A stretch of DNA of 57,357 nt from Ignavibacteriota bacterium (lineage in GTDB: Bacteria; Bacteroidota; Ignavibacteria; UBA10030), in contig PMZI01000078.1 in the NCBI GenBank assembly GCA_003170475.1, forward strand, positions 1-57,357, in the 5' to 3' direction. Each line of letters opens with the position of its first letter. The stretch's first letter is position 1. Below, piece by piece: positions 1 to 57,357 of this stretch. The notes below the pieces were generated by a model, which was given only the letters and a program-made list of their open reading frames with translations, had not been told where the DNA came from and ran no database searches. The position numbers and the translations under genes were made by a program.

Positions 1-13
1 TCTTTCAGTCTTG

Positions 14-87
14 TCGGAACGGCGGGATTTGAACCCGCGACCCCTTGCACCCCAAGCAAGTGCGCTACCGGGCTGCGCTACGTTCCG
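14..87 (-). tRNA. tRNA-Pro (anticodon GGG)
   Basis: The minus strand folds as a complete cloverleaf of 74 nt. The acceptor arms are CGGAACG (87-81) and CGTTCCG (21-15), with an unpaired A at 14. The D-stem is GCGC/GCGC. The anticodon stem CTTGC/GCAAG encloses the loop TTGGGGT, which gives anticodon GGG and reads proline CCC. The T-arm is GCGGG-TTCAAAT-CCCGC. The CCA tail is not encoded, because the bases after A14 read CAA. The gene is isolated and no other tRNA lies in the window. Confidence 0.96.
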
Positions 88-756
88 AGGTGTTTCAATT
101 TCCCGATACTTCCTCTAGGTGGCTTTCAATATACAAAAATTGTATTGCCCTCGCAATCGCCGAAACGCTTGTGGAGACAGGACATTTCCGGACGATGAGG
201 AATTTGATGCATCAGAGCTGATCGCGTGAATCGTGAAAAAGAAGGCTTTTGTTGTTGCTTGATGTGAGCAGAGAAAAAAGATGGAGACCTCCCATCAATT
301 CCGTCGAACGTTTTGCTCCATCGCAGTCCAAACAGTTCTAGAAAATCGAATTCACGTGTCGCCACATCGCCAACAGGGGAGCACCGCTTTGAGAACTGGC
401 CACAGATACAAACGGGGTTCGCAGTTTCGAAGGTGATCCACCTAGGCCGTGATGTGCATCACAGTCGATAACTTTCATCGAGGGCATCAATACGCATTCT
501 GATTCTTATCGTCTTCACGTTTTGGTTCATAATCCATTGACAAGTGATTGATTTCCTTGGGTTTTGTGAATGTGTTTCGCCATTCTCGTTTTTGATTCAT
601 CACTTTTCTGGTCGTGGGAATCTGCGCAGCATCTACTCAACTAAACAAAGTGCCGGCCTCATCGACCTTTTGTGGAACTTCTCAGCATCCAAAGTGTTGA
701 TATACATGACATAGGAGAAAGTTTTTTCATTTACATTTACCACTAAGGAGTAAGTT
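88..756. other. Long intergenic region upstream of the fibre locus
   Basis: This is about 670 bases between the tRNA and the first subunit gene, and I find no convincing gene in it. A possible 79-residue minus frame (365-126) lacks a ribosome site and resembles no family I know. The notable element is the Crp/Fnr-like dyad at 448-463. A TTGACA occurs at 537-542, but no matching -10 lies 16-18 bases downstream. A clear ribosome site (AAGGAG, 745-750) stands before the ATG at 757. Confidence 0.5.
448..463. promoter_or_regulatory. Crp/Fnr-type palindrome
   Basis: The sequence reads CGTGA-TGTGCA-TCACA, two inverted GTGA/TCAC half sites with a 6-base spacer. Crp/Fnr-family regulators bind this arrangement (consensus TGTGA-N6-TCACA); one outer base differs. 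It lies about 300 bp upstream of the first subunit gene, far for a simple activator unless the promoter also lies well upstream. The match is direct; a role is inferred. Confidence 0.35.
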
Positions 757-1245
757 ATGATGAAGAGAATTTTTGTGCTGGGGCTTGCCCTCTGTGCAAT
801 CTCATTGGCAGCCTTTGCCCAAACATCCACAACAGCCAACGTGACAGCAAACGTTAATGCCGCGCTGACGATCACGAATACCGGTGCTTTGGCCCTTGGA
901 AATGTCGCGCAGGGTGCAACGGTCACGATTACTTCGTTAACAGCGGGAGCGGCGACGTTTACGATTCAAGGTGCCGCGAGCGCCGGAACAACAGTCACGG
1001 TCACAGATCCGGTGAACCTGACGTTCGGCGCGAACAATCTTCCTTTCACAGGACAGATTCCTCGTTTTAACGTAGCGAACGTTCAGGCAACGTCGACTGC
1101 TTTCGGTGCGCTCACGGGCGGATCCACAACTACCTCCGCCGGCGGCCAACTGTTCCTCTGGATTGGCGGCTCAGTGACCGCATCTGGATCACAAGCGGCT
1201 GGATCTTACAGCGGCACTATAACTGTCTCGTTCACGCAGCCGTAA
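757..1245 (+). CDS. DUF4402-like exported subunit, probable major fibre subunit
   Basis: This 162-residue protein has a classic signal peptide (MMKRIF, hydrophobic core, cleavage after AFAQ). The mature part is small, low in charge and rich in Ala, Thr, Gly and Ser. It alternates in a beta-strand pattern and ends with GSYSGTITVSFTQP, the closing strand typical of DUF4402-type surface proteins. AAGGAG at 745-750 supports the ATG at 757; a second ATG at 760 is also possible. It is first in a locus that continues with another subunit, a chaperone and an usher-like protein, and it alone is followed by a strong terminator. I infer that it is the most abundant, polymerising subunit. The family is recognised by eye; polymerisation is inference. 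Confidence 0.8.
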   Translation: MMKRIFVLGLALCAISLAAFAQTSTTANVTANVNAALTITNTGALALGNVAQGATVTITSLTAGAATFTIQGAASAGTTVTVTDPVNLTFGANNLPFTGQIPRFNVANVQATSTAFGALTGGSTTTSAGGQLFLWIGGSVTASGSQAAGSYSGTITVSFTQP

Positions 1246-1270
1246 CTACACTCAGATGTTTTTTTCAAGA

Positions 1271-1301
1271 AGCCCGGATTTCATTAGAAGTCCGGGCTTT
1301 G
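1271..1301 (+). terminator. Hairpin terminator/attenuator after the first subunit gene
   Basis: The arms AGCCCGGATTTC (1271-1282) and GAAGTCCGGGCT (1287-1298) pair over 12 positions with one G-U, closing a 4-base loop, followed by a short T run. It stands between the first subunit gene and the rest of the locus. Partial readthrough would make far more subunit than chaperone or usher, as is common in pilus operons. Alternatively the downstream genes have their own promoter. Confidence 0.8.
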
Positions 1302-1342
1302 CACTTTCAGCGTAATTCTTTACATTGAGTCTGCACTATCCT

Positions 1343-1846
1343 ATGTCCATGGCTACACGCCTCTCCATACGATCTTTCCTCACAAACCGAGAACAATGTA
1401 TTCTTCTGCTGCTGTTGCTGCCCCTCATGCATTCTCTCGCGCAAACCCCGGTCCGGGTCGTAACACTCAATGAGCTCTCCATGGGCACTGTCACAGCCGG
1501 CCGCAATCTTCTGATTCGTCCGTCTGATGCAGGCGCGGCAAAATTCCGGGTGGAGAGTAACAGAGACACAACGGCAATCATTCGGTTCTTTCTTCCTTCG
1601 CAATGTTCATCCTTGCAGGGAAATGATCAGCTTCGGGTCGAGTTTACAGCAGAGGGAGCCGCATGGTCTGTGCAGGACGCGGTCTCCGGGTCGACGATGT
1701 TCGATCCACGCCAACCGCTGACTCTCCAGCTTCAGCAGAATAGGCCCGTCTATGTCTGGGTCGGGATCATGGCATACCCTCATCGCTTCCAGCAAGCAGG
1801 GCGATATGCAACGAACATTACACTCACCATCATTTCCTTGAGATAA
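1343..1846 (+). CDS. Second exported DUF4402-like subunit
   Basis: About 167 residues. An N-terminal basic stretch precedes a Leu-rich hydrophobic core and an HSLAQ cleavage site, so the protein is exported. The mature part resembles the first subunit in plan: an early strand around LNELSMGTVTAG, central strands, and an ending with RPVYVWVGI then AGRYATNITLTII, the DUF4402-like closing strands. I chose ATG 1343; ATG 1349 and an upstream TTG at 1325 remain open, and none has a good ribosome site. It ends 5 bases before the chaperone gene, so the two are co-transcribed. A minor or tip subunit is the likely role (inference). Confidence 0.65.
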   Translation: MSMATRLSIRSFLTNREQCILLLLLLPLMHSLAQTPVRVVTLNELSMGTVTAGRNLLIRPSDAGAAKFRVESNRDTTAIIRFFLPSQCSSLQGNDQLRVEFTAEGAAWSVQDAVSGSTMFDPRQPLTLQLQQNRPVYVWVGIMAYPHRFQQAGRYATNITLTIISLR

Positions 1847-1851
1847 TCACG

Positions 1852-2670
1852 ATGCGCTCACTGCGAGTACTCGTCATGGCAATCTGCAGCCTTTCGATTG
1901 TTGAGGCGCAGATTTCTGTAGCTCCTCCGGTTATATTCCTCAGTTCTTCGAACAAGTTCGGAACACTGACCGTCGAGAATGGCACTGATGTCGGACAGGA
2001 AGTCTCTGTCGTTTTTCGGTTCGGGTATCCCACATCAGACTCGCTGGGGAGAATGTCGATGCGCTATGATGATTCTCTTGAGGCACGGAGAAGTTCCTGC
2101 GCCGAGTGGTTGAGGATTTTCCCGAAGAAATTCACTCTTGCTCCCCGCCAACAGCAAACCGTGCGCATTGCAGCAACAATGCCAAGTGGGTTGTCGGATC
2201 GTCTGTTCTGGACTCGTTGCATAACGACTGCCTCGCCGCAGCAACAATTCGTCGACACCGTCCAACGGGGGGTCACGACAAAAATCAGCTTTGTGTTCGA
2301 GCAGGTGACGACTGTCGTTTTCACTGCGGGATCACCGCGTCCTTCCGTTGAATTGGAAGGGAAAGGAGTTCGGCCGGATTCCCAGATCGTCGCCGTTCTA
2401 TGGCACGCACGTTTGAAGGGGAATGCGCCGTTTTTCGGAACAGCCGTTACGAAGATTTTCGATTCCGGAGGCCGCCAGGTGGATGAAACGACAGAGACCC
2501 TTGCAATCTACGTTGACATGATGAAGCGTTCTGAATTCAAACGTTCAGCCTTGCATAGGGGAACGTATACCGCCGAAGTCACGCTGCTGAGCAGACGAAA
2601 CGACATCGCTCCTGAAAACATCATTCAACTCCAACCCATCACTACTCGCTTCACCATCCTCATTCCCTAG
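1852..2670 (+). CDS. PapD-like periplasmic fimbrial chaperone
   Basis: This 272-residue protein has a signal peptide ending near IVEAQ. The first Ig-like domain (about 20-145) has the periplasmic-chaperone pattern: ISVAPPVIFL, then a strand of TLTVENGT type, then FGYPTSD, WLRIFPKKFTLAPRQQQTVRI and a Leu/Trp-rich strand. The second half (150-272) would be the second Ig domain. Proteins of this type cap fibre subunits in the periplasm and deliver them to an usher; here the usher-like gene follows after 18 bases. It differs from enterobacterial PapD in detail, so the family call is firmer than any statement about subunit binding. Confidence 0.7.
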   Translation: MRSLRVLVMAICSLSIVEAQISVAPPVIFLSSSNKFGTLTVENGTDVGQEVSVVFRFGYPTSDSLGRMSMRYDDSLEARRSSCAEWLRIFPKKFTLAPRQQQTVRIAATMPSGLSDRLFWTRCITTASPQQQFVDTVQRGVTTKISFVFEQVTTVVFTAGSPRPSVELEGKGVRPDSQIVAVLWHARLKGNAPFFGTAVTKIFDSGGRQVDETTETLAIYVDMMKRSEFKRSALHRGTYTAEVTLLSRRNDIAPENIIQLQPITTRFTILIP

Positions 2671-2688
2671 CTGAAAATATCGAAAGAA

Positions 2689-5286
2689 ATGCTGAATCGA
2701 CTCGTGCTGGTTCTGGTTCTCGCAGCAAGCTTCGGAGTGATTTCCGCTTCCGCACAGAACGCAGACGAGAGTCAGGGCGAAGAGGCTATTCTTTCGTTTG
2801 AATTTCCCCAGGGGGGGGTCAGCGAGATTGTCATCGGCCGACTCGAGAAAGGCCGATTCCTCCTCCCTGCTGCAGACCTGCTCCAGACACTCGGAATCAA
2901 TACGATCGTTGGGAGTCGCGGCACAACTCTTACGGGATTCTTTCTCTCGGAAGACACACCGTACTCCATCGACACGAAATCCCTTAAAGCGGAGATCAAA
3001 GGTCAGTCTCTGCGGCTGACGAAGGACGATTTCCTTCTCGTGGGACCCTCCCTCTACCTTATCCCCGCAGTGTACGATAAGTTGTTCCATCTCCGCTTTT
3101 CCATCGACATGTCAAGATTACTGTTGTCGCTGGAAACGAGTGTCTCTCTTCCAGTTGTAGCGGCACGCAACCGGGAACGCGATGCGCGATTCCTCGCGAC
3201 GATGGAACCCGGGCGCCAACAATATCCGCTTATGTATCCGCGTTCTCAACACCTCTATAACGGAACGCTTCTGGACTATTCGTTGACTGCAGCTTCTTCC
3301 TCCGGCAAACAGTCGCTGGCCTATGATCTTCGGGCGGGAGCGGAGTTGCTCTACGGAGACTTTCAGATCGGTGCCCTCGGCAACTACGAGCCGGGTCTCC
3401 AGACGGGGTCGACACTCGATCTCCGTTGGCGTCACGCGTTTCAGGGTCGTACGTCTCTGACACAACTGTCGGTGGGGGACCTCGTCGCGACCGGCGTGCA
3501 GCAATATCCATTCCGTGGAATCCAGGTGTCCAATGAGCCTCTGCAGCCGCGGGAATTCTATCAGACATACCTCATCGAAGAGACCACCATTCCCGGCTGG
3601 ACTGCGGAATTGTATCTCAACGATCAACTGGCAGGTGTCACGAAGGCGGATGCGCGTGGGCACTATCGATTCAACATTCCGCTGACGTACGGCACGACCG
3701 AATACACGATTCGTCTCTACGGCCCATCAGGCGAAGCACGCACACAGCGCCATCGGCTGCAAATCCCCTTCACGATTTTGCCACCCGGAGAAGTGATCTA
3801 CACATTGAACGCGGGCCGGACGACACAGCAGGGGGATAGAATCCTACAAGGTTCTCTCGCAGCCGGTCTCACGAAACTTCTCACCTGGAACGCCGGCCTG
3901 GAACAAGTGAGGGATTCTCTCTCAAACATCTTGGTCGCTTCCACCGGAATCTCCCTCCGTATCGGAGAGACGTACACCCTCGGCCTTCAGGCGACCCCTT
4001 CTCTCCAGTACCGGGCAGAGGTGAATGCTATCTACCCGTCACAGACGTCGTTCACTTCCTCGCTCGCCGTCTACACCCGTAACTCTTTTTACAATCTTTC
4101 TGACAGGCTCAGAGACTTGCAGGGCGCGCTCTCGATTCCATTTCAGACTGCTTCTGCTTCATACTCTGTTCGCATCACCGGAGGACGAACGGATTTTTCT
4201 ACCGGGGTCTTCGACCGTGCAGACATGAGTGCGACTGTATCAACGGGCGCAACAATATCCACGCTGGAGTTTCAAGGGACGAGAAGTCAGATTGGATCTG
4301 AACCGGAAACTGTGAGGCCTTTGGCCCAAGCTTCGATTCTCCAACTGATTCCCTTTGGCCGCTTCGGGCTCGGCGTTCTCGATGCGGCGCTCGCCGGCCT
4401 GAGCACAGGCTACGATCTTCAACGGAACACGTGGGACAATGTTCTTGTGGATTTCTCGGTGTCGATGTTTCGCCATGGACATCTACAGCTGACGGTACGT
4501 CGCGACTTCACGCTTGCGTCCTCATCGGCTTCGCTGCAGTTTGTGTACGAATTCAGCGGAAGCCGCAGTACAACGTCAGCCCTTTTCGACGGCTCGCAAG
4601 CGTACTCACAAAACATCCGAGGCTCGGTGTTCGTGAACAATGCCTTGACCTATCATCGGTTTTTCGACCGGGAATGGGTTGGGAAATCCGGCGCACGATT
4701 CCGGACATTTCTCGACTACAATGGCAACGGTGTTTTTGATCCCGGAGAGAAGCTGCTGACGGGAGTGAACCTCGATCTGAATCGAGCGTTTGCGGCTCAG
4801 CAGATCACGCCAACGGCACGCTACGCATGGGATCTCCTTCCCTACAATCGATACGAGGTCGACGTCAATGACGTGAGCATAGAGAATGCCCTCTGGGTTC
4901 CGCGGCAACGAGCATTTTCATTCGTGACCGAACCGAATGTGTTGAAGCCCATTGACATTCCGTTTGACGTTGTTGGAACAATCGAAGGTACCGTGCTGAA
5001 GCAGACATCCTCGGGCATGAAACCGGTGCCGGGATTGAAACTCCAGTTGGCCCGCATCAATGGGAAGTTCAGAAAATCCATTCCGTTGTTCCAGGACGGT
5101 AGTCTGTATTCCATGGGAATCCCTCCGGGTTGGTACACTGCCGCCGTCGATTCGACTCAACTTCAGATTCTTGGGCTGCGGTCTGTCCCGGGCATCATCG
5201 CATTTGTCATCAGGAATACGAAGGATGGTGATTATGTCGGAAACCTCGACTTCATTCTCCGGGAAGAGGACGGAAAAAAACACTGA
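2689..5286 (+). CDS. Usher-like outer-membrane protein of the fibre locus
   Basis: The protein has 865 residues with a signal peptide (cleavage near ISASAQ). An N-terminal region (about 30-150) precedes a long stretch of alternating amphipathic strands (about 170-660) consistent with a beta barrel. A plug-like beta domain sits near 300-365, with IPGWTAELYLNDQ and GHYRFNIPLTYG. A short Ca-binding-like element, DYNGNGVFDPGE, lies near 676-690, followed by a C-terminal carboxypeptidase-regulatory or Cna-B-like domain. Length and order match usher proteins that secrete chaperone-bound subunits. The sequence is far from the classical FimD family, so I call it usher-like. An imperfect inverted repeat follows the stop (about 5292-5317). 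Confidence 0.65.
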   Translation: MLNRLVLVLVLAASFGVISASAQNADESQGEEAILSFEFPQGGVSEIVIGRLEKGRFLLPAADLLQTLGINTIVGSRGTTLTGFFLSEDTPYSIDTKSLKAEIKGQSLRLTKDDFLLVGPSLYLIPAVYDKLFHLRFSIDMSRLLLSLETSVSLPVVAARNRERDARFLATMEPGRQQYPLMYPRSQHLYNGTLLDYSLTAASSSGKQSLAYDLRAGAELLYGDFQIGALGNYEPGLQTGSTLDLRWRHAFQGRTSLTQLSVGDLVATGVQQYPFRGIQVSNEPLQPREFYQTYLIEETTIPGWTAELYLNDQLAGVTKADARGHYRFNIPLTYGTTEYTIRLYGPSGEARTQRHRLQIPFTILPPGEVIYTLNAGRTTQQGDRILQGSLAAGLTKLLTWNAGLEQVRDSLSNILVASTGISLRIGETYTLGLQATPSLQYRAEVNAIYPSQTSFTSSLAVYTRNSFYNLSDRLRDLQGALSIPFQTASASYSVRITGGRTDFSTGVFDRADMSATVSTGATISTLEFQGTRSQIGSEPETVRPLAQASILQLIPFGRFGLGVLDAALAGLSTGYDLQRNTWDNVLVDFSVSMFRHGHLQLTVRRDFTLASSSASLQFVYEFSGSRSTTSALFDGSQAYSQNIRGSVFVNNALTYHRFFDREWVGKSGARFRTFLDYNGNGVFDPGEKLLTGVNLDLNRAFAAQQITPTARYAWDLLPYNRYEVDVNDVSIENALWVPRQRAFSFVTEPNVLKPIDIPFDVVGTIEGTVLKQTSSGMKPVPGLKLQLARINGKFRKSIPLFQDGSLYSMGIPPGWYTAAVDSTQLQILGLRSVPGIIAFVIRNTKDGDYVGNLDFILREEDGKKH

Positions 5287-5453
5287 CTTCAGGTGTAGAT
5301 TGTAGAATCTTCACACCGTGGGCTCCCCCTCCCGCGCGGCACTTGAGCTCCCCCAACAATTCAGCCGAAATTTTCCCTTTTTCTTCTCAACTCTGACTCA
5401 GTCTGGCCCTGCCCATGCGGCACGGTCCTTGAGCCTTCTCATACTGATAACGT

Positions 5454-5798
5454 ATGAGAAAACGCCTCACCATAGCCATTCTGACCGCGATCGCTCTTCT
5501 GCTCACAGCTCCGTGCCTGCGAGCACAGCAAGCTGCGTCAGCAGTTTGCACCGTGCAAGCAACCGTCCTCCCGGCGATCACGCTACGAACCATCACAAAT
5601 CTGGAGAGCGCATCGTCACATTCCCCGGTGTTGAGGACTGGAGTGTCTCTTTCCGGAGAAGGTGTGATTCGGTTGAAGGTCGAGAGCGCGGAAGAATCTC
5701 ACGAAGTTACGATCGATCTCCAACGGGAGTCAAAAGAACTCAAAGACAAGACATTTTCGAGAATCAACAAGATAAAAATCGAGTACCTGAGCAGTTAA
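5454..5798 (+). CDS. Small exported protein, possible minor fibre subunit
   Basis: This 114-residue protein begins MRKRLT, followed by a hydrophobic core and a site near CLRAQ, so it is exported. The mature start (AVCTVQATVLPAITL) resembles the first strands of the DUF4402-like subunits at 757 and 1343, but the protein is shorter and lacks their closing strand pair. It lies 167 bases after the usher-like gene and is followed by a strong terminator, so it probably closes the locus. No clear ribosome site precedes the ATG. It could be a truncated subunit, an anchor or an unrelated exported protein. Confidence 0.55.
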   Translation: MRKRLTIAILTAIALLLTAPCLRAQQAASAVCTVQATVLPAITLRTITNLESASSHSPVLRTGVSLSGEGVIRLKVESAEESHEVTIDLQRESKELKDKTFSRINKIKIEYLSS

Positions 5799-5850
5799 TT
5801 ATCACCGCCAGATCTTTGTGGTGTGGCGCGTCTCCGGGTATCAAATTTCG

Positions 5851-5886
5851 AAAGAAGCCGTCATGAGTATTTGTGACGGCTTCTTT
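5851..5886 (+). terminator. Strong hairpin terminator ending the fibre locus
   Basis: The 13-bp perfect arms AAAGAAGCCGTCA (5851-5863) and TGACGGCTTCTTT (5874-5886) enclose a 10-base loop. The T-rich right end suits termination of forward transcription. It lies 52 bases after the last gene of the locus. The rest of the gap to 6127 holds no gene I can support. Confidence 0.85.
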
Positions 5887-6126
5887 GCGTACAGCCGGGC
5901 TTTTACCAGACCGCCATGGATTTTGGCATCAGCAGACGGATCGGCATTGCCGGTGATCCTCCACTCTCCTCCAGCGCAAGAAAACAAAGACAACTTGACA
6001 AACTTCGTGGCGACTTGATAGCAGAGACAAGGGATTTTCTTCGTATCTTCAGACAGTGACCAATGCGCCCGCATCGACGAAATCGCGGGTAAGAAGGGCT
6101 CAAGACCCCTCACTCTGAAACCCACT

Positions 6127-8019
6127 ATGACCAAAGCTGTCAGTCCACTTCTCATTGCCGCACGGGACATCTGCGTTCGCTTCGGAGAGCAGGTCGTTCT
6201 GAAGAGCGCAACTCTGAGCATTCACCAAAGCGACAGGATCGGACTGATCGGAAACAACGGTTCCGGAAAAACTACACTGCTCAAGATCATTGCCGGCGTC
6301 ATGCTGCCCGACTCGGGATCGATCGAGCGACGACGAGACATCGTCGTGGGGTATCTCTCCCAGGATTTTCAGCTCGATCAGACGAAATCCGTTTACGACA
6401 ACATCGTGGAAGGAGCTCACGACGTTATCGATAATTTGAGAGAATATGAATCACTGCCGTACACATCGGAGAGGCGTCATCTTCTCGAAGAGCACATTCA
6501 TCAACGGGACGGTTGGAACCTCGAGAATAGAATTGAGACTGCGATGCACTCCTTGAATGTTTCCGAGAAGCATCGTGATATCCAGACGCTTTCCGGCGGG
6601 GAAAAGCGACGCGTGGCATTGTGCAAGGCAATCATCGCGAGACCCGATCTCCTCATCCTCGACGAACCGACCAACCATCTCGATACCCGTTCTATTGAAT
6701 GGATGGAGGAGTTTCTCGGAGCCTTCTCCGGAGCGTGTCTGTTTGTAACACACGACCGGTATTTTCTTGATTCGATCGCCAACAGGACTGTCGAGCTCTC
6801 CAACGGTGTCTGTCATCCGCACGATGGCAATTACACTGACTTCCTCATCGACAAAGCAGACCGCGAAGCGCAGCTCGAGACCGAAGAGAGAAAGAGGAAC
6901 AGCTTTCTTCGGCGCGAGCTTGAATGGGTTCGCCGGGGCCCTCGAGCCAGACGGACAAAAGCGAAAAGCAGGCTCAAGAGCTACGTTGAAGCGGCAGCAG
7001 AAGAAGGGTACGAACTCGAAGCCGAAGTGGATCTCATCATCCCCCCCGCCCCGCCGTTCGGATCAAGGGTATTAAATCTGAAGAACCTGGGGATCGCGCT
7101 GAGCGGCAGGCAATTGTTTTCCGAATTGTCGTTCAATTTTGAGAAGAAGAGGAAGTTGGGAATCATCGGGCGGAACGGTCTCGGGAAGACGACCCTGTTG
7201 AGAATCATCCTCGGAGAAGTTCAACCCGATGAAGGGCATACGGACGTCGGTGACAGAACGGTTTTCAATTACGTCGATCAATCGCGAGTGGCACTGACCG
7301 ACGAGAAGACTGTCTTGCAGGAAATTGGTGACGGTCGGGAGTGGATCTTTTTCGGCGAAGAACGCCTGACCGTGTGGAAGTATCTGCGGCGGTTCCTTTT
7401 TACCGACGACAGGATCAATACAAAGGTGGGCCAGCTCTCCGGCGGAGAGCGAAGCAGGCTCCTGCTTGCCAAAATCCTTATGAACGGCGGCAACTTCCTC
7501 ATCCTGGATGAACCTACCAACGACCTGGATCTGGCGACCCTCCGCGTCCTCGAAGAAGCGCTGGCGGCGTTCGACGGTTGTGTCATTGCGGTCAGTCACG
7601 ATCGATATTTCCTGAACCGCGTCTGCAACGGGATCATGGCGTTTGAAGGCGACGGAAAGGTGCATTTCAGCGAAGGGGACTACGACTACTATCTCGAAAA
7701 GCGGGACGTGCGGGAAACTGAGGCCGCGGTTCAAATCGTGGCATCGAAGAAACAGAAGGAGCGCGTCAAGATTCAGACCACCAAGCTTACGTGGAAAGAA
7801 GCCAAAGAGCTCGAAACCATTGAAGCGGAAATCGTGAGCACGGAGGCGGAAGTCGAACGGATCGAAGCGATTTTCTCATCACCTGACTTCTACCAAAAGC
7901 GCGGAGAAGAAACTGCCGGATTGACCGAAGCTCTTGCCGCAGCGAGAGCATCGGTGGATCGTCTGTATGCGCGATGGAACGAGCTTGAGGAAGTCCGATC
8001 CGGCTATCGCTCATCCTGA
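6127..8019 (+). CDS. uup: ABC-F ATPase, Uup-like
   Basis: The 630-residue protein has two ATP-binding cassettes and no membrane domain. The first has Walker A GNNGSGKT (42-49), signature LSGGEKRR and Walker B LLILDEPTNHLD. The second has Walker A GRNGLGKT (near 347-354), signature LSGGERSR and Walker B FLILDEPTNDLD. The linker between them is charged and helical. The last 80 residues (KQKERVK onward) form a predicted coiled coil like the Uup C-terminal DNA-binding domain, which separates it from EttA-type members. ABC-F proteins act on the ribosome; Uup also affects transposon precise excision in E. coli. It stands alone between the fibre locus and tatA. Confidence 0.9.
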   Translation: MTKAVSPLLIAARDICVRFGEQVVLKSATLSIHQSDRIGLIGNNGSGKTTLLKIIAGVMLPDSGSIERRRDIVVGYLSQDFQLDQTKSVYDNIVEGAHDVIDNLREYESLPYTSERRHLLEEHIHQRDGWNLENRIETAMHSLNVSEKHRDIQTLSGGEKRRVALCKAIIARPDLLILDEPTNHLDTRSIEWMEEFLGAFSGACLFVTHDRYFLDSIANRTVELSNGVCHPHDGNYTDFLIDKADREAQLETEERKRNSFLRRELEWVRRGPRARRTKAKSRLKSYVEAAAEEGYELEAEVDLIIPPAPPFGSRVLNLKNLGIALSGRQLFSELSFNFEKKRKLGIIGRNGLGKTTLLRIILGEVQPDEGHTDVGDRTVFNYVDQSRVALTDEKTVLQEIGDGREWIFFGEERLTVWKYLRRFLFTDDRINTKVGQLSGGERSRLLLAKILMNGGNFLILDEPTNDLDLATLRVLEEALAAFDGCVIAVSHDRYFLNRVCNGIMAFEGDGKVHFSEGDYDYYLEKRDVRETEAAVQIVASKKQKERVKIQTTKLTWKEAKELETIEAEIVSTEAEVERIEAIFSSPDFYQKRGEETAGLTEALAAARASVDRLYARWNELEEVRSGYRSS

Positions 8020-8061
8020 ACAACGCTCAAAAAGTCAGCTCAGAAGGTTCTTGACAGAGGT

Positions 8062-8265
8062 TTACTTCTTCGGTTCTTCGTCGGTCTTCTTTGTATCAAT
8101 TTGCTTGACATCTTTTTCGATATCGTCCTGGATGTCTCGCGCGGCTTTCTTGAACTCGCGCAAACCGGTTCCAAGTCCTTTCATGAGCTCCGGGATCTTG
8201 TTCGCCCCGAAGAAGAAGAACATGACGATCATGATCAGAATGATTTCAGGCGCGCCAAGATTCAT
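8062..8265 (-). CDS. tatA: Twin-arginine translocase subunit TatA
   Basis: The 67-residue protein has the TatA plan: a short N-terminus, one membrane helix ([20 protein letters not shown]), the conserved [10 protein letters not shown] hinge and an amphipathic helix containing [10 protein letters not shown], then an acidic-basic tail. TatA forms the pore through which folded proteins with twin-arginine signals cross the inner membrane. AAGGAGAG a few bases upstream supports the ATG. TatC is not in the window, so the system is completed elsewhere. It converges with uup. Confidence 0.95.
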
Positions 8266-8433
8266 GGTACCACTCTCCTTTCAACGATGATCGAATCCTC
8301 CCCGGAAGACCACCACCAGTATATTGCGGCATTGCGTCAATGTCAACGTCGAAACGTGCTACACGCGTCGATGAATCATTTTTCATCCAACATTCCGTCC
8401 TCATCGTCAGCGGCGCTGATCCATCCCTTCCAT

Positions 8434-9270
8434 CTATTTCAGTACAATGCTCTTCGTGTCGATCGTGAACGCTGCAAAATAGCCGAGCGGACCGTTGCTC
8501 AAATTTGTGATCGGATTCGCCGGCGATAACGACGTCGCACTCCGATCCGACGACAAGATATCCCGCAGAGTACTGTAGTACTCATACGCAGATTTATCGA
8601 TCGAGAGTAGTTCCACGGTGATGGTATCTCCTGGATTGACATTTCTCCCGGCTCTGATTCTCTCCGCCATCTCGTTGCCGTTGGTCAGCTTATCCGTGAA
8701 GAGTCGGTACCGTCGGCCATCAATGGAGTCGGCTGGGATGAGCGTGCTCGACCGTGCATTGATGCGATAGTAGTTGCCGAGTTCGGTCGGATCCCTGAAC
8801 ATTACGTAGATATCATATCCACTCTCGCCACCGAACCCTGTCCGCTGAATCGCGTATAACGAATCAATCAGCACCTTCTGGGGCATCGAAGAAGACCCAT
8901 CGTATTCCTTTCCGTCTGAAATGACCGAAAGCGTATACGTTCTCCCCGCGATTCCTTGTAGTTTTGTTGAGAGATAGGTCCCGCTTGTAGTTTCCTTCAA
9001 TGTATCACGCTGTCCTTGATTGTCTGTCACAACGACCAACGCATTCGAGACCGGAGGAAAATAGAGTGATGGCTCGAAGTAATCTCCGCTCAGACTCAGC
9101 GTCACCGAATACGGCCCTTGTTGGTCGGTCACCGTACCATCAATCACCAGATGCGGAGAAGCATTATTGAGATCGATCGAAACCACCTTCTCGCATGCCA
9201 ACAGCACAAAGCCTGCAACCAGGATGCTTGCATAGAGAGCGCTTTTGAGGAACAGTGTTTTCATAGTCAT
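8434..9270 (-). CDS. DUF4249 lipoprotein partnered with TonB receptor
   Basis: About 278 residues with a lipoprotein signal (hydrophobic core then LLAC). The mature part follows the DUF4249 pattern: HLVIDGTVTDQQGPYSVTLSLSGDYF, NALVVVTDNQG, then repeated beta elements. DUF4249 proteins in Bacteroidota are almost always encoded next to a TonB receptor, and here that gene ends 15 bases upstream. The pair probably forms a surface uptake complex, with the lipoprotein outside the receptor. I chose ATG 9270, which has AGGA 6 bases before; a TTG at 9276 and ATG 9264 are alternatives. Substrate unknown. Confidence 0.85.
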   Translation of the reverse strand: MTMKTLFLKSALYASILVAGFVLLACEKVVSIDLNNASPHLVIDGTVTDQQGPYSVTLSLSGDYFEPSLYFPPVSNALVVVTDNQGQRDTLKETTSGTYLSTKLQGIAGRTYTLSVISDGKEYDGSSSMPQKVLIDSLYAIQRTGFGGESGYDIYVMFRDPTELGNYYRINARSSTLIPADSIDGRRYRLFTDKLTNGNEMAERIRAGRNVNPGDTITVELLSIDKSAYEYYSTLRDILSSDRSATSLSPANPITNLSNGPLGYFAAFTIDTKSIVLK

Positions 9271-9285
9271 ACCCAATCCTGAACG

Positions 9286-11610
9286 TTAGAACTTGAAATT
9301 GTAAGTGACAGATGGAATGAAGGGAAAGAAGGTCGTTTGAACGGCCTGCGTTTTGCTCGGATCATTGGGATCTTGTCGGAAACTGATCGCATACGGATTC
9401 ATCCTGTCATAAACATTGTAGATGGAGAAATTGAGGTTCGATCTCGGACCAAGCGTCCATGTGGCGGACACATCGAGCCGATGATACGCCGGCATCCGGT
9501 ATCCATTTCGCTCCGTGTAATAAGGAACCAACCGACCATCGATCAAATAGTTGCCTGACGGAAACGTCACAGCGTTTCCAGTGTTGTAGACCCACGTGGC
9601 AGAAAATGTCCAGATGGTGCTGTAATCATAGATGGCAACCACAGAGATGTCGTGAGTCCGGTCCTGCCTGGCGGGAAAAGGAGCGCCGTTGTTGATCGGC
9701 GCGAATTGTTCTTCCGTTCTCGAAAGCGTGTACCCCAGCCAGCCACTGATGGGACCGTAGTGCTTCCGGATGAGGAATTCTGCCCCATAACTCCAACCCT
9801 TGCCATAGAGCAGCAGCGATTCGACGGCCGGGTTGATCTGCAGGTCGGCCCCGTTCTTATAGTCGATGAGATTGTGCATGGCCTTATAGTAAATCTCCAG
9901 AGATGCCTCCAACTCATTATTGTTGAAGTTCCGAAAATACCCGACGGCGTACTGATCGGCTGTCTGTGGTTTGACGTTGTTGCTGCTCGGCACCCACAAG
10001 TCGCTTGGATTTGTAGTGGTAGAGTTTGAGAGCAAATGCAGATATTGGGCCGTGCGCATGTAGGACGCCTTGATCGAGCTTGTCTCGTCGAGGTTCATGT
10101 TGGCGGATATTCGCGGCTCGAGGTTCGAATAAGTTTGAATTTTTGCGCCGGCGGCGTAGGACATCGTGTCAAGCGCGGTTCCGCTCGCGTCATAGTTATA
10201 CGTATGCCCCGGCCCGAGAAGCGTGAAAATGGAAAAGCGAAGACCGTAGTTGACCTTCAGGCCGGAGAGAGGCTCAAGCTCATGGGAAGCATACGCCGCA
10301 TTTTCCAGCGCGAACCGTCGTTCGAGAGCCAGACTATTAGTAAAACTTGTCGAACCGGCTGTAACGTTTCCGGGCATGAATGTGTGGTAAATGGAGTTGA
10401 AACCGAACTTCACGGTGCTTTGCGAGCTTGCGAAATATTGAAAATCGGTCTTGAAGTTCACGTCCTGTATACCCGAAGTGATCTGAAATTCACTCGTCCC
10501 CGCCCCCACCGTGTTGCTGTATTCATAGTTGCTGAAAATGAAAGAGGTGTTGGAGAAGAGATGATCGCCGAAAATATGATTCCAACGGGCCGTGGCCGTC
10601 GCATTTCCCCAGCTGAAACCGAAGGTGTTCGGATAATTGAAATTATCCCTCCCGAAATATCCGGAAACAAATATCCTGTCCTTCTCTCCGAGCGTATAGT
10701 TTGTCTTCGCGTTCAGATCATAAAAATAGAGACTCGCCCTGTTGATCGTCGTGTCCTTCGAGAATTTCAGAAAAAGATCCGCATACGTTCTCCTGGCAGA
10801 GATGATGAAGGATCCCTGATCTTTGACGAGAGGTCCTTCGAAACTGAGTCGGGACGCAAGAAGGCCGATGCCGCCTGTGCCGCCATAGTTCTTCATGTTC
10901 CCGTCGTTCGTTCGAATATCCAACACAGAAGAAAGCCGGCCACCGTACTCAGCCGGGATGCCGCCCGTCATCACCTTGACATCCTTGATCGCATCAGAAT
11001 TGAAGACGGAAAGAAACCCAAGGAGATGGGACGAGTTGTATACCGGGGCTTCGTCGAGCACGATGAGATTTTGATCGACGCCTCCACCCCGTGCGTAGAA
11101 ACCCGTGCTCCCCTCCCCTGCCGATTTCACTCCGGGAAAGAGCTGGATGGTCTTCATGATATCCCTTTCTCCAAGCAAGACGGGGATCGATTGAACTTCA
11201 CGAACTTCAAGTCTGTTGGAGCTCATCTCCGTCGAGGTCACATTCTTGTCAGACCGTTCCCCGGTCACGACAACTTCATTGAGTCTGATGGGCTCGGGAG
11301 TGAGCTCGAAATTCAGCGTTCGATCGTGTTGGAGTAGGATGGTGTCCTGCTTCACTCTGAAGCCGAGAAACTGGATGAGAACAGTGTATTCTCCCTGAGC
11401 AAGGGTGATCGAATAGAAGCCGTACGCGTTGGAGGACGTGCCCACTCCCTTCAAGTCCTTCACGACAATATTTGCTCCTATCAAGGCTTCTCCCGTCTCG
11501 GCGTTTTTCACTATCCCGCTGAGCGTGTAACGCTCCTGTGCAATCAGCAAAGTGTGAGGCGCGCAGAACAAAAACCCTGCTGCTATGAATTTCAGTGAGA
11601 TTCGTCTCAT
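9286..11610 (-). CDS. TonB-dependent outer-membrane receptor with carboxypeptidase-regulatory domain
   Basis: The 774-residue protein has a signal peptide (site near LLIAQ) and a carboxypeptidase-regulatory-like beta domain (about 28-110, with LSGIVKNAETGEALIGANI). The TonB box region and plug follow, with IRLNEVVVTG, GFYARGGGVDQNLIVLDEAPVY and GGIPAEYGGRLSSVLDI. The rest is an outer-membrane barrel ending in an aromatic strand (VTYNFKF). Such receptors import ligands using proton-motive force passed by TonB, which is not in this window. Co-directional with the DUF4249 gene, forming a two-gene unit. The ligand cannot be read from sequence. Confidence 0.93.
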   Translation of the reverse strand: MRRISLKFIAAGFLFCAPHTLLIAQERYTLSGIVKNAETGEALIGANIVVKDLKGVGTSSNAYGFYSITLAQGEYTVLIQFLGFRVKQDTILLQHDRTLNFELTPEPIRLNEVVVTGERSDKNVTSTEMSSNRLEVREVQSIPVLLGERDIMKTIQLFPGVKSAGEGSTGFYARGGGVDQNLIVLDEAPVYNSSHLLGFLSVFNSDAIKDVKVMTGGIPAEYGGRLSSVLDIRTNDGNMKNYGGTGGIGLLASRLSFEGPLVKDQGSFIISARRTYADLFLKFSKDTTINRASLYFYDLNAKTNYTLGEKDRIFVSGYFGRDNFNYPNTFGFSWGNATATARWNHIFGDHLFSNTSFIFSNYEYSNTVGAGTSEFQITSGIQDVNFKTDFQYFASSQSTVKFGFNSIYHTFMPGNVTAGSTSFTNSLALERRFALENAAYASHELEPLSGLKVNYGLRFSIFTLLGPGHTYNYDASGTALDTMSYAAGAKIQTYSNLEPRISANMNLDETSSIKASYMRTAQYLHLLSNSTTTNPSDLWVPSSNNVKPQTADQYAVGYFRNFNNNELEASLEIYYKAMHNLIDYKNGADLQINPAVESLLLYGKGWSYGAEFLIRKHYGPISGWLGYTLSRTEEQFAPINNGAPFPARQDRTHDISVVAIYDYSTIWTFSATWVYNTGNAVTFPSGNYLIDGRLVPYYTERNGYRMPAYHRLDVSATWTLGPRSNLNFSIYNVYDRMNPYAISFRQDPNDPSKTQAVQTTFFPFIPSVTYNFKF

Positions 11611-11667
11611 CGGATCGCTTTCTCTGTCGTCAATATGGTGGCTCTTGATGAAACATATATGCTTTGA

Positions 11668-12204
11668 TTATCTACCGCGCGCGAGGAAGCACGTATTGCT
11701 CCTAAGAGCCAGTGACGCGGTTATTCGCGGACACGTCGCGGGCATCCCGGATGGAAGCGATTGCGTTTGTTGCAATGGGTTTGAAAGGAAGTGAACGGGA
11801 TCTCTCGCTGCTTCCCGCCTCGCCCCAATCCTCTCTGATTTGGATTGGTGCGCCAGGAGCACGAGAGTCGTGACAATCTTTTTCAGTTCTCCGGATTTCT
11901 CGAAAAAGTAGTCCGCTCCCATGGCGAAGCACTTGAGCTCGCATTCGCTGCAAGGTCCCTGGGTGAGCATGATTGCAACAGAATCGGGGTTCGCTGATTT
12001 GGCAGCAGAAAGGACATCGAGTCCGCTGCCGCCCGACATCGGCAGAGCAATAATGACAGAATCCGGCTTGGCCCGCTTGATTCCTCCAATCGCGTGTTCA
12101 ACGTCACCCGCTTCTCCTGCTATTGAAACTCCCACCACACTCGCGGCAATCGAAGCCAAGCTCTGACGGACTCTGTCATTGGTGTCTGCTATGAATAGTG
12201 TCAT
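11668..12204 (-). CDS. Degenerate receiver-domain protein with Cys cluster
   Basis: About 178 residues; ATG 12204 follows a strong GGAGGG ribosome site. Residues 1-120 have the receiver fold order: acidic start FIADTND (Asp7), PDSVIIALPMSGGSGLDVL, MLTQG and FFEKSG (conserved Lys103). At the phospho-acceptor position, normally Asp after two hydrophobics, there is Ala53. Three Cys occur close together (CSECELKC, 85, 88, 92). No DNA-binding domain follows; the tail of about 55 residues is not recognisable. I infer a phosphorylation-independent receiver, perhaps sensing redox or metal through the Cys. No histidine kinase is adjacent. Confidence 0.7.
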   Translation of the reverse strand: MTLFIADTNDRVRQSLASIAASVVGVSIAGEAGDVEHAIGGIKRAKPDSVIIALPMSGGSGLDVLSAAKSANPDSVAIMLTQGPCSECELKCFAMGADYFFEKSGELKKIVTTLVLLAHQSKSERIGARREAARDPVHFLSNPLQQTQSLPSGMPATCPRITASLALRSNTCFLARGR

Positions 12205-12328
12205 CCTCAATCCCTCCGATCAATGTTCTCCGGCGCCGCATTCTTCCTCCACAACCATCATCATCGGCAAAGCCAGAACATTGTATCAACGAGATCGGAT
12301 AGTCAGTGAACCCTTTCTTGAGATGTGG

Positions 12329-12393
12329 TGGCAGCGCGAGCTGCCAGAATGAGAGATGATGACAAGAAGATGTACGACCTCGTGCAGTCGTAC
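12329..12393. promoter_or_regulatory. Two short dyads in the gap upstream of the receiver gene
   Basis: TGGCAGC (12329-12335) pairs with GCTGCCA (12340-12346), and GTACGAC (12372-12378) pairs with GTCGTAC (12387-12393). Neither has a T run on either strand, so they are weak as terminators. They lie between the end of the metalloprotease gene and the start of the receiver gene, 125-190 bases upstream of the latter, so operators or mRNA hairpins are possible. Confidence 0.25.
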
Positions 12394-12507
12394 CATCGCA
12401 CTGCACGCACGTATTAGCATAACACCATCAACTATTGTCGCGTTCCCGAAAGTCTTTGGCCAAAGATGCATTATTCTGCAACGGCGGTGACAACGAAAGA
12501 GGCCGTT

Positions 12508-14223
12508 TTACTTGATGACGGCAACCTTCCAACGGTACACCGAGTTACCGGCAGAGCCTACAACAAAATGAACACCGGAAGAAATGTGGGAGCGCAGATC
12601 TGATGACGGCACAAAGATAAACCTTCCCCCGTTCGATTCGACGACTGAATAGGAGGCAGAGTATTCCACGGCCAAGGCGCTATTCAAGAAGCAGATTTGC
12701 GCCGACGAATTCGGTAGTTCATTTACAGGCAACGCGAGGCGGTGAGCTTCGGAAAGACGCAAAGGATTTGGTGCTGCTTCGCTGATTGCTTTCTGGACAT
12801 CCGATCTGGAAGAAGCCAGCAGATAGCGCTCTGTCCATTTGCTCTCATCTGAGACTCCGAACCCAATTCTCAATCCGTTCGGCAAAACCTGGAGTGGTAT
12901 GTTTGCGATTGATGCACCCATCTGAAGCTGTAACGCACGCATGGTGAAATCATACTGCTGCGCGGCGGCGAGATCGCCGTACGTAATGATGGCAATAAGC
13001 GTGTCAGTCTGGAGGGGGATCTCGTAGAAATTCGATGAGAATACATATGCCTGCCCGGATATGGAAGCCGTACCGCCAGAATATAAGGTCGTGCTCACAT
13101 TGGGAACGAACCGTGGATAATGGCTTCCTTCCCGATAGTAGCGGATGGTGTCTGCGCGATCACCGGTAAAGTAGTTCCAATAGCTGAAGAGAGCAAACTC
13201 AGTTTCAAAATCCGTTCCGAGCGTCGAGAGGACCGTGTTTATGCTTGTGACAATCGGAATATTTCTTTCGCGCTCCCAAATGTCTCTCATCACATTCCGG
13301 CCAAACCTCTGACTCATGAACTGTCCCCAGATTCCCCTTTCTGAACCGACAAAGAGTGGATCGAAATAATAGAATGGCAAGGTGCCTTCCACATCGCGAA
13401 ATGAAGTGAAGTATTCAGATACATCGTAGTAGTAGTCGTGGACGGCAGGAAACATAACTCCTTCCATCCAGCCGGCGCTCAACTCAAAAAAATAGGCATC
13501 GAGATCACTCCACATCCCGTAACCTCCCAGATGGATGGCATGCTGGAACTCGTGTGCCGCGGTCGCACGCAGCCCATCCATTCCCGCCGTCCGATATCCC
13601 AGGTAATCGTTATCGACGACCGTGTAGGCCCAATACTGTGCAGGATTGGAAGACGGATTGATACGCGTGCTGTCATCGTACGAGGTGAAACCGAACAACG
13701 AAGGATCCAACTCCTGGATGAACACGTCGTATTCAGGTCCCCCACCCCAACCGCCATCAGATGCAGGAGGTCTGTATCCAAGCGCATCTATCTGAAACCT
13801 CCAGCAATAGTCGAAGATTGCGGCCACAGAATCCACATATGCTTCGTAGGTATTGGGCAACCGAGATTGCTGTGTCGGGTCGAGAAGGGCCGGTGTGTTG
13901 TACCCCGCGGTGTCGTAGTGGATTCGGAATCTGCCTGACGGACTGAGTTTGCTCGCTTGAGTCTCGGCTACCTGGAAGGCTTGAGCGATAGTTGCTCGCG
14001 ATTGCATCGAAAGCTCATTCCGTCGCATATGGGACAAGGCGATGAATGGTGTACCACTCTTTACCGGCTTCGGACGAGTGGTTGGCTTGTAGCTCGGCTC
14101 CAGCATCAGTCTGATGGACTGAGAGGACGGCCGGCGCTGCACCTTCTCCTGTGCGAAACACAGAGGCAAAGAAAGCAACATGATCATGAATGCCGTCGAT
14201 ATTTTCTTCGTCGAACCCCCCAT
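12508..14223 (-). CDS. Secreted HExxH metalloprotease, MXAN_6640-like
   Basis: About 571 residues from ATG 14223 (GGAAGAAGA upstream); a longer frame to 14337 lacks signal-peptide logic. A signal peptide ends near LCFAQ. A zinc protease motif HEFQH (224-228) sits in AAHEFQHAIH, followed by FFELSAGWMEG, where Glu247 or Glu254 could be the third ligand. This spacing fits the MXAN_6640 family of putative metalloproteases. The C-terminus (GVHFVVGSAG...WKVAVIK) faintly recalls a type IX sorting domain but is not a clear match. It follows the TonB receptor gene in the same direction, so both probably belong to one surface locus. Substrate unknown. Confidence 0.75.
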   Translation of the reverse strand: MGGSTKKISTAFMIMLLSLPLCFAQEKVQRRPSSQSIRLMLEPSYKPTTRPKPVKSGTPFIALSHMRRNELSMQSRATIAQAFQVAETQASKLSPSGRFRIHYDTAGYNTPALLDPTQQSRLPNTYEAYVDSVAAIFDYCWRFQIDALGYRPPASDGGWGGGPEYDVFIQELDPSLFGFTSYDDSTRINPSSNPAQYWAYTVVDNDYLGYRTAGMDGLRATAAHEFQHAIHLGGYGMWSDLDAYFFELSAGWMEGVMFPAVHDYYYDVSEYFTSFRDVEGTLPFYYFDPLFVGSERGIWGQFMSQRFGRNVMRDIWERERNIPIVTSINTVLSTLGTDFETEFALFSYWNYFTGDRADTIRYYREGSHYPRFVPNVSTTLYSGGTASISGQAYVFSSNFYEIPLQTDTLIAIITYGDLAAAQQYDFTMRALQLQMGASIANIPLQVLPNGLRIGFGVSDESKWTERYLLASSRSDVQKAISEAAPNPLRLSEAHRLALPVNELPNSSAQICFLNSALAVEYSASYSVVESNGGRFIFVPSSDLRSHISSGVHFVVGSAGNSVYRWKVAVIK

Positions 14224-14337
14224 TGATCTTCTTCCCTGCGGGTGCGATTTCGTAACTGCACTGCACGATTCGGGAGGACGATAATCGTGCACCTGAAGAA
14301 CAAGAATCATTCGCCGCGATAGCAGAGCCATGCCCAC

Positions 14338-16830
14338 TCAGATATGAATGGATACCTTGAACACCACATTGCGTGGTTCCTCCCAGCTCGCGGCGCTAAA
14401 ATACGCGCCTTTGATCAAGTGTTCATTGTTGAGCAGGTTTGTGACATAGAGTGACGGCTGAAGCGTAGCACCTCCCGTCAAATGTAATGTATAACCAAAT
14501 GCGAAGGAGAGGATCCAAGAGGGCGATGTGTGCATGGCCGCATTGAAATCAAACAGGCCTGTCTTGAACGGTATCCCTTCTGGATTTCCATTCGTGAGTC
14601 CCGAACCATAGATTCCAGACAGATTTGCGAACCAATCTTGCGGTTGATAGTTTATTCCGGCGACGATCGAGAGCCGCTGATCGTGATCCAGATCCGTCGC
14701 AGGTCCATCATCGACCACATCGAGAAACCCACCCGTGACTGGTCCGGAGCCGTAGGCATGTGTGAGCGCCGTGTTCACATAGCCCGACAATGGGATGTTG
14801 ACATCGCTGTACGAGAGCCCCACCTCCAGACCCGTAATCCGCATCAGAGAAATGTTTACTGGTGTCTTGATTGCGGAGGATCCCACCGTTTGATCATCCA
14901 AACCGGGGGTGCTTCGTTTGAAATAGGCAGCAAACTTGCTGCGAAATCCCATCGGGAACACGTGCGTGAAAACGGCCTCGCAGAAGCTGTCACGTTCAGG
15001 GAGCGTCGGCGTCAATGAATTGCTGACATTGATCGCTATCGACCTCAGCCCCTCAACATTTGTGGGCATGAAAAGGCGGCCGAAGTAGAGATAGGCCGAA
15101 TTGTTGTCATCGATGAAAAAACTCCACTTGATCCGTGGGCTCACTTGGCTTTGCAATGGAACGTCAGGAGCGATATGCTGGTCATACCGAACGCCTAATT
15201 CAAACGCGGTCCACTCGAGTGGATGCCACTCGGTTTGAGCAAACACGCCAAAATCTGATCCGGCAAAGTTTGTGAGAATGGAAGGCCCGGGATTTTGGAT
15301 AGAGTCGCGTGAAGTAAAGCTCTCGGTTCCGGTCGTACTGGCGAAATTGAACCCCACCTTGTACATGAACTGGTGGGAGAGCCTTTCGTCAAATGTCGTT
15401 CGAATGCCCAGAGTCGTGAAGCTCCTGTCTTCTGCCAGCAAGTATGAGTTTGTGGGATCTCCGGCAAACTGAAAATTGGGGGAATCAATTGCGCCGGGAC
15501 TATGGACCAATCCTCCTTCCCGTGCATATCCGCCGAGGTAGAAGTTCGATTCGTGCTCGGAGTTTGAGTTGAGGATTCGGGAGTACGAAATCGTCTGGAA
15601 TGCATTCGTCGTGGTTTGAAGATCAGACGCGATTCCTTCCAGGGAATCATATGGTACCTGCGTGGACGTCTTCGCAAAATTGATATTTGCCGTCAAATAA
15701 GCATCGTCACTCAGTATGAAATCAAACTTGCCATAGACGAAATAGTCGAAGCCATGATCGTGGAAGATATCCGAGACCGGAGAATCGATTCGTCGGTCCG
15801 TTTCCTGACGGGATCCCGAAAGGAAGTATCCAAGCTTTCCAATATGGTCACTTATCGCCAAATCCTGTCCGTTCGAGTTCAGGGCACGAAAAGGCCCGAC
15901 ACGATCACCGAGCGTGTCACCGACAGCTGTCGTGTGACCTGGACTGAAAGGGCTCGTTCCGTTGAAGACCAGATAACTCCCAACGTACGTCGAAGCATCG
16001 AGATGAAAAGCGCCGGTTGGCACGCGATTGTTGAGCGAAACGACAGCGGACATTTGTCCACCGTATTCAGCGGGAAATCCTCCCGTAATGAACGTCGCTC
16101 GATCAATGACTTTCGGATCCACAACTTCATTGAGTCCACCAAAGACGCCGAGGGGAACCGGGATCCCATCGACATAGTACGTGAACTCACCGTGCATACC
16201 GCGAATGTGAATCTCTCCTGTGGGCGCGCGCGCTGCGCCCATCACGGTTTCCTGGATCAGGTTCGTGACGCGGGCAGTTGGCGGCGCGTGATAAGTCTCC
16301 GCCTCAAATACCTGGTTAGCACTTTTGACATCGATGTGTGACGTGCCAAATCCTCTTTGTGCAAAAACTTCAACCCCCTCTTCCTTGATTTCCTGAGGAC
16401 GCAAGGCGATGTCAAACTGGGTATGTCCTTCGTCGACAGTCACAGTGTCAAATCTTGTAGCATAGCCGATAAACCAGGCCATCAAAGTATATGTTCCCAC
16501 CTCCACATCGCGGAACCGAACTTGCCCCGCTGGATTGGTCGCCTCATCTGCGACAAACTTCGCCTCTTTTCTCAAGACAATGTGTGCAAGCTCGATGGGT
16601 GTCTTGTCACTTGCATCTGTGACAGTGACCCTCAACTGGACCTTTGGACCGGGGGCTTCAGAAACGAGGTCGGCCAACATGAAATACTCCGCTGCAGAGA
16701 ACTCTCCGCAGATGATGGGACATTCGGAATAAGGATTGCGAACAAAATCGAGTGACTCCGTGGCGAGTGACAACGAAACTAGACTCACTTGCATCAACAA
16801 GAAATAGAAAACGAGCATGATCGCGCGCAT
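14338..16830 (-). CDS. TonB-dependent receptor of a probable metal-uptake locus
   Basis: The 830-residue protein starts at ATG 16830, 6 bases after GGAGGAG. After the signal peptide come a short Cys-containing segment (SECPIICGE), a carboxypeptidase-regulatory domain (about 62-155, ending VEVFAQRG), and a plug with EIHIRGMHGEFTYYVDG and GGFPAEYGGQMSAVVSL. A large barrel ends in VFKVSIHI. Its neighbours are a His/Cys-rich small protein upstream and a secreted zinc protease downstream. Together they suggest import of a metal or metal complex, but the ligand is inference. It is only distantly similar in sequence to the receptor at 9286. Confidence 0.9.
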   Translation of the reverse strand: MRAIMLVFYFLLMQVSLVSLSLATESLDFVRNPYSECPIICGEFSAAEYFMLADLVSEAPGPKVQLRVTVTDASDKTPIELAHIVLRKEAKFVADEATNPAGQVRFRDVEVGTYTLMAWFIGYATRFDTVTVDEGHTQFDIALRPQEIKEEGVEVFAQRGFGTSHIDVKSANQVFEAETYHAPPTARVTNLIQETVMGAARAPTGEIHIRGMHGEFTYYVDGIPVPLGVFGGLNEVVDPKVIDRATFITGGFPAEYGGQMSAVVSLNNRVPTGAFHLDASTYVGSYLVFNGTSPFSPGHTTAVGDTLGDRVGPFRALNSNGQDLAISDHIGKLGYFLSGSRQETDRRIDSPVSDIFHDHGFDYFVYGKFDFILSDDAYLTANINFAKTSTQVPYDSLEGIASDLQTTTNAFQTISYSRILNSNSEHESNFYLGGYAREGGLVHSPGAIDSPNFQFAGDPTNSYLLAEDRSFTTLGIRTTFDERLSHQFMYKVGFNFASTTGTESFTSRDSIQNPGPSILTNFAGSDFGVFAQTEWHPLEWTAFELGVRYDQHIAPDVPLQSQVSPRIKWSFFIDDNNSAYLYFGRLFMPTNVEGLRSIAINVSNSLTPTLPERDSFCEAVFTHVFPMGFRSKFAAYFKRSTPGLDDQTVGSSAIKTPVNISLMRITGLEVGLSYSDVNIPLSGYVNTALTHAYGSGPVTGGFLDVVDDGPATDLDHDQRLSIVAGINYQPQDWFANLSGIYGSGLTNGNPEGIPFKTGLFDFNAAMHTSPSWILSFAFGYTLHLTGGATLQPSLYVTNLLNNEHLIKGAYFSAASWEEPRNVVFKVSIHI

Positions 16831-16916
16831 TATTTCTCCTCCTCGGTTTATGAAAGAAGATTGCGAAGACGAAGGAACGACCCTTCATCAAACACATTCA
16901 TTTCATGACAATGGAT

Positions 16917-17273
16917 TTAACCGAGAAAAGCTGGAGGACCGCGGCGATAGAAGGAGTCAGAGTGGAGAGGAAAGAATGGGGATTCGGTTTGTTCTGCTGC
17001 ACACATGCCAATAACCTGAATCTGATTCAGGCCGAAGATCACCGGCTCAACTGAGATCTTCTGCTGAGAAGAAATGCAGACGGCACATTGGGCGTGATCC
17101 GAGATCGGCAGATGCTTGCAGTTCTCAGCATCCGCATGTTGAGTGAGTGTGGTGGGGGATGACGATAGAACGTAGTCGAAGTGGAAGTGCGTCGGTTGCC
17201 AGAAGACGAGACTCGCGATCTGACAAACCAGGGCAGCTACTGCATATTTCTTGCGATTTCGATGTGAGAACAT
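16917..17273 (-). CDS. Small His/Cys-rich exported protein, DUF2946-like
   Basis: This 118-residue protein has an N-terminal hydrophobic segment (AVAALVCQIASLVFW) and then a His/Cys-rich part (HFHFDY, HADAENCKHL, DHAQCAVC). It ends with the arginine-proline tail RRGPPAFLG. The CxxC-type motif and RGPPA ending are typical of small DUF2946-like membrane-attached proteins encoded beside metal-linked TonB receptors. The receptor gene begins 86 bases downstream on the same strand. It probably binds or senses a transition metal in the periplasm; this is inferred from composition and position. No clear ribosome site precedes the ATG. Confidence 0.6.
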   Translation of the reverse strand: MFSHRNRKKYAVAALVCQIASLVFWQPTHFHFDYVLSSSPTTLTQHADAENCKHLPISDHAQCAVCISSQQKISVEPVIFGLNQIQVIGMCAAEQTESPFFPLHSDSFYRRGPPAFLG

Positions 17274-17756
17274 TCAATGCCACAATGTTGTATGCCTACG
17301 GGAGAATAACGAACTGATGCCTGTAAGAGTTCCGCACTCCCCCCACTTTTGCTGACTCGGCCTCACAAACGACTCAAATTTGCATCCTTTGCACGCATGC
17401 ATCAGACGGCACGTCACGTGCGAATGAAACTCGCGCTAGAACAAGCATCGAGAACGCCATTAACAAAAAGTAATATCCGAAGCCTCGAGGTGTTTCGTGA
17501 TTCTGCCGATAATAAGCAGAAACAACTTCCTCACTCATCATCCTCACATCCACGAGGCATATCCAATGAGCGGCAACACCATTTCTTCTGCACAAAGTCA
17601 ATTCCGATGAGCATCAGTACCGAAGACAAGGAAGGGAGCGATGATTTCAAGGCTCACCCTTCTTTGACTGTGACGATGCCTTTGATGAGATCAGGTACGA
17701 CTTGGGTGCATGTTCGATGGCAGGAATTGAAACGTGGAGTGCGTCCGACTGACAAC
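17274..17756. other. Intergenic region without a supported gene
   Basis: The gap of 483 bases lies upstream of the small His/Cys-rich gene and after the ICMT-like gene, so it should hold the promoter of the metal locus. A 55-residue minus frame starting near 17541 has a hydrophobic middle and a GTGAGG site before its ATG, but its composition is not convincing and I leave it uncalled. No clear hairpin or repeat was seen. Confidence 0.4.
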
Positions 17757-18365
17757 TCAGAGCTTCGGAAACAAACGCCCTGTGCTCTGCTGATACTTTT
17801 TGTACTCTTCACCAAATCTCGCGATCAACATTTCCTCTTCTTGCGGAATTCTTGCGGCTATACTTACGACTGCTGCCACGATAAGAATGAGTATGACATA
17901 ATTGGTTGAGACGATGCCGAGGCTTAGATAGACAGCAAACAAGGCAGTATACATGGGATGCCGGATTCTTGAATACGGACCCGATTGAATAAGGTCATGA
18001 TCATTCCTCAGCTGCAATTTCGCCGACCATTGTTTCCCAAGGCTCAGGTGAACCCAGGTGAGAAGCACCAGTCCGCAGAGACCAAGAATCGCCCCCAAGT
18101 AAATTCCCAAACGATGCAAGGGAATTGAGAACAGACTCATCCACGACGGATGCGCGTAAAGGAAAAAGAAGGATGCCGAAAGAGCCGGAACCAACACGAA
18201 TCGGCGAAGGATAAAATTCGCTTTCCCCTCGGGAACAGTTGTTTTCACATCTTCTGGTTTTCTGGCGCCTTTCACTCGCGAGGCAATCGTGAAGAACACC
18301 CTCACGAGCAGAAACAAAATGAGTATTTCTCCCAGAAAGAACCTGGAAAGTGCCTCCTGATCCAT
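17757..18365 (-). CDS. ICMT/PEMT-like membrane methyltransferase family protein
   Basis: The 202-residue protein has about five membrane helices. The C-terminal half carries the family signature: GPYSRIRHPMYTALF near 130-145 and EEEMLIARFGEEYKKYQ near 175-195, which bind S-adenosylmethionine in isoprenylcysteine carboxyl methyltransferase and phospholipid methyltransferase relatives. Bacterial members methylate mostly unknown small or lipid substrates. It is 75 bases downstream of the kinase-phosphatase fusion on the same strand and may be the last gene of that unit, but a functional link is not evident. Confidence 0.8.
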   Translation of the reverse strand: MDQEALSRFFLGEILILFLLVRVFFTIASRVKGARKPEDVKTTVPEGKANFILRRFVLVPALSASFFFLYAHPSWMSLFSIPLHRLGIYLGAILGLCGLVLLTWVHLSLGKQWSAKLQLRNDHDLIQSGPYSRIRHPMYTALFAVYLSLGIVSTNYVILILIVAAVVSIAARIPQEEEMLIARFGEEYKKYQQSTGRLFPKL

Positions 18366-18440
18366 GCTAAATCCTTCTTTCTCCCCAGTGAGATGAATGA
18401 AGTTCCGCCAAGAACGCGAACCCCTCTCAGCACCAATCCT

Positions 18441-20330
18441 TTACGAAAACAACAGCGCCAGAAGTTGAAACATCTGAGAGTAATCCGGGACAATCAGGTC
18501 GGCTCCCGCTTCAATCAGCCGCGTACGCTTCGCAAGATTTAAACCGTATCTGCGCACCTCATCGCTGGCGACACCAACCGCGTATCCTCCCTTTTTGTGC
18601 GTTTCCCGGATCTCGACAGGCCCGTCGCCGAAGACAAGGATCTTGTCCCGTGTCTCGTCACCGATCTCAGTCAGAATCCTTTCAAGGAGCATCCGTTTCG
18701 CTTCATACGAGACGTCTCCGACTGCTCCATAGATCCTCTCGCCGAAGAGTTGCCGATATCCCAAAAGTCCTGCTTCGCGCTCAAGATCCTCGCGGTCGGT
18801 ACCGCTCGCCAAGTACAAGACCACTCCTTTGCGATAGAGATCGTTCAGGAGCTCGACGGCGTTCTTGATCGTGCAATCACGGACGTTTAATTCACCTCGC
18901 TCGAGTTTCCGCGTCCGACCGTTCACCATGGCAGACAATTCGTCATTGTATACCTTTTTGTAACCGAATTCATCCAGGACTTCGGTCTCGGGTACGCATT
19001 TAAATCTCCTGACCAGATTCACAAGCCCTTTCATCTGGGCAAGCGTCTGCATTCCCGTTGTCTTGTCAATGTAGTCCCGCACAGATGCGACGACGTGAGC
19101 ATGGAGCGCTTCGTCTGATTCCCGTTCAGCGGTACCAAGAATGGCCCGCACCATCATTGGTTCCATAATCGATTCCCATCCCTGGCGGAGGGTGGAAAGC
19201 GTCCCATCGTGATCAAAAATCACGTGGGTAAACGACCGGTGATGAGGAAGAGAACTGACGATCTCGATTTCGCTCTGAGGCTGATAAATGGCTTTTCGAT
19301 ATTGATGAGCCAGATCCGGCCTGTAGCGGCGGTCGGGATCGGCGCCGATCTTCAGGATTTCCTCGGCCGTGGCGGTTCCCGTCTGCATGAGCTTTTGAAC
19401 GGTCACACCGGCGACAAGACTTCCCACTTCCGCTGCCTGCAGCGGATCCGCACCAACAGCGAGCGCAGCGGCAATTCCTGCGAGCATGCTATCCCCGGCT
19501 CCGACCGGATCTACCGGCGAGAGAATCAGAAGGCCCGGCACTTCCTTGCACCCCGCCGCATCGCACACGAGGCATCCGTTTTCTCCACGCGTCAGGAAGA
19601 CGGGCTTCGCCCATCGCCGGAAAAGAGACGTGGCGAGTCCTTCGATCTCGGATGAATCCATCGCCGCGGAATCTCCCCCCATAAGTTTGGCGGCCTCCAA
19701 CATGTTGATCTTCCTGATGCACCCGGCATACTCGTCTGCAAAGTGCCTCGAATCGGCGATGAAGCACTTTTCGGGATGGCCAAGCACGAGAGCGCTGAGC
19801 GACGCCCTGAATTCTTTCGTGTGGATGCCGTGAAGGACTTGCTGGTTAATAATGATGAGATCCAGAGAAGGGAGTGCAGCCGTGAGCTGCTCCAGCAGCA
19901 TCGAGGCGGTGGACGCGTGAAGCTCGTTGAAATTGCCAAAGTCGAAGCGGTGTTGTTCCTGCTGGCGTTCATGCGGTTTCATATAAACATGCGATTCCCA
20001 TTGCTCGCGCTGTACCAAGAGTCCCGTTACGTCAACGCCGTTGGAGGAGAGGAGCTGACTCATTTCCCGTCCGAAGGGGTCCTCACCGATGACACCAAAC
20101 GCGCAGAGCGATCCTACCCCCATTGCATGCAGGTTATTGGCCACATTTCCGGCAGCGCCAAGTGAGTAACGCTGCGTGCGGACAGGACGCGTGGAGAGTC
20201 CTGTCTCGAGCGACGTTTCCGAAGCACCCGGATCGAGCAAGAGATAGACGTCAAGACAGAAATCGCCGAGGATGCCGATCCGACTGCTTTGGATCTTGGT
20301 CAGGAGGTTTTTCAGTTTGATGTGATGCAT
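18441..20330 (-). CDS. PfkB-family sugar kinase fused to HAD phosphatase
   Basis: The 629-residue protein has two complete domains. Residues about 15-335 are a PfkB/ribokinase-type kinase related to the HldE kinase half, with GAAGNVANNLHAMG (58-71) and the catalytic DPVGAGDSMLAG (274-285). Residues about 368-615 are a HAD phosphatase with nucleophile motif DHDGT (373-377), SGTD (509-512) and FGDGPVEI (567-574). An enzyme that both phosphorylates and dephosphorylates could reposition a phosphate on a sugar or run a two-step modification. It follows the sugar ABC permease genes by 34 bases, so its substrate is probably what that system imports. The HldE nucleotidyltransferase half is absent. 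Confidence 0.88.
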   Translation of the reverse strand: MHHIKLKNLLTKIQSSRIGILGDFCLDVYLLLDPGASETSLETGLSTRPVRTQRYSLGAAGNVANNLHAMGVGSLCAFGVIGEDPFGREMSQLLSSNGVDVTGLLVQREQWESHVYMKPHERQQEQHRFDFGNFNELHASTASMLLEQLTAALPSLDLIIINQQVLHGIHTKEFRASLSALVLGHPEKCFIADSRHFADEYAGCIRKINMLEAAKLMGGDSAAMDSSEIEGLATSLFRRWAKPVFLTRGENGCLVCDAAGCKEVPGLLILSPVDPVGAGDSMLAGIAAALAVGADPLQAAEVGSLVAGVTVQKLMQTGTATAEEILKIGADPDRRYRPDLAHQYRKAIYQPQSEIEIVSSLPHHRSFTHVIFDHDGTLSTLRQGWESIMEPMMVRAILGTAERESDEALHAHVVASVRDYIDKTTGMQTLAQMKGLVNLVRRFKCVPETEVLDEFGYKKVYNDELSAMVNGRTRKLERGELNVRDCTIKNAVELLNDLYRKGVVLYLASGTDREDLEREAGLLGYRQLFGERIYGAVGDVSYEAKRMLLERILTEIGDETRDKILVFGDGPVEIRETHKKGGYAVGVASDEVRRYGLNLAKRTRLIEAGADLIVPDYSQMFQLLALLFS

Positions 20331-20364
20331 TTCAGTTCACCATTGTTCAACGACAAGAGTCACT

Positions 20365-21177
20365 CTATTTACTCGCCCCCGCTACCAAACCCTTGATGAA
20401 CGTCTTGCGCGTCAGCGTAAAAAGAATCAGTGGCGGGATGCTGAAGAGGATCGCTGCCGCTGCCATTTGATTCCAGACGTCGAGGTACTCACCCACAAAC
20501 AAACCAATGCCGACGGGAATTGTTCTCGTCGAATCCGAAGACGTAAGAATGAGGGCGAAAAAGAATTCATTCCAGGAACCAAGGAACGAGAAGAGCGCCG
20601 TTGCGCCAATTCCGGGGAGAGCCAACGGAAGAATGATCTTACGCAACGCCATCATTCTCGAGCAACCGTCAATCAGAGCCGCATCCTCGATCTCGCGAGG
20701 AATCGTCTGAAAGAAACCATACAAGAGCCAGATGACAAACGGGAGAAGCACCGCCGTATGGACCAGGATCAAACCCCAGTACGTGTCATACAACTCTGCC
20801 TTCTGCAGCAATTGAAACAACGGAATAATAACTGACGCGCCCGGAAGCATCTGGGAAAGAAGAAAGATCAGAAGGAACACCTGCTTTCCCGGAAAGGTAA
20901 ATCGTGAAAACGCGAATGCGGCCAGGCTCCCGAAGAGAAGCGTGAGCACCGTCGAAGAGCAGGCGACAATCAAACTGTTCAACGTGTATGTCAAAAAAGG
21001 AAGATAGAAGAACATGTCGACGTATGGTTTCAAGCTCATCGCGGAGCTGGTCCATTGCGGCGGATATTGATTCACTTCCGAAAGCGGTTTCATCGAGGTG
21101 GAGAGCGTCCAGAGAACGGGAAGCAGGACCAGGAGAGCCAGGACGATCATCACGATGGAGAGAAGCGTCTTCTTCAT
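20365..21177 (-). CDS. Carbohydrate ABC importer permease, MalG type
   Basis: The 270-residue protein has six membrane helices. It carries the permease EAA-type loop near 190 (EIEDAALIDGCSRMMALRKI), which contacts the ATPase, followed by PLALPGI. The N-terminus LPVLWTLSTSMKPLSEV is typical of CUT1-family MalG-like permeases. It overlaps the partner permease by 4 bases (ATGA), so the two are translationally coupled. No ATPase gene is found here; many CUT1 systems share an MsmK/UgpC-like ATPase encoded elsewhere. Confidence 0.93.
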   Translation of the reverse strand: MKKTLLSIVMIVLALLVLLPVLWTLSTSMKPLSEVNQYPPQWTSSAMSLKPYVDMFFYLPFLTYTLNSLIVACSSTVLTLLFGSLAAFAFSRFTFPGKQVFLLIFLLSQMLPGASVIIPLFQLLQKAELYDTYWGLILVHTAVLLPFVIWLLYGFFQTIPREIEDAALIDGCSRMMALRKIILPLALPGIGATALFSFLGSWNEFFFALILTSSDSTRTIPVGIGLFVGEYLDVWNQMAAAAILFSIPPLILFTLTRKTFIKGLVAGASK

Positions 21178-22043
21178 GTCGACTCCCCTCTCGCGAGCAC
21201 TTTCAAATAGAGATAGGAGAGTGTCGTGAGCAGCGCGAAGATGACAACGGAAAGAGCCGACCCTTTCCCGAGATCGAACTGCACGAAGGAAAACTCTCTG
21301 ACCAGGACGGGAAGGACCATGGAGGAGTTCATCGGACCTCCGCGCGTCATCACGAACACCATGTTGAAGTCGTTGAAGCTCCAGATGACCCCCAGAACGA
21401 GCATGACCGACGTCACTGTTTTCAAATTGGGCAGTGTGATATGAAAAAATCTCCTGACCATCGTCGCACCATCCACCGCTGCAGCTTCATATTGCTCCTG
21501 GGGAATTGATTGCAGTCCGGCGAGAAACATCACCATCGCAAACGGATAGAATTGCCAGATGCGGGCCAGCATAACGCAGATGAGGGCAGTCCCGGGATTG
21601 CCGAGCCACGTGGTTCCCGCTTTAACGATTCCGGCGGACGCCAGCCAGTAATTCACAACGCCAAAGTGATCGTTCAGGAGCCATTTCCACGCAAAGCCGG
21701 CCACAACAGGGGAAATGATCCAGGGGACTGTGTACAGGCAACCCATGACTGTAGTGATCTTCCCCAATTTGAGGTTCAGCAAGAGAGCGAAGCCGAGCCC
21801 CAGGATCAACGCCACCACTGTTCCCACTACCGCATACACGGAGGTGTTCCCGAAGGAACGCCAGAAGAGCGTGTCATGAAAGACATGCTTGTAGTTGCTG
21901 AACCCCGTCCATCCGCTTCTCCCCGTGATCATACTGACGTCGCTGAAACTGTTGATCAGATTCTGCACGAGTGGATAGACGAGCACGAACACAGTGAACA
22001 GAAGTGCCGGAACCAGCAGCAGGTATGGAGTGGCCTTCTTCAT
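21174..22043 (-). CDS. Carbohydrate ABC importer permease, MalF/UgpA type
   Basis: This 289-residue membrane protein has six predicted helices and the start LLLVPALLFTVFVLVYPL common to UgpA/LacF permeases. The EAA loop reads EQYEAAAVDGATMVRRFFHITLP, then LKTVTSVMLVLGVIWSFNDFN. It overlaps both neighbours by 4 bases, so binding protein, this permease and the second permease form one tightly coupled operon. CUT1 importers take up oligosaccharides, glycosides or glycerol phosphates; nothing here fixes the substrate. Confidence 0.93.
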   Translation of the reverse strand: MKKATPYLLLVPALLFTVFVLVYPLVQNLINSFSDVSMITGRSGWTGFSNYKHVFHDTLFWRSFGNTSVYAVVGTVVALILGLGFALLLNLKLGKITTVMGCLYTVPWIISPVVAGFAWKWLLNDHFGVVNYWLASAGIVKAGTTWLGNPGTALICVMLARIWQFYPFAMVMFLAGLQSIPQEQYEAAAVDGATMVRRFFHITLPNLKTVTSVMLVLGVIWSFNDFNMVFVMTRGGPMNSSMVLPVLVREFSFVQFDLGKGSALSVVIFALLTTLSYLYLKVLARGEST

Positions 22044-23323
22044 TTCTTCCCGTCGACGAGATCTTGAGCTTCCCTCGCAGCCTGATCGAGCGCGGCCTTC
22101 GGCGACAATTCTCCTACGATCGCCTTCTGGCAGTACGGCGTATAGATGTTACTCGCGATCGCAATCATCTGGGGATGCGGAGGCCAGGGCCGGGCATGAT
22201 TGAGCTCGTTGATGTACAGTGGGATGTCTTTTATGCTCTTGGCTTCGCGGCTATTCAGCGCGCTCTTGGTTGTCGCTGTAGCTCCGAGATCCTGTGTAAT
22301 CCAGAACATGTCCGCTTCCTCATTCCTGAGGTGTTTGAGAAGCTCCCAGGCTTCATTCAGATGTTTTGATCGGGCGTTGATCGAATACATGACCATGTCC
22401 TGCAGCGTCGGAGCAGTGTCATACTGTGCAATCATGTCATCGGGGACGGGCACAGGGACAACATACATGTCCTTGCCCGGATTCTTGTCGCCGACCATCC
22501 CCCTGAACCAGGGCCCTTCGATGCTCATGGCCGCCTTGTTCCCGCTGAACAAATCATTGACCTCGGAATGGGTATACGCGAGAAACCCGGGGGTAATCGA
22601 ATGATCCACTTGGTACATGTCGGCAATCAGTTTCAACGCAGCGACACCCATCGGGGAGTTGAACTCGATCTTCTTAAGGTCCTCCGACATGACATTGACG
22701 CCGGCTTTGAAGAAGAACGGAATCATGCGATAGGCAAACCCGCCCTTGTCTCCGCCCATGAGCACGAGGCCGAACTGATCGATGACCCCATCCCCGTCGG
22801 TATCTTTCGTAAGACGTTTCGCGGCCTCTCTGAACTGTGACCACGTTTTGGGCGGTGCAATTCCTTCCTTGTCAAACAGCTCCTTGTTGCAGCACAGGAC
22901 GAAGGCGATCGCGCTTGAGGGGAGACCGTAGTAATTGTCTTTGTACCGGGTGGACTCGAGAAGATGCGGAACGTACCATTGCTTGACTTGTTCGAAATCA
23001 GGAAACTTGTTGACCGGGTAATAGAATCCCGCCTCACCAAACTCGGCCGCAAAATTCGAGTGTGTGTTCATCACGTCGGGGCCGGCGCCTGCACTGAAAT
23101 CGGCATACAGGATCTCACGAATCATATTCCAGCTTTTGTCGCTTTGTTCGACTTTGATTCCCGGATGGGTTTTCTCAAAAGAGTAGACGCGTTGCCTGAG
23201 GAATTCAATCAGCTTCGGTCTTCCGCCGAAGTTCCAGTCGTGCAGCACAATGCCGTCACTCTTCTTGCCGCAGGAAAGGAGTGAGATGGAAAGAACGAGA
23301 GCGATGAATGTGGTTCGTTTCAT
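22040..23323 (-). CDS. Extracellular solute-binding lipoprotein of the sugar ABC importer
   Basis: The 427-residue lipoprotein has a signal ending LLSCG. The mature protein follows the family 1 solute-binding pattern: an N-terminal strand with DWNFGGRP, SFEKTHPGIKVEQ, YADFSAGAGPDVM, GLPSSAIAFVLCCNKELFDKEGI and WSQFREAAKRLT. AAGG stands 7 bases before the ATG. It is the first gene of the importer operon; the region just upstream (23374-23608) is filled with repeats, so the promoter should lie within 23324-23373 or inside them. Binding-site aromatics cannot be assigned by eye. Confidence 0.92.
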   Translation of the reverse strand: MKRTTFIALVLSISLLSCGKKSDGIVLHDWNFGGRPKLIEFLRQRVYSFEKTHPGIKVEQSDKSWNMIREILYADFSAGAGPDVMNTHSNFAAEFGEAGFYYPVNKFPDFEQVKQWYVPHLLESTRYKDNYYGLPSSAIAFVLCCNKELFDKEGIAPPKTWSQFREAAKRLTKDTDGDGVIDQFGLVLMGGDKGGFAYRMIPFFFKAGVNVMSEDLKKIEFNSPMGVAALKLIADMYQVDHSITPGFLAYTHSEVNDLFSGNKAAMSIEGPWFRGMVGDKNPGKDMYVVPVPVPDDMIAQYDTAPTLQDMVMYSINARSKHLNEAWELLKHLRNEEADMFWITQDLGATATTKSALNSREAKSIKDIPLYINELNHARPWPPHPQMIAIASNIYTPYCQKAIVGELSPKAALDQAAREAQDLVDGKK

Positions 23324-23373
23324 GGTTTACCTTTGGTTGACGACCAGTTGAACGGTGACAGAAATCAAATACA

Positions 23374-23608
23374 TGTCGTCCCGAAATGTTCCTGAGCGAG
23401 GCGGGCGTTGTTCAGCCCGCCGAGTCCCCGCCCGCCGTTATCGCGCTATCATGGTCTGGCGGGGGCGGGGAAGGATGTTCGGGACCTCGTGTTCAGACCC
23501 CGACCAACATGTCGTCCCGAAATGTTTCTGTTCAGGACCTCGTTTTCAGACCCGGACCACAAGCCCCGTCAGAAATGTATCGGGACAGGCATGTCGGGGT
23601 GACATGTC
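23374..23608. repeat. Dispersed double-hairpin repeat, locus A (two units)
   Basis: Two degenerate copies of the repeat family lie here. Shared words are CATGTCGTCCCGAAATG at 23374 and 23510, and TCGGGACCTCGTGTTCAGACCCCGACC / TTCAGGACCTCGTTTTCAGACCCGGACC-type segments at about 23481 and 23533. The first copy carries two extra hairpins in its middle: GCGGGC/GCCCGC near 23403-23422, and TCCCCGCCCGCC (23427-23438) against GGCGGGGGCGGGGA (23460-23473). The whole gap between the URO-D-like gene and the ABC operon is made of this material. No protein is coded. Confidence 0.8.
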
Positions 23609-23638
23609 TTCTTGGCTCAGGCACCCGGAGCAAATATT

Positions 23639-24736
23639 CTACGTTCCCAGCGCTTTTCTCATTGCCTTCACAAACGTGACGAAATTTTCCGGTCTGGTTC
23701 CCTGCAATACTCCATCGGCAGTTGAGAAAATGTGGGGATAGCCTCGGACATCGGAGACGATCTTCCCGACTTGCCTCTCAATCTCTGTCGGCGTTCCGTC
23801 CCGCAACAGGCGAAGATTTAGATTGCCCTTCGTGCAGATGCTCCGATCGATGTGCGACCTCGATTCGGCAAGGTCATTATCTCCTTCTGGCGGAGGAGCA
23901 ATCGTTTCGATCACGTCTGCACCAAGAGTATTAAACACGCCTTCTTTTATGAACTGGCTAGTAAACCCGCAGTTGTGGTACCAGAACAGTCCGCCGTGTT
24001 GGTGCGTCCACTCGGCGAACCGGCGGATATACGGGAGGTCCATCGTGGCGAACAGTTCGGGCGAGGTCATTTCCAGTCCATAGCTGGAATCACTCATGAA
24101 ATCAATGCCTTCCTTCATGGCAATGGACATGACGAACAATGATGCTTCATAGATCGCTTCCATGCTCCGCACGAAGACATCCTGCCAGTCATTCCATTGA
24201 TAGAAGATGTTGGTCGGATTGATCTGGGAGCCGAGCCAGGATGGATGTGGATGGCCGATGACGATGACTCCGTCCTCCCCCACTTTCTGACGCCACGTGC
24301 GAAAATAATTCCGGATCACCTGTTCCCGTTGAGCGACCTGTTCACAAACGGAAATCAACATTTCGTGATCATGAACACTTTCCACCGGGCAGGCCGCCTC
24401 ATCACTCCAGGGAATTTCCTTGCGCGGAGATTGCCAGGTCCACTCCCCTTTTGGCGTCACGATCGTACGAAAGGCAGTATCAGGCGTCGAGCGGGATTCG
24501 TCCGTGGACCAATTGAAAATCAATCCTGAGCATTCAGTCATGAACATGGGTTCGTACCCAAGCTCCTGCGACAAGCAAATTTCATTCCCGACGGGATCAT
24601 TGGTGACGGGCAGATGAAGGAACGCAAGAGTTTCGCGTATGACGTCCGGATGCGGGAGGAACGGGGAGACAACGGGACGTGACGTTGTTGGATTTCTGAC
24701 GTACGACAAAAAGCGTTGGCGAGGGGAAGTGTTCAT
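23639..24736 (-). CDS. URO-D/MtaA superfamily protein with zinc-type HxC...C motif
   Basis: The 365-residue protein is of the uroporphyrinogen decarboxylase superfamily, which also includes corrinoid methyltransferases (MtaA, MtbA, CmuA). It has a TIM-barrel length and conserved segments such as FWYHNCGFT near 251-259. His254, Cys256 and Cys301 could form the zinc site used by MtaA-type enzymes to bind a thiol acceptor. True HemE is unlikely: heme-gene context is absent. It lies 127 bases downstream of the GRE gene in the same direction, so a role in the same pathway is likely. No corrinoid-binding domain protein is encoded in the window. Confidence 0.75.
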   Translation of the reverse strand: MNTSPRQRFLSYVRNPTTSRPVVSPFLPHPDVIRETLAFLHLPVTNDPVGNEICLSQELGYEPMFMTECSGLIFNWSTDESRSTPDTAFRTIVTPKGEWTWQSPRKEIPWSDEAACPVESVHDHEMLISVCEQVAQREQVIRNYFRTWRQKVGEDGVIVIGHPHPSWLGSQINPTNIFYQWNDWQDVFVRSMEAIYEASLFVMSIAMKEGIDFMSDSSYGLEMTSPELFATMDLPYIRRFAEWTHQHGGLFWYHNCGFTSQFIKEGVFNTLGADVIETIAPPPEGDNDLAESRSHIDRSICTKGNLNLRLLRDGTPTEIERQVGKIVSDVRGYPHIFSTADGVLQGTRPENFVTFVKAMRKALGT

Positions 24737-24777
24737 AAGATCGAATGATGCTAGTTGGGTACCTGAATGCTGGACTT

Positions 24778-24858
24778 GTTAATTGGTTAAATGGTTAATC
24801 GGTTAAATGCATCATTGGCCTTCACACCAATTAACCACTCACCAATTAACCACTCACC
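24778..24858. repeat. Low-complexity inverted and tandem repeat
   Basis: The left part (24778-24807) repeats GGTTAA-type words. The right part (24825-24858) holds two perfect tandem 15-mers, CACCAATTAACCACT at 24825 and 24840. The left and right halves are roughly complementary, so the RNA could fold into one long AU-rich hairpin between the GRE gene and the URO-D-like gene. It may act as a processing or stability element. Confidence 0.6.
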
Positions 24859-24863
24859 AGCGT

Positions 24864-27095
24864 TCATTCTTCAGCAATAATCCTATCCACCACAATTTGC
24901 CTCATTTCCGGTGACAGACTCGCAAAGTACGCACTGAAGCCGGTCACCCGGACGACCAAGTCGGGGTGCAGGGTCGGATCCTTCTGTGCTTCGAGTATGG
25001 CCTTCTTGTTCAGAATGTTCATGTTGATCTGCGTTCCGCCCATCTCAAAATGCGTCCGGATCAGAGCCACTACTTTTTCAATGTCCTCATCCGATTTTGA
25101 GAGGCCCGGATCGAGCTCGATCTGCATCGGCGCTGTGTTACCATATCCGGGCTGAACGGAAGCCACAGCAATTGCAAGCGCTGTTGGGGCAGCGTCCTTT
25201 CGGAATCCTGGATCCGGATTTGGGCCGTGTGAGATTGGACTTTTCGACAATCGACCGTTGGGCGTCGAATCCACATCTTTCCCCATCGCGATGTTTGCTG
25301 CCCAGGAAAAGATTCCGGGGATCATATTGAATCCATGCGGGGTCGGTTTTTCCTTGACGATTTTGGTGAACGTTTGTGCAACATTTACTCCGAACGTGTC
25401 GGCTCTTGAGCCACCGCTGCCGTACCGCGGGACAGCTTTCATCATACGACGCGTTCGCTCGCCGGCTTCTCCCTCCCAGTTCGTATCGAGGAAATGCATC
25501 AGCTCATCCCAGGTCATTCTCTTCTCACGCTCAACCCGCTGCTCGACCGCGGCAAATGAATCTGCGACAGTCGCCAATCCAGCGGCGTCAACGCAGAGGT
25601 TGTAGAACTCAACACCACCGTGCGAGGCATCGCGCCCTTTTTCAATCGGTCCGTAGCAGAGAAGGTCGAGGTGCAGTTCGGGGAATACCCGGTACATGTG
25701 GTCCATGTGGAAATCAAGGCTCTTCGCAATCGTCTCAACGCTTCTTCTAAGATGTTTCTCAAAACAACGCCAGAGGGCATCGACGGAGGGTTTGATGGAT
25801 CGATCGGACATCATGTCTTTCATCGCCACTTCGAACACGGCCGCCATGTTCACCTTCACGCAGTCGTTCACGGTGTATTCCCTTCCGGGAATAGCGCACC
25901 AGTGGCAGCCTGAGTACGCTCGTTGGCGCCCGAGCTCGATCGGAAGTCCATTGCGTGCGAAACCTTCGCTTGTGCGATCGACACCGAGGAATTTCGGTAT
26001 GCCAGTCCTGTCCTCGAAGAGTATCTCCACTCCCCGCCGGAGCAATTTTGGATCGACGTCTTTGCCGACGCTGACCCCGACATTTACGGGCACCTTGAGC
26101 CGGTGGGCGGCTTCCAGCACAAGAAACGATAGGGCGTTTGTCGTGTCTTTGCCCGATGCATCAGGTCCACCGAGTTGCGTATAGCTGGTGTCCATAATGA
26201 AATGGCAGGCGAGGTGGAAGATGGCTTCTTCGTCCGTCAGGATGCCGCGCTTCTTGTCTTCCTGATAGAATGGAAAGAGAAACTGGTCGACGCGTCCGAG
26301 CGAGCCTCCCATGTTGTACATCTTCCCTGCGAGTTGATAGTACAGCATCCACTGACATGCTTCGCGAAACGTGCGAGGGGGATGGTTGACGAGATGATCG
26401 TTCATGGAGGCCAACTCCGTCAGGTTTTGGCGCAATTGTGGATGCTCTTCGTGCTTCGCCATTTCGGCCGCAGCTGCCGCATGTCGAGCGATCCAGTTTT
26501 GTATCCCAAGCACCATATGTTCCAGACCGTCGTACAGCTCCTGTGCTTCCTCGTCGAGGTTGACCGTTCGATAGTGGTGGATATTGGCCAGAATCCCCCC
26601 CCACCCAAGCGTGAGGCCTATCGCTTCATCCTGGCAGAAATGCTGCACCGCGCCAATGCCGTGATGAAGTTTGTACTTTTCGTGATCTTCGTGGAGAGGA
26701 GAGAAATCGAAATCGGGGTTCCAGGCCGGTTGGCGATAGGCAGAGAAGTGCGCCATGTAGCCTCCAGCGAGCGAACTCATCGGATCGATATACGGTGGGT
26801 GCAGATCGATGAGTGTTCGGAAATTTTCGCCGCAATCCCGGGCGCCGAAGATCCCGCCGCTCGGATGGTTTGTCTTCGGCGTGAATTCTTTGAACATTGC
26901 ATCGACAATCAGCAATCCCGATCCGCTCACCACGCGCACTACTTTGCGAGACTCGGGAGGAGGAAGCATGATCGGCAGGTCATCCATGTCGAAGCAGCCG
27001 AGTTCCCGCCACTTTTCTTCCGTGTGGCGCATCTTCGTTGCCCGGAGCATGTCGATGCGTTCAGTGAATGTCAGTTCTTTCGATTCAGAGCCCAT
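24864..27095 (-). CDS. Glycyl radical enzyme of unassigned type (PFL superfamily)
   Basis: About 743 residues from ATG 27095 (GGGGAAGG upstream; ATG 27098 and TTG 27113 are alternatives). The C-terminus has the glycyl radical motif RVTGFSAYF with Gly719, 25 residues from the end. The active-site loop is SGCHWCAIPGRE (395-406), with Cys397 as the thiyl residue. Characterised dehydratases, lyases and decarboxylases (glycerol, propanediol, hydroxyproline, choline, arylacetate) usually read GCVE, and pyruvate formate-lyase has adjacent Cys-Cys; here His-Trp follow and a second Cys sits at 400. The substrate is therefore not predictable. The activase gene ends 41 bases upstream. It works only without oxygen. 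Confidence 0.9.
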   Translation of the reverse strand: MGSESKELTFTERIDMLRATKMRHTEEKWRELGCFDMDDLPIMLPPPESRKVVRVVSGSGLLIVDAMFKEFTPKTNHPSGGIFGARDCGENFRTLIDLHPPYIDPMSSLAGGYMAHFSAYRQPAWNPDFDFSPLHEDHEKYKLHHGIGAVQHFCQDEAIGLTLGWGGILANIHHYRTVNLDEEAQELYDGLEHMVLGIQNWIARHAAAAAEMAKHEEHPQLRQNLTELASMNDHLVNHPPRTFREACQWMLYYQLAGKMYNMGGSLGRVDQFLFPFYQEDKKRGILTDEEAIFHLACHFIMDTSYTQLGGPDASGKDTTNALSFLVLEAAHRLKVPVNVGVSVGKDVDPKLLRRGVEILFEDRTGIPKFLGVDRTSEGFARNGLPIELGRQRAYSGCHWCAIPGREYTVNDCVKVNMAAVFEVAMKDMMSDRSIKPSVDALWRCFEKHLRRSVETIAKSLDFHMDHMYRVFPELHLDLLCYGPIEKGRDASHGGVEFYNLCVDAAGLATVADSFAAVEQRVEREKRMTWDELMHFLDTNWEGEAGERTRRMMKAVPRYGSGGSRADTFGVNVAQTFTKIVKEKPTPHGFNMIPGIFSWAANIAMGKDVDSTPNGRLSKSPISHGPNPDPGFRKDAAPTALAIAVASVQPGYGNTAPMQIELDPGLSKSDEDIEKVVALIRTHFEMGGTQINMNILNKKAILEAQKDPTLHPDLVVRVTGFSAYFASLSPEMRQIVVDRIIAEE

Positions 27096-27136
27096 CATAC
27101 CTTCCCCACTCAAAAAGAAACATTATTGATCCCCCT

Positions 27137-28075
27137 CTATCGCAGCGACGCTTCAATACCGCAGCGACGTGCCGCGTTGAGGAGCGACGTCATCTTCTCC
27201 TTTGTCGGCGGCTCGATGTCATGTGCTTTGTACTCAAGCCCCAGGCTGGGATATTTTCCCGCGGCGAGTTTGTGAAACGCCAGCAACTCGTATCGGATCT
27301 CTCCGTTACCGTTCTGATGTGCGCTTGTGCGCAAAGTGATCAGTTCACGAACAAACGTGGCAATCTGGATAATTTCTTCTTCTGTGTCATTCACCGACGG
27401 AACGATCGGTGTACGAACAATGATTGTTTTTCCGCTCGATGCCAGTCGGCGTGCATTCGAGAGAATGCGATCATTCGGCTGACCCGTTGCACGCTGATGT
27501 TTGCTCTCATCGAGATGTTTGATGTCCATCATAATCAGGTCGGTGAATGGGAGCAATGCCTCGAGAGACGCCCAGGGAACTTCGCCGCACGTCTCGATGG
27601 CGGTGTGCAAGCGGTGAACTTTACACGCTTCGAGAATCTCCCGTGCAAAATCCTTGCTCAATGCGGGCTCGCCGCCCGAGAGGGTGACGCCGCCACCGGA
27701 AGATTCGTAAAACGCTTTATCGGATAAGACTTCATCCATGACCTGGGCCACCGTCATCGCGCGTCCTTCCATTTGCAGGGCGCGGGAGAAGCACGTTTCC
27801 ACACAGAGTCCGCTTAACTCACAATTTTCGCGCAGGAAGGCGTGTGTACCGTCGTGCATTTCATGGGCATGGTTGGGACACGAAAGAACACATTGGCCGC
27901 AGGCGATACAGCGTTCGGGAAAGTAGCGAAGCTCCGGTTCCGGGTGCTGCCCTTCCGGATTGTGGCACCAGAAGCAGCGCATGGAGCATCCTTTGAGGAA
28001 CACAGTTGTGCGGATGCCCGGACCATCGTGCAGGGAGAACCGTTGTATGTTGAAGACGACGTCAGCAGTGTTCAT
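27137..28075 (-). CDS. Radical-SAM activating enzyme for the glycyl radical enzyme
   Basis: This 312-residue protein begins with the GRE-activase pattern: FNIQRFSLHDGPGIRTTVF, then the radical-SAM cluster motif CSMRCFWC (CxxxCxxC) near 30-37. An inserted ferredoxin-like section (about 50-100) contains CIACGQCVLSC and a further Cys group (CELSGLCVETC), which would hold two extra 4Fe-4S clusters, as in activases of choline- and glycerol-type GREs. GGGVTLSGGEPALS follows near 127. It generates the radical on Gly719 of its partner. It is first in the activase-GRE-URO-D unit; a dyad lies just upstream. Confidence 0.95.
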   Translation of the reverse strand: MNTADVVFNIQRFSLHDGPGIRTTVFLKGCSMRCFWCHNPEGQHPEPELRYFPERCIACGQCVLSCPNHAHEMHDGTHAFLRENCELSGLCVETCFSRALQMEGRAMTVAQVMDEVLSDKAFYESSGGGVTLSGGEPALSKDFAREILEACKVHRLHTAIETCGEVPWASLEALLPFTDLIMMDIKHLDESKHQRATGQPNDRILSNARRLASSGKTIIVRTPIVPSVNDTEEEIIQIATFVRELITLRTSAHQNGNGEIRYELLAFHKLAAGKYPSLGLEYKAHDIEPPTKEKMTSLLNAARRCGIEASLR

Positions 28076-28108
28076 TGCGACACGGTGCGGGGAGAGTCGA
28101 TCACGAAC

Positions 28109-28128
28109 GATGCAGATGTTTCTGCATC
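28109..28128. promoter_or_regulatory. Dyad upstream of the GRE-activase gene
   Basis: GATGCAGA (28109-28116) and TCTGCATC (28121-28128) are perfect inverted 8-mers with a TGTT spacer. The centre lies about 43 bases before the start of the activase gene, where an operator or leader hairpin would sit. There is no T run after it. The role as an operator is inferred. Confidence 0.4.
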
Positions 28129-28440
28129 TGCGAAGTCTGCCGGAAAAAGAGCATCCTTTCCGACCATGCTCCGCGTGAACTCATCGGCTCTTTATTAGTT
28201 GATTTTTCCGTGAGATTCAAGGCGGGACGAAACGGAAAGTGCCGCAGGAACCGCAAAAATCAAATGCAAAATGTGGTTTCTTATGTGAAACGAGGAATCG
28301 AAGGGTGATCCGGGCGTGGGATAGTCTTCGACTCCGCTCAGATTGACGGACCTCCTTTTGGAGCGATGCAAAAAGAAACAGTGGCACCCTGAGCCCCGCC
28401 TTCAATGGGGTAAGCGGAGCCTGCATTGAGCGGAGCGAAG
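28129..28440. other. Intergenic stretch with degenerate inverted words
   Basis: No gene is supported here. Near 28328-28345 there is CTTCGACTCCGCTCA and near 28427-28448 TGAGCGGAGCGAAGTGTCGAAG, an imperfect inverted pair about 100 bases apart. A common intergenic repeat type in related genomes shares these words. It directly precedes locus B of the double-hairpin repeat. Confidence 0.4.
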
Positions 28441-28651
28441 TGTCGAAGGATGTTCGGGACCTCGTTTTCAGACCCCGACCAACAGCACGTCGGGGTGACA
28501 TTCCCGCATCCATATCGTCCCGAAATAATCCTGAGCGAGGCGGGCGTTGTTCAGGACCTCGTTTTGGGACCCCGACCAACATGTCGTCCCGAAAATCCTT
28601 TGTTCGGGACCTCGTTTTGAGACCCCGACTAACAGCACGTCGGGGTGACGT
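28441..28651. repeat. Dispersed double-hairpin repeat, locus B (three units)
   Basis: Three units lie in the same direction. The third (28579-28651) is complete: stem one GTCCCGAA (28586-28593) with TTCGGGAC (28603-28610), a spacer CTCGTTTTGAG, then stem two ACCCCGAC (28622-28629) with GTCGGGGT (28639-28646), ending GACGTG. The first (from about 28441) lacks its left half. The middle one (28510-28578) has CGAGGCGGGCGTTG inserted in the first loop and lacks the right half of stem two. No coding function is seen. Confidence 0.85.
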
Positions 28652-28680
28652 GATTGCTTTTTTTGAGGATGCCGAGAAGT

Positions 28681-28866
28681 TCACTCCTCCGCAAACTTCT
28701 TGATCGCATCAAAATACTTCACGATCGCCTTGGCTTTGTTCTTCCCAAACGAGAGCCAATGCCACGAGGTGTCGGGATTCGGCTTGTCGACAGTCGGGAT
28801 TCGGAGTATGGGTTTGCCTTGATATTCTCCGATGGTCGGCCCTGCTTCTTTTTGTTCTTCTTCCAT
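28681..28866 (-). CDS. Small conserved-looking protein of unknown function
   Basis: The 61-residue acidic/basic soluble protein has a recognisable plan: GEYQGKPILRIPT, a middle with HWLSFGKNKAKAIVKYFDAI, and the end KKFAEE. I recall similar small proteins (a pattern of FGxxKAKxIL followed by a short helix) in many anaerobic bacteria, without known function. AAAGG lies 6-7 bases before the ATG, supporting translation. It sits between two repeat loci as a single gene. Family recognition is from memory and uncertain. Confidence 0.6.
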   Translation of the reverse strand: MEEEQKEAGPTIGEYQGKPILRIPTVDKPNPDTSWHWLSFGKNKAKAIVKYFDAIKKFAEE

Positions 28867-28978
28867 TGTTGCCTTTCGTATGATGTGATATTTATGGCTT
28901 TAACCTTAAAACGCTGCACGCGATTTAAGGCTATAACCTGATAAAATCTCCCGCCGGAACTTCGAGTCCACACCCCGA

Positions 28979-29052
28979 CCAACATGTCGTCCTGAAACGC
29001 CTTTGTTCAGGTCCTCATTTCTAGACCCCAACCAAGAGCTTGTAGGGGTGAT
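28979..29052. repeat. Dispersed double-hairpin repeat, locus C (one decayed unit)
   Basis: One copy starts AACATGTCGTCCTGAAACG. Stem one is GTCCTGAA (28989-28996) with TTCAGGTC (29006-29013), one mismatch. Stem two is ACCCCAAC with GTAGGGGT, also with one mismatch. The CCTGAA/TTCAGG pair differs from locus B (CCCGAA/TTCGGG) by a matching change on both sides. The copy is older or under weaker constraint. Confidence 0.75.
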
Positions 29053-29094
29053 AGAGCCGCGTGCTTCGCTTTCCGCTACACTGCCTGTGCCTCC

Positions 29095-31350
29095 CTACCG
29101 CGCCCCCGCCGCTAGATTCTTGTTCAGATACCATGTCAGCAATGTATAAACATGGCGCGTGGTGTTTTCCCCTTCGTAGATGCCGTGGCTCCGGTTAGGA
29201 TATTCCATGAATGAAAACATCTTGTTCGCCTTCACCAACGCATTGATCATTCTTTCCGAACCCTGGAAGTGCACGTTGTCATCACCGCTTCCGTGAACGA
29301 GGAGAAGGTTTCCCTTCAGCTTGTACGCGTAATTCACAGGCGAGCCATCACGGTATCCTGCTGCGTTGTCATCCGGCAAGCCCATGTACCGTTCCTGATA
29401 CGTTGCATCATAGAGTTGCTGGTCCGGTACCGGTGCGACGGACATACCCGTCTGATAGAGATCAGGGTATCTCAAGAGAAGATTGAGGGTCATCGAGCCG
29501 CCGCCGCTCCAACCCCACACGCCAACCCGGCTCGTATCGATGAATGACCACTGCCGCTCTAATTGCTGGAGCGCCCCGGCCTGATCTTTCGAAGCGAGAA
29601 TTCCAATCTGGCGATAAATGCTCTTGCGCCACGCCCTCCCTCTCGGTGCCGGAGTACCACGATTGTCAAGGCTCATCACGATGTATCCCTGCTGTGTGAG
29701 CATGAGGTGCCAGAGGTATCCAGTTCCTCCCCACCGATCGACGACAGTCTGTCCTGCCGGTTCGCCGTAGACGTGAATGAGGACAGGATAGTGCTTCGAA
29801 GGATCAAAATTGGGCGGGAGCATCCGCCAGCCGTCGAGTTCCACATTCTCCGCTGTTTTCACCTTGAAGAACGATGCCTCGCCGCGCTTGAGGGCGTTCA
29901 CTTTCTCCCGAAGTTGTTTGTTGTCCTGGAGAACACGGACCGAAGTGTGCGCCGGAAGCTGGACGATATCTATGGTGGGAGGATTCGCGAACGAAGAAAC
30001 CGTGTGGATGGCATACGCCGAATTCGGTGACAATTGATAGGAGTGCGTCCCCGGAGTGCCGGCAGGCGTAAGCATGATGGGCTTGCCCGGTTTCGTCAGG
30101 CTCGTTCTGTAGAGATACCGTTGCGTCGCATTCGACGGCGAGGCGATGAAATACATCAATCCGTTTTTCTCGTCGATGCGCTCAATACTCACCACATCAT
30201 ACTCGCCCGGTGTCACAAGACGAGCCGTCTTCCCATCGCGGGAGATCATGTAGACGTGCTTCCAGCCGTCGCGCTCGCTCACCCAGGTAAAATTCTTTCC
30301 GTCGTCGAACCACACGAGATCATCCACAACTTCGACCCACGCACTGTCCGTTTCGGTGACGATCGTCCGCAGCGCCCCCGTCTGCACATCGCCCAGCATC
30401 AAGCGGTCGATATTCTGCAGACGGTTAAACTGCTGGAGTGCTATTTCTTTGGAATTCGCGGCCCAATCCATCCGCGGTATGTAGTTGTTCCTGGGATCGC
30501 CCTGGACATCAAACCACCGCGTCGCACTCCCTTTGGCACTCACTACTCCAACGCGGCACATCGAAAGCGTTGTGCCGACTTTGGGATATTGAACGGGTGT
30601 GATGGTTGGATAGAGCGAATCGGTGTCGTTGATAAGAAAGAAATCACGGACTCCCGTAGCGTCGAGTTGCCAGTATGCGAGCAGGTTTCCATCCGGGCTC
30701 CATCGGAAGCCGTCCCGGTCCGCCCATTCTTCTTCATAAACCCAATCGAACGTCCCGTTGATGGTAGTTTTCGATCCGTCGTGCGTCAATTGCACGATGG
30801 CCCCGGAAGCAAGGTCCTCGACGTAGAGATTATTCTCTTTCACGTATCCGACCCGATCTCCTTGCGGGGAGAATTTCGCGAACATCAGCAGCGATTCCGC
30901 ACCTTCGCCTCCCAGCTTCTTCATCTGCCAGGTCCGAATATCGATAACCCAGAAATCGCCCCGCGTGTTCTGCCGCCAGACTCTTTTCGAGTTGGTGAAA
31001 ATCATCAGCTTCTTCCCATCCGGCGACCAGTGATAGTCTTCGATCGCCAGCGGTTTGTCGCCACCCGAAGGGATGAGTTTCTGTGCCGGCACCAGGACTT
31101 CGCGTTGACCCGTTTTAGTGTCGTAGCGTATGATCTCACGACCGTTGACGATCGCTTGTGAGCGCTCAACGGTAGTATAGGCTGCTCCATCCGAAATCCA
31201 CCGGGCCGGGCCGAAGAATCCCGACTGAAACTCCCGGGTCTTGTAGAGCCGATCGACTGTCAGCATTGAAGGATCGGCTTCCTGGGCGGTCAGTTGTCCG
31301 GCAAACACGCAAGTCACGATGGAGAGCAAAAAAGCTAGTCGACGTTTCAT
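29095..31350 (-). CDS. Dipeptidyl-peptidase IV-like S9 serine protease
   Basis: About 751 residues from ATG 31350 (AGGATG upstream), with a signal peptide ending near QLTAQ. Residues about 30-470 form the beta-propeller domain typical of DPP IV, with repeated WSPDG elements and the DWVYEEEWADRDGFRW segment that carries the Glu pair binding the substrate amino-terminus. The C-terminal hydrolase has GWSGGG (nucleophile Ser615), GSGDDN (Asp) and NRSHGIYEG (His722). The enzyme removes X-Pro or X-Ala dipeptides in the periplasm or outside. It is a single gene flanked by repeats. Confidence 0.93.
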   Translation of the reverse strand: MKRRLAFLLSIVTCVFAGQLTAQEADPSMLTVDRLYKTREFQSGFFGPARWISDGAAYTTVERSQAIVNGREIIRYDTKTGQREVLVPAQKLIPSGGDKPLAIEDYHWSPDGKKLMIFTNSKRVWRQNTRGDFWVIDIRTWQMKKLGGEGAESLLMFAKFSPQGDRVGYVKENNLYVEDLASGAIVQLTHDGSKTTINGTFDWVYEEEWADRDGFRWSPDGNLLAYWQLDATGVRDFFLINDTDSLYPTITPVQYPKVGTTLSMCRVGVVSAKGSATRWFDVQGDPRNNYIPRMDWAANSKEIALQQFNRLQNIDRLMLGDVQTGALRTIVTETDSAWVEVVDDLVWFDDGKNFTWVSERDGWKHVYMISRDGKTARLVTPGEYDVVSIERIDEKNGLMYFIASPSNATQRYLYRTSLTKPGKPIMLTPAGTPGTHSYQLSPNSAYAIHTVSSFANPPTIDIVQLPAHTSVRVLQDNKQLREKVNALKRGEASFFKVKTAENVELDGWRMLPPNFDPSKHYPVLIHVYGEPAGQTVVDRWGGTGYLWHLMLTQQGYIVMSLDNRGTPAPRGRAWRKSIYRQIGILASKDQAGALQQLERQWSFIDTSRVGVWGWSGGGSMTLNLLLRYPDLYQTGMSVAPVPDQQLYDATYQERYMGLPDDNAAGYRDGSPVNYAYKLKGNLLLVHGSGDDNVHFQGSERMINALVKANKMFSFMEYPNRSHGIYEGENTTRHVYTLLTWYLNKNLAAGAR

Positions 31351-31445
31351 GGAGATCATCCTGTGATATGGTGAGAAAAAGTCAAATAGTTGTGGCCGAC
31401 ACGAAGTCGGAAGAGCCCGCAAACCATTCATTCCTGGATCAAGAG

Positions 31446-31613
31446 TTACTTCAGGCCGCGCTTCCTCTTCTCTATGAGAACCTGAGCATCAACCGGTTCG
31501 GAGCAAATGGAACAAACATGGCGGCGAGTGGTTTCGTTGTAGTCAGGCTCGCGAACTTGCTTGCAATTTGGACATCTGATGACGAGAGGCTTCTCTTCTT
31601 TGGGTTTTGGCAC
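31446..31613 (-). CDS. Small zinc-ribbon protein, 55 residues
   Basis: The frame starts with GTG (31613-31611) and ends TAA (31448-31446). It encodes a Lys-rich start (VPKPKEEKP), then IRCPNCKQV, HVCSICSEPVDAQV and a basic tail KRKRGLK. The two CxxC pairs, 19 residues apart, make a compact zinc ribbon. The upstream frame is open but Asn-rich and runs toward the repeats with no ATG, so the GTG is the best start; the ribosome site is weak (GAAGAA). Such proteins are often nucleic-acid-binding or RNA-polymerase-associated, but no function can be named. It ends 95 bases before the peptidase start on the same strand. Confidence 0.55.
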   Translation of the reverse strand: MPKPKEEKPLVIRCPNCKQVREPDYNETTRRHVCSICSEPVDAQVLIEKRKRGLK

Positions 31614-31679
31614 GGTGCTATTATTCTTCGATTGATTGGAGTTGAAGTTGCTGTTGAAAAACCAGGCGCACCACGAAGA

Positions 31680-31929
31680 CCATGTCGTCCCGAAATGTTC
31701 GTTTTTGAATCCCGCTTACGCGCATGATCACAGAGCGGGACTCCTGTTCAGGACCTCGTTTCTAGACCCCGACCAACATGTCGTCCTGAAACGCCTTTGT
31801 TCAGGACCTCGTTTTGAGACCCTGACCAGAAGCGTGTCAGGGTGACGTACCCACCTCCATGTCGTCCCGAAAATCCTTTGTTCGGGACCTCGTTTTTAGA
31901 CCCCGACCAGAAACGCGTCGGGGTGACAT
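31680..31929. repeat. Dispersed double-hairpin repeat, locus D (three units)
   Basis: Three units in one direction. The second (31777-31846) has stem one GTCCTGAA (31783-31790)/TTCAGGAC (31800-31807) and stem two ACCCTGAC (31819-31826)/GTCAGGGT (31836-31843). The third (31858-31929) has GTCCCGAA (31864-31871)/TTCGGGAC (31881-31888) and ACCCCGAC (31900-31907)/GTCGGGGT (31917-31924). Both stems differ between copies by paired changes. The first (from 31680) carries an extra hairpin, TCCCGCT (31710-31716)/AGCGGGA (31734-31740), within its first loop. From 31930 to 32011 nothing further is seen. Confidence 0.88.
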
Positions 31930-32011
31930 GAGTTCTTTCGTACCTTGTGGCGATCTTTTTCGACCAACCCTCTAGAGGCTTTCAGAATGAATCAGCTGAC
32001 GCCAGCGAATC

Positions 32012-33082
32012 CTAGCCCGCCTGGCTCTTGCTTGAAGAACGTTGAGCTCTCCAGTCCGCTATGTCGGCCGGTGGCTGGAGCACCTCACCCGACTTGCGAC
32101 GATCAAGACGCAGACCTTCGGTGGGACAAGCAACCACACAGAGGCCACACCCCATGCAACGTGCGAGGTCGATGTTGACGACTGTGCCCGAAAGTGACAG
32201 CGCGTGAAACTGGCAACGCTCGACGCAATCGCCACAGGCGGTGCACGAATCTGCTTTGAGGGCAATCTGAAAATCAGCACGCGCGACAGCACTCATGATC
32301 CCATACTCTGCTATGCCGCGCATGATCCCGCAACAGCATGTGCAGCAATTGCAGATGTACTCGATGCCGTCTCGATAATTCCCCGAAGAATGCACCAACC
32401 CGGCATCTTCGGTCATGCGGAGTATGCTCAGCGCTTCTTCTTTTGTGATAGCCCTGTCGACAGTGCTTCGGTCGAAAGCGTTCTTGACGGGAGCGAACAC
32501 GAGGCAGGACTCCAACGGATGGCTGCAACCCTTACCGAGGAGCTGTTGCTGTTTGCGACAAATGCAGTCGCGTACCCCCCACGAGAGCGCCCCTTCCAGT
32601 ATCTCGGTCGCTCGTTCGAACGGATGAATGTCCACTTGAAGCGGAATCGCTCTCCCAACCGGAATGATCCGATGAAGAGAAGGAGTATCTCGTAGAATCC
32701 CTCCGCGCGTCTCATGATAGTATTGCTCAAACAGCTCAGCCATCTCTGCATCCATCCGCGACAGCTGGCCTTCGTAGAAGCCAACAACGAAGGGCCTCAG
32801 AGCATAGGCGAATTCCCCTTCACCTTTTTTGATGTCGATGAGGCCTTTCGCCACCATTCGCTTGAGAATTCCACGCGTTTCCCTTGGATCCGATTCCGCG
32901 CGGCTGGCAATTTCAGAGGCAGACGCGTGCTCAAGCTTCAAGAGACACGCGAGCGCAGCCTCTTCCGGCGTGAACAGTTTGGCAAGGAGCCGAAGCTCTG
33001 CACCGGTGACTGTGGAGGGGAACCGATTCGGAAGTGCATCCAGCGTTTGAGCAAGTCGGCGATATGTTTCTCGTTCGATCAG
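32012..33082 (-). CDS. 4Fe-4S ferredoxin-type protein with winged-helix N-terminus; CTG start
   Basis: About 356 residues. The C-terminal part has CTACGDCVERC and CMGCGLCVVACP, two 4Fe-4S motifs, preceded by an unusual Cys run CNCCTCCCG near 260. The middle has DCICRKQQQ and Cys-containing HPLESC. The N-terminal 110 residues, with LRLLAKLFTPEEAALA, form a MarR-like helix-turn-helix region. A TTG at 32941 would cut this domain in half; the conserved frame continues upstream to 33082 with no ATG, and CTG 33082 follows AAAGGA by 7 bases. An in-frame TGA lies about 20 bases further up. Family members occur in anaerobes; function is unproven. Confidence 0.8.
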   Translation of the reverse strand: MIERETYRRLAQTLDALPNRFPSTVTGAELRLLAKLFTPEEAALACLLKLEHASASEIASRAESDPRETRGILKRMVAKGLIDIKKGEGEFAYALRPFVVGFYEGQLSRMDAEMAELFEQYYHETRGGILRDTPSLHRIIPVGRAIPLQVDIHPFERATEILEGALSWGVRDCICRKQQQLLGKGCSHPLESCLVFAPVKNAFDRSTVDRAITKEEALSILRMTEDAGLVHSSGNYRDGIEYICNCCTCCCGIMRGIAEYGIMSAVARADFQIALKADSCTACGDCVERCQFHALSLSGTVVNIDLARCMGCGLCVVACPTEGLRLDRRKSGEVLQPPADIADWRAQRSSSKSQAG

Positions 33083-33160
33083 AGACTTTCCTTTCTTGGG
33101 GTGTCAGGGTCCATACGCTGACATCCGATTGCTATATTCGTTTCGCGAACCCCTTTGATC

Positions 33161-33186
33161 TGTCCCCCCTTCGATGAAGGGGGACA
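33161..33186 (-). terminator. GC-rich hairpin after the kinase gene
   Basis: TGTCCCCCCTT (33161-33171) and AAGGGGGACA (33177-33186) pair with one bulged base. It lies 42 bases beyond the stop of the kinase gene and before the ferredoxin-type gene. No strong T run follows on the minus strand, so termination would be weak; mRNA protection or a repeat element is also possible. Confidence 0.5.
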
Positions 33187-33228
33187 AAGGGGGGTTCTGC
33201 TCTGCCAGGCAACGGTCGCCGGATCAAC

Positions 33229-35553
33229 TCATCGCACAGAACCTTGCAGTCGAAAATTGAACGGAACCTCTACCCATACAGACACAGGCCCCTTCTTCAT
33301 CATTGCGGGAGAAAAAACCCACTGCATCGCTGCGTCAATTGCGGGTTGATTAAACACGTCTGCATCGCTCTTCATCACCACAGCTTTTCTCGCCTTGCCC
33401 TGCTTGTCGACCCAAATTCTCACCCACACCGTTCCTTCGAGCTCTGCTTTGTTCGCTACATCAGGATATTTTGGAGCGACGCGACGGATCGGCTCCGGCG
33501 CCTGCTCGTACGGCGTATAGTACGCGGGGGGCTCATCTTTGTCAACCTTAACGTCTTCCTTCTGCGTTGTCCCGCCTGCGGAAGCAGGTTGACTCCCCGC
33601 ACTCGGAATGATCGCAGCATACCTCTTGAAACATTCAATCGATTTCGATGAGTCGCCCACCGCGGCATAGGTATACGCGAGGCCGTTCAAGGCAAGACCA
33701 TAATCGGGATCAAGATCGAGCGCCTTGCGGAATTCACTGATGGCTTCCTTGTACGACTTGCGGCCGTAAAAGTAATTCCCAAGGGACCAGTACGCATATT
33801 TCTCACGGGGGTACTTCTCGATCATCTGATTCAACAGACGGAGCCCCTTTTCGGAGTCTTTTTCGAGACCAAAAGCGACTGCCGATTCGATGTAAAGTCT
33901 CTCTTTCTCAGGGGCTTTGGGAGAAAATTGTTTGGCCTTTTCATAGGCGGCATCGCGTTGCTTGGAATCGTTCAGCGCATCATAGTTGCGACCCAGATAG
34001 AGATATGCTGCGGCAAATGTCGAATCCAAACTGACCGCTTTTTCCAGGACTCGCCGCGCTTCATTCCAATAGAACTTCTCGTAATCTGTCTTGCCGAGGA
34101 GAAAGTAGTTGTAGGCGTCCACGGAAGTCGTTGTGATTTCAGCGACACGAATCTGCGACGGCTTTGCCCGTTGATCCGACAAGAGCCGTCGTGTGATCTC
34201 TGTCCCGATGTTGTCAATCTGTGATGCCAGAATGCTTTCCACGCCTTTGCCCTTGTCGCTTGCGCTTGTCACGAGTTGCTTGGTCTCGACGTCGTACACC
34301 TTCGCGTCGGTGAAGAACATATCGCCCACTTTGCCAAAGGAACCCAGCACAATCAGGCCGACGCCATCTTTTCGGCACAATTCGAAGCCGAGGTCCTTGT
34401 CGATCACTTCAACATCGGTTCTCCCCATCTGCTTCAGCAGATCGCGCATGCGCTCCAGCGTCGTCACCCGGAGATACTTCGATTGTTCCAGTTTGGTGAT
34501 GAGTAAATCCGGGATCAGTTCTTTGAGGTTGTCATGGGATTTGTCCCCCGTTTGATTCACGAATGCCACGACAGCGAGCGGCAGGGGACCCATCGCGGGC
34601 AGTTGATCTTCGAGCAGAGGCCGGGCGAGGAAATACGCGCCAACGAGAACAACCAGCGCAGCAAGGATCGAAATCGCGAGTCTCGTTCTCTTCTTCGCAA
34701 CGATGGAGCGTCGTGACCGAAGAATCCCGCTCGAGCCTGCGTCTTTCCTCAATCGGTTCAAATCGTCAAGCATCTCGTTGATGCTCTGATAACGGGCCCC
34801 GGGATCCTTCTCAAGTGCTTTCTTCACGATCATTTCGAGCTCATCGGAGACATCTTCCCGGAGGGTCTTCATCGGGAGATGATTCTGATGAACAATTCCG
34901 TAGACGACACCTTCCTGGAATTCGCTCTTGAACGGCGGCTGGCCGGTCACCATTTCATACAGCACAACGCCGAGAGACCAGATGTCCGTCCTCTGATCGA
35001 CCTCATCTCCCATCACTTGTTCCGGAGACATATAAGCGGCCGTCCCTGGAGTTGATCCTGTTTTCGTTAACTGCGACTGCCCTTTGAGTTTCGCGAGACC
35101 AAAATCCACAATTTTCGCGACGCCATCCGTTGTCATGAGAACGTTGGCAGGCTTGATATCCCTGTGAATGATTCCCTTTTCATGGGCTCTCGAGAGACCC
35201 TGCGCTATCTGTATCGCCGTTTCGATACAATCGCCGAGTGACAACCGGCGATGAAAAATTTTTGCCTTGAGCGTCTCCCCTTCATAGAGATCCATCACAA
35301 TAAATATCTCCCCCTCAGGGGTGGTATCGACATCGTGTATTGTGCAAATGTTGTTGTGTTGGAGCGCGGAGGCAGTTTGGGCTTCGTTGACGAAGCGCTG
35401 TTTCGCTTCAGGGTCTAGGGTGAATTCTGATGGAAGGAACTTCAGGGCGACGGTGCGCTTGAGTTTGGTATCTTCGGCCCGATAGACCACACCCATTCCA
35501 CCGCCACCAATCTTTCCAATAATGGTATAGTGGGAAACGGTCGTGCCGATCAT
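33229..35553 (-). CDS. Ser/Thr protein kinase with CsgG/TolB-like, TPR and TonB C-terminal domains
   Basis: The 774-residue protein has, in order, a kinase domain (about 9-268) with GKIGGGGMGVVYRA, Lys38, HRD (130-132), DFG (150-152) and MSPEQ; a membrane helix (292-311); a TolB/CsgG-like domain (about 325-460); TPR-like helices (about 480-645); and a TonB C-terminal-type domain (about 690-770) with AELEGTVWVRIWVDKQGK and MQWVFSPAMMKKGPVSVWVEVPF. The kinase is cytoplasmic and the rest periplasmic. All catalytic residues appear intact. A TonB-like end on a kinase is unusual and could contact outer-membrane receptors or cell-envelope partners. Confidence 0.88.
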   Translation of the reverse strand: MIGTTVSHYTIIGKIGGGGMGVVYRAEDTKLKRTVALKFLPSEFTLDPEAKQRFVNEAQTASALQHNNICTIHDVDTTPEGEIFIVMDLYEGETLKAKIFHRRLSLGDCIETAIQIAQGLSRAHEKGIIHRDIKPANVLMTTDGVAKIVDFGLAKLKGQSQLTKTGSTPGTAAYMSPEQVMGDEVDQRTDIWSLGVVLYEMVTGQPPFKSEFQEGVVYGIVHQNHLPMKTLREDVSDELEMIVKKALEKDPGARYQSINEMLDDLNRLRKDAGSSGILRSRRSIVAKKRTRLAISILAALVVLVGAYFLARPLLEDQLPAMGPLPLAVVAFVNQTGDKSHDNLKELIPDLLITKLEQSKYLRVTTLERMRDLLKQMGRTDVEVIDKDLGFELCRKDGVGLIVLGSFGKVGDMFFTDAKVYDVETKQLVTSASDKGKGVESILASQIDNIGTEITRRLLSDQRAKPSQIRVAEITTTSVDAYNYFLLGKTDYEKFYWNEARRVLEKAVSLDSTFAAAYLYLGRNYDALNDSKQRDAAYEKAKQFSPKAPEKERLYIESAVAFGLEKDSEKGLRLLNQMIEKYPREKYAYWSLGNYFYGRKSYKEAISEFRKALDLDPDYGLALNGLAYTYAAVGDSSKSIECFKRYAAIIPSAGSQPASAGGTTQKEDVKVDKDEPPAYYTPYEQAPEPIRRVAPKYPDVANKAELEGTVWVRIWVDKQGKARKAVVMKSDADVFNQPAIDAAMQWVFSPAMMKKGPVSVWVEVPFNFRLQGSVR

Positions 35554-35700
35554 GGGGGTTATCTCATGAGTAGCCAGCGATGGGGTACCTGCGCAGGACT
35601 TTCCTGATGAAGGGTAACTTACCGAAACGGGCAGGGAAAATCAATCCGGAAGCGTCGTCAAAGACCCTTCCGGTATGCATTTCACCAAAAAGGAGGCGTG

Positions 35701-38700
35701 TCAGATGGCGCTTCTCTCACCCTCGTCAGCGACTTCTTTTTGTTCCTTTGAGAAGAATGTGTACATCGCGGGAATGACGAAGAGCGTCAGAACCAGCGAG
35801 AAGAAAAGGCCGCCGATGACAACGATACCCATCGAGACGCGGCTCTTCGCACTTCCACCGAGCGCAAGCGCGATCGGCAGAGCACCGAGCATAGTGGCGA
35901 GTGAGGTCATAAGAATAGGACGGAATCGAGAGACAGCGGCAATCTGTGCTGCCTCGAGAAGTTTCTTCCCTTTTTCCTTGTTCTGGTTGGCGAACTCAAC
36001 GATCAGGATGCCGTTCTTTGTCACCAGGCCGATCAGCATGATGATACCGATCTCGCTGAAGATGTTCAGGGTCTTCCCGGTGATCCACAACGACAGGAGA
36101 GCGCCGGCAAGAGCCAACGGAACCGTCAACATGATCGTGAACGGATCTACGAAACTCTCGAATTGTGCAGCGAGGACAAGATAGATCAATGCCAGCGCCA
36201 GCATGAAAGCGAAAACGATGTTGGAGGAGCTTTCCGCATAGTCCCGCGACGGCCCCGACAATGCGGTCCGGAACGAATCATCCAGAAACTTCTTTGAGAT
36301 GCGGTTCATTTCTGCGAGTCCATCACCGATGGTCTTCCCCGGTGCCAGTCCGGCTGATATTGTTGCCGCTTTGAACCGGTTGAAGTGATAGAGCTGCGGC
36401 GGAGCGCTTTCTTCCTGCAGATTGACAAGATTGTCCATCTGAATCAGCTTGCCTTGATTGTTCCGGACATAGAGCGACCGGAGATCAAGCGGTTCGTTCC
36501 GGTTATCCCAATCCACCTGCCCAATCACCGAATACTGAAAACCATTCATCTCAAAGTACGAAAACCTCTGCCCGCTGAATGCCAACTGCAGCGTCTGCGC
36601 GATGTCCACAACGGAAACCCCGAGGCTTCGGGCGCGATCACGATCAATCGTAATGTCGATCTCAGGCTTATTGAACTTCAAATTCACATCCGCATTCTGA
36701 AGGATGCTGCTCTTATTCACCTCGTCCATGAATTGCGGAAGAACCGCACGGATTTTTTCAAAATCCTGGTTCTGGATAACGTACGACACTGGCAATGCAC
36801 TCCGCGCACCGCCTCCGCTGGCGGAAATCGTTTGCTCTTGAGCCACAAACACACGCGCCTCCGTGATGCGGCGAGTTTTTTCTGTAAGAAAATCGGCAAT
36901 CTCTTGCTGCGATCGTTTTCGCTCCTCCGGCTCTGAAAGCATCACTCGGATATAACCCGAATTCACCGAACTGAAGCCACCAATGAAACTCAAACACACG
37001 CGTTTTTCAGGAATGGAGTCTCCAATCATTCTGACAATTCGATCGACGAAAGCATCGTTGGCGTCGTAGGCGACGCCCTCAGGCGCGGTGGTGGAGATAC
37101 GGAGATAGCTTCGATCATCGAGCGGCGCCAGTTCAGATTGAAGCCGGGAACCGATGAGACCGATGATGGCAAGCGAAGCGAAGATGACAGCCGTCGCAAT
37201 CCACCGGCGTTTCATGAACCAAGTCAGCAGGTTCTCGTAGAACCGATTCATTGCCTCAAAATATCTTTCGGTCACCATGTAGAATCGCGTGTGTGCCCGC
37301 TTCTTCCGGATCATCTTCGCATTCAGCATGGGCGTCAGTGAAAGAGAAACGAAAGCGGAAATGAGCACTGCCCCGGCGATGATAAGGCCGAATTCACGGA
37401 ACAACCGACCCACGAATCCCTGGAGGAACACGATCGGGAGAAACACCGCAGCCAGCGTAATGGATGTTGAAATGACAGCGAATAGGATCTCTTTCGAGCC
37501 GGCAAACGCGGCCTCGGTGGGAGACATTCCAAGCTCGACTTTCTTGAAGATGTTCTCGGTTACAACAATGCCGTCGTCGACAACGAGTCCCGTCGCAAGG
37601 ACAATCGCCAGAAGCGTCAGGATGTTGATGGAGAACCCCATGATGTACATGATGAAGAACGCGCCAACCAATGAGACCGGGATATCGATCAGCGGGCGGA
37701 AGGCAATAATCCAGTCACGGAAGAAAATGTAGATGATAAGAATGACGAGACTCACGGCGATCAGAATTGTCTCCTGCACCTCTTTGATGGACCGCTTGAT
37801 GAAACGGGTGTTATCAATGGAAATGTCCATCTTGTAGTCGGCCGGCAGTTCCTTCTTGATTTGCTCGTAGCGCCGGTAAAATTCATCGGCGATCTCGACG
37901 TAGTTGCTCCCCGGCTGAGGAATAATACCGACGCCGACCATCGGGACGCCCGATTGTCGGAGAATGAATTCTTCATTTTCGGGGCCGAGCACAGCAAAGC
38001 CGACATCACTCATGCGAACGTTCCGGTTTCCCTCATCTTTCAGGATGAGGTTGTTGAAGTCCTGCTCCGTGCGCAAGCGTCCCTTCGTGTTGACGATCAG
38101 CTCTGTCTGATTTCCTGTCAGCTTTCCCGAGGGCAAGTCGACGTTCTCGCGATTGAGCGCGTTCTGAACATCGAGTGGTGTGAGGCCGTAGGCGACGAGC
38201 TTTTTCGGATCCATCCACAGCCGCATGGAATACCTCTTCTGGCCGCGAATGGAGGTCGAGCTGACACCCGGAATCGTCTGCAGGTTCTGCGCGATGACAT
38301 TCTCTGCGTAGTCGCTCACCTCGAGCTGGTTCTTTGTATCACTTTGGAGCGTGAGGGAAATAATGTCATCAGAGTTGGCATCGGCCTTCGTCACCACCGG
38401 CGGGCTGTCAATATCCTGGGGAAGAGATCGGGCGGCACCGGAGACTTTATCACGCACATCGTTGGCGGCGGCCTCGAGGTCGGAATCGAGATTGAACTCG
38501 ACGGTGATATTGCTGCTTCCCTGGCTGCTGCTGGATGACAGATTGCGCACGCCCGCAATTCCGTTGATCGCCTTCTCCAGCGGTTCCGTGATCTGGGATT
38601 CGATGACGCTTGCATTTGCTCCCGAATAACTTGTTCGCACGCTAATAATGGGAGGATCAATCGCTGGATACTCACGAACACCCAGAAAGGTAAAGCTGAT

Positions 38701-38778
38701 GATACCAAAAAGCAGGATCGTCAATGACATGACGATGGCAAGCACGGGGCGCTTGATACTGATCGACGCTAGACTCAT
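35701..38778 (-). CDS. RND efflux transporter, HAE1/AcrB family
   Basis: The 1025-residue protein has 12 predicted membrane helices and two large periplasmic domains. The N-terminus ISIKRPVLAIVMSLTILLFG, the segment TSYSGANASVIESQITEPLEKAI and GLVVDDGIVVTENIFK (with the proton-relay Asp pair in helix 4) are standard for multidrug RND pumps. The second half repeats LIYLVLAAQFESFVDPFTIM and GLVTKNGILIVEFAN. It works with an adaptor, encoded 37 bases upstream, and an outer-membrane channel that is not encoded here. Substrate may be drugs, bile-like compounds or metabolites; a heavy-metal type is less likely from length and motifs. Confidence 0.95.
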   Translation of the reverse strand: MSLASISIKRPVLAIVMSLTILLFGIISFTFLGVREYPAIDPPIISVRTSYSGANASVIESQITEPLEKAINGIAGVRNLSSSSSQGSSNITVEFNLDSDLEAAANDVRDKVSGAARSLPQDIDSPPVVTKADANSDDIISLTLQSDTKNQLEVSDYAENVIAQNLQTIPGVSSTSIRGQKRYSMRLWMDPKKLVAYGLTPLDVQNALNRENVDLPSGKLTGNQTELIVNTKGRLRTEQDFNNLILKDEGNRNVRMSDVGFAVLGPENEEFILRQSGVPMVGVGIIPQPGSNYVEIADEFYRRYEQIKKELPADYKMDISIDNTRFIKRSIKEVQETILIAVSLVILIIYIFFRDWIIAFRPLIDIPVSLVGAFFIMYIMGFSINILTLLAIVLATGLVVDDGIVVTENIFKKVELGMSPTEAAFAGSKEILFAVISTSITLAAVFLPIVFLQGFVGRLFREFGLIIAGAVLISAFVSLSLTPMLNAKMIRKKRAHTRFYMVTERYFEAMNRFYENLLTWFMKRRWIATAVIFASLAIIGLIGSRLQSELAPLDDRSYLRISTTAPEGVAYDANDAFVDRIVRMIGDSIPEKRVCLSFIGGFSSVNSGYIRVMLSEPEERKRSQQEIADFLTEKTRRITEARVFVAQEQTISASGGGARSALPVSYVIQNQDFEKIRAVLPQFMDEVNKSSILQNADVNLKFNKPEIDITIDRDRARSLGVSVVDIAQTLQLAFSGQRFSYFEMNGFQYSVIGQVDWDNRNEPLDLRSLYVRNNQGKLIQMDNLVNLQEESAPPQLYHFNRFKAATISAGLAPGKTIGDGLAEMNRISKKFLDDSFRTALSGPSRDYAESSSNIVFAFMLALALIYLVLAAQFESFVDPFTIMLTVPLALAGALLSLWITGKTLNIFSEIGIIMLIGLVTKNGILIVEFANQNKEKGKKLLEAAQIAAVSRFRPILMTSLATMLGALPIALALGGSAKSRVSMGIVVIGGLFFSLVLTLFVIPAMYTFFSKEQKEVADEGERSAI

Positions 38779-38815
38779 AGGAAGATATTCTCAGATTGTG
38801 CCGATGAACGAAGCA

Positions 38816-39868
38816 TCACTTGACGGTCACGTTGACCGGCATTCCCGGACGAAGCTGCAGAATTCCCGTCGTGATGACGGTATCCCCTGCAGAAAGCCCG
38901 GTGGTGACTTGTATGAGGGAGGGTGTACGGATTCCTGTTTTCACAAGCACAGACATCACCACGCCGTTCTTTCGCACCAGAATTGTCTGCCCTTTGAGAA
39001 CGGGAACAATAGCCTGGGTGGGAACCATGAGTGCACCGCCGGGTTCCTTCAGCCGCAATTCCACGTGAACATAGCCCCCCGGGAAGATCGACTCGCCTTT
39101 GTTATCACACATTGCCCGAAGCTGAAGCGTTCGCGTTGTGGGATCAATCTCCGGCTCAATGGCATAGACTCTTCCGCCGAATTCCACATTCGTTTCGTCG
39201 CTCCGGAATTTCACAACATCATTCACACGGACTTTTCCGGCGTATTTTTCCGGTATGGCGAAGTCCACTTTGAGCGGATTGATCTTCTGAATACTCGCAA
39301 CGCGTGTCGTCGGTGGAATGACGTAGCTCCCCTCGCTCACGTAGCGGAGACCGATGATCCCGTCAAACGGAGCGCGGATTTCCCGGTGTCGGATGGAGGC
39401 GACAAGATTCGCACTGTCCGCACGGAGGGTCGACACTGTGTTGATTGCTATATCGTACTGTTCTTTGCTCGTATTGTTGTTTTCAAAGAGCTGCTTTTGC
39501 CTGTCCGCCAGCTCCGCCGCAAGTTCGATCTGCAATTTTGTTTTCTTCAGCTGCGCCTGGAGGTCGTCATCGTTGAGTTTCACCAGCAAGTCGTTCTTCC
39601 TGACATGCGCACCTTCTTTGAACAGAATTGCCTGGACAGTGCCAGAGGCTTCGGACATGAGATCGACCGACTCTGACGCAAGCACCGTCCCTGAGGAGTT
39701 AACAACATTGTCTAACGGCTGTGAAGAGACGATCACTCCGCGTACGGTCATACCACCGCCACCGCTGGGTCGTGGCGCAGGATCATTATTCTTTGACGCG
39801 CAGGATGTGAAAATTAGGGAGGAGCAGAGAACTGTCAAAAACAGGAATACGCGAAATATTTCTTTCAT
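38816..39868 (-). CDS. RND efflux periplasmic adaptor (membrane fusion protein)
   Basis: About 350 residues from ATG 39868; an upstream TTG at 39892 is less likely. A lipoprotein signal ends IFTSC. The lipoyl-like half motif SGTVLASESVDLMSEASGTV is near 70, followed by a coiled-coil hairpin (DDDLQAQLKKTKLQIELAAELADRQK and after), then APFDGIIGLRYVSEGSYV and the beta-barrel part. It links the inner-membrane pump to the outer-membrane channel. It is first in the two-gene operon with the pump. No regulator gene is adjacent. Confidence 0.94.
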   Translation of the reverse strand: MKEIFRVFLFLTVLCSSLIFTSCASKNNDPAPRPSGGGGMTVRGVIVSSQPLDNVVNSSGTVLASESVDLMSEASGTVQAILFKEGAHVRKNDLLVKLNDDDLQAQLKKTKLQIELAAELADRQKQLFENNNTSKEQYDIAINTVSTLRADSANLVASIRHREIRAPFDGIIGLRYVSEGSYVIPPTTRVASIQKINPLKVDFAIPEKYAGKVRVNDVVKFRSDETNVEFGGRVYAIEPEIDPTTRTLQLRAMCDNKGESIFPGGYVHVELRLKEPGGALMVPTQAIVPVLKGQTILVRKNGVVMSVLVKTGIRTPSLIQVTTGLSAGDTVITTGILQLRPGMPVNVTVK

Positions 39869-40058
39869 GGTCTCAAAGTTTTTGTTTTGCAAATATGAAG
39901 AATAATGTCAGGAAAGTCAAAACGATTGGTGTTTTTGACACAGTAGATTAGACGGACGCGTAACTAAATGTACTCTCATCCGTTCATAAGAGGCTGACCG
40001 CCGCCTCAACCTCGGACGATCGCGGCGACAATTTTCTCATAATTAGAAGGAGATCCAC

Positions 40059-40565
40059 GTGAAGCGAATCCTAACAGTTGTTTCCCTCGTAGTCCTCACG
40101 TTTGCAGTTACTGCCTCGCTCACCGCAGGCACCGTGGGCGGGAAAACCGATAGCTATCATTACGCAATGTACCTTTGCATCCAGCACACCGCGGACAATG
40201 CGAAAATTCTTTTTGATCAAGCCTCGAAGGGTGATCTCAATCAGGAAATGGCGAAGGATCTTGTCGAACAAATCGGCAAAGATCTTGACCACGCCCGTAT
40301 TTATCACGCCCGATTGCACAAATCATACACGGAAGCTGAGTCACAACTCATCGCTGACGAACACACGATCATCCTGCGCGGCCAAACAAAAGCAGCCGAA
40401 GCATTCGCTGCAATGAAGGCTGAGTTCGACAAATCCAAACCGGACATGCAAGTTATTAAAGCACAAGCGGCGGTGATTTTCGATGGCACAACGAAAGCTG
40501 CCGTTGCTCACCTCGAGGCAATGAAGAAACTTGGCGTTAACGAAGCAAAGAATCCAACCCTCTGA
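40059..40565 (+). CDS. Exported His-containing helical protein of unknown function
   Basis: This 168-residue protein starts with GTG, 6 bases after AAGGAGA. A signal peptide ends near SLTAG. The mature part is almost all helical, with repeated Ala, Lys, Glu and Leu, and looks like a four-helix bundle. Seven His lie at 34, 43, 78, 83, 87, 102 and 151, several spaced like helix-facing metal ligands (HARIYHARLH). No family is recognised. It might bind a metal, or act as a periplasmic coat protein. A strong terminator follows directly, so it is a one-gene unit, transcribed away from the RND genes. Confidence 0.7.
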   Translation: MKRILTVVSLVVLTFAVTASLTAGTVGGKTDSYHYAMYLCIQHTADNAKILFDQASKGDLNQEMAKDLVEQIGKDLDHARIYHARLHKSYTEAESQLIADEHTIILRGQTKAAEAFAAMKAEFDKSKPDMQVIKAQAAVIFDGTTKAAVAHLEAMKKLGVNEAKNPTL

Positions 40566-40584
40566 GGTTTTCCGTTTTTTATCC

Positions 40585-40622
40585 AAAGCCGTCCGGCACA
40601 ACTCGCCCGGACGGCTTTTTTG
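40585..40622 (+). terminator. Strong terminator after the helical exported protein
   Basis: AAAGCCGTCCGG (40585-40596) pairs perfectly with CCGGACGGCTTT (40607-40618) over 12 bp, closing a 10-base loop and followed by a T run to 40622. It lies 20 bases after the stop codon. Confidence 0.92.
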
Positions 40623-41051
40623 TTTTCACACAAGTTGATATGAATTTCTTTTCCGTCGGGGTTTTCGTATGAATGAGAGGCATTCGTTGAAGGACAGTCA
40701 TTTCTCAGAATGTCGAAATGGCTAACTCATGGGATATCCAATTCTTAGCCGAACTAATGTAACAAGCCCCTCCCCCGGTCGTGACACAATTTGAAGCTCA
40801 CGAATTCAATCTTTACCATTGGAGCACCTGCCACAATCAGGGAGGTAGGTGTGACACGAAAAATGTTTCCTCTCAAAACTTCACCGATTCGCCGAAAGGC
40901 GGACAAAGAAGTTCCTATCAGATTCCATGCTCTCATCTGCGAACCGGTCAACCGGGCTTTTCGTATCGGCGTGTAGACCGCGGCATACGTTGATCGGAGA
41001 TTCTCTTTCCACTTCGCATTCGATCACATTCACAGTACACCAGGAGGCTTT
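40623..41051. other. Intergenic region before the small 64-residue gene
   Basis: These 429 bases hold no supported gene. Several short frames exist on both strands, but none has a ribosome site with family-like content. The strong ribosome site AGGAGG at about 41040-41046 belongs to the following gene, whose promoter should be in this gap. Confidence 0.4.
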
Positions 41052-41246
41052 ATGAGTCCCGCACTCGTATTCATGATTGCATCGATACCCTATATTGAAA
41101 TCGCTAAGCAGATCGCAAGCGGCAACGTGAAAGTGACACCCGACTTTCTTGTCCAGGGAGATGGTAACATCGACGGATTACTCTCAGCATTTCTGACAAA
41201 TTTTGTCGCTGGTCAAAGAAAAGCCGAAGTGACTGAAGTGAAGTAG
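41052..41246 (+). CDS. Small protein of unknown function
   Basis: The 64-residue frame starts at ATG 41052 a few bases after a near-perfect CAGGAGG ribosome site, and is followed by a terminator. The protein begins MSPALVFMIASIPYIEIAKQ, which could be a short membrane or amphipathic helix, then VKVTPDFLVQGDGNIDG and a second helix LLSAFLTNFVAG. No family is recognised. The strong translation signal and the terminator at 41289 make it more credible than length alone would. Confidence 0.5.
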   Translation: MSPALVFMIASIPYIEIAKQIASGNVKVTPDFLVQGDGNIDGLLSAFLTNFVAGQRKAEVTEVK

Positions 41247-41288
41247 AAAATAGTAGGGAGGAAACGTAGAACGGTATTCGTAAAATGA

Positions 41289-41324
41289 AAAGGGCGGGCA
41301 GCTTTTGCGCTGTCCGCCCTTATT
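41289..41324. terminator. Bidirectional terminator between small gene and rhodanese gene
   Basis: AGGGCGGGCAGC (41291-41302) pairs with GCTGTCCGCCCT (41309-41320) over 12 positions with one G-U. A runs on the left and T on the right mean that it can end transcription from both the forward small gene and the reverse rhodanese gene. Confidence 0.88.
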
Positions 41325-41345
41325 TGCTTACACTGTGATGAGAGT

Positions 41346-42275
41346 TTACTTCTTCGGAGAACCCGCAGCGGCAGGGTTCACCAGCGGAAGATCTTTGCGA
41401 CCGCTCCATTCTTCAAACGAACCATCATAGAGCCGCGCTTCGTACCCAAGGTACCGCGCCGCAAAGTACACAAGAGAAGCCTGCTGGCCGATATGGCAGT
41501 AGGAGATCACTCGCGAACCATCTTTCACTCCCGCTTGCTGAAAAATGTGTTTGAGGGAGACCGGATCTTTGAGTCTGTTCGTAGAATCAAGAAGACTCGA
41601 GAAGGGAATACTCACTGCGTTGGGGATATGACCCGGTCTCGGCATTCCACCGCCGCTTCCGAGGTAGTATTGAGCGGCACGCGCATCAACGATCGAAATT
41701 TTCGTATTGTCGAGGTTGTCCATGAGCCAATCAGCCGTCGCCACAAGATTTGGTTTTGGAGCAGGCACAAAAGATCCCGCAACGGCAGCCGGCACCTCCG
41801 TGACGACCAGACGACCTTCTGATTTCCATGCGTCGAGTCCTCCGTCCAGCATCGAAACCCGGTCGCCAAGACCAAAATAATCCAGGGTGAAAAAAATCCG
41901 CGTCGTTGGGGTGACATTGCTACCATCGAAGCAGAGGATGATGCGATTCTTCCCTGAAATACCGAGTTTCCTCAATACTGAATCCGCTTGTGTTTTCGAC
42001 GGGAGTTCAAGCGTCAGATCGGGATCTGAATATGCAAGCGCTTGAGTCCAGAGAAACCTCGCTCCCTGAATATGTCCATCCCTGTATTCCCTCCGGTTGT
42101 TGCCGACGTGCACGATCACGAGTGTCGGGTCGTTCAGGTGTTCCTGAAGCCACGCCGTTGTAACCAGCATCGATTGTCGAACTGACTCCTGCTGAAAGGC
42201 AGTGGTCGGTGACGGAGCGAGAAACACCGCAAGAGCAAAGAGGCAAGCAACCAAGAGGTTACAGAAGTGCTTCAT
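41346..42275 (-). CDS. Exported two-domain rhodanese-type sulfurtransferase
   Basis: About 309 residues from ATG 42275, which has GGAGGATAG 5 bases upstream. A signal peptide (about 1-26) places it in the periplasm. Two rhodanese domains follow: the first (about 35-155) has DGHIQGARFLW and YFGLGDRVSMLDGGLDAW; the second (about 165-300) has VDARAAQYYLG, GHIPNAVSIPFSSL and active-site ISYCHIGQQASL with Cys260. This is the thiosulfate/3-mercaptopyruvate sulfurtransferase plan. The usual active-site loop is CRxGxxA or CGTGVTA type; here His follows the Cys. It is isolated and converges with the small gene. Confidence 0.9.
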   Translation of the reverse strand: MKHFCNLLVACLFALAVFLAPSPTTAFQQESVRQSMLVTTAWLQEHLNDPTLVIVHVGNNRREYRDGHIQGARFLWTQALAYSDPDLTLELPSKTQADSVLRKLGISGKNRIILCFDGSNVTPTTRIFFTLDYFGLGDRVSMLDGGLDAWKSEGRLVVTEVPAAVAGSFVPAPKPNLVATADWLMDNLDNTKISIVDARAAQYYLGSGGGMPRPGHIPNAVSIPFSSLLDSTNRLKDPVSLKHIFQQAGVKDGSRVISYCHIGQQASLVYFAARYLGYEARLYDGSFEEWSGRKDLPLVNPAAAGSPKK

Positions 42276-42352
42276 CGTACTATCCTCCATCATTTTTCCC
42301 TATGCTTCTGAACGTCAAAATTTCGAAAATAATTCCCAGGTGCTGTTGACGT

Positions 42353-43444
42353 TCAGGAGCGCTCCCCCACTCCGTACCACGCTTCTCGGGCACCCTCAAC
42401 GAAAGCCACAACATTTTCCCACGGCACCTCTGGTTCCAGAATGTGCGATGGAGCAATCAGAAGTCCGCCGCGAGAGCCAAGCTGCATCTGGACTTTCCTC
42501 ACCGCCTCTTGCACCGTCTGTGGAGTTCCAAAGGGCATCGTTGTCTGCGTTCCGATCCCTCCCCAGAACGAGATACGGTCTCCGTACCGACGACCGATCG
42601 CCTCGAGATCGTTGCACTCAGGTTGGACCGGATTCAGGATATCCACGCCGATATCGATATACTCGGGGATGAACTCGCCGACATCGCCGTCCGAGTGCAT
42701 GAAGATCAGCATATTCTTCTTCACCTGCTTGGCCGCAGTGATGATGCGACGGGTTCTTTCCTTCAGGAATTTCCGGTAGAGGTCCAGGCTCATCATGGGA
42801 CCTTTTTGAGTCGCGACGTCGTCACCGAGACGGAGGATATCTATCCCCGTCTCTGCAAACTTGATTGCCTGCCGCACTCGCAACTCCGTCATCTTTTCGC
42901 AGATGGCCTGGGCAATGTCCTCATTGAAGTAGAAATCCGTCAGCAGGTTTTCCATGCCGCGCAGGAGCCAAGCTGTTTCGAATATCGTCTGGTATAATTC
43001 GCCGGCGACTGCATAACCGCGGTCTTGAATGGCCCGGACCGCTTCTGCGATCCCATCAAACCGATAGTCAGCGTCCACATCCGGCCAATCGAAGGCAAGA
43101 ACCTGCTCAGGAGTTGTGCAGTCACTGAGCGGATGGAACCGGTATTCCATGAAATGTTCCATCGATCCGCGAACCATCCCATAACCCCATTCATCCCAAA
43201 GAACATTATTCGGGGGCGCCACGGAATACCACTTCGAAAAGTCCGTCTTCTTGATCGTCGGACCTACGGCGATGAATCGAGTATCAAAGTCGAAGAAATC
43301 AGCAGGATCAAGAGGAGAACCGGTTTTCTGCCTGTACACTCGCATGAGGCCGGGTGTGAATGCCCCCCAGCTGATCTCGTAGGGGACGCGATCAGGGACT
43401 GCGGTACGCCGCATGGCGGTGAGAACGCGTTCACGTGAGGTCAT
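42353..43444 (-). CDS. URO-D superfamily protein lacking the Cys zinc motif
   Basis: About 363 residues from ATG 43444; a GTG at 43450 touching the previous stop is also possible. It starts TSRERVLTAMRR and contains ILRLGDDVATQKGPMMSLDLYRKF, MHSDGDVGEFIPEYIDIGVDILNPVQPE and FWGGIGTQTTMPFG, segments typical of this superfamily. Where its neighbour and the protein at 23639 have HxC, this one has His250-Ser-Asp252, so MtaA-like zinc binding by Cys is not expected. It directly follows the sister gene (43451-44581). Function unknown; true HemE unlikely. Confidence 0.72.
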   Translation of the reverse strand: MTSRERVLTAMRRTAVPDRVPYEISWGAFTPGLMRVYRQKTGSPLDPADFFDFDTRFIAVGPTIKKTDFSKWYSVAPPNNVLWDEWGYGMVRGSMEHFMEYRFHPLSDCTTPEQVLAFDWPDVDADYRFDGIAEAVRAIQDRGYAVAGELYQTIFETAWLLRGMENLLTDFYFNEDIAQAICEKMTELRVRQAIKFAETGIDILRLGDDVATQKGPMMSLDLYRKFLKERTRRIITAAKQVKKNMLIFMHSDGDVGEFIPEYIDIGVDILNPVQPECNDLEAIGRRYGDRISFWGGIGTQTTMPFGTPQTVQEAVRKVQMQLGSRGGLLIAPSHILEPEVPWENVVAFVEGAREAWYGVGERS

Positions 43445-43450
43445 CGGCAC

Positions 43451-44581
43451 TCAAAAGAGTTTCGACATGTTCATCTTTTCGGGGTCGCTTCCGGCAGCGG
43501 CCCGGAGGATTGAATCGTCGATTTTTTCTTCCAGCGAACCAGCGGTACGATAGAGGGCGAGTATGTTTTCCATGGGGGAGCCAACCTGGATCGCGTGCGT
43601 TGGACCAAGGAAGAGGCCTCCCTTGGGGAACAGTTCCTGCCGACGGTGGACTTCGCGCTCAACATCCGCAACACTCCCCCACGCCATCGTCGTTTGAACG
43701 CAGACGGAGCCACAGAAAGTCAGTTTCTCTCCATAGTGCGATTGCAGATAGCCGATGTCCATCTCCGGCGTTGTGGGTTGGACAACATCCTGGACATCGA
43801 GCCCCAGTTCAATCAGTCGGGGGAGAAACGCTTCGACGCACCCGCACATGTGCATCATGGTACGAGCACCGAAGCTGTGAACCATATCAAAGTACTTCTT
43901 ATATCGCGGAGCAAAGTGGCGCTCGAATGTTTCATGGCTGATCATTTGGCCCCGTTGATTGCCAAGATCATCACCGACGTGTGTGAAATCGATGAGGCCC
44001 TTCGCGGCTTCGAGAACTTTCTTATGCTGCTCAAAGTAGAAATCAAACCGCGCGTCCATCAATGCCATGAAGACTTCGTTGTCTTCCAGCAGATCCATCA
44101 AGACTTCTTCCATCCCGCGGGCCCGGCCGATGCTGTTGATGAAATCCATGTCTCCGGCGGTGCCGAAGCAAATAGCAAAGCGGCCTTGGAGCGCTTCGCA
44201 CTGCTGTCGAATCGTCGAGTAGTCGAACCAATCGGCACGGGGGAAATGCGAACGATCGAGCTTGTCCAGCGTCTCGATTCCCGCATACGGGAGATAGCAG
44301 GCTTCGAGGTATCGCCCTCCTTCGAATTGCGCGTACTTGTATCGTTCACCGAAATATCCCTCGATACTCCCATCGGGAAACGTTCGCAGCTCCGGCCCGC
44401 AATAGACCGGCTCAACGTACCGGAAATCATCGCCAACAACGCGGAGCACCTGCTCCATGTTGCTCAGACCAAAGTGCTGCATGATCATCCGATTGATTTC
44501 GGGGGTAGCTTCGTGTTTGATGGGGATGCGGTCGTAGCCGCGGCGCTCATAGGCGCTGATCACTCGTTCGCGTGAGGTCAC
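43451..44581 (-). CDS. URO-D/MtaA superfamily protein with HxC...C motif
   Basis: About 376 residues from GTG 44581, preceded by CAGGAG; upstream in-frame residues look non-coding. It begins TSRERVISAYERRG like its neighbour and contains FTHVGDDLGNQRGQMIS and MMHMCGCVEAFLPRLIELGLDVQDVVQP. His244, Cys246 and Cys290 (TFCGSVC) could form a zinc site as in methylcobalamin:coenzyme M methyltransferases. It ends at the base before the next frame, so the two are co-translated and may form a heteromer. The two share their N-terminal start and active-site region but differ in the zinc motif. Confidence 0.74.
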   Translation of the reverse strand: MTSRERVISAYERRGYDRIPIKHEATPEINRMIMQHFGLSNMEQVLRVVGDDFRYVEPVYCGPELRTFPDGSIEGYFGERYKYAQFEGGRYLEACYLPYAGIETLDKLDRSHFPRADWFDYSTIRQQCEALQGRFAICFGTAGDMDFINSIGRARGMEEVLMDLLEDNEVFMALMDARFDFYFEQHKKVLEAAKGLIDFTHVGDDLGNQRGQMISHETFERHFAPRYKKYFDMVHSFGARTMMHMCGCVEAFLPRLIELGLDVQDVVQPTTPEMDIGYLQSHYGEKLTFCGSVCVQTTMAWGSVADVEREVHRRQELFPKGGLFLGPTHAIQVGSPMENILALYRTAGSLEEKIDDSILRAAAGSDPEKMNMSKLF

Positions 44582-44790
44582 TGTGCAGAACTCCTGTGTT
44601 GTCGCAGATCCGGGGATCCATGTCGATGCCTCATGGAAGAAAAATCCCGGCATTTCTTCGGTGGAAGGATGCACGCAAAGTAAGTTTTTCTCATTCGATT
44701 CGCAATGTGAGCACAGGAGTCGCCGGATGGATATTCGAGACTGCATTCATCAACTGCTTCTGGAGGAACCACGATGGGTCTTGAAGGGGA
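44582..44790. other. Intergenic region between URO-D pair and membrane-protein gene
   Basis: No gene is supported in these 209 bases. The frame that extends the URO-D-like gene upstream is Cys-rich and lacks family features. The ribosome site for the GTG at 44581 lies at its start. Confidence 0.35.
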
Positions 44791-45231
44791 TTACACATCT
44801 CCTGACTCAAGTTTTGCGCGACCCTTTTCGAGAAGTTTCGCGAAAACGTAGATCGGAGTGAGAAAGAGCAAAATCGAAGGAAGTACAGACCAGTCGGGGA
44901 GATAGATGCATGCGAAGACGATGGAGGCGACCAACACAATGAGAACGCACCAAGCGACAGGACCGAGGATCGGTAAGTGAGCGCTCTGCCCGCGAATCAT
45001 CCACAAGACGATACCCAGGAACAAGGCGGTGTACACCCACTCCGGAATGATCGGAAAGCCAAAGCCTCGATTGAAAGAGGCCAGGATCATTGAGACCGGA
45101 TAGACGAGGAAGGAAAAAATCGCAGAGAGAACGATAACCATGAGCGATGCCGGGAGCGCCTCCATGATTGTTTCCTTGATCTCTTCTGTTTTGAGAACTA
45201 CAAGAATCTCCGCTATCGTTGGCTCATTCAT
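44791..45231 (-). CDS. Small membrane protein of unknown function
   Basis: The frame of about 146 residues starts at ATG 45231 (MNEPTIAEILVVLKTEE); a longer frame to 45330 has no added hydrophobicity. Four membrane helices can be seen, including ALPASLMVIVLSAIFSFLV, VYTALFLGIVLWMI, AWCVLIVLVASIVFACIYL and SILLFLTPIYVFA. The tail is charged. No family is recognised. It lies downstream of the nucleobase permease, 162 bases apart, and upstream of the URO-D pair on the same strand. Ribosome site is weak. Confidence 0.6.
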   Translation of the reverse strand: MNEPTIAEILVVLKTEEIKETIMEALPASLMVIVLSAIFSFLVYPVSMILASFNRGFGFPIIPEWVYTALFLGIVLWMIRGQSAHLPILGPVAWCVLIVLVASIVFACIYLPDWSVLPSILLFLTPIYVFAKLLEKGRAKLESGDV

Positions 45232-45393
45232 CTCTGGTTTGCACGCAGTGGTGAGAGGGTGAACAGTGAGAACAAACCTCCTGATATCAATTTGCCTTAA
45301 TGGCTTCAACCGTTGTGTGACGGGCTTCACTCACCGCCGGAGTCCATCAGTGAGTTCGTGCCGGATTTTGTTCGTTCTTTGCTGACGGTCAGA

Positions 45394-46995
45394 TTATTCG
45401 TGCTCCGGCATTGGCTCACGTGATTCTTTGGTGAAGGAGAACAGGACCAGCATCACTCCAAACGCAATGTACGCAACCGTGAATTGAAATGGAATCTTCT
45501 GCATGAAAGCATCCAGCATCCAGGGGAAGTACATCACACCGTCAGGTGAGGCCGAATGGATGATGCCGAAGAACGTCAGTCCTGCCAAAATGAACAGATA
45601 CACGGCTGCGATTTTCAGGCGCCGATCGATCAGTTCCGCAAGCATGCCGCCCCATAACATTGCTGTCAGGATGAACCCGTTGCCGAGAGCGACGGTGACG
45701 AGAAGCTCGGGGAGCGCTTTCCCCGGAGCGGTCATGAGTCGGTTGAAATTCTCTGTAGGCACAAAATCGGGATTGCCGAGCTTGATGGAAAGCAATCGTG
45801 CAATGGTCGGGAAGAACGCGAACGCGACGGCCGGAGCATGCCGGGGAGGACACGCGAGGAACGATTGGACGACGATATCCAAAGCCACGAAAATGAGAAT
45901 CGGAGCAAGAACCGCACGCGGGATGAGTTCAACAAAGAACGAGACGTATCCCAGAATTCCCCCGAGACCAATAAACAGTCCCGTCAAAAGTGTGTAGCCT
46001 GCCCGAGACCCCATCCGTTTGTAGGCTGGTTGACCGATGTACGGCGTCGACTGTGCAACGCCGCCGCAGAGCCCGGCAATCAAAGTAGCGATCGCTTCTG
46101 TCAGCAAGATGCTCCGCGTATTATAGTCATCACCCGCAACACGGGCGCTTTCGGTGACGTTGATTCCGCCGACGACCGTTAATAGGCCAAAGGGAATTGC
46201 GATCGGCAAATATTTGAGGGCGCGCGTGAACCCCTCCAAAAATCCAAGCGTGGGGGTCGGCAAACCGAAATGCAGGTCCATCGATGGGGCACCGGCAAAC
46301 GTCCCCCCCATCCAACCTGTCGATCCCAACATGTAGTAGAGTGCCGTTCCGATGAAAATTGCCGCAAAGACGCTGGGAAAATTCTTTGGAAGACGAATGC
46401 GTGCGACAAGTGTATAGAGGATCAATCCCAAAGAAATCATTCCGACGATCGGCATTCCGAAAACGTCCACCAGCGGGGTCAACCCAATGAGTGCCAGACC
46501 GATACCAGCCAATGACCCCAACAATCCTGCTTGCGGAACAACTTTTTGGACCCACTGACCGACGAACGAAAGGATCACTTTCAAGATACCAATCATGACC
46601 ATGGTCGCCATGCCGATATACCAGGTCATCATCGCGGCGTCGTGTTCAGACAACCCTTCCGCTTTCAATCCGACAAACGCCGGGCCTAACACCACCAATG
46701 CGATACCGATCGTTGAAGGTGTATCGAGACCGAGAGGCATCGCGGTAATCTCGGTTTTTCCCGTTTTCTTCGCCAGCCGGAATGCCATCCAGGTATAGAC
46801 AATATCGCCGAACAGAACCCCGAATGCCGTTCCCGGAAACATCCTCGTATAGACGATGTCCGCCGGAAATTTGAAGACAAAGACCAAAATCCCGGCAAGG
46901 AACGAGAGCACGGTCAGATTATCGAACATCAGGCCGAAGAAACCGTTGAGGTCCCCCAGCGCAAACCATCGATAGCGATTTGATGATTGGTTCAT
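45394..46995 (-). CDS. NCS2-type nucleobase (xanthine/uracil/purine) permease
   Basis: The 533-residue protein has about 12-14 hydrophobic segments. It starts with RWFALGDLNGFFGLMFDN and carries GLLTVVGGINVTESARVAGDDYNTRSILLTEAIATLIAGLCGG, a region resembling the conserved core of NCS2/AzgA purine-permease relatives, then STPYIGQPAYKRMGSRAGYTLLTG. These use a proton gradient to import purines, uracil or related bases. AAAGGG precedes the ATG. A nucleoside transporter gene lies 127 bases upstream in the same direction, so both are probably used for nucleotide salvage. Exact substrate cannot be read. Confidence 0.85.
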   Translation of the reverse strand: MNQSSNRYRWFALGDLNGFFGLMFDNLTVLSFLAGILVFVFKFPADIVYTRMFPGTAFGVLFGDIVYTWMAFRLAKKTGKTEITAMPLGLDTPSTIGIALVVLGPAFVGLKAEGLSEHDAAMMTWYIGMATMVMIGILKVILSFVGQWVQKVVPQAGLLGSLAGIGLALIGLTPLVDVFGMPIVGMISLGLILYTLVARIRLPKNFPSVFAAIFIGTALYYMLGSTGWMGGTFAGAPSMDLHFGLPTPTLGFLEGFTRALKYLPIAIPFGLLTVVGGINVTESARVAGDDYNTRSILLTEAIATLIAGLCGGVAQSTPYIGQPAYKRMGSRAGYTLLTGLFIGLGGILGYVSFFVELIPRAVLAPILIFVALDIVVQSFLACPPRHAPAVAFAFFPTIARLLSIKLGNPDFVPTENFNRLMTAPGKALPELLVTVALGNGFILTAMLWGGMLAELIDRRLKIAAVYLFILAGLTFFGIIHSASPDGVMYFPWMLDAFMQKIPFQFTVAYIAFGVMLVLFSFTKESREPMPEHE

Positions 46996-47024
46996 GAGAT
47001 AGCCCTTTAGAATAGATCCACTCA

Positions 47025-47118
47025 GAAATCCAAAATCCTGCTTTCGAAATCCGAAACAAACGCGAAATCCGGAATGGCAGTTTCTGTTTTCGTTTTTCGG
47101 ATTTAGAATTTAGGATTC
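47025..47118. repeat. Imperfect inverted repeat between two permease genes
   Basis: The left arm (47025-47057) and right arm (47086-47118) share words AAATCCAAAATCC / GGATTTAGAATTTAGGATT and TCGAAATCCGAAAC / GTTTTCGTTTTTCGGA. The two would fold into one long hairpin with interruptions. It separates the nucleoside and nucleobase permease genes and could reduce expression of the second. Confidence 0.5.
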
Positions 47119-47122
47119 GTTT

Positions 47123-48445
47123 TCAGCTTACAAACATGCCCGCAATGGATGCCGTCATCCATGTGGCAATTGTTCCGCCAAGGAGTGCACGGAGTCCAAG
47201 TTTTGCGATGTCGCTCCTCCGGTTCTCCGCCAGCGGACCGATGCCGCCGATCTGGATTGCAATGGAAGAGAAGTTTGCGAAACCGCAGAGGGCATACGTG
47301 GCAATCACGATCGCTTTGTCTGAGAGTTGGTGAGCGCTCACGACATCCGCCATTTGAGAATAGGCGACAAATTCGTTCAGCACCAATTTCAGTCCCATCA
47401 GACTTCCGACATTCAACGCATCCGCCCACGGTACACCAATCGCAAATGCAATGAACTGAAAGACGAGTCCGAAGAGCAGCTCTAGTGAAAGCGGTTTTCC
47501 GAAATGTGTCTGGCAGTATGCGCCGATCCCCGTCGAATCACCGATGAGTCCGAGGAGAAAATTGAACAGCGCAATGAAAGCGATGAACGCGATGAGCATT
47601 CCACCGACGTTCAGTGCCAGTTTCACACCATCCGAAGCCCCGGACGCTGCTGCTTCGATGACGTTGGAAGAGACCTTCTCAATCTTCAGTTTGACCGTTC
47701 CCCTCGTCAGCGGCTCTTCCGTTTCCGGAAAGAGCATCTTCGCCACGACAATGGTCGCCGGAGCCGCCATGATCACGGCCGCGAGCAGGTGGCCAGCGAA
47801 GTAGATTTGAGAAGCATCGAGGCCAAGGCCGTATGATTTAGCGTAGGCAACTCCCAGCAGCGTGTAATAGGCGATCATCACACCGCCGGAGATGTGCGCC
47901 ATACCGCTTGTCATAACCGTGTAGAGTTCAGACTGCGTCATCTTCGCGAGATAAGGCCTGATCACGAGCGGCGCTTCGGTTTGTCCTATGAATGTGGCTG
48001 CGGCAACACAAAGAGATTCTGCCCCGCTGGCTTTCATGAATTTCGATATGACCCATGCCATGCCCTGCACGACCCGCTGCATGATGCCGAGATGATACAG
48101 GATTGCCATCAATGAGGCAAAGAAGATAATTGTTGGGAGCACTTGAAAGGCGAAGAAAAAGCCCAGACTCCCCTTCTCTCCCGGTGTGACTGCGAGTGAG
48201 CCGAACACGAACTGGGCACCATTCAACGCGAACGCGAAAAGGCGGACAAATGCTCTGCTGATCGCATCAAAAATCTCTCTCCCGATATCCGTCTTCAGCA
48301 CGAAGAGAGCAAAGACAAACTGCATTCCGAGCCCTACAGCGACAAGCCTCCAACTGATGGCCCGTTTGTTCGGCGAAAATGCATAGGCGATGCCGGTGAC
48401 AATGATGAGACCGAGAAGCCCGCGTCCAACGGATACGAAATCCAT
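47123..48445 (-). CDS. Concentrative nucleoside transporter, NupC/CNT family
   Basis: About 440 residues from ATG 48445, with AGAGGAACAAC upstream. It has the CNT plan of about ten membrane segments and the motif FIGQTEAPLVIRPYLAKMTQSELYTVMTSGMAHISGGVM, and FQFIAFAIGVPWADALNVGSLMG near 330. The C-terminal AYSQMADVVSAHQLSDKAIVIATYALCGFANFSSIAIQIGG is also standard. It imports nucleosides with H+ or Na+. The first gene in a probable minus-strand unit continuing to the NCS2 permease. It diverges from the esterase gene. Confidence 0.93.
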   Translation of the reverse strand: MDFVSVGRGLLGLIIVTGIAYAFSPNKRAISWRLVAVGLGMQFVFALFVLKTDIGREIFDAISRAFVRLFAFALNGAQFVFGSLAVTPGEKGSLGFFFAFQVLPTIIFFASLMAILYHLGIMQRVVQGMAWVISKFMKASGAESLCVAAATFIGQTEAPLVIRPYLAKMTQSELYTVMTSGMAHISGGVMIAYYTLLGVAYAKSYGLGLDASQIYFAGHLLAAVIMAAPATIVVAKMLFPETEEPLTRGTVKLKIEKVSSNVIEAAASGASDGVKLALNVGGMLIAFIAFIALFNFLLGLIGDSTGIGAYCQTHFGKPLSLELLFGLVFQFIAFAIGVPWADALNVGSLMGLKLVLNEFVAYSQMADVVSAHQLSDKAIVIATYALCGFANFSSIAIQIGGIGPLAENRRSDIAKLGLRALLGGTIATWMTASIAGMFVS

Positions 48446-48680
48446 GTTGTTCCTCTCACTGAGAGTGTGCGGAATGACGTTGGGGAAGCGATGCTTGGTG
48501 CAGGTTGGTGGGAATCGCATCGCTTCAGATGGCGGAAAAGGTATAAAGAAATCCACAAAAAGGGAAGTATTTCATTCAACGAACAGCCTCCCCGGCGTGT
48601 CCAAATGACGACTCCTGCTTCATCCCTTGCATCCGGCCATGAGTTGAGATATTTTTGATTCAGAACAATTGGAGGCCCCG
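48446..48680. other. Divergent promoter region
   Basis: These 235 bases lie between the oppositely transcribed transporter and esterase genes, so both promoters should be here. I see no clear operator or hairpin. AGAGGA (minus strand) and GGAGG (plus strand) ribosome sites lie at either edge. Confidence 0.4.
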
Positions 48681-49667
48681 ATGAACACAACTCGCATACG
48701 ACACCTCAGTCTGCTTCTTTTCCTGGGCCCGCTCTCGATGTTGATGGCGGGCGCTTTGGACGGTGATCTCAAACCCGGACGAAACGACGTTTCGTTCGAC
48801 TATCTGGGACGGACCAGGACTACCACTATCATGGTGCCGAAAGCGACGGCGATTCCTCCGGAAGGATGGCCGCTGGTGATGATGCTCCACGGCGCGGGAG
48901 GATCGAGCAAGAATGTTCTTGAAAGCACGGGGTGGGCGGAGATGGGAGAAAAGGAAGGAATCGTCACGGTATTTCCAAACGGAACTCCGCGAGATGAATC
49001 CAAACCTGAGAGTTTCTCACGAAACCCTCAGACATGGAACTCCGGCGCCAAGCTGAGCCTCTCCTCCGGAGCCTCATCTGCCATCGCCAAGAACATCGAC
49101 GACGTCGGCTTCCTCACTCAACTCCTGGACCGCGTGTGCCGCCAGCTCAAGATTGATCCTCGAAGAATCTACGTTGCGGGACATTCCAACGGGGCGCAGA
49201 TGGCATACCTGTTCGCATCCAAGAGCAGTTCGATGATTGCAGCGGTCGGCGTCATGGCCGGACACTCGTACGCCGAACAAAAACCTCTCGACTCGCCGAT
49301 CTCCCTCATTCAAATCGTCGGAGACCACGATCCGTTCACGCCGATGGCGGGAGGAGAAGCCGGAGTGCTGGGACGAACGATGAGTGTTCCTCCGGCTCTC
49401 GACAGCCCGCGTCTCTGGGCTCTGAGCCTCGGCATTTCAGCTGAAGCGAGAATCACTCGGGATGACAAAACGTTGACGATTCGTACGTGGGGACCGGCGG
49501 CGAGCGGCGCGGAGGTCCGATCGATCGTTGTCAAAGGCCATGGTCACGCGTATCTTTCGCGTCAAGACAGATACCATCCGGCGATTCTCTTTGGCCCGAC
49601 GGTGAATTCCCTCAATGCCACAGAGACGATGTGGGAGTTTTTCCTCCATCATCCAAAACCAAATTGA
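48681..49667 (+). CDS. Exported PHB-depolymerase/feruloyl-esterase-like hydrolase
   Basis: About 328 residues from ATG 48681, after GGAGG; a TTG at 48669 overlaps that ribosome site and is unlikely. A signal peptide ends near LMAGA. The mature enzyme is an alpha/beta hydrolase of the LpqC/poly-hydroxybutyrate depolymerase family: MMLHGAGGSSKN (oxyanion region), AGHSNGAQMAYLFA with nucleophile Ser169, GDHDPFT with the Asp, and KGHGHAY with the His. Such enzymes hydrolyse polyester or feruloyl and acetyl-xylan esters; the substrate is not fixed by sequence. A bidirectional terminator follows. Confidence 0.88.
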   Translation: MNTTRIRHLSLLLFLGPLSMLMAGALDGDLKPGRNDVSFDYLGRTRTTTIMVPKATAIPPEGWPLVMMLHGAGGSSKNVLESTGWAEMGEKEGIVTVFPNGTPRDESKPESFSRNPQTWNSGAKLSLSSGASSAIAKNIDDVGFLTQLLDRVCRQLKIDPRRIYVAGHSNGAQMAYLFASKSSSMIAAVGVMAGHSYAEQKPLDSPISLIQIVGDHDPFTPMAGGEAGVLGRTMSVPPALDSPRLWALSLGISAEARITRDDKTLTIRTWGPAASGAEVRSIVVKGHGHAYLSRQDRYHPAILFGPTVNSLNATETMWEFFLHHPKPN

Positions 49668-49729
49668 TTCCAACGTTGGGATCCTCTTGCGCGCGAACAG
49701 TCGATCGACAAAGAGGCCGTACAATAAAG

Positions 49730-49760
49730 AAGCCCCGCCATATGTCAGCGGGGCTTGATT
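49730..49760. terminator. Bidirectional terminator
   Basis: AAGCCCCGC (49730-49738) pairs with GCGGGGCTT (49748-49756), loop of 9 bases. A tracts on the left and T tracts on the right let it serve both the esterase gene and the converging MerR gene. Confidence 0.88.
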
Positions 49761-49780
49761 TTCTGGAACAACAATCTTCT

Positions 49781-50161
49781 CTACTTCAGCTTCTCTGACA
49801 GTTCCTCAAGAAACTGTCGCACCTCGAGCATATCGGTTCGAATTTCTTCGTCCGTCACCTTCTTCTTTTGCGGTACGCTGAGGAGTTCCAGCTGCTCAAC
49901 TGTTTCGGCTTCTGGAACGTACTCTTCAAGGACCCGTTTCGCACCTTCGATGGTATACCGCTCGTCCCTCAACAGCTTCTTGATGTAGATGATGAGCTTG
50001 ATGTCTTTGTTGGTGTAGATCCTGTTTCCCGCACGGTTCTTCGCCGGTTTCAGCTGAGGAAATTCGGACTCCCAATAGCGCAAGACATATTGCTCGAGGG
50101 CCGTGATGGTGCTGACCTCACTGATGGAATAGTAGAGTTTCTTGATGCCGATGTGTTTCAT
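49781..50161 (-). CDS. MerR-family transcriptional regulator
   Basis: The 126-residue protein has the MerR N-terminal winged helix: KKLYYSISEVSTITALEQYVLRYWESEFPQLKP (about 8-40) and NRAGNRIYTNKDI (about 41-54), then a dimer helix. This sub-type is common and very conserved in Bacteroidota, usually with no known inducer. The C-terminus is coiled and Glu-rich with no Cys-based metal site. It lies 107 bases downstream of acpS on the same strand. Confidence 0.9.
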   Translation of the reverse strand: MKHIGIKKLYYSISEVSTITALEQYVLRYWESEFPQLKPAKNRAGNRIYTNKDIKLIIYIKKLLRDERYTIEGAKRVLEEYVPEAETVEQLELLSVPQKKKVTDEEIRTDMLEVRQFLEELSEKLK

Positions 50162-50268
50162 AGGACGATCACCATTCCGTGGGCGGTAACGAAAACCTTT
50201 TCACAAAATTAGACAAAATCAGGCTGAGTTGCAATCAACTTCCCCGCCGCACCAGGATGTCCTTTCCT

Positions 50269-50649
50269 TCACTCGTTTTTCTCAATGACTGCAAATGCAA
50301 CAACAGTGTTTTCCGTGTGCGAGAGCGAGATATGCACACGGCATTTCGTCAACTGTTCCGCAACAGAGTCGTGAAGAATGACCTTTGGGGCGCCGGAGGG
50401 AATGTTGATCACTTCGACGTCGCGCCACCGGAACTTGCCGCTCCACCCTGTTTGCATCGCTTTGCTTACGGCTTCTTTCGCTGCAAACCTCGCTGCAAAA
50501 TGTTCATGCGAATTCTTCTTTGACGCACAGTAGGCAACTTCCGATTCCGTGAAAAGCTTCCTGATAAGCGATGTCCCACGAGCGTCGAGCACGACCTTCA
50601 TGCGCTTCACATCAACCACATCCACACCAATGCCGACAATTGCTCCCAT
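50269..50649 (-). CDS. acpS: Holo-[acyl-carrier-protein] synthase
   Basis: The 126-residue protein transfers 4'-phosphopantetheine from CoA to acyl carrier protein. It shows GIGVDVVDVKRM at the start, whose Asp binds Mg, LIRKLFTESEVAYCASKKNSHEHFAARFAAKEAVSKAM with the conserved Glu, and VHISLSHTENTVVAFAV at the end. Length suits a bacterial AcpS. It starts 4 bases after the HAD gene and belongs to the aroQ-HAD-acpS run. Confidence 0.95.
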   Translation of the reverse strand: MGAIVGIGVDVVDVKRMKVVLDARGTSLIRKLFTESEVAYCASKKNSHEHFAARFAAKEAVSKAMQTGWSGKFRWRDVEVINIPSGAPKVILHDSVAEQLTKCRVHISLSHTENTVVAFAVIEKNE

Positions 50650-50653
50650 GGAA

Positions 50654-51340
50654 TTACGACCTCACATTCAGTTGTTTCACGATATCAATAACCTGACTGA
50701 TGTCATCGACTTCATAGTCGGCGTGCGATATCACGGTGCCAAACGTGTCGCCGTACCGCGCAAAAATCGTCTGCATCCCCACCTGGGCCGCCCCGACGAC
50801 ATCCCGCTCAGCCCAGTCACCGATCATCAGTGCCTCCTCAGGCCGGACGCCAAGACGTTTGAGGGCCTCCTCGAAAGGCTCGCGGTTCGGTTTGCGCATG
50901 CGAGTGTCATCGAACGTCACCACGACATCGAAGATATGGTGCAGGTTCAGGTAGCAGAGCCGCAACCAGGCCTCACGGCCGGGAGCATCCGAGACCACCG
51001 CCAGCTTCAGATTCATCTTCATCAATTCCATCAGCGTGAGGTAGACGTGCGGATAAGGAACAAGGGCTGCCTCCCGCGCTCGACGGTACGCGATAATCCC
51101 CGAGGCCAGAATCTTGTGGTCCACCTTGCTGAACTCATCAAACAAGAGCTGATCGAAGACAGACTGAAATTCAATGCCGCGTTCCGCATAAATTGCATCG
51201 ATCCTCTTTCGAATTTCTTCGTGGCTCAGCATCAAGCCGGCATCGCGCATGGCATGAATCGCCGCGTCGACGGCCTGGTTTTTCATCGCCATGAAGTCGA
51301 CCAGTGTATTGTCGAGATCGAATACAACTGCTTTGATCAT
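50654..51340 (-). CDS. HAD-superfamily hydrolase
   Basis: About 228 residues from ATG 51340; a TTG at 51379, which would overlap aroQ, is less likely. Motif I is VVFDLDNTLVDFM, motif II is VVSDAPG, motif III lies near MRKPNREPFEEAL, and motif IV is MIGDWAERDVVGA. The cap is helical (subclass I). Similar phosphatases act on phosphoglycolate or nucleotides; substrate is unknown here. It lies 19 bases downstream of aroQ and 4 bases before acpS. Confidence 0.9.
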   Translation of the reverse strand: MIKAVVFDLDNTLVDFMAMKNQAVDAAIHAMRDAGLMLSHEEIRKRIDAIYAERGIEFQSVFDQLLFDEFSKVDHKILASGIIAYRRAREAALVPYPHVYLTLMELMKMNLKLAVVSDAPGREAWLRLCYLNLHHIFDVVVTFDDTRMRKPNREPFEEALKRLGVRPEEALMIGDWAERDVVGAAQVGMQTIFARYGDTFGTVISHADYEVDDISQVIDIVKQLNVRS

Positions 51341-51359
51341 AGTGGAGATCGGTCGTGGT

Positions 51360-51788
51360 TCAGGTGCGTGGTTCCACAAGAAACTTCACTGCCAACTCAT
51401 AGCCCATATCGCCGAATCCCGCGACGACCCCTTTGCACACAGGGGTGATGACGGAATGCCGGCGGAATTCTTCACGAGCATGGATGTTGGAGATGTGCAC
51501 TTCAACAACCGGCGTCTTCAAAGCGGCGATCGCGTCTCGGATCGCATAGGAGTAGTGGGAATATGCACCGGGGTTGATCACCACTCCATCAAATGTTCCA
51601 TCGATCGCTTTCTGGATCTGGTCGATCAGCGCTCCTTCGTGATTCGATTGATAGAATTCGAACTGCACGTTCGGAAATCGCTTCTTGAGTCGACTTTCGA
51701 TATCGGAGAGAGTCGTGGTGCCATAGATCTCCGGTTCGCGCTTCCCGAGAAGATTCAGATTCGGACCGTTGATGACGAGGATTTTCAT
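51360..51788 (-). CDS. aroQ: Type II 3-dehydroquinate dehydratase
   Basis: The 142-residue enzyme of the shikimate pathway has the type II motif: VINGPNLNLLGKREPEIYG at the start with the catalytic Tyr (YG), FYQSNHEGALIDQI, VINPGAYSHYSYAIRDA and VEVHISNIHAREEFRRHS with the catalytic His. It converts 3-dehydroquinate to 3-dehydroshikimate. Other shikimate genes are not adjacent. It starts 37 bases after the SpoIIE-type gene. Confidence 0.96.
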   Translation of the reverse strand: MKILVINGPNLNLLGKREPEIYGTTTLSDIESRLKKRFPNVQFEFYQSNHEGALIDQIQKAIDGTFDGVVINPGAYSHYSYAIRDAIAALKTPVVEVHISNIHAREEFRRHSVITPVCKGVVAGFGDMGYELAVKFLVEPRT

Positions 51789-51825
51789 TGATGCTCCATT
51801 GTGCTGTAGCTTGGACCCAAAGAAG

Positions 51826-54252
51826 CTAGACGACCTTGACGACCACGATCGTCATGTCATCGTGTTGCTTCGCCTTTCCGACAAACTGTTTCATCTCGGC
51901 GAAGATGCCGTCCATGATTTCCGCAGCCGTGCTGTGAGCATGTTTTTGGACCGTCTGGCAGAGACGCTCTTCCCCGAACTCTTCCAAGGTCTTATTCATC
52001 GCCTCGGGGAAGCCATCGGTATAGAATACGAAAAGGTCCCCGGATTGGAAAGGGATCGCAACCTCCTGTATCGACTTGGCAAATGTGTCTCCAGGGTCGA
52101 GTCCGAGTGCCAATCCCATGGGATTAACCACCTGGACCTGATCTGCCTTCGTTTTCCGCATGATCACCGGGTTGTGGCCTGCGCGGGCAATGGTAAGAAC
52201 CCGGTTGGCAGTATCAAAAATTCCGTAGACCATGCTGATAAATACCCCGCGCTCGACGTTTTCATAGAAGAGTTTGTTGACCCGCGTCAAGACGGCAGAG
52301 GGGGAAGGCGAAACCTCGGCAAGGGCACGGACAAAACCTTTTGTCAGTGTCATGAAAAATGCCGCTTGCGTTCCCTTCCCGGAAACATCCCCTACCACAA
52401 CACCGAGCCTCTTGTTTCCGGCCTCGATGAAGTCGTAATAGTCCCCTCCCACTTCGAGGGCCGGAGCGCAACGCGAGGCAATGTCCAATTCCACAACTTT
52501 TGGATTTGTTTTCGGAAGAAAACTCATCTGAACGCTACGGGCAATCTCGAGCTCTTGCTGCAGCCGCTGGCGTTCCGAAATGTGCTTTGCAAAAGCCGGC
52601 ATGATCTCATCAAAATCGGTGATTTCGCGCTTCCTCATCTGGCTCACCAGCCCCGCAACAACAAGCGCACCGAGAACCCCAATCACGACCCATCCGGAAA
52701 CTGTGTATACCGAATTGCCTACGACAAGAAGGCCGGCTGCTTCTTCAACCACCCTGAATGTGAAGAGTGACATGAAAGCGGTGAGTGCATCGTATTGATA
52801 GAACGCCCACACCGTGACGGCGCCGAAGAGGAAAAGGTCCACATATCCGATCCAGAGCGGCGCAAGACTGACCGTCGACGCGAAAGCCATCACGAGTGAT
52901 CCTGCCACAATCAGAAGTACGGGTGAAGAGATGCGCCCTCGGAGATAGGAGACCGCGAACATGATAAGGATCGAGACCTTGAAAGCCACCGAACTCATCC
53001 CATGGCCCAGGACATACAACCATGACCACGCGGCCCCAAAGATCTCAATGTTTGAGTTGTCAAAAGATGAAGCGGACACATGCATCATCTTCATTGCGAC
53101 GAACGGACAGAGCAGATACACAGCGAGGCTTCCGGCTCCCAACGCCACTCCACGGACCAGACTATCTCCGACCCTTGAATGGAATCCATAACCTTTGGAG
53201 AGAAGGTCGAAGCTGATAAGCTTTTCTTTCCACACCTCACGGACCATCGATTCGCTCACCGCCCAAACGGGGATCAGAGCTCCACCGACAAACAGCGGAG
53301 CAAGAATCAGTCCCAGCAGATCGTCCCATCCAAATTCCGATCGCATCATGAGATACATCTGGATGGCCTGCACGACTGCAATGATCACTCCAACGAAGAT
53401 TGCGAGCCTGAATCCAAGTTCGAATGCACGAAATCGCCTGAACGCGACGATAATCATGATGATAATCATGAGACTGTAGAAGATCGGCAACCCGATCCGC
53501 CAGACCAGGTCAACTTGTGACTTCTTGAATTCCTCCGGAACGTCCGTTTCCATCTTGAAGATTGTCACCTGATTGCCGGCCACTGAGACGGTCATGTGCA
53601 TCGGATTCTCCAGGACCGGCATCTTCGTATTCCAGACGAATTCGTAATCCACCCTCTTCTTTTGTTCGATCCGCTTTTCCGATGAAGGCTGCGCCGTGTC
53701 GGGCAGACTTGCTGCACCATCCGCATATCGATGGAGAAATGCAACCGCAAGAGCCCGCGCTTCTAGCTGGGAAAGATTCGGGAGAGCCAGTGTATCGGCG
53801 ATCTTCTGATCGAGCTCCATGAGTTGGCCGGATGTTCCAAGCCGTATGAACACTTCGCCCCGGATCATCTTGGCAACCGCCTGGTCCACCTTCGATTCAT
53901 CTCCCTGGCTTCCGGCTGAAAGCATCAATCCAGTAGGCTTCCCCCATCGAATGTCCCAATGATACACTGGAATCTTGTCGCGAGTCAACTCGTTGGACTT
54001 CTCGATACCGTAGTTCTGTTCCATCTGGCGGAAGAGCGACTCATCGTACCGAAACTGCGCCTTGGGTGTCAAGCCATCAACACTGATATTCATGCTTGAT
54101 AGCAAATCCCGACTTTTCTGTTCGATTGCCTGAGCGTCGAGTGGAAGCCGTATCCCACCGTACGGATGGATCAACGGAAACACCTCGACGATCACGGCCG
54201 CAGCGACGATGAGGAGGAGGAGAAAGGGAAGATGATTTTTGATTTTGTCCAT
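51826..54252 (-). CDS. Multi-pass membrane protein with SpoIIE/PP2C phosphatase domain
   Basis: The 808-residue protein begins with a membrane anchor (about 7-28), followed by a periplasmic region of about 230 residues. About nine hydrophobic segments follow (about 250-560), then a short coiled linker, then a PP2C-type SpoIIE domain (about 590-806). The phosphatase has VGGDYYDF, VVGDVSGKGTQAAFFM, ARAGHNPVI, FYTDGFPEAMN and a final DDMTIVVVK, all with the metal Asp residues. The class dephosphorylates anti-sigma antagonists. The membrane part is unlike standard 7TM or HAMP sensors and could sense a periplasmic signal. No partner anti-sigma gene is next to it. Confidence 0.88.
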   Translation of the reverse strand: MDKIKNHLPFLLLLIVAAAVIVEVFPLIHPYGGIRLPLDAQAIEQKSRDLLSSMNISVDGLTPKAQFRYDESLFRQMEQNYGIEKSNELTRDKIPVYHWDIRWGKPTGLMLSAGSQGDESKVDQAVAKMIRGEVFIRLGTSGQLMELDQKIADTLALPNLSQLEARALAVAFLHRYADGAASLPDTAQPSSEKRIEQKKRVDYEFVWNTKMPVLENPMHMTVSVAGNQVTIFKMETDVPEEFKKSQVDLVWRIGLPIFYSLMIIIMIIVAFRRFRAFELGFRLAIFVGVIIAVVQAIQMYLMMRSEFGWDDLLGLILAPLFVGGALIPVWAVSESMVREVWKEKLISFDLLSKGYGFHSRVGDSLVRGVALGAGSLAVYLLCPFVAMKMMHVSASSFDNSNIEIFGAAWSWLYVLGHGMSSVAFKVSILIMFAVSYLRGRISSPVLLIVAGSLVMAFASTVSLAPLWIGYVDLFLFGAVTVWAFYQYDALTAFMSLFTFRVVEEAAGLLVVGNSVYTVSGWVVIGVLGALVVAGLVSQMRKREITDFDEIMPAFAKHISERQRLQQELEIARSVQMSFLPKTNPKVVELDIASRCAPALEVGGDYYDFIEAGNKRLGVVVGDVSGKGTQAAFFMTLTKGFVRALAEVSPSPSAVLTRVNKLFYENVERGVFISMVYGIFDTANRVLTIARAGHNPVIMRKTKADQVQVVNPMGLALGLDPGDTFAKSIQEVAIPFQSGDLFVFYTDGFPEAMNKTLEEFGEERLCQTVQKHAHSTAAEIMDGIFAEMKQFVGKAKQHDDMTIVVVKVV

Positions 54253-54322
54253 GGGTACTCTCTATACGAAAAGCATGAGACCGACAGGAACCTCTCGGCC
54301 TCACGCAAGGCAATTCCGGTTT

Positions 54323-54937
54323 CTAGAGAAAGCTCAGTATGGCGACGATACCGAAGATCACGATGAGCACTCCGGAGATCTTGTTGATCAACCCAAGGCC
54401 GGTGGCATCGATCTTCTTACGGAACAACGTGACACCCCACCCCAGCAGAAAGAACCATAGCGAAGAACCAAAAAAAACCCCGGCAATGAGAGTAGCCGCC
54501 GAGCCAACACTGAGTTCGCTGTTCCTGAGTCCGAATCCCGCGAACACACCAAGGAAGGCAATGATCGTCAGGGGGTTCGTAAGCGTGAGGAAAAACGTGG
54601 AAACGTACGATGCGACGAACCCTTTGCCATTCGCCGGTTGAGAGCCAACCGGAGGCTTTGCCAGAAACGTTTTTACACCAAGATAACAGAGGAATGCGCC
54701 ACCCACCAACCGGATCCACATCTGTCGCGTTACAAGAGCGTCGGAGATGACGGTAAGACCAAAAGCGGCAATGAATCCATAAAGAGCATCAGCAGTGGCT
54801 GCTCCAAATCCTACGATCATGCCTGAGAGATGTCCCTCTGCAAAGGTCTTCCGAATGCAGAGGATACCAATCGGACCGATGGGCAACGCCAGTGCGAATC
54901 CGATAACGACACCTTTCAGGAGGAGTGTAGTACCCAC
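54323..54937 (-). CDS. LysE/RhtB-family exporter
   Basis: This 204-residue membrane protein has six hydrophobic segments. The N-terminus with GFALALPIGPIGILCIRKTFAEG and GFGAATADALYGFIAAFG carries the GPI and GxxxAD motifs of the LysE amino-acid exporter family. The later TNPLTIIAFLGVFAGFG is also characteristic. The family exports basic or neutral amino acids and related compounds. It lies 70 bases upstream of the SpoIIE-type gene on the same strand; no clear functional link. Confidence 0.92.
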   Translation of the reverse strand: MGTTLLLKGVVIGFALALPIGPIGILCIRKTFAEGHLSGMIVGFGAATADALYGFIAAFGLTVISDALVTRQMWIRLVGGAFLCYLGVKTFLAKPPVGSQPANGKGFVASYVSTFFLTLTNPLTIIAFLGVFAGFGLRNSELSVGSAATLIAGVFFGSSLWFFLLGWGVTLFRKKIDATGLGLINKISGVLIVIFGIVAILSFL

Positions 54938-55077
54938 AGGATGTTTGCTATCAGTCTACGACAGTGGTTGAAGGGAGTTTCAAGAAGACACGAGCAATCG
55001 ATATGGGGAATCCGGCCAAACGCCGTGCCTTTGTTTTCGGTAACAATATCGAAGGGGATGCACCGGCTTGCTGCTGC

Positions 55078-55344
55078 TTACGATCGCACTACCCGGGCCA
55101 GCTCCTCCTCGATGAAGTCGCGGATCACCGGCTTGAGATACCGGTCTTCGATCCCGATCTCGGCGAGTCCCTGGGCAAGAACGGAAGCTTTCTTGGACGG
55201 TGCCAGCTTTTTGTTAACGACGATCAGTCTCTCAGCTTTCAGGACGCAAAAGCCGCCTTCGAAATCACCTTTTTCATAACGAAGGGTGATCCCGCTGTTC
55301 GTCGCAAGCGATTCAAGCTCCTTGAGTATCTGTTCTTGAGTCAT
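55078..55344 (-). CDS. Small conserved-type protein of unknown function
   Basis: The 88-residue soluble protein has LRYEKGDFEGGFCVLKAERLIVVNKKLAPSKKASVLAQGLAEIG in the middle and IRDFIEEELARVV at the end. I recall similar small proteins in FCB-group genomes near housekeeping genes, without known role. The pattern of one beta section and two helices is stable in appearance. No ribosome site stands out. It is a single gene between LysE-like and PAP2 genes. Confidence 0.6.
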   Translation of the reverse strand: MTQEQILKELESLATNSGITLRYEKGDFEGGFCVLKAERLIVVNKKLAPSKKASVLAQGLAEIGIEDRYLKPVIRDFIEEELARVVRS

Positions 55345-55424
55345 AAATTCGTAAAGAGATTCTCCGCAAAGAACATGAACAACACCACAACAAAAACATA
55401 GGTGATTTTGGCCTGAGTTTCAAG

Positions 55425-56363
55425 TCAATGTTGCTCCCCAAACCGGCGCGTCATTCCTCGCCACCACACTTCAAGCTTGTCTCCTGTCCAGAGCGTGAAC
55501 CACGCAAGCACTGCACCTGCTAACAAATCAACAACATAATGATAACGAAGATAGATGGTCGAGACGATGAGCAAGGATCCGAGAGTCAGCAACAGCCAGC
55601 GGGCTTTGATTCCGTACCTGAATCCGAGGGCCATCACGATGATTGTCAACTGTGTGTGTCCGCTCGGAAAGACATCGCGCTGAACCAGGTTAATCGCATC
55701 GGCGTGTGATTGCGGGATCGATTCTCCCGCATTGATGATGCTGCGCAGGAGAGGAGTGAGCCACAACCCGGGAAGGTCCGTCTCGAGAGAAGAGAAGTCG
55801 TGAAGCGTGAACCGTGGACCGACACCCGGCAGAGCAAAATATCCGAGGTACGACAGATAGAATCCATAGACGATCATGAACGCGGCCTTGTCGAAGTCTT
55901 GTGTTGCGTATCGACGATAGAGCTCCACACCGAGGATCATAAAGAGGATGTAGTAGGAGAAATATGCGATCTGCAGAATCTCTGTCAGCAAGGGATGCGC
56001 GAACTGGCCGATCCATTGGGTCGGGTTCACTCCGAACATCCAATGGTCAATGGCGATCAGAAGCTGGTCGTAGTCTGTCGGATGAATGGGATGGACCATC
56101 CGATAGATCTCTTTGAAGATGAGAAGAATGATCACATAGCAATACCAACGGTGTAATCCTATCAGCAGGCGGTTCTTCTTCTCCGCGGCCCAGTGAGCGA
56201 GGAAGACCACCGCGAGGATGATCACGAGGTTGATGATGACAAGAACGAACCACTCTTCGACACGGGCGTGAAATACCAAGTTCAGTCCAGTGAGAAAGAA
56301 AAGGAACACGATGGAGACAAAGTCTGCAGGCGAGAGATGGGAGATGAGAGTACGGACTTTCAT
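55425..56363 (-). CDS. PAP2-superfamily membrane enzyme, inositol-phosphoryltransferase-like
   Basis: The 312-residue membrane protein has about eight helices. The PAP2 active-site parts are DVFPSGHTQLT and TIYLRYHYVVDLLAG. The first motif (KxxxxxxRP) is replaced by GVGPRFTLHD-type sequence, as in the Aur1/IPC-synthase-like branch (PAP2_3). These act on lipid phosphates or transfer phospho-head groups outside the inner membrane. It lies 55 bases downstream of rsmA in the same direction. Substrate unknown. Confidence 0.83.
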   Translation of the reverse strand: MKVRTLISHLSPADFVSIVFLFFLTGLNLVFHARVEEWFVLVIINLVIILAVVFLAHWAAEKKNRLLIGLHRWYCYVIILLIFKEIYRMVHPIHPTDYDQLLIAIDHWMFGVNPTQWIGQFAHPLLTEILQIAYFSYYILFMILGVELYRRYATQDFDKAAFMIVYGFYLSYLGYFALPGVGPRFTLHDFSSLETDLPGLWLTPLLRSIINAGESIPQSHADAINLVQRDVFPSGHTQLTIIVMALGFRYGIKARWLLLTLGSLLIVSTIYLRYHYVVDLLAGAVLAWFTLWTGDKLEVWWRGMTRRFGEQH

Positions 56364-56418
56364 TCGTCACACAGTATTGATGAACTGAGAAGGTGTTGCA
56401 CCATGGGAATCCCGACCA

Positions 56419-57252
56419 TCAGTGTTTCTTCCTCATTCTGGCCTTGCCGGCATCGAAGGCCCCATTTCCAATTTCGGCCCGATAGGGAGCAAGAAGTTCT
56501 GTGAGATTCAAGAAATCATCGAGCGCGAGTTCTTCAGGCCGCATGGACAGGTCGAACGGGACGGATTCCAGATGCGTAGCATCGAAGCCCATGTATCGGA
56601 GCCCATTTCGCAGTGTCTTCCGTCTTTTGCCAAACGTGGAGCGGACGACCAGTGTCAGCAGATTGCGGTCACACTTCTGGAGTTTCTCCTTGAATCGCAG
56701 CCGGACAATGGCAGAATCGACTTCCGGTCTGGGGAAAAACGAGTTTCTCGAGACTTTGAAGAGAAACTCCGGCTGCGTGTAGTACGCCAGCAGGACAGAG
56801 AGAATTCCGTACTCCTTGGTTTCTGTTTGCGCCACGAACCGTCGCGCCACCTCAAGTTGAACCATCAGCGTGGCGTCTTCGACAACATCATGGTGATCAA
56901 AGAGCCAGAACAAGATCTCGCTGGTGATGTTGTAAGGGATGTTTCCCACCACGCGCAGGCGTCGTTTCTCGTCGCGAAACATCGTGCTGAGCGACACCTT
57001 CAGAACGTCCGCATGAACAAGCTCGATGCTCTCCGAAAACGTTTCGCGCAGGAGTCGGATCGCGCGCTCGTCAACTTCGATTGCCACAAGCCTGGAACAT
57101 TTCGGCGCAAGATGTTTCGTGAGCGCACCCTGTCCCGGGCCGATTTCGACCACCACATCATCGGCGCGCAGACCGAGGCTGTCGACGATGTTGCGCGCGA
57201 CATTTTCGTCGCGCAGGAAGTTTTGTCCAAGGGATTTTTTGGGTGGCAGCAT
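56419..57252 (-). CDS. rsmA: 16S rRNA dimethyladenosine methyltransferase RsmA/KsgA
   Basis: The 277-residue protein has the usual order: KKSLGQNFLRDENVARNI, SAM-binding EIGPGQGALTKHL, AIEVDERAI, HADVLKV, and the catalytic motif NIPYNITSEILFWLF. The tail FGKRRKTLRNGLRYM and MRPEELALDDFLNLTELL are conserved. It dimethylates two adjacent adenosines near the 3' end of 16S rRNA. The last 105 bases of the window (57253-57357) precede it and hold its promoter; no gene is visible there. A Glu-rich run is absent, as is usual. Confidence 0.96.
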   Translation of the reverse strand: MLPPKKSLGQNFLRDENVARNIVDSLGLRADDVVVEIGPGQGALTKHLAPKCSRLVAIEVDERAIRLLRETFSESIELVHADVLKVSLSTMFRDEKRRLRVVGNIPYNITSEILFWLFDHHDVVEDATLMVQLEVARRFVAQTETKEYGILSVLLAYYTQPEFLFKVSRNSFFPRPEVDSAIVRLRFKEKLQKCDRNLLTLVVRSTFGKRRKTLRNGLRYMGFDATHLESVPFDLSMRPEELALDDFLNLTELLAPYRAEIGNGAFDAGKARMRKKH

Positions 57253-57357
57253 ACTCGCAGAGACCGGGTCAATATACAGAACGAGCGGGCTATATTCAAC
57301 GAATCAGCGAAGGCGTTGCATTTCGGACTAATTTCCTTTACTTTGCTTCACGTTTTT

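Follow-up and report, generated by a model that had tools for sequence, protein, structure and literature searches.

How does a glycyl radical enzyme (GRE) work when the glutamate of its cysteine loop is replaced by tryptophan? The question is raised by a gene of an Ignavibacteriota bacterium (contig PMZI01000078.1), located within a stretch of 57,357 nucleotides which was analysed as a whole and is referred to here as the window. The protein carries the Cys loop SGCHWCAIPGREY and the C-terminal sequence RVTGFSAYF, and the reading frame, Cys397, Trp399, Cys400 and Gly719, all named in a preliminary description of this DNA, are confirmed in the translation of the minus strand. That description also proposed a reaction type not covered by known GREs, and the reaction may indeed be new. 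The features of the locus are listed in Table 1; an in-frame TTG at 27113 is an alternative start of the GRE which would add six residues.

Table 1. Position and assignment of the GRE, its predicted functional sites and the neighbouring genes in the window (codon places counted from the ATG at 27095).
Feature	Position	Strand	Basis
GRE of the GC[H/N]W clade, 743 aa	24864..27095	minus	ORF, ATG at 27095; PF02901 297.7 bits, PF01228 51.8 bits
Cys loop GCHWCAIPGR of the GRE	25882..25910	minus	counted from ATG
Codon of Cys397	25905-25907	minus	counted from ATG
Codon of Trp399	25899-25901	minus	counted from ATG
Codon of Cys400	25896-25898	minus	counted from ATG
Codon of Gly719, glycyl radical site (RVTGFSAYF)	24939..24941	minus	PF01228 match 637-724; counted from ATG
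Radical SAM activase, 312 aa, CX3CX2C and ferredoxin-type 4Fe-4S motifs	27137..28075	minus	TIGR02494 349.8 bits, cutoff 174.35
URO-D superfamily protein (MtaA/CmuA-like), recurrent partner in the GCHWC subclade	23639..24736	minus	profile matches
ABC importer solute-binding protein (SBP_bac_1, sugar type)	22040..23323	minus	profile matches
ABC permease, nearest models UgpA, GlcT, MalF, all below cutoff	21174..22043	minus	profile matches
ABC permease, nearest models GlcU, MalG, all below cutoff	20365..21177	minus	profile matches
PfkB-family sugar kinase (heptose-7-phosphate-kinase-like) fused to HAD hydrolase	18441..20330	minus	profile matches

By sequence and fold the window protein is a GRE, an oxygen-sensitive kind of radical enzyme, with the radical predicted on Gly719. 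The PF01228 match lies well above the cutoff of 22.2 bits and covers the C-terminal RVxGF/Y motif, and the activase, 41 bases upstream on the same strand, matches its model with a score that bears out the adjacent dedicated activase described earlier, a cognate activase being a feature of GREs. Six pairwise comparisons of four congeneric copies gave dN/dS values of 0.04-0.06, at dS values of 1.2-1.7 which are near saturation, and the gene is under purifying selection. The Cys-loop pattern has one match in the window and was found in none of 100 shuffles; conservation and dN/dS together rule out that the loop belongs to a chance or degenerate ORF. Selenocysteine at the loop was likewise rejected: in-frame stops had been reported for some copies, and tblastn alignments of the fetched loci located one only in L149, at aligned residue 165, away from the loop. 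A second GRE of the same genome (L137, contig C27) appears split, the interruption consisting of N letters, i.e. an assembly gap.

In order to place the protein, a family set of 57 proteins of at least 600 aa was taken from 58 cluster members. The member removed, L213_16, is another GRE with the loop TCVEI (Thr before Cys); it belongs to a second activase-GRE pair (L213 16738-19832), whose contig also carries a clade member a few kb away. Shorter pieces (e.g. L125, L133) and copies lost in greedy ORF calling (L192) are outside the set, and contig ends truncate several of the 57. The comparison set of 64 GREs includes PflB, PflD and YbiW of E. coli, annotated HypD and similar proteins, a pdu-linked GRE, GREs of the same genomes, and three CutC and three hydroxyphenylacetate decarboxylases scoring above their NCBIfam cutoffs; enzymes of the benzylsuccinate type were compared by profile and fold search only, the tree being made without them. 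The 57 family members and the 64 other GREs were split by one branch (SH-aLRT 100, 121 rows). In a mixture-model tree of 48 rows, hand-chosen as 24 of the 57 and 24 of the 64 with most long-branched rows omitted, the clade had a support of 100/100 and a stem of 1.81 changes per column. PflD, YbiW, PflB, HypD, CutC and hydroxyphenylacetate decarboxylase are all outside the clade in the trees.

The profiles agree with the expectation that the protein stands apart from characterised GREs. Twelve NCBIfam models match it and all of them score below their own cutoffs; the best equivalog reaches 231.1 bits against a cutoff of 1000, so that none of CutC, HypD, HpsG/HpfG, IAD and HPAD is assigned, the general PFL2-3 subfamily model 267 bits against 678.2, and TIGR01255 (pyruvate formate-lyase) 88.1 bits against 994.2. 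Searching the solved structures with the single sequence gave 198.3 bits at best (6lon), and with a 25-row family profile the top match was E. coli PflD (8yjo, 296 bits); the same profile scored 138.7 and 154.5 bits with benzylsuccinate and alkylsuccinate synthase structures, about half of the PflD score. These synthases have small accessory subunits encoded next to the catalytic subunit, and no such genes flank the window GRE, where the gaps are just 41 bases to the activase and 127 bases to the UroD-like gene. The AlphaFold model of the GRE has a pLDDT of 85.9 and a pTM of 0.88, with a mean pLDDT of 69 and 52 for residues 391-410, which form the loop. Best Foldseek matches of the model are 1,2-propanediol dehydratase and PflD (TM about 0.77), with 16-23% identity among the best 50 matches listed.

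Within the clade the two radical sites are kept and the Cys loop is changed. Cys397, the predicted catalytic cysteine, is present in 57/57 family members and aligns with a Cys in 64/64 other GREs, and a misread alignment is thereby dismissed; Gly719 is found in 56/57, the remaining protein being truncated before the site, and in 64/64 others. The clade motif is GC[H/N]W...PGxE, and the loops of the 57 members read GCHWC (26), GCNWM (14), GCHWM (7), GCNWC (4), GCNWT (3), GCHWS (1), GCHWT (1) and GCHWL (1). The preliminary description was right that the Glu of the CXE motif of GRE eliminases is replaced by Trp, the window protein having C-H-W: Trp399 is found in 57/57 family members versus 1/64 others, in which the column is Glu in 56/64. 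It had also stressed the second Cys at +3, and this did not hold, since residue 400 is Cys in 30 members only and otherwise Met (21), Thr (4), Ser (1) or Leu (1); Cys400 is therefore ruled out as a key feature of the class.

Several other residues set the family apart. Arg392 is present in 57/57 family members and 0/64 others, His623 in 56/57 and 2/64, and Asp411 in 57/57 and 4/64, the four including PflD and the pdu-linked GRE. Columns which are nearly universal in GREs are also altered: Asn691 occurs in 55/55 family members and 1/64 others (Gln in 62/64), Asn613 in 57/57 and 5/64 (Asp in 56/64), and Gln732 is replaced by Arg; with these changes the chemistry may differ more than assumed. Less specific are His152 (57/57; 49/64 others, including PflD, YbiW and HypD) and Glu406 (57/57; 23/64), the latter perhaps structural in role. 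In total, 32 positions have a residue that nearly all family members share and few other GREs possess; some of these positions are opposite gaps.

The loop was earlier called non-standard. This stands as far as the lost Glu and the separate clade are concerned; the protein is no orphan, the clade having 57 members, nor is the clade alone in having lost the CXE Glu, which 8/64 other GREs lack as well. These are three GCVV proteins near CutC, one protein each with Gln, Gly, Ala (one of the three hydroxyphenylacetate decarboxylases above the NCBIfam cutoff) and Trp (L247), and PflB. The GCVV proteins are CutC-like GREs with GCVV in place of GCVE, distinct from the clade (L255 5305-7674, on a plasmid of Peptoclostridium acidaminophilum, L265 and L266). 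L247, from a Clostridia genome (G358:C45), has Trp two residues after the Cys (HGCNWVD) on an otherwise canonical background with Tyr392 and Gln691; it was placed beside the clade in a quick tree and away from it in a careful one, was kept outside the family and may have lost the CXE Glu independently. The GC[H/N]W clade is thus deep, real and widespread, has a rebuilt Cys loop, and is apparently uncharacterised, enzymes of the benzylsuccinate type having entered the comparison by profile and fold; no description of it was found in the titles and opening parts of abstracts of the open-licence PMC papers listed.

Comparison to known systems shows partial likeness to several. PflD and YbiW have the same fold, a His at column 152 and, according to the PDB titles, sugar-type ligands (1,5-anhydromannitol-6-phosphate in streptococcal PflD and 1,5-anhydroglucitol-6-phosphate in YbiW), and PflD shares in addition the Asp at column 411 and PGRxY after the loop. 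Both, however, keep the CXE Glu (GCVE, GCIE), and E. coli pflD adjoins PTS genes whereas the window GRE lies near an ABC importer. The B12-independent glycerol and 1,2-propanediol dehydratases are among the best fold matches, and the pdu-linked GRE shares His152 and Asp411, but the CXE Glu is present (GCVE in the pdu-linked GRE) and identity is about 20%. The Gly and Cys sites are shared with HypD, and an annotated HypD has at column 152 the His of its GPGHTV sequence; Glu436 of HypD, essential according to PMC7077986, is Trp here, and the HypD model gives 207.2 bits against a cutoff of 1100. The aminoacyl radical enzymes (PMC11528403) are likewise noncanonical relatives of GRE eliminases with no function assigned; they replace the Gly, whereas the clade keeps Gly719 and alters the Cys loop.

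The family is widespread. Within its own phylum the only match at E<=1e-60 among 296 sampled genomes is the genome of the window itself, and within the genus 4/6 genomes carry the GRE. A search of one genome per species (84,980 species) with a looser loop pattern, GCxWCxxPGRx[YF], at the DNA level gave 83 stretches, of which 26 encode relatives (tblastn, 1e-3) and 57 do not. The 26 relatives have 37-91% identity, two being congeners of the window organism, and all but one, for which there was no title, come by title from Ignavibacteriae and other Bacteroidetes/Bacteroidota, Opitutaceae, KSB1, Anaerolineae/Thermoflexales, Latescibacterota, Actinobacteria, Planctomycetota, Armatimonadetes and Clostridia. 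In 24 carrier genomes the family members show 42-78% identity, versus at most 31% for other GREs. At E<=1e-120 the family profile detected carriers in 28/391 genomes from the class of a Clostridiales record (including one already known) and in 15/288 from the phylum of an Opitutaceae record (including at least two already known), so that the pathway is unlikely to be rare. One carrier, Flammeovirga kamogawensis, is cultured and has its copy on plasmid p1 (44.6% identity, loop GCNWM). Neither a protein scan nor a pattern scan of IMG/VR gave a viral relative, and 0/7 viral stretches with the stricter pattern encode one.

In the window the GRE is followed on the same strand by the genes for the URO-D protein, the solute-binding protein, the two permeases and the PfkB-HAD fusion. 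The order activase, GRE, UroD-like protein, solute-binding protein, permeases and kinase-HAD is found in much of the GCHWC subclade. Neighbours were counted by mechanical ORF calls and with profiles built from these same neighbourhoods, one GRE per locus, the counts being lower bounds at contig ends. Within 8 kb of the GRE, Gfo/Idh/MocA dehydrogenases were found at 23 of the 57 loci, permeases at 20, UroD-like proteins at 19, solute-binding proteins at 17, kinase-HAD proteins at 8 and mannose-6-phosphate-isomerase-like (PMI-like) proteins at 6; an activase was found at 46, some contigs being short. At least one sugar-type match (importer, sugar dehydrogenase, isomerase or kinase) lies within this distance at 42/57 loci, as detected by these same neighbourhood-derived profiles. 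Such matches thin out with distance, from 84/299 ORFs below 3 kb to 34/160 at 3-6 kb, 6/129 at 6-10 kb and 0/17 beyond. Among the 15 loci without a match, L210 and Flammeovirga have glycoside hydrolases.

In the GC[H/N]WM subclade, Gfo/Idh/MocA dehydrogenases are frequently found in tandem (up to five), with xylose-isomerase-like and PMI-like proteins at some loci. In raw counts, which are confounded by phylogeny, a UroD-like neighbour occurs with 19/30 GREs having Cys400 and 0/27 lacking it; a MocA neighbour, again in raw counts uncorrected for phylogeny, occurs with 18/21 GREs having Met and 5/30 having Cys. At four loci of the Clostridia sample (L201, L204, L205, L208) at least four Gfo/Idh/MocA-type dehydrogenase genes are beside the GRE. 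The sole GCHWL copy of the 57 adjoins a LarA-like protein (L209 7223-8533; lactate racemase N-terminal, 36.8 bits). None of 10 neighbouring dehydrogenases and isomerases tested reached an NCBIfam cutoff, and for one dehydrogenase the closest solved structure is DgpA, over the first half only. Pfam typing of 90 hand-picked neighbours showed many to be unrelated housekeeping proteins (RNase HII, threonine synthase, NAD synthase, Mg-chelatase-type ATPase). Glycoside hydrolases up to about 6 kb from a GRE include GH2, GH28, GH123, GH130, GH116, GH38, GH65, GH5 and GH10, with weak matches to GH42 and GH106. In Flammeovirga a GH47 gene follows the GRE by 0.5 kb and a GH92 gene is found at a distance of 18 kb; on the side before the GRE, past one opposite-strand gene, SusCD, a sulfatase and a GH130 gene are located 6-18 kb from it. 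Mannose-type enzymes (GH38, GH47, GH92, GH130, PMI-like) are recurrent, though absent at some loci.

As sugar-type genes lie near 42/57 loci and become fewer with distance, the neighbourhoods point to carbohydrate substrates, and the clade probably acts on carbohydrates. Against this counts that genes for sugar importers and for MocA dehydrogenases are common ones and that the control by distance was drawn from the carrier neighbourhoods themselves. For the window protein we tentatively favour, at somewhat less than an even chance, a role in carbohydrate catabolism as a radical lyase whose acid-base system is rebuilt and whose substrate is an unphosphorylated sugar, glycoside or cyclitol. The ABC importer would take up the sugar, glycoside or cyclitol, and the activase would generate the radical on Gly719, from where it would pass to Cys397. 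We infer that the Cys397 thiyl radical would then abstract a hydrogen from a hydroxyl-bearing carbon. The further course is guesswork: the substrate radical might be resolved by C-O elimination or by opening of the ring, in the manner of diol dehydratases and of the anhydrosugar enzymes PflD and YbiW. Products would be handled by the UroD-like and kinase/phosphatase partners in the GCHWC subclade and by sugar dehydrogenases in the gut subclade.

GRE eliminases share a conserved CXE motif, whose Glu is commonly regarded as the base in other members; in HypD the variants E436Q and H160Q are inactive, and His160 is 2.5 A from Glu436 (all from PMC7077986). Because a residue essential in HypD is absent here, an elimination mechanism must be rebuilt, and since the CXE Glu is Trp, proton transfer in an elimination would go through other invariant residues. 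The acid-base work might, at a guess, have moved to His152, Asp411 or Glu406; judged from residue conservation, Asp411 would be the first candidate for proton transfer if the reaction is an elimination. Trp399 would shape the pocket, and Arg392 and Glu406 may pair and so hold the loop.

Other reactions were weighed. That the CXE Glu is missing recalls pyruvate formate-lyase, which has no Glu two residues past the aligned Cys (ACCVSP in E. coli PflB), and an enzyme that breaks or makes C-C bonds, with Cys397 and Cys400 for its cysteine pair, could be imagined. It is unlikely: the pair of pyruvate formate-lyase is adjacent, the second Cys at +3 is not conserved here (Met, Thr, Ser or Leu in 27/57), and pyruvate formate-lyase clusters elsewhere, PflB giving the lowest family-profile score of all 64 (128 bits, versus 375 for PflD). 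An enzyme already known, such as an anhydrosugar-phosphate lyase, whose loop has merely drifted would explain why PflD is the top profile match and is in line with the loss of Glu in a few other GREs, but the low identity in the fold search, the support and stem length of the clade and the 32 near-fixed positions rare in others, some facing gaps, make it very improbable.

The UroD-like neighbours, which belong in the window to the MtaA/CmuA superfamily and are all 19 found beside GREs with Cys400, could instead indicate a radical enzyme for methylated sugars or cyclitols, with release of methanol or a UroD-like methyltransferase as partner. We doubt this, as 38/57 loci have no UroD match, the association with Cys400 is confounded by phylogeny as said above, and none of the nine window proteins typed was recognised as a corrinoid protein; moreover the window UroD-like protein has HNC but carries STAD at the place usual for a further Cys, and its NCBIfam scores are far under the cutoff. 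Lastly, a radical epimerase or redox isomerase of a keto-sugar would need no eliminating base, which fits the lost Glu, and the gut subclade is flanked by tandem sugar dehydrogenases and xylose-isomerase-like proteins. Position 400, however, offers no conserved second hydrogen donor, and we know of no precedent among GREs, so that this too has little probability.

Returning to the radical lyase of carbohydrate catabolism, a large clade in which Trp is fixed, the radical sites are kept and sugar genes are mostly near is a target for new radical carbohydrate chemistry, and its conserved operons supply partner enzymes which can be tested. With slightly more reserve than for the window protein itself, we suggest that the GC[H/N]W clade could be a further mechanistic class of GREs, beside the CXE eliminases and decarboxylases and the non-CXE C-C enzymes. 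Its members would need no CXE base to cleave, ring-open or rearrange unphosphorylated sugars, glycosides or cyclitols by radical chemistry, and may in this way open a common anaerobic route of sugar catabolism to bacteria from many phyla in soil, sediment and gut.
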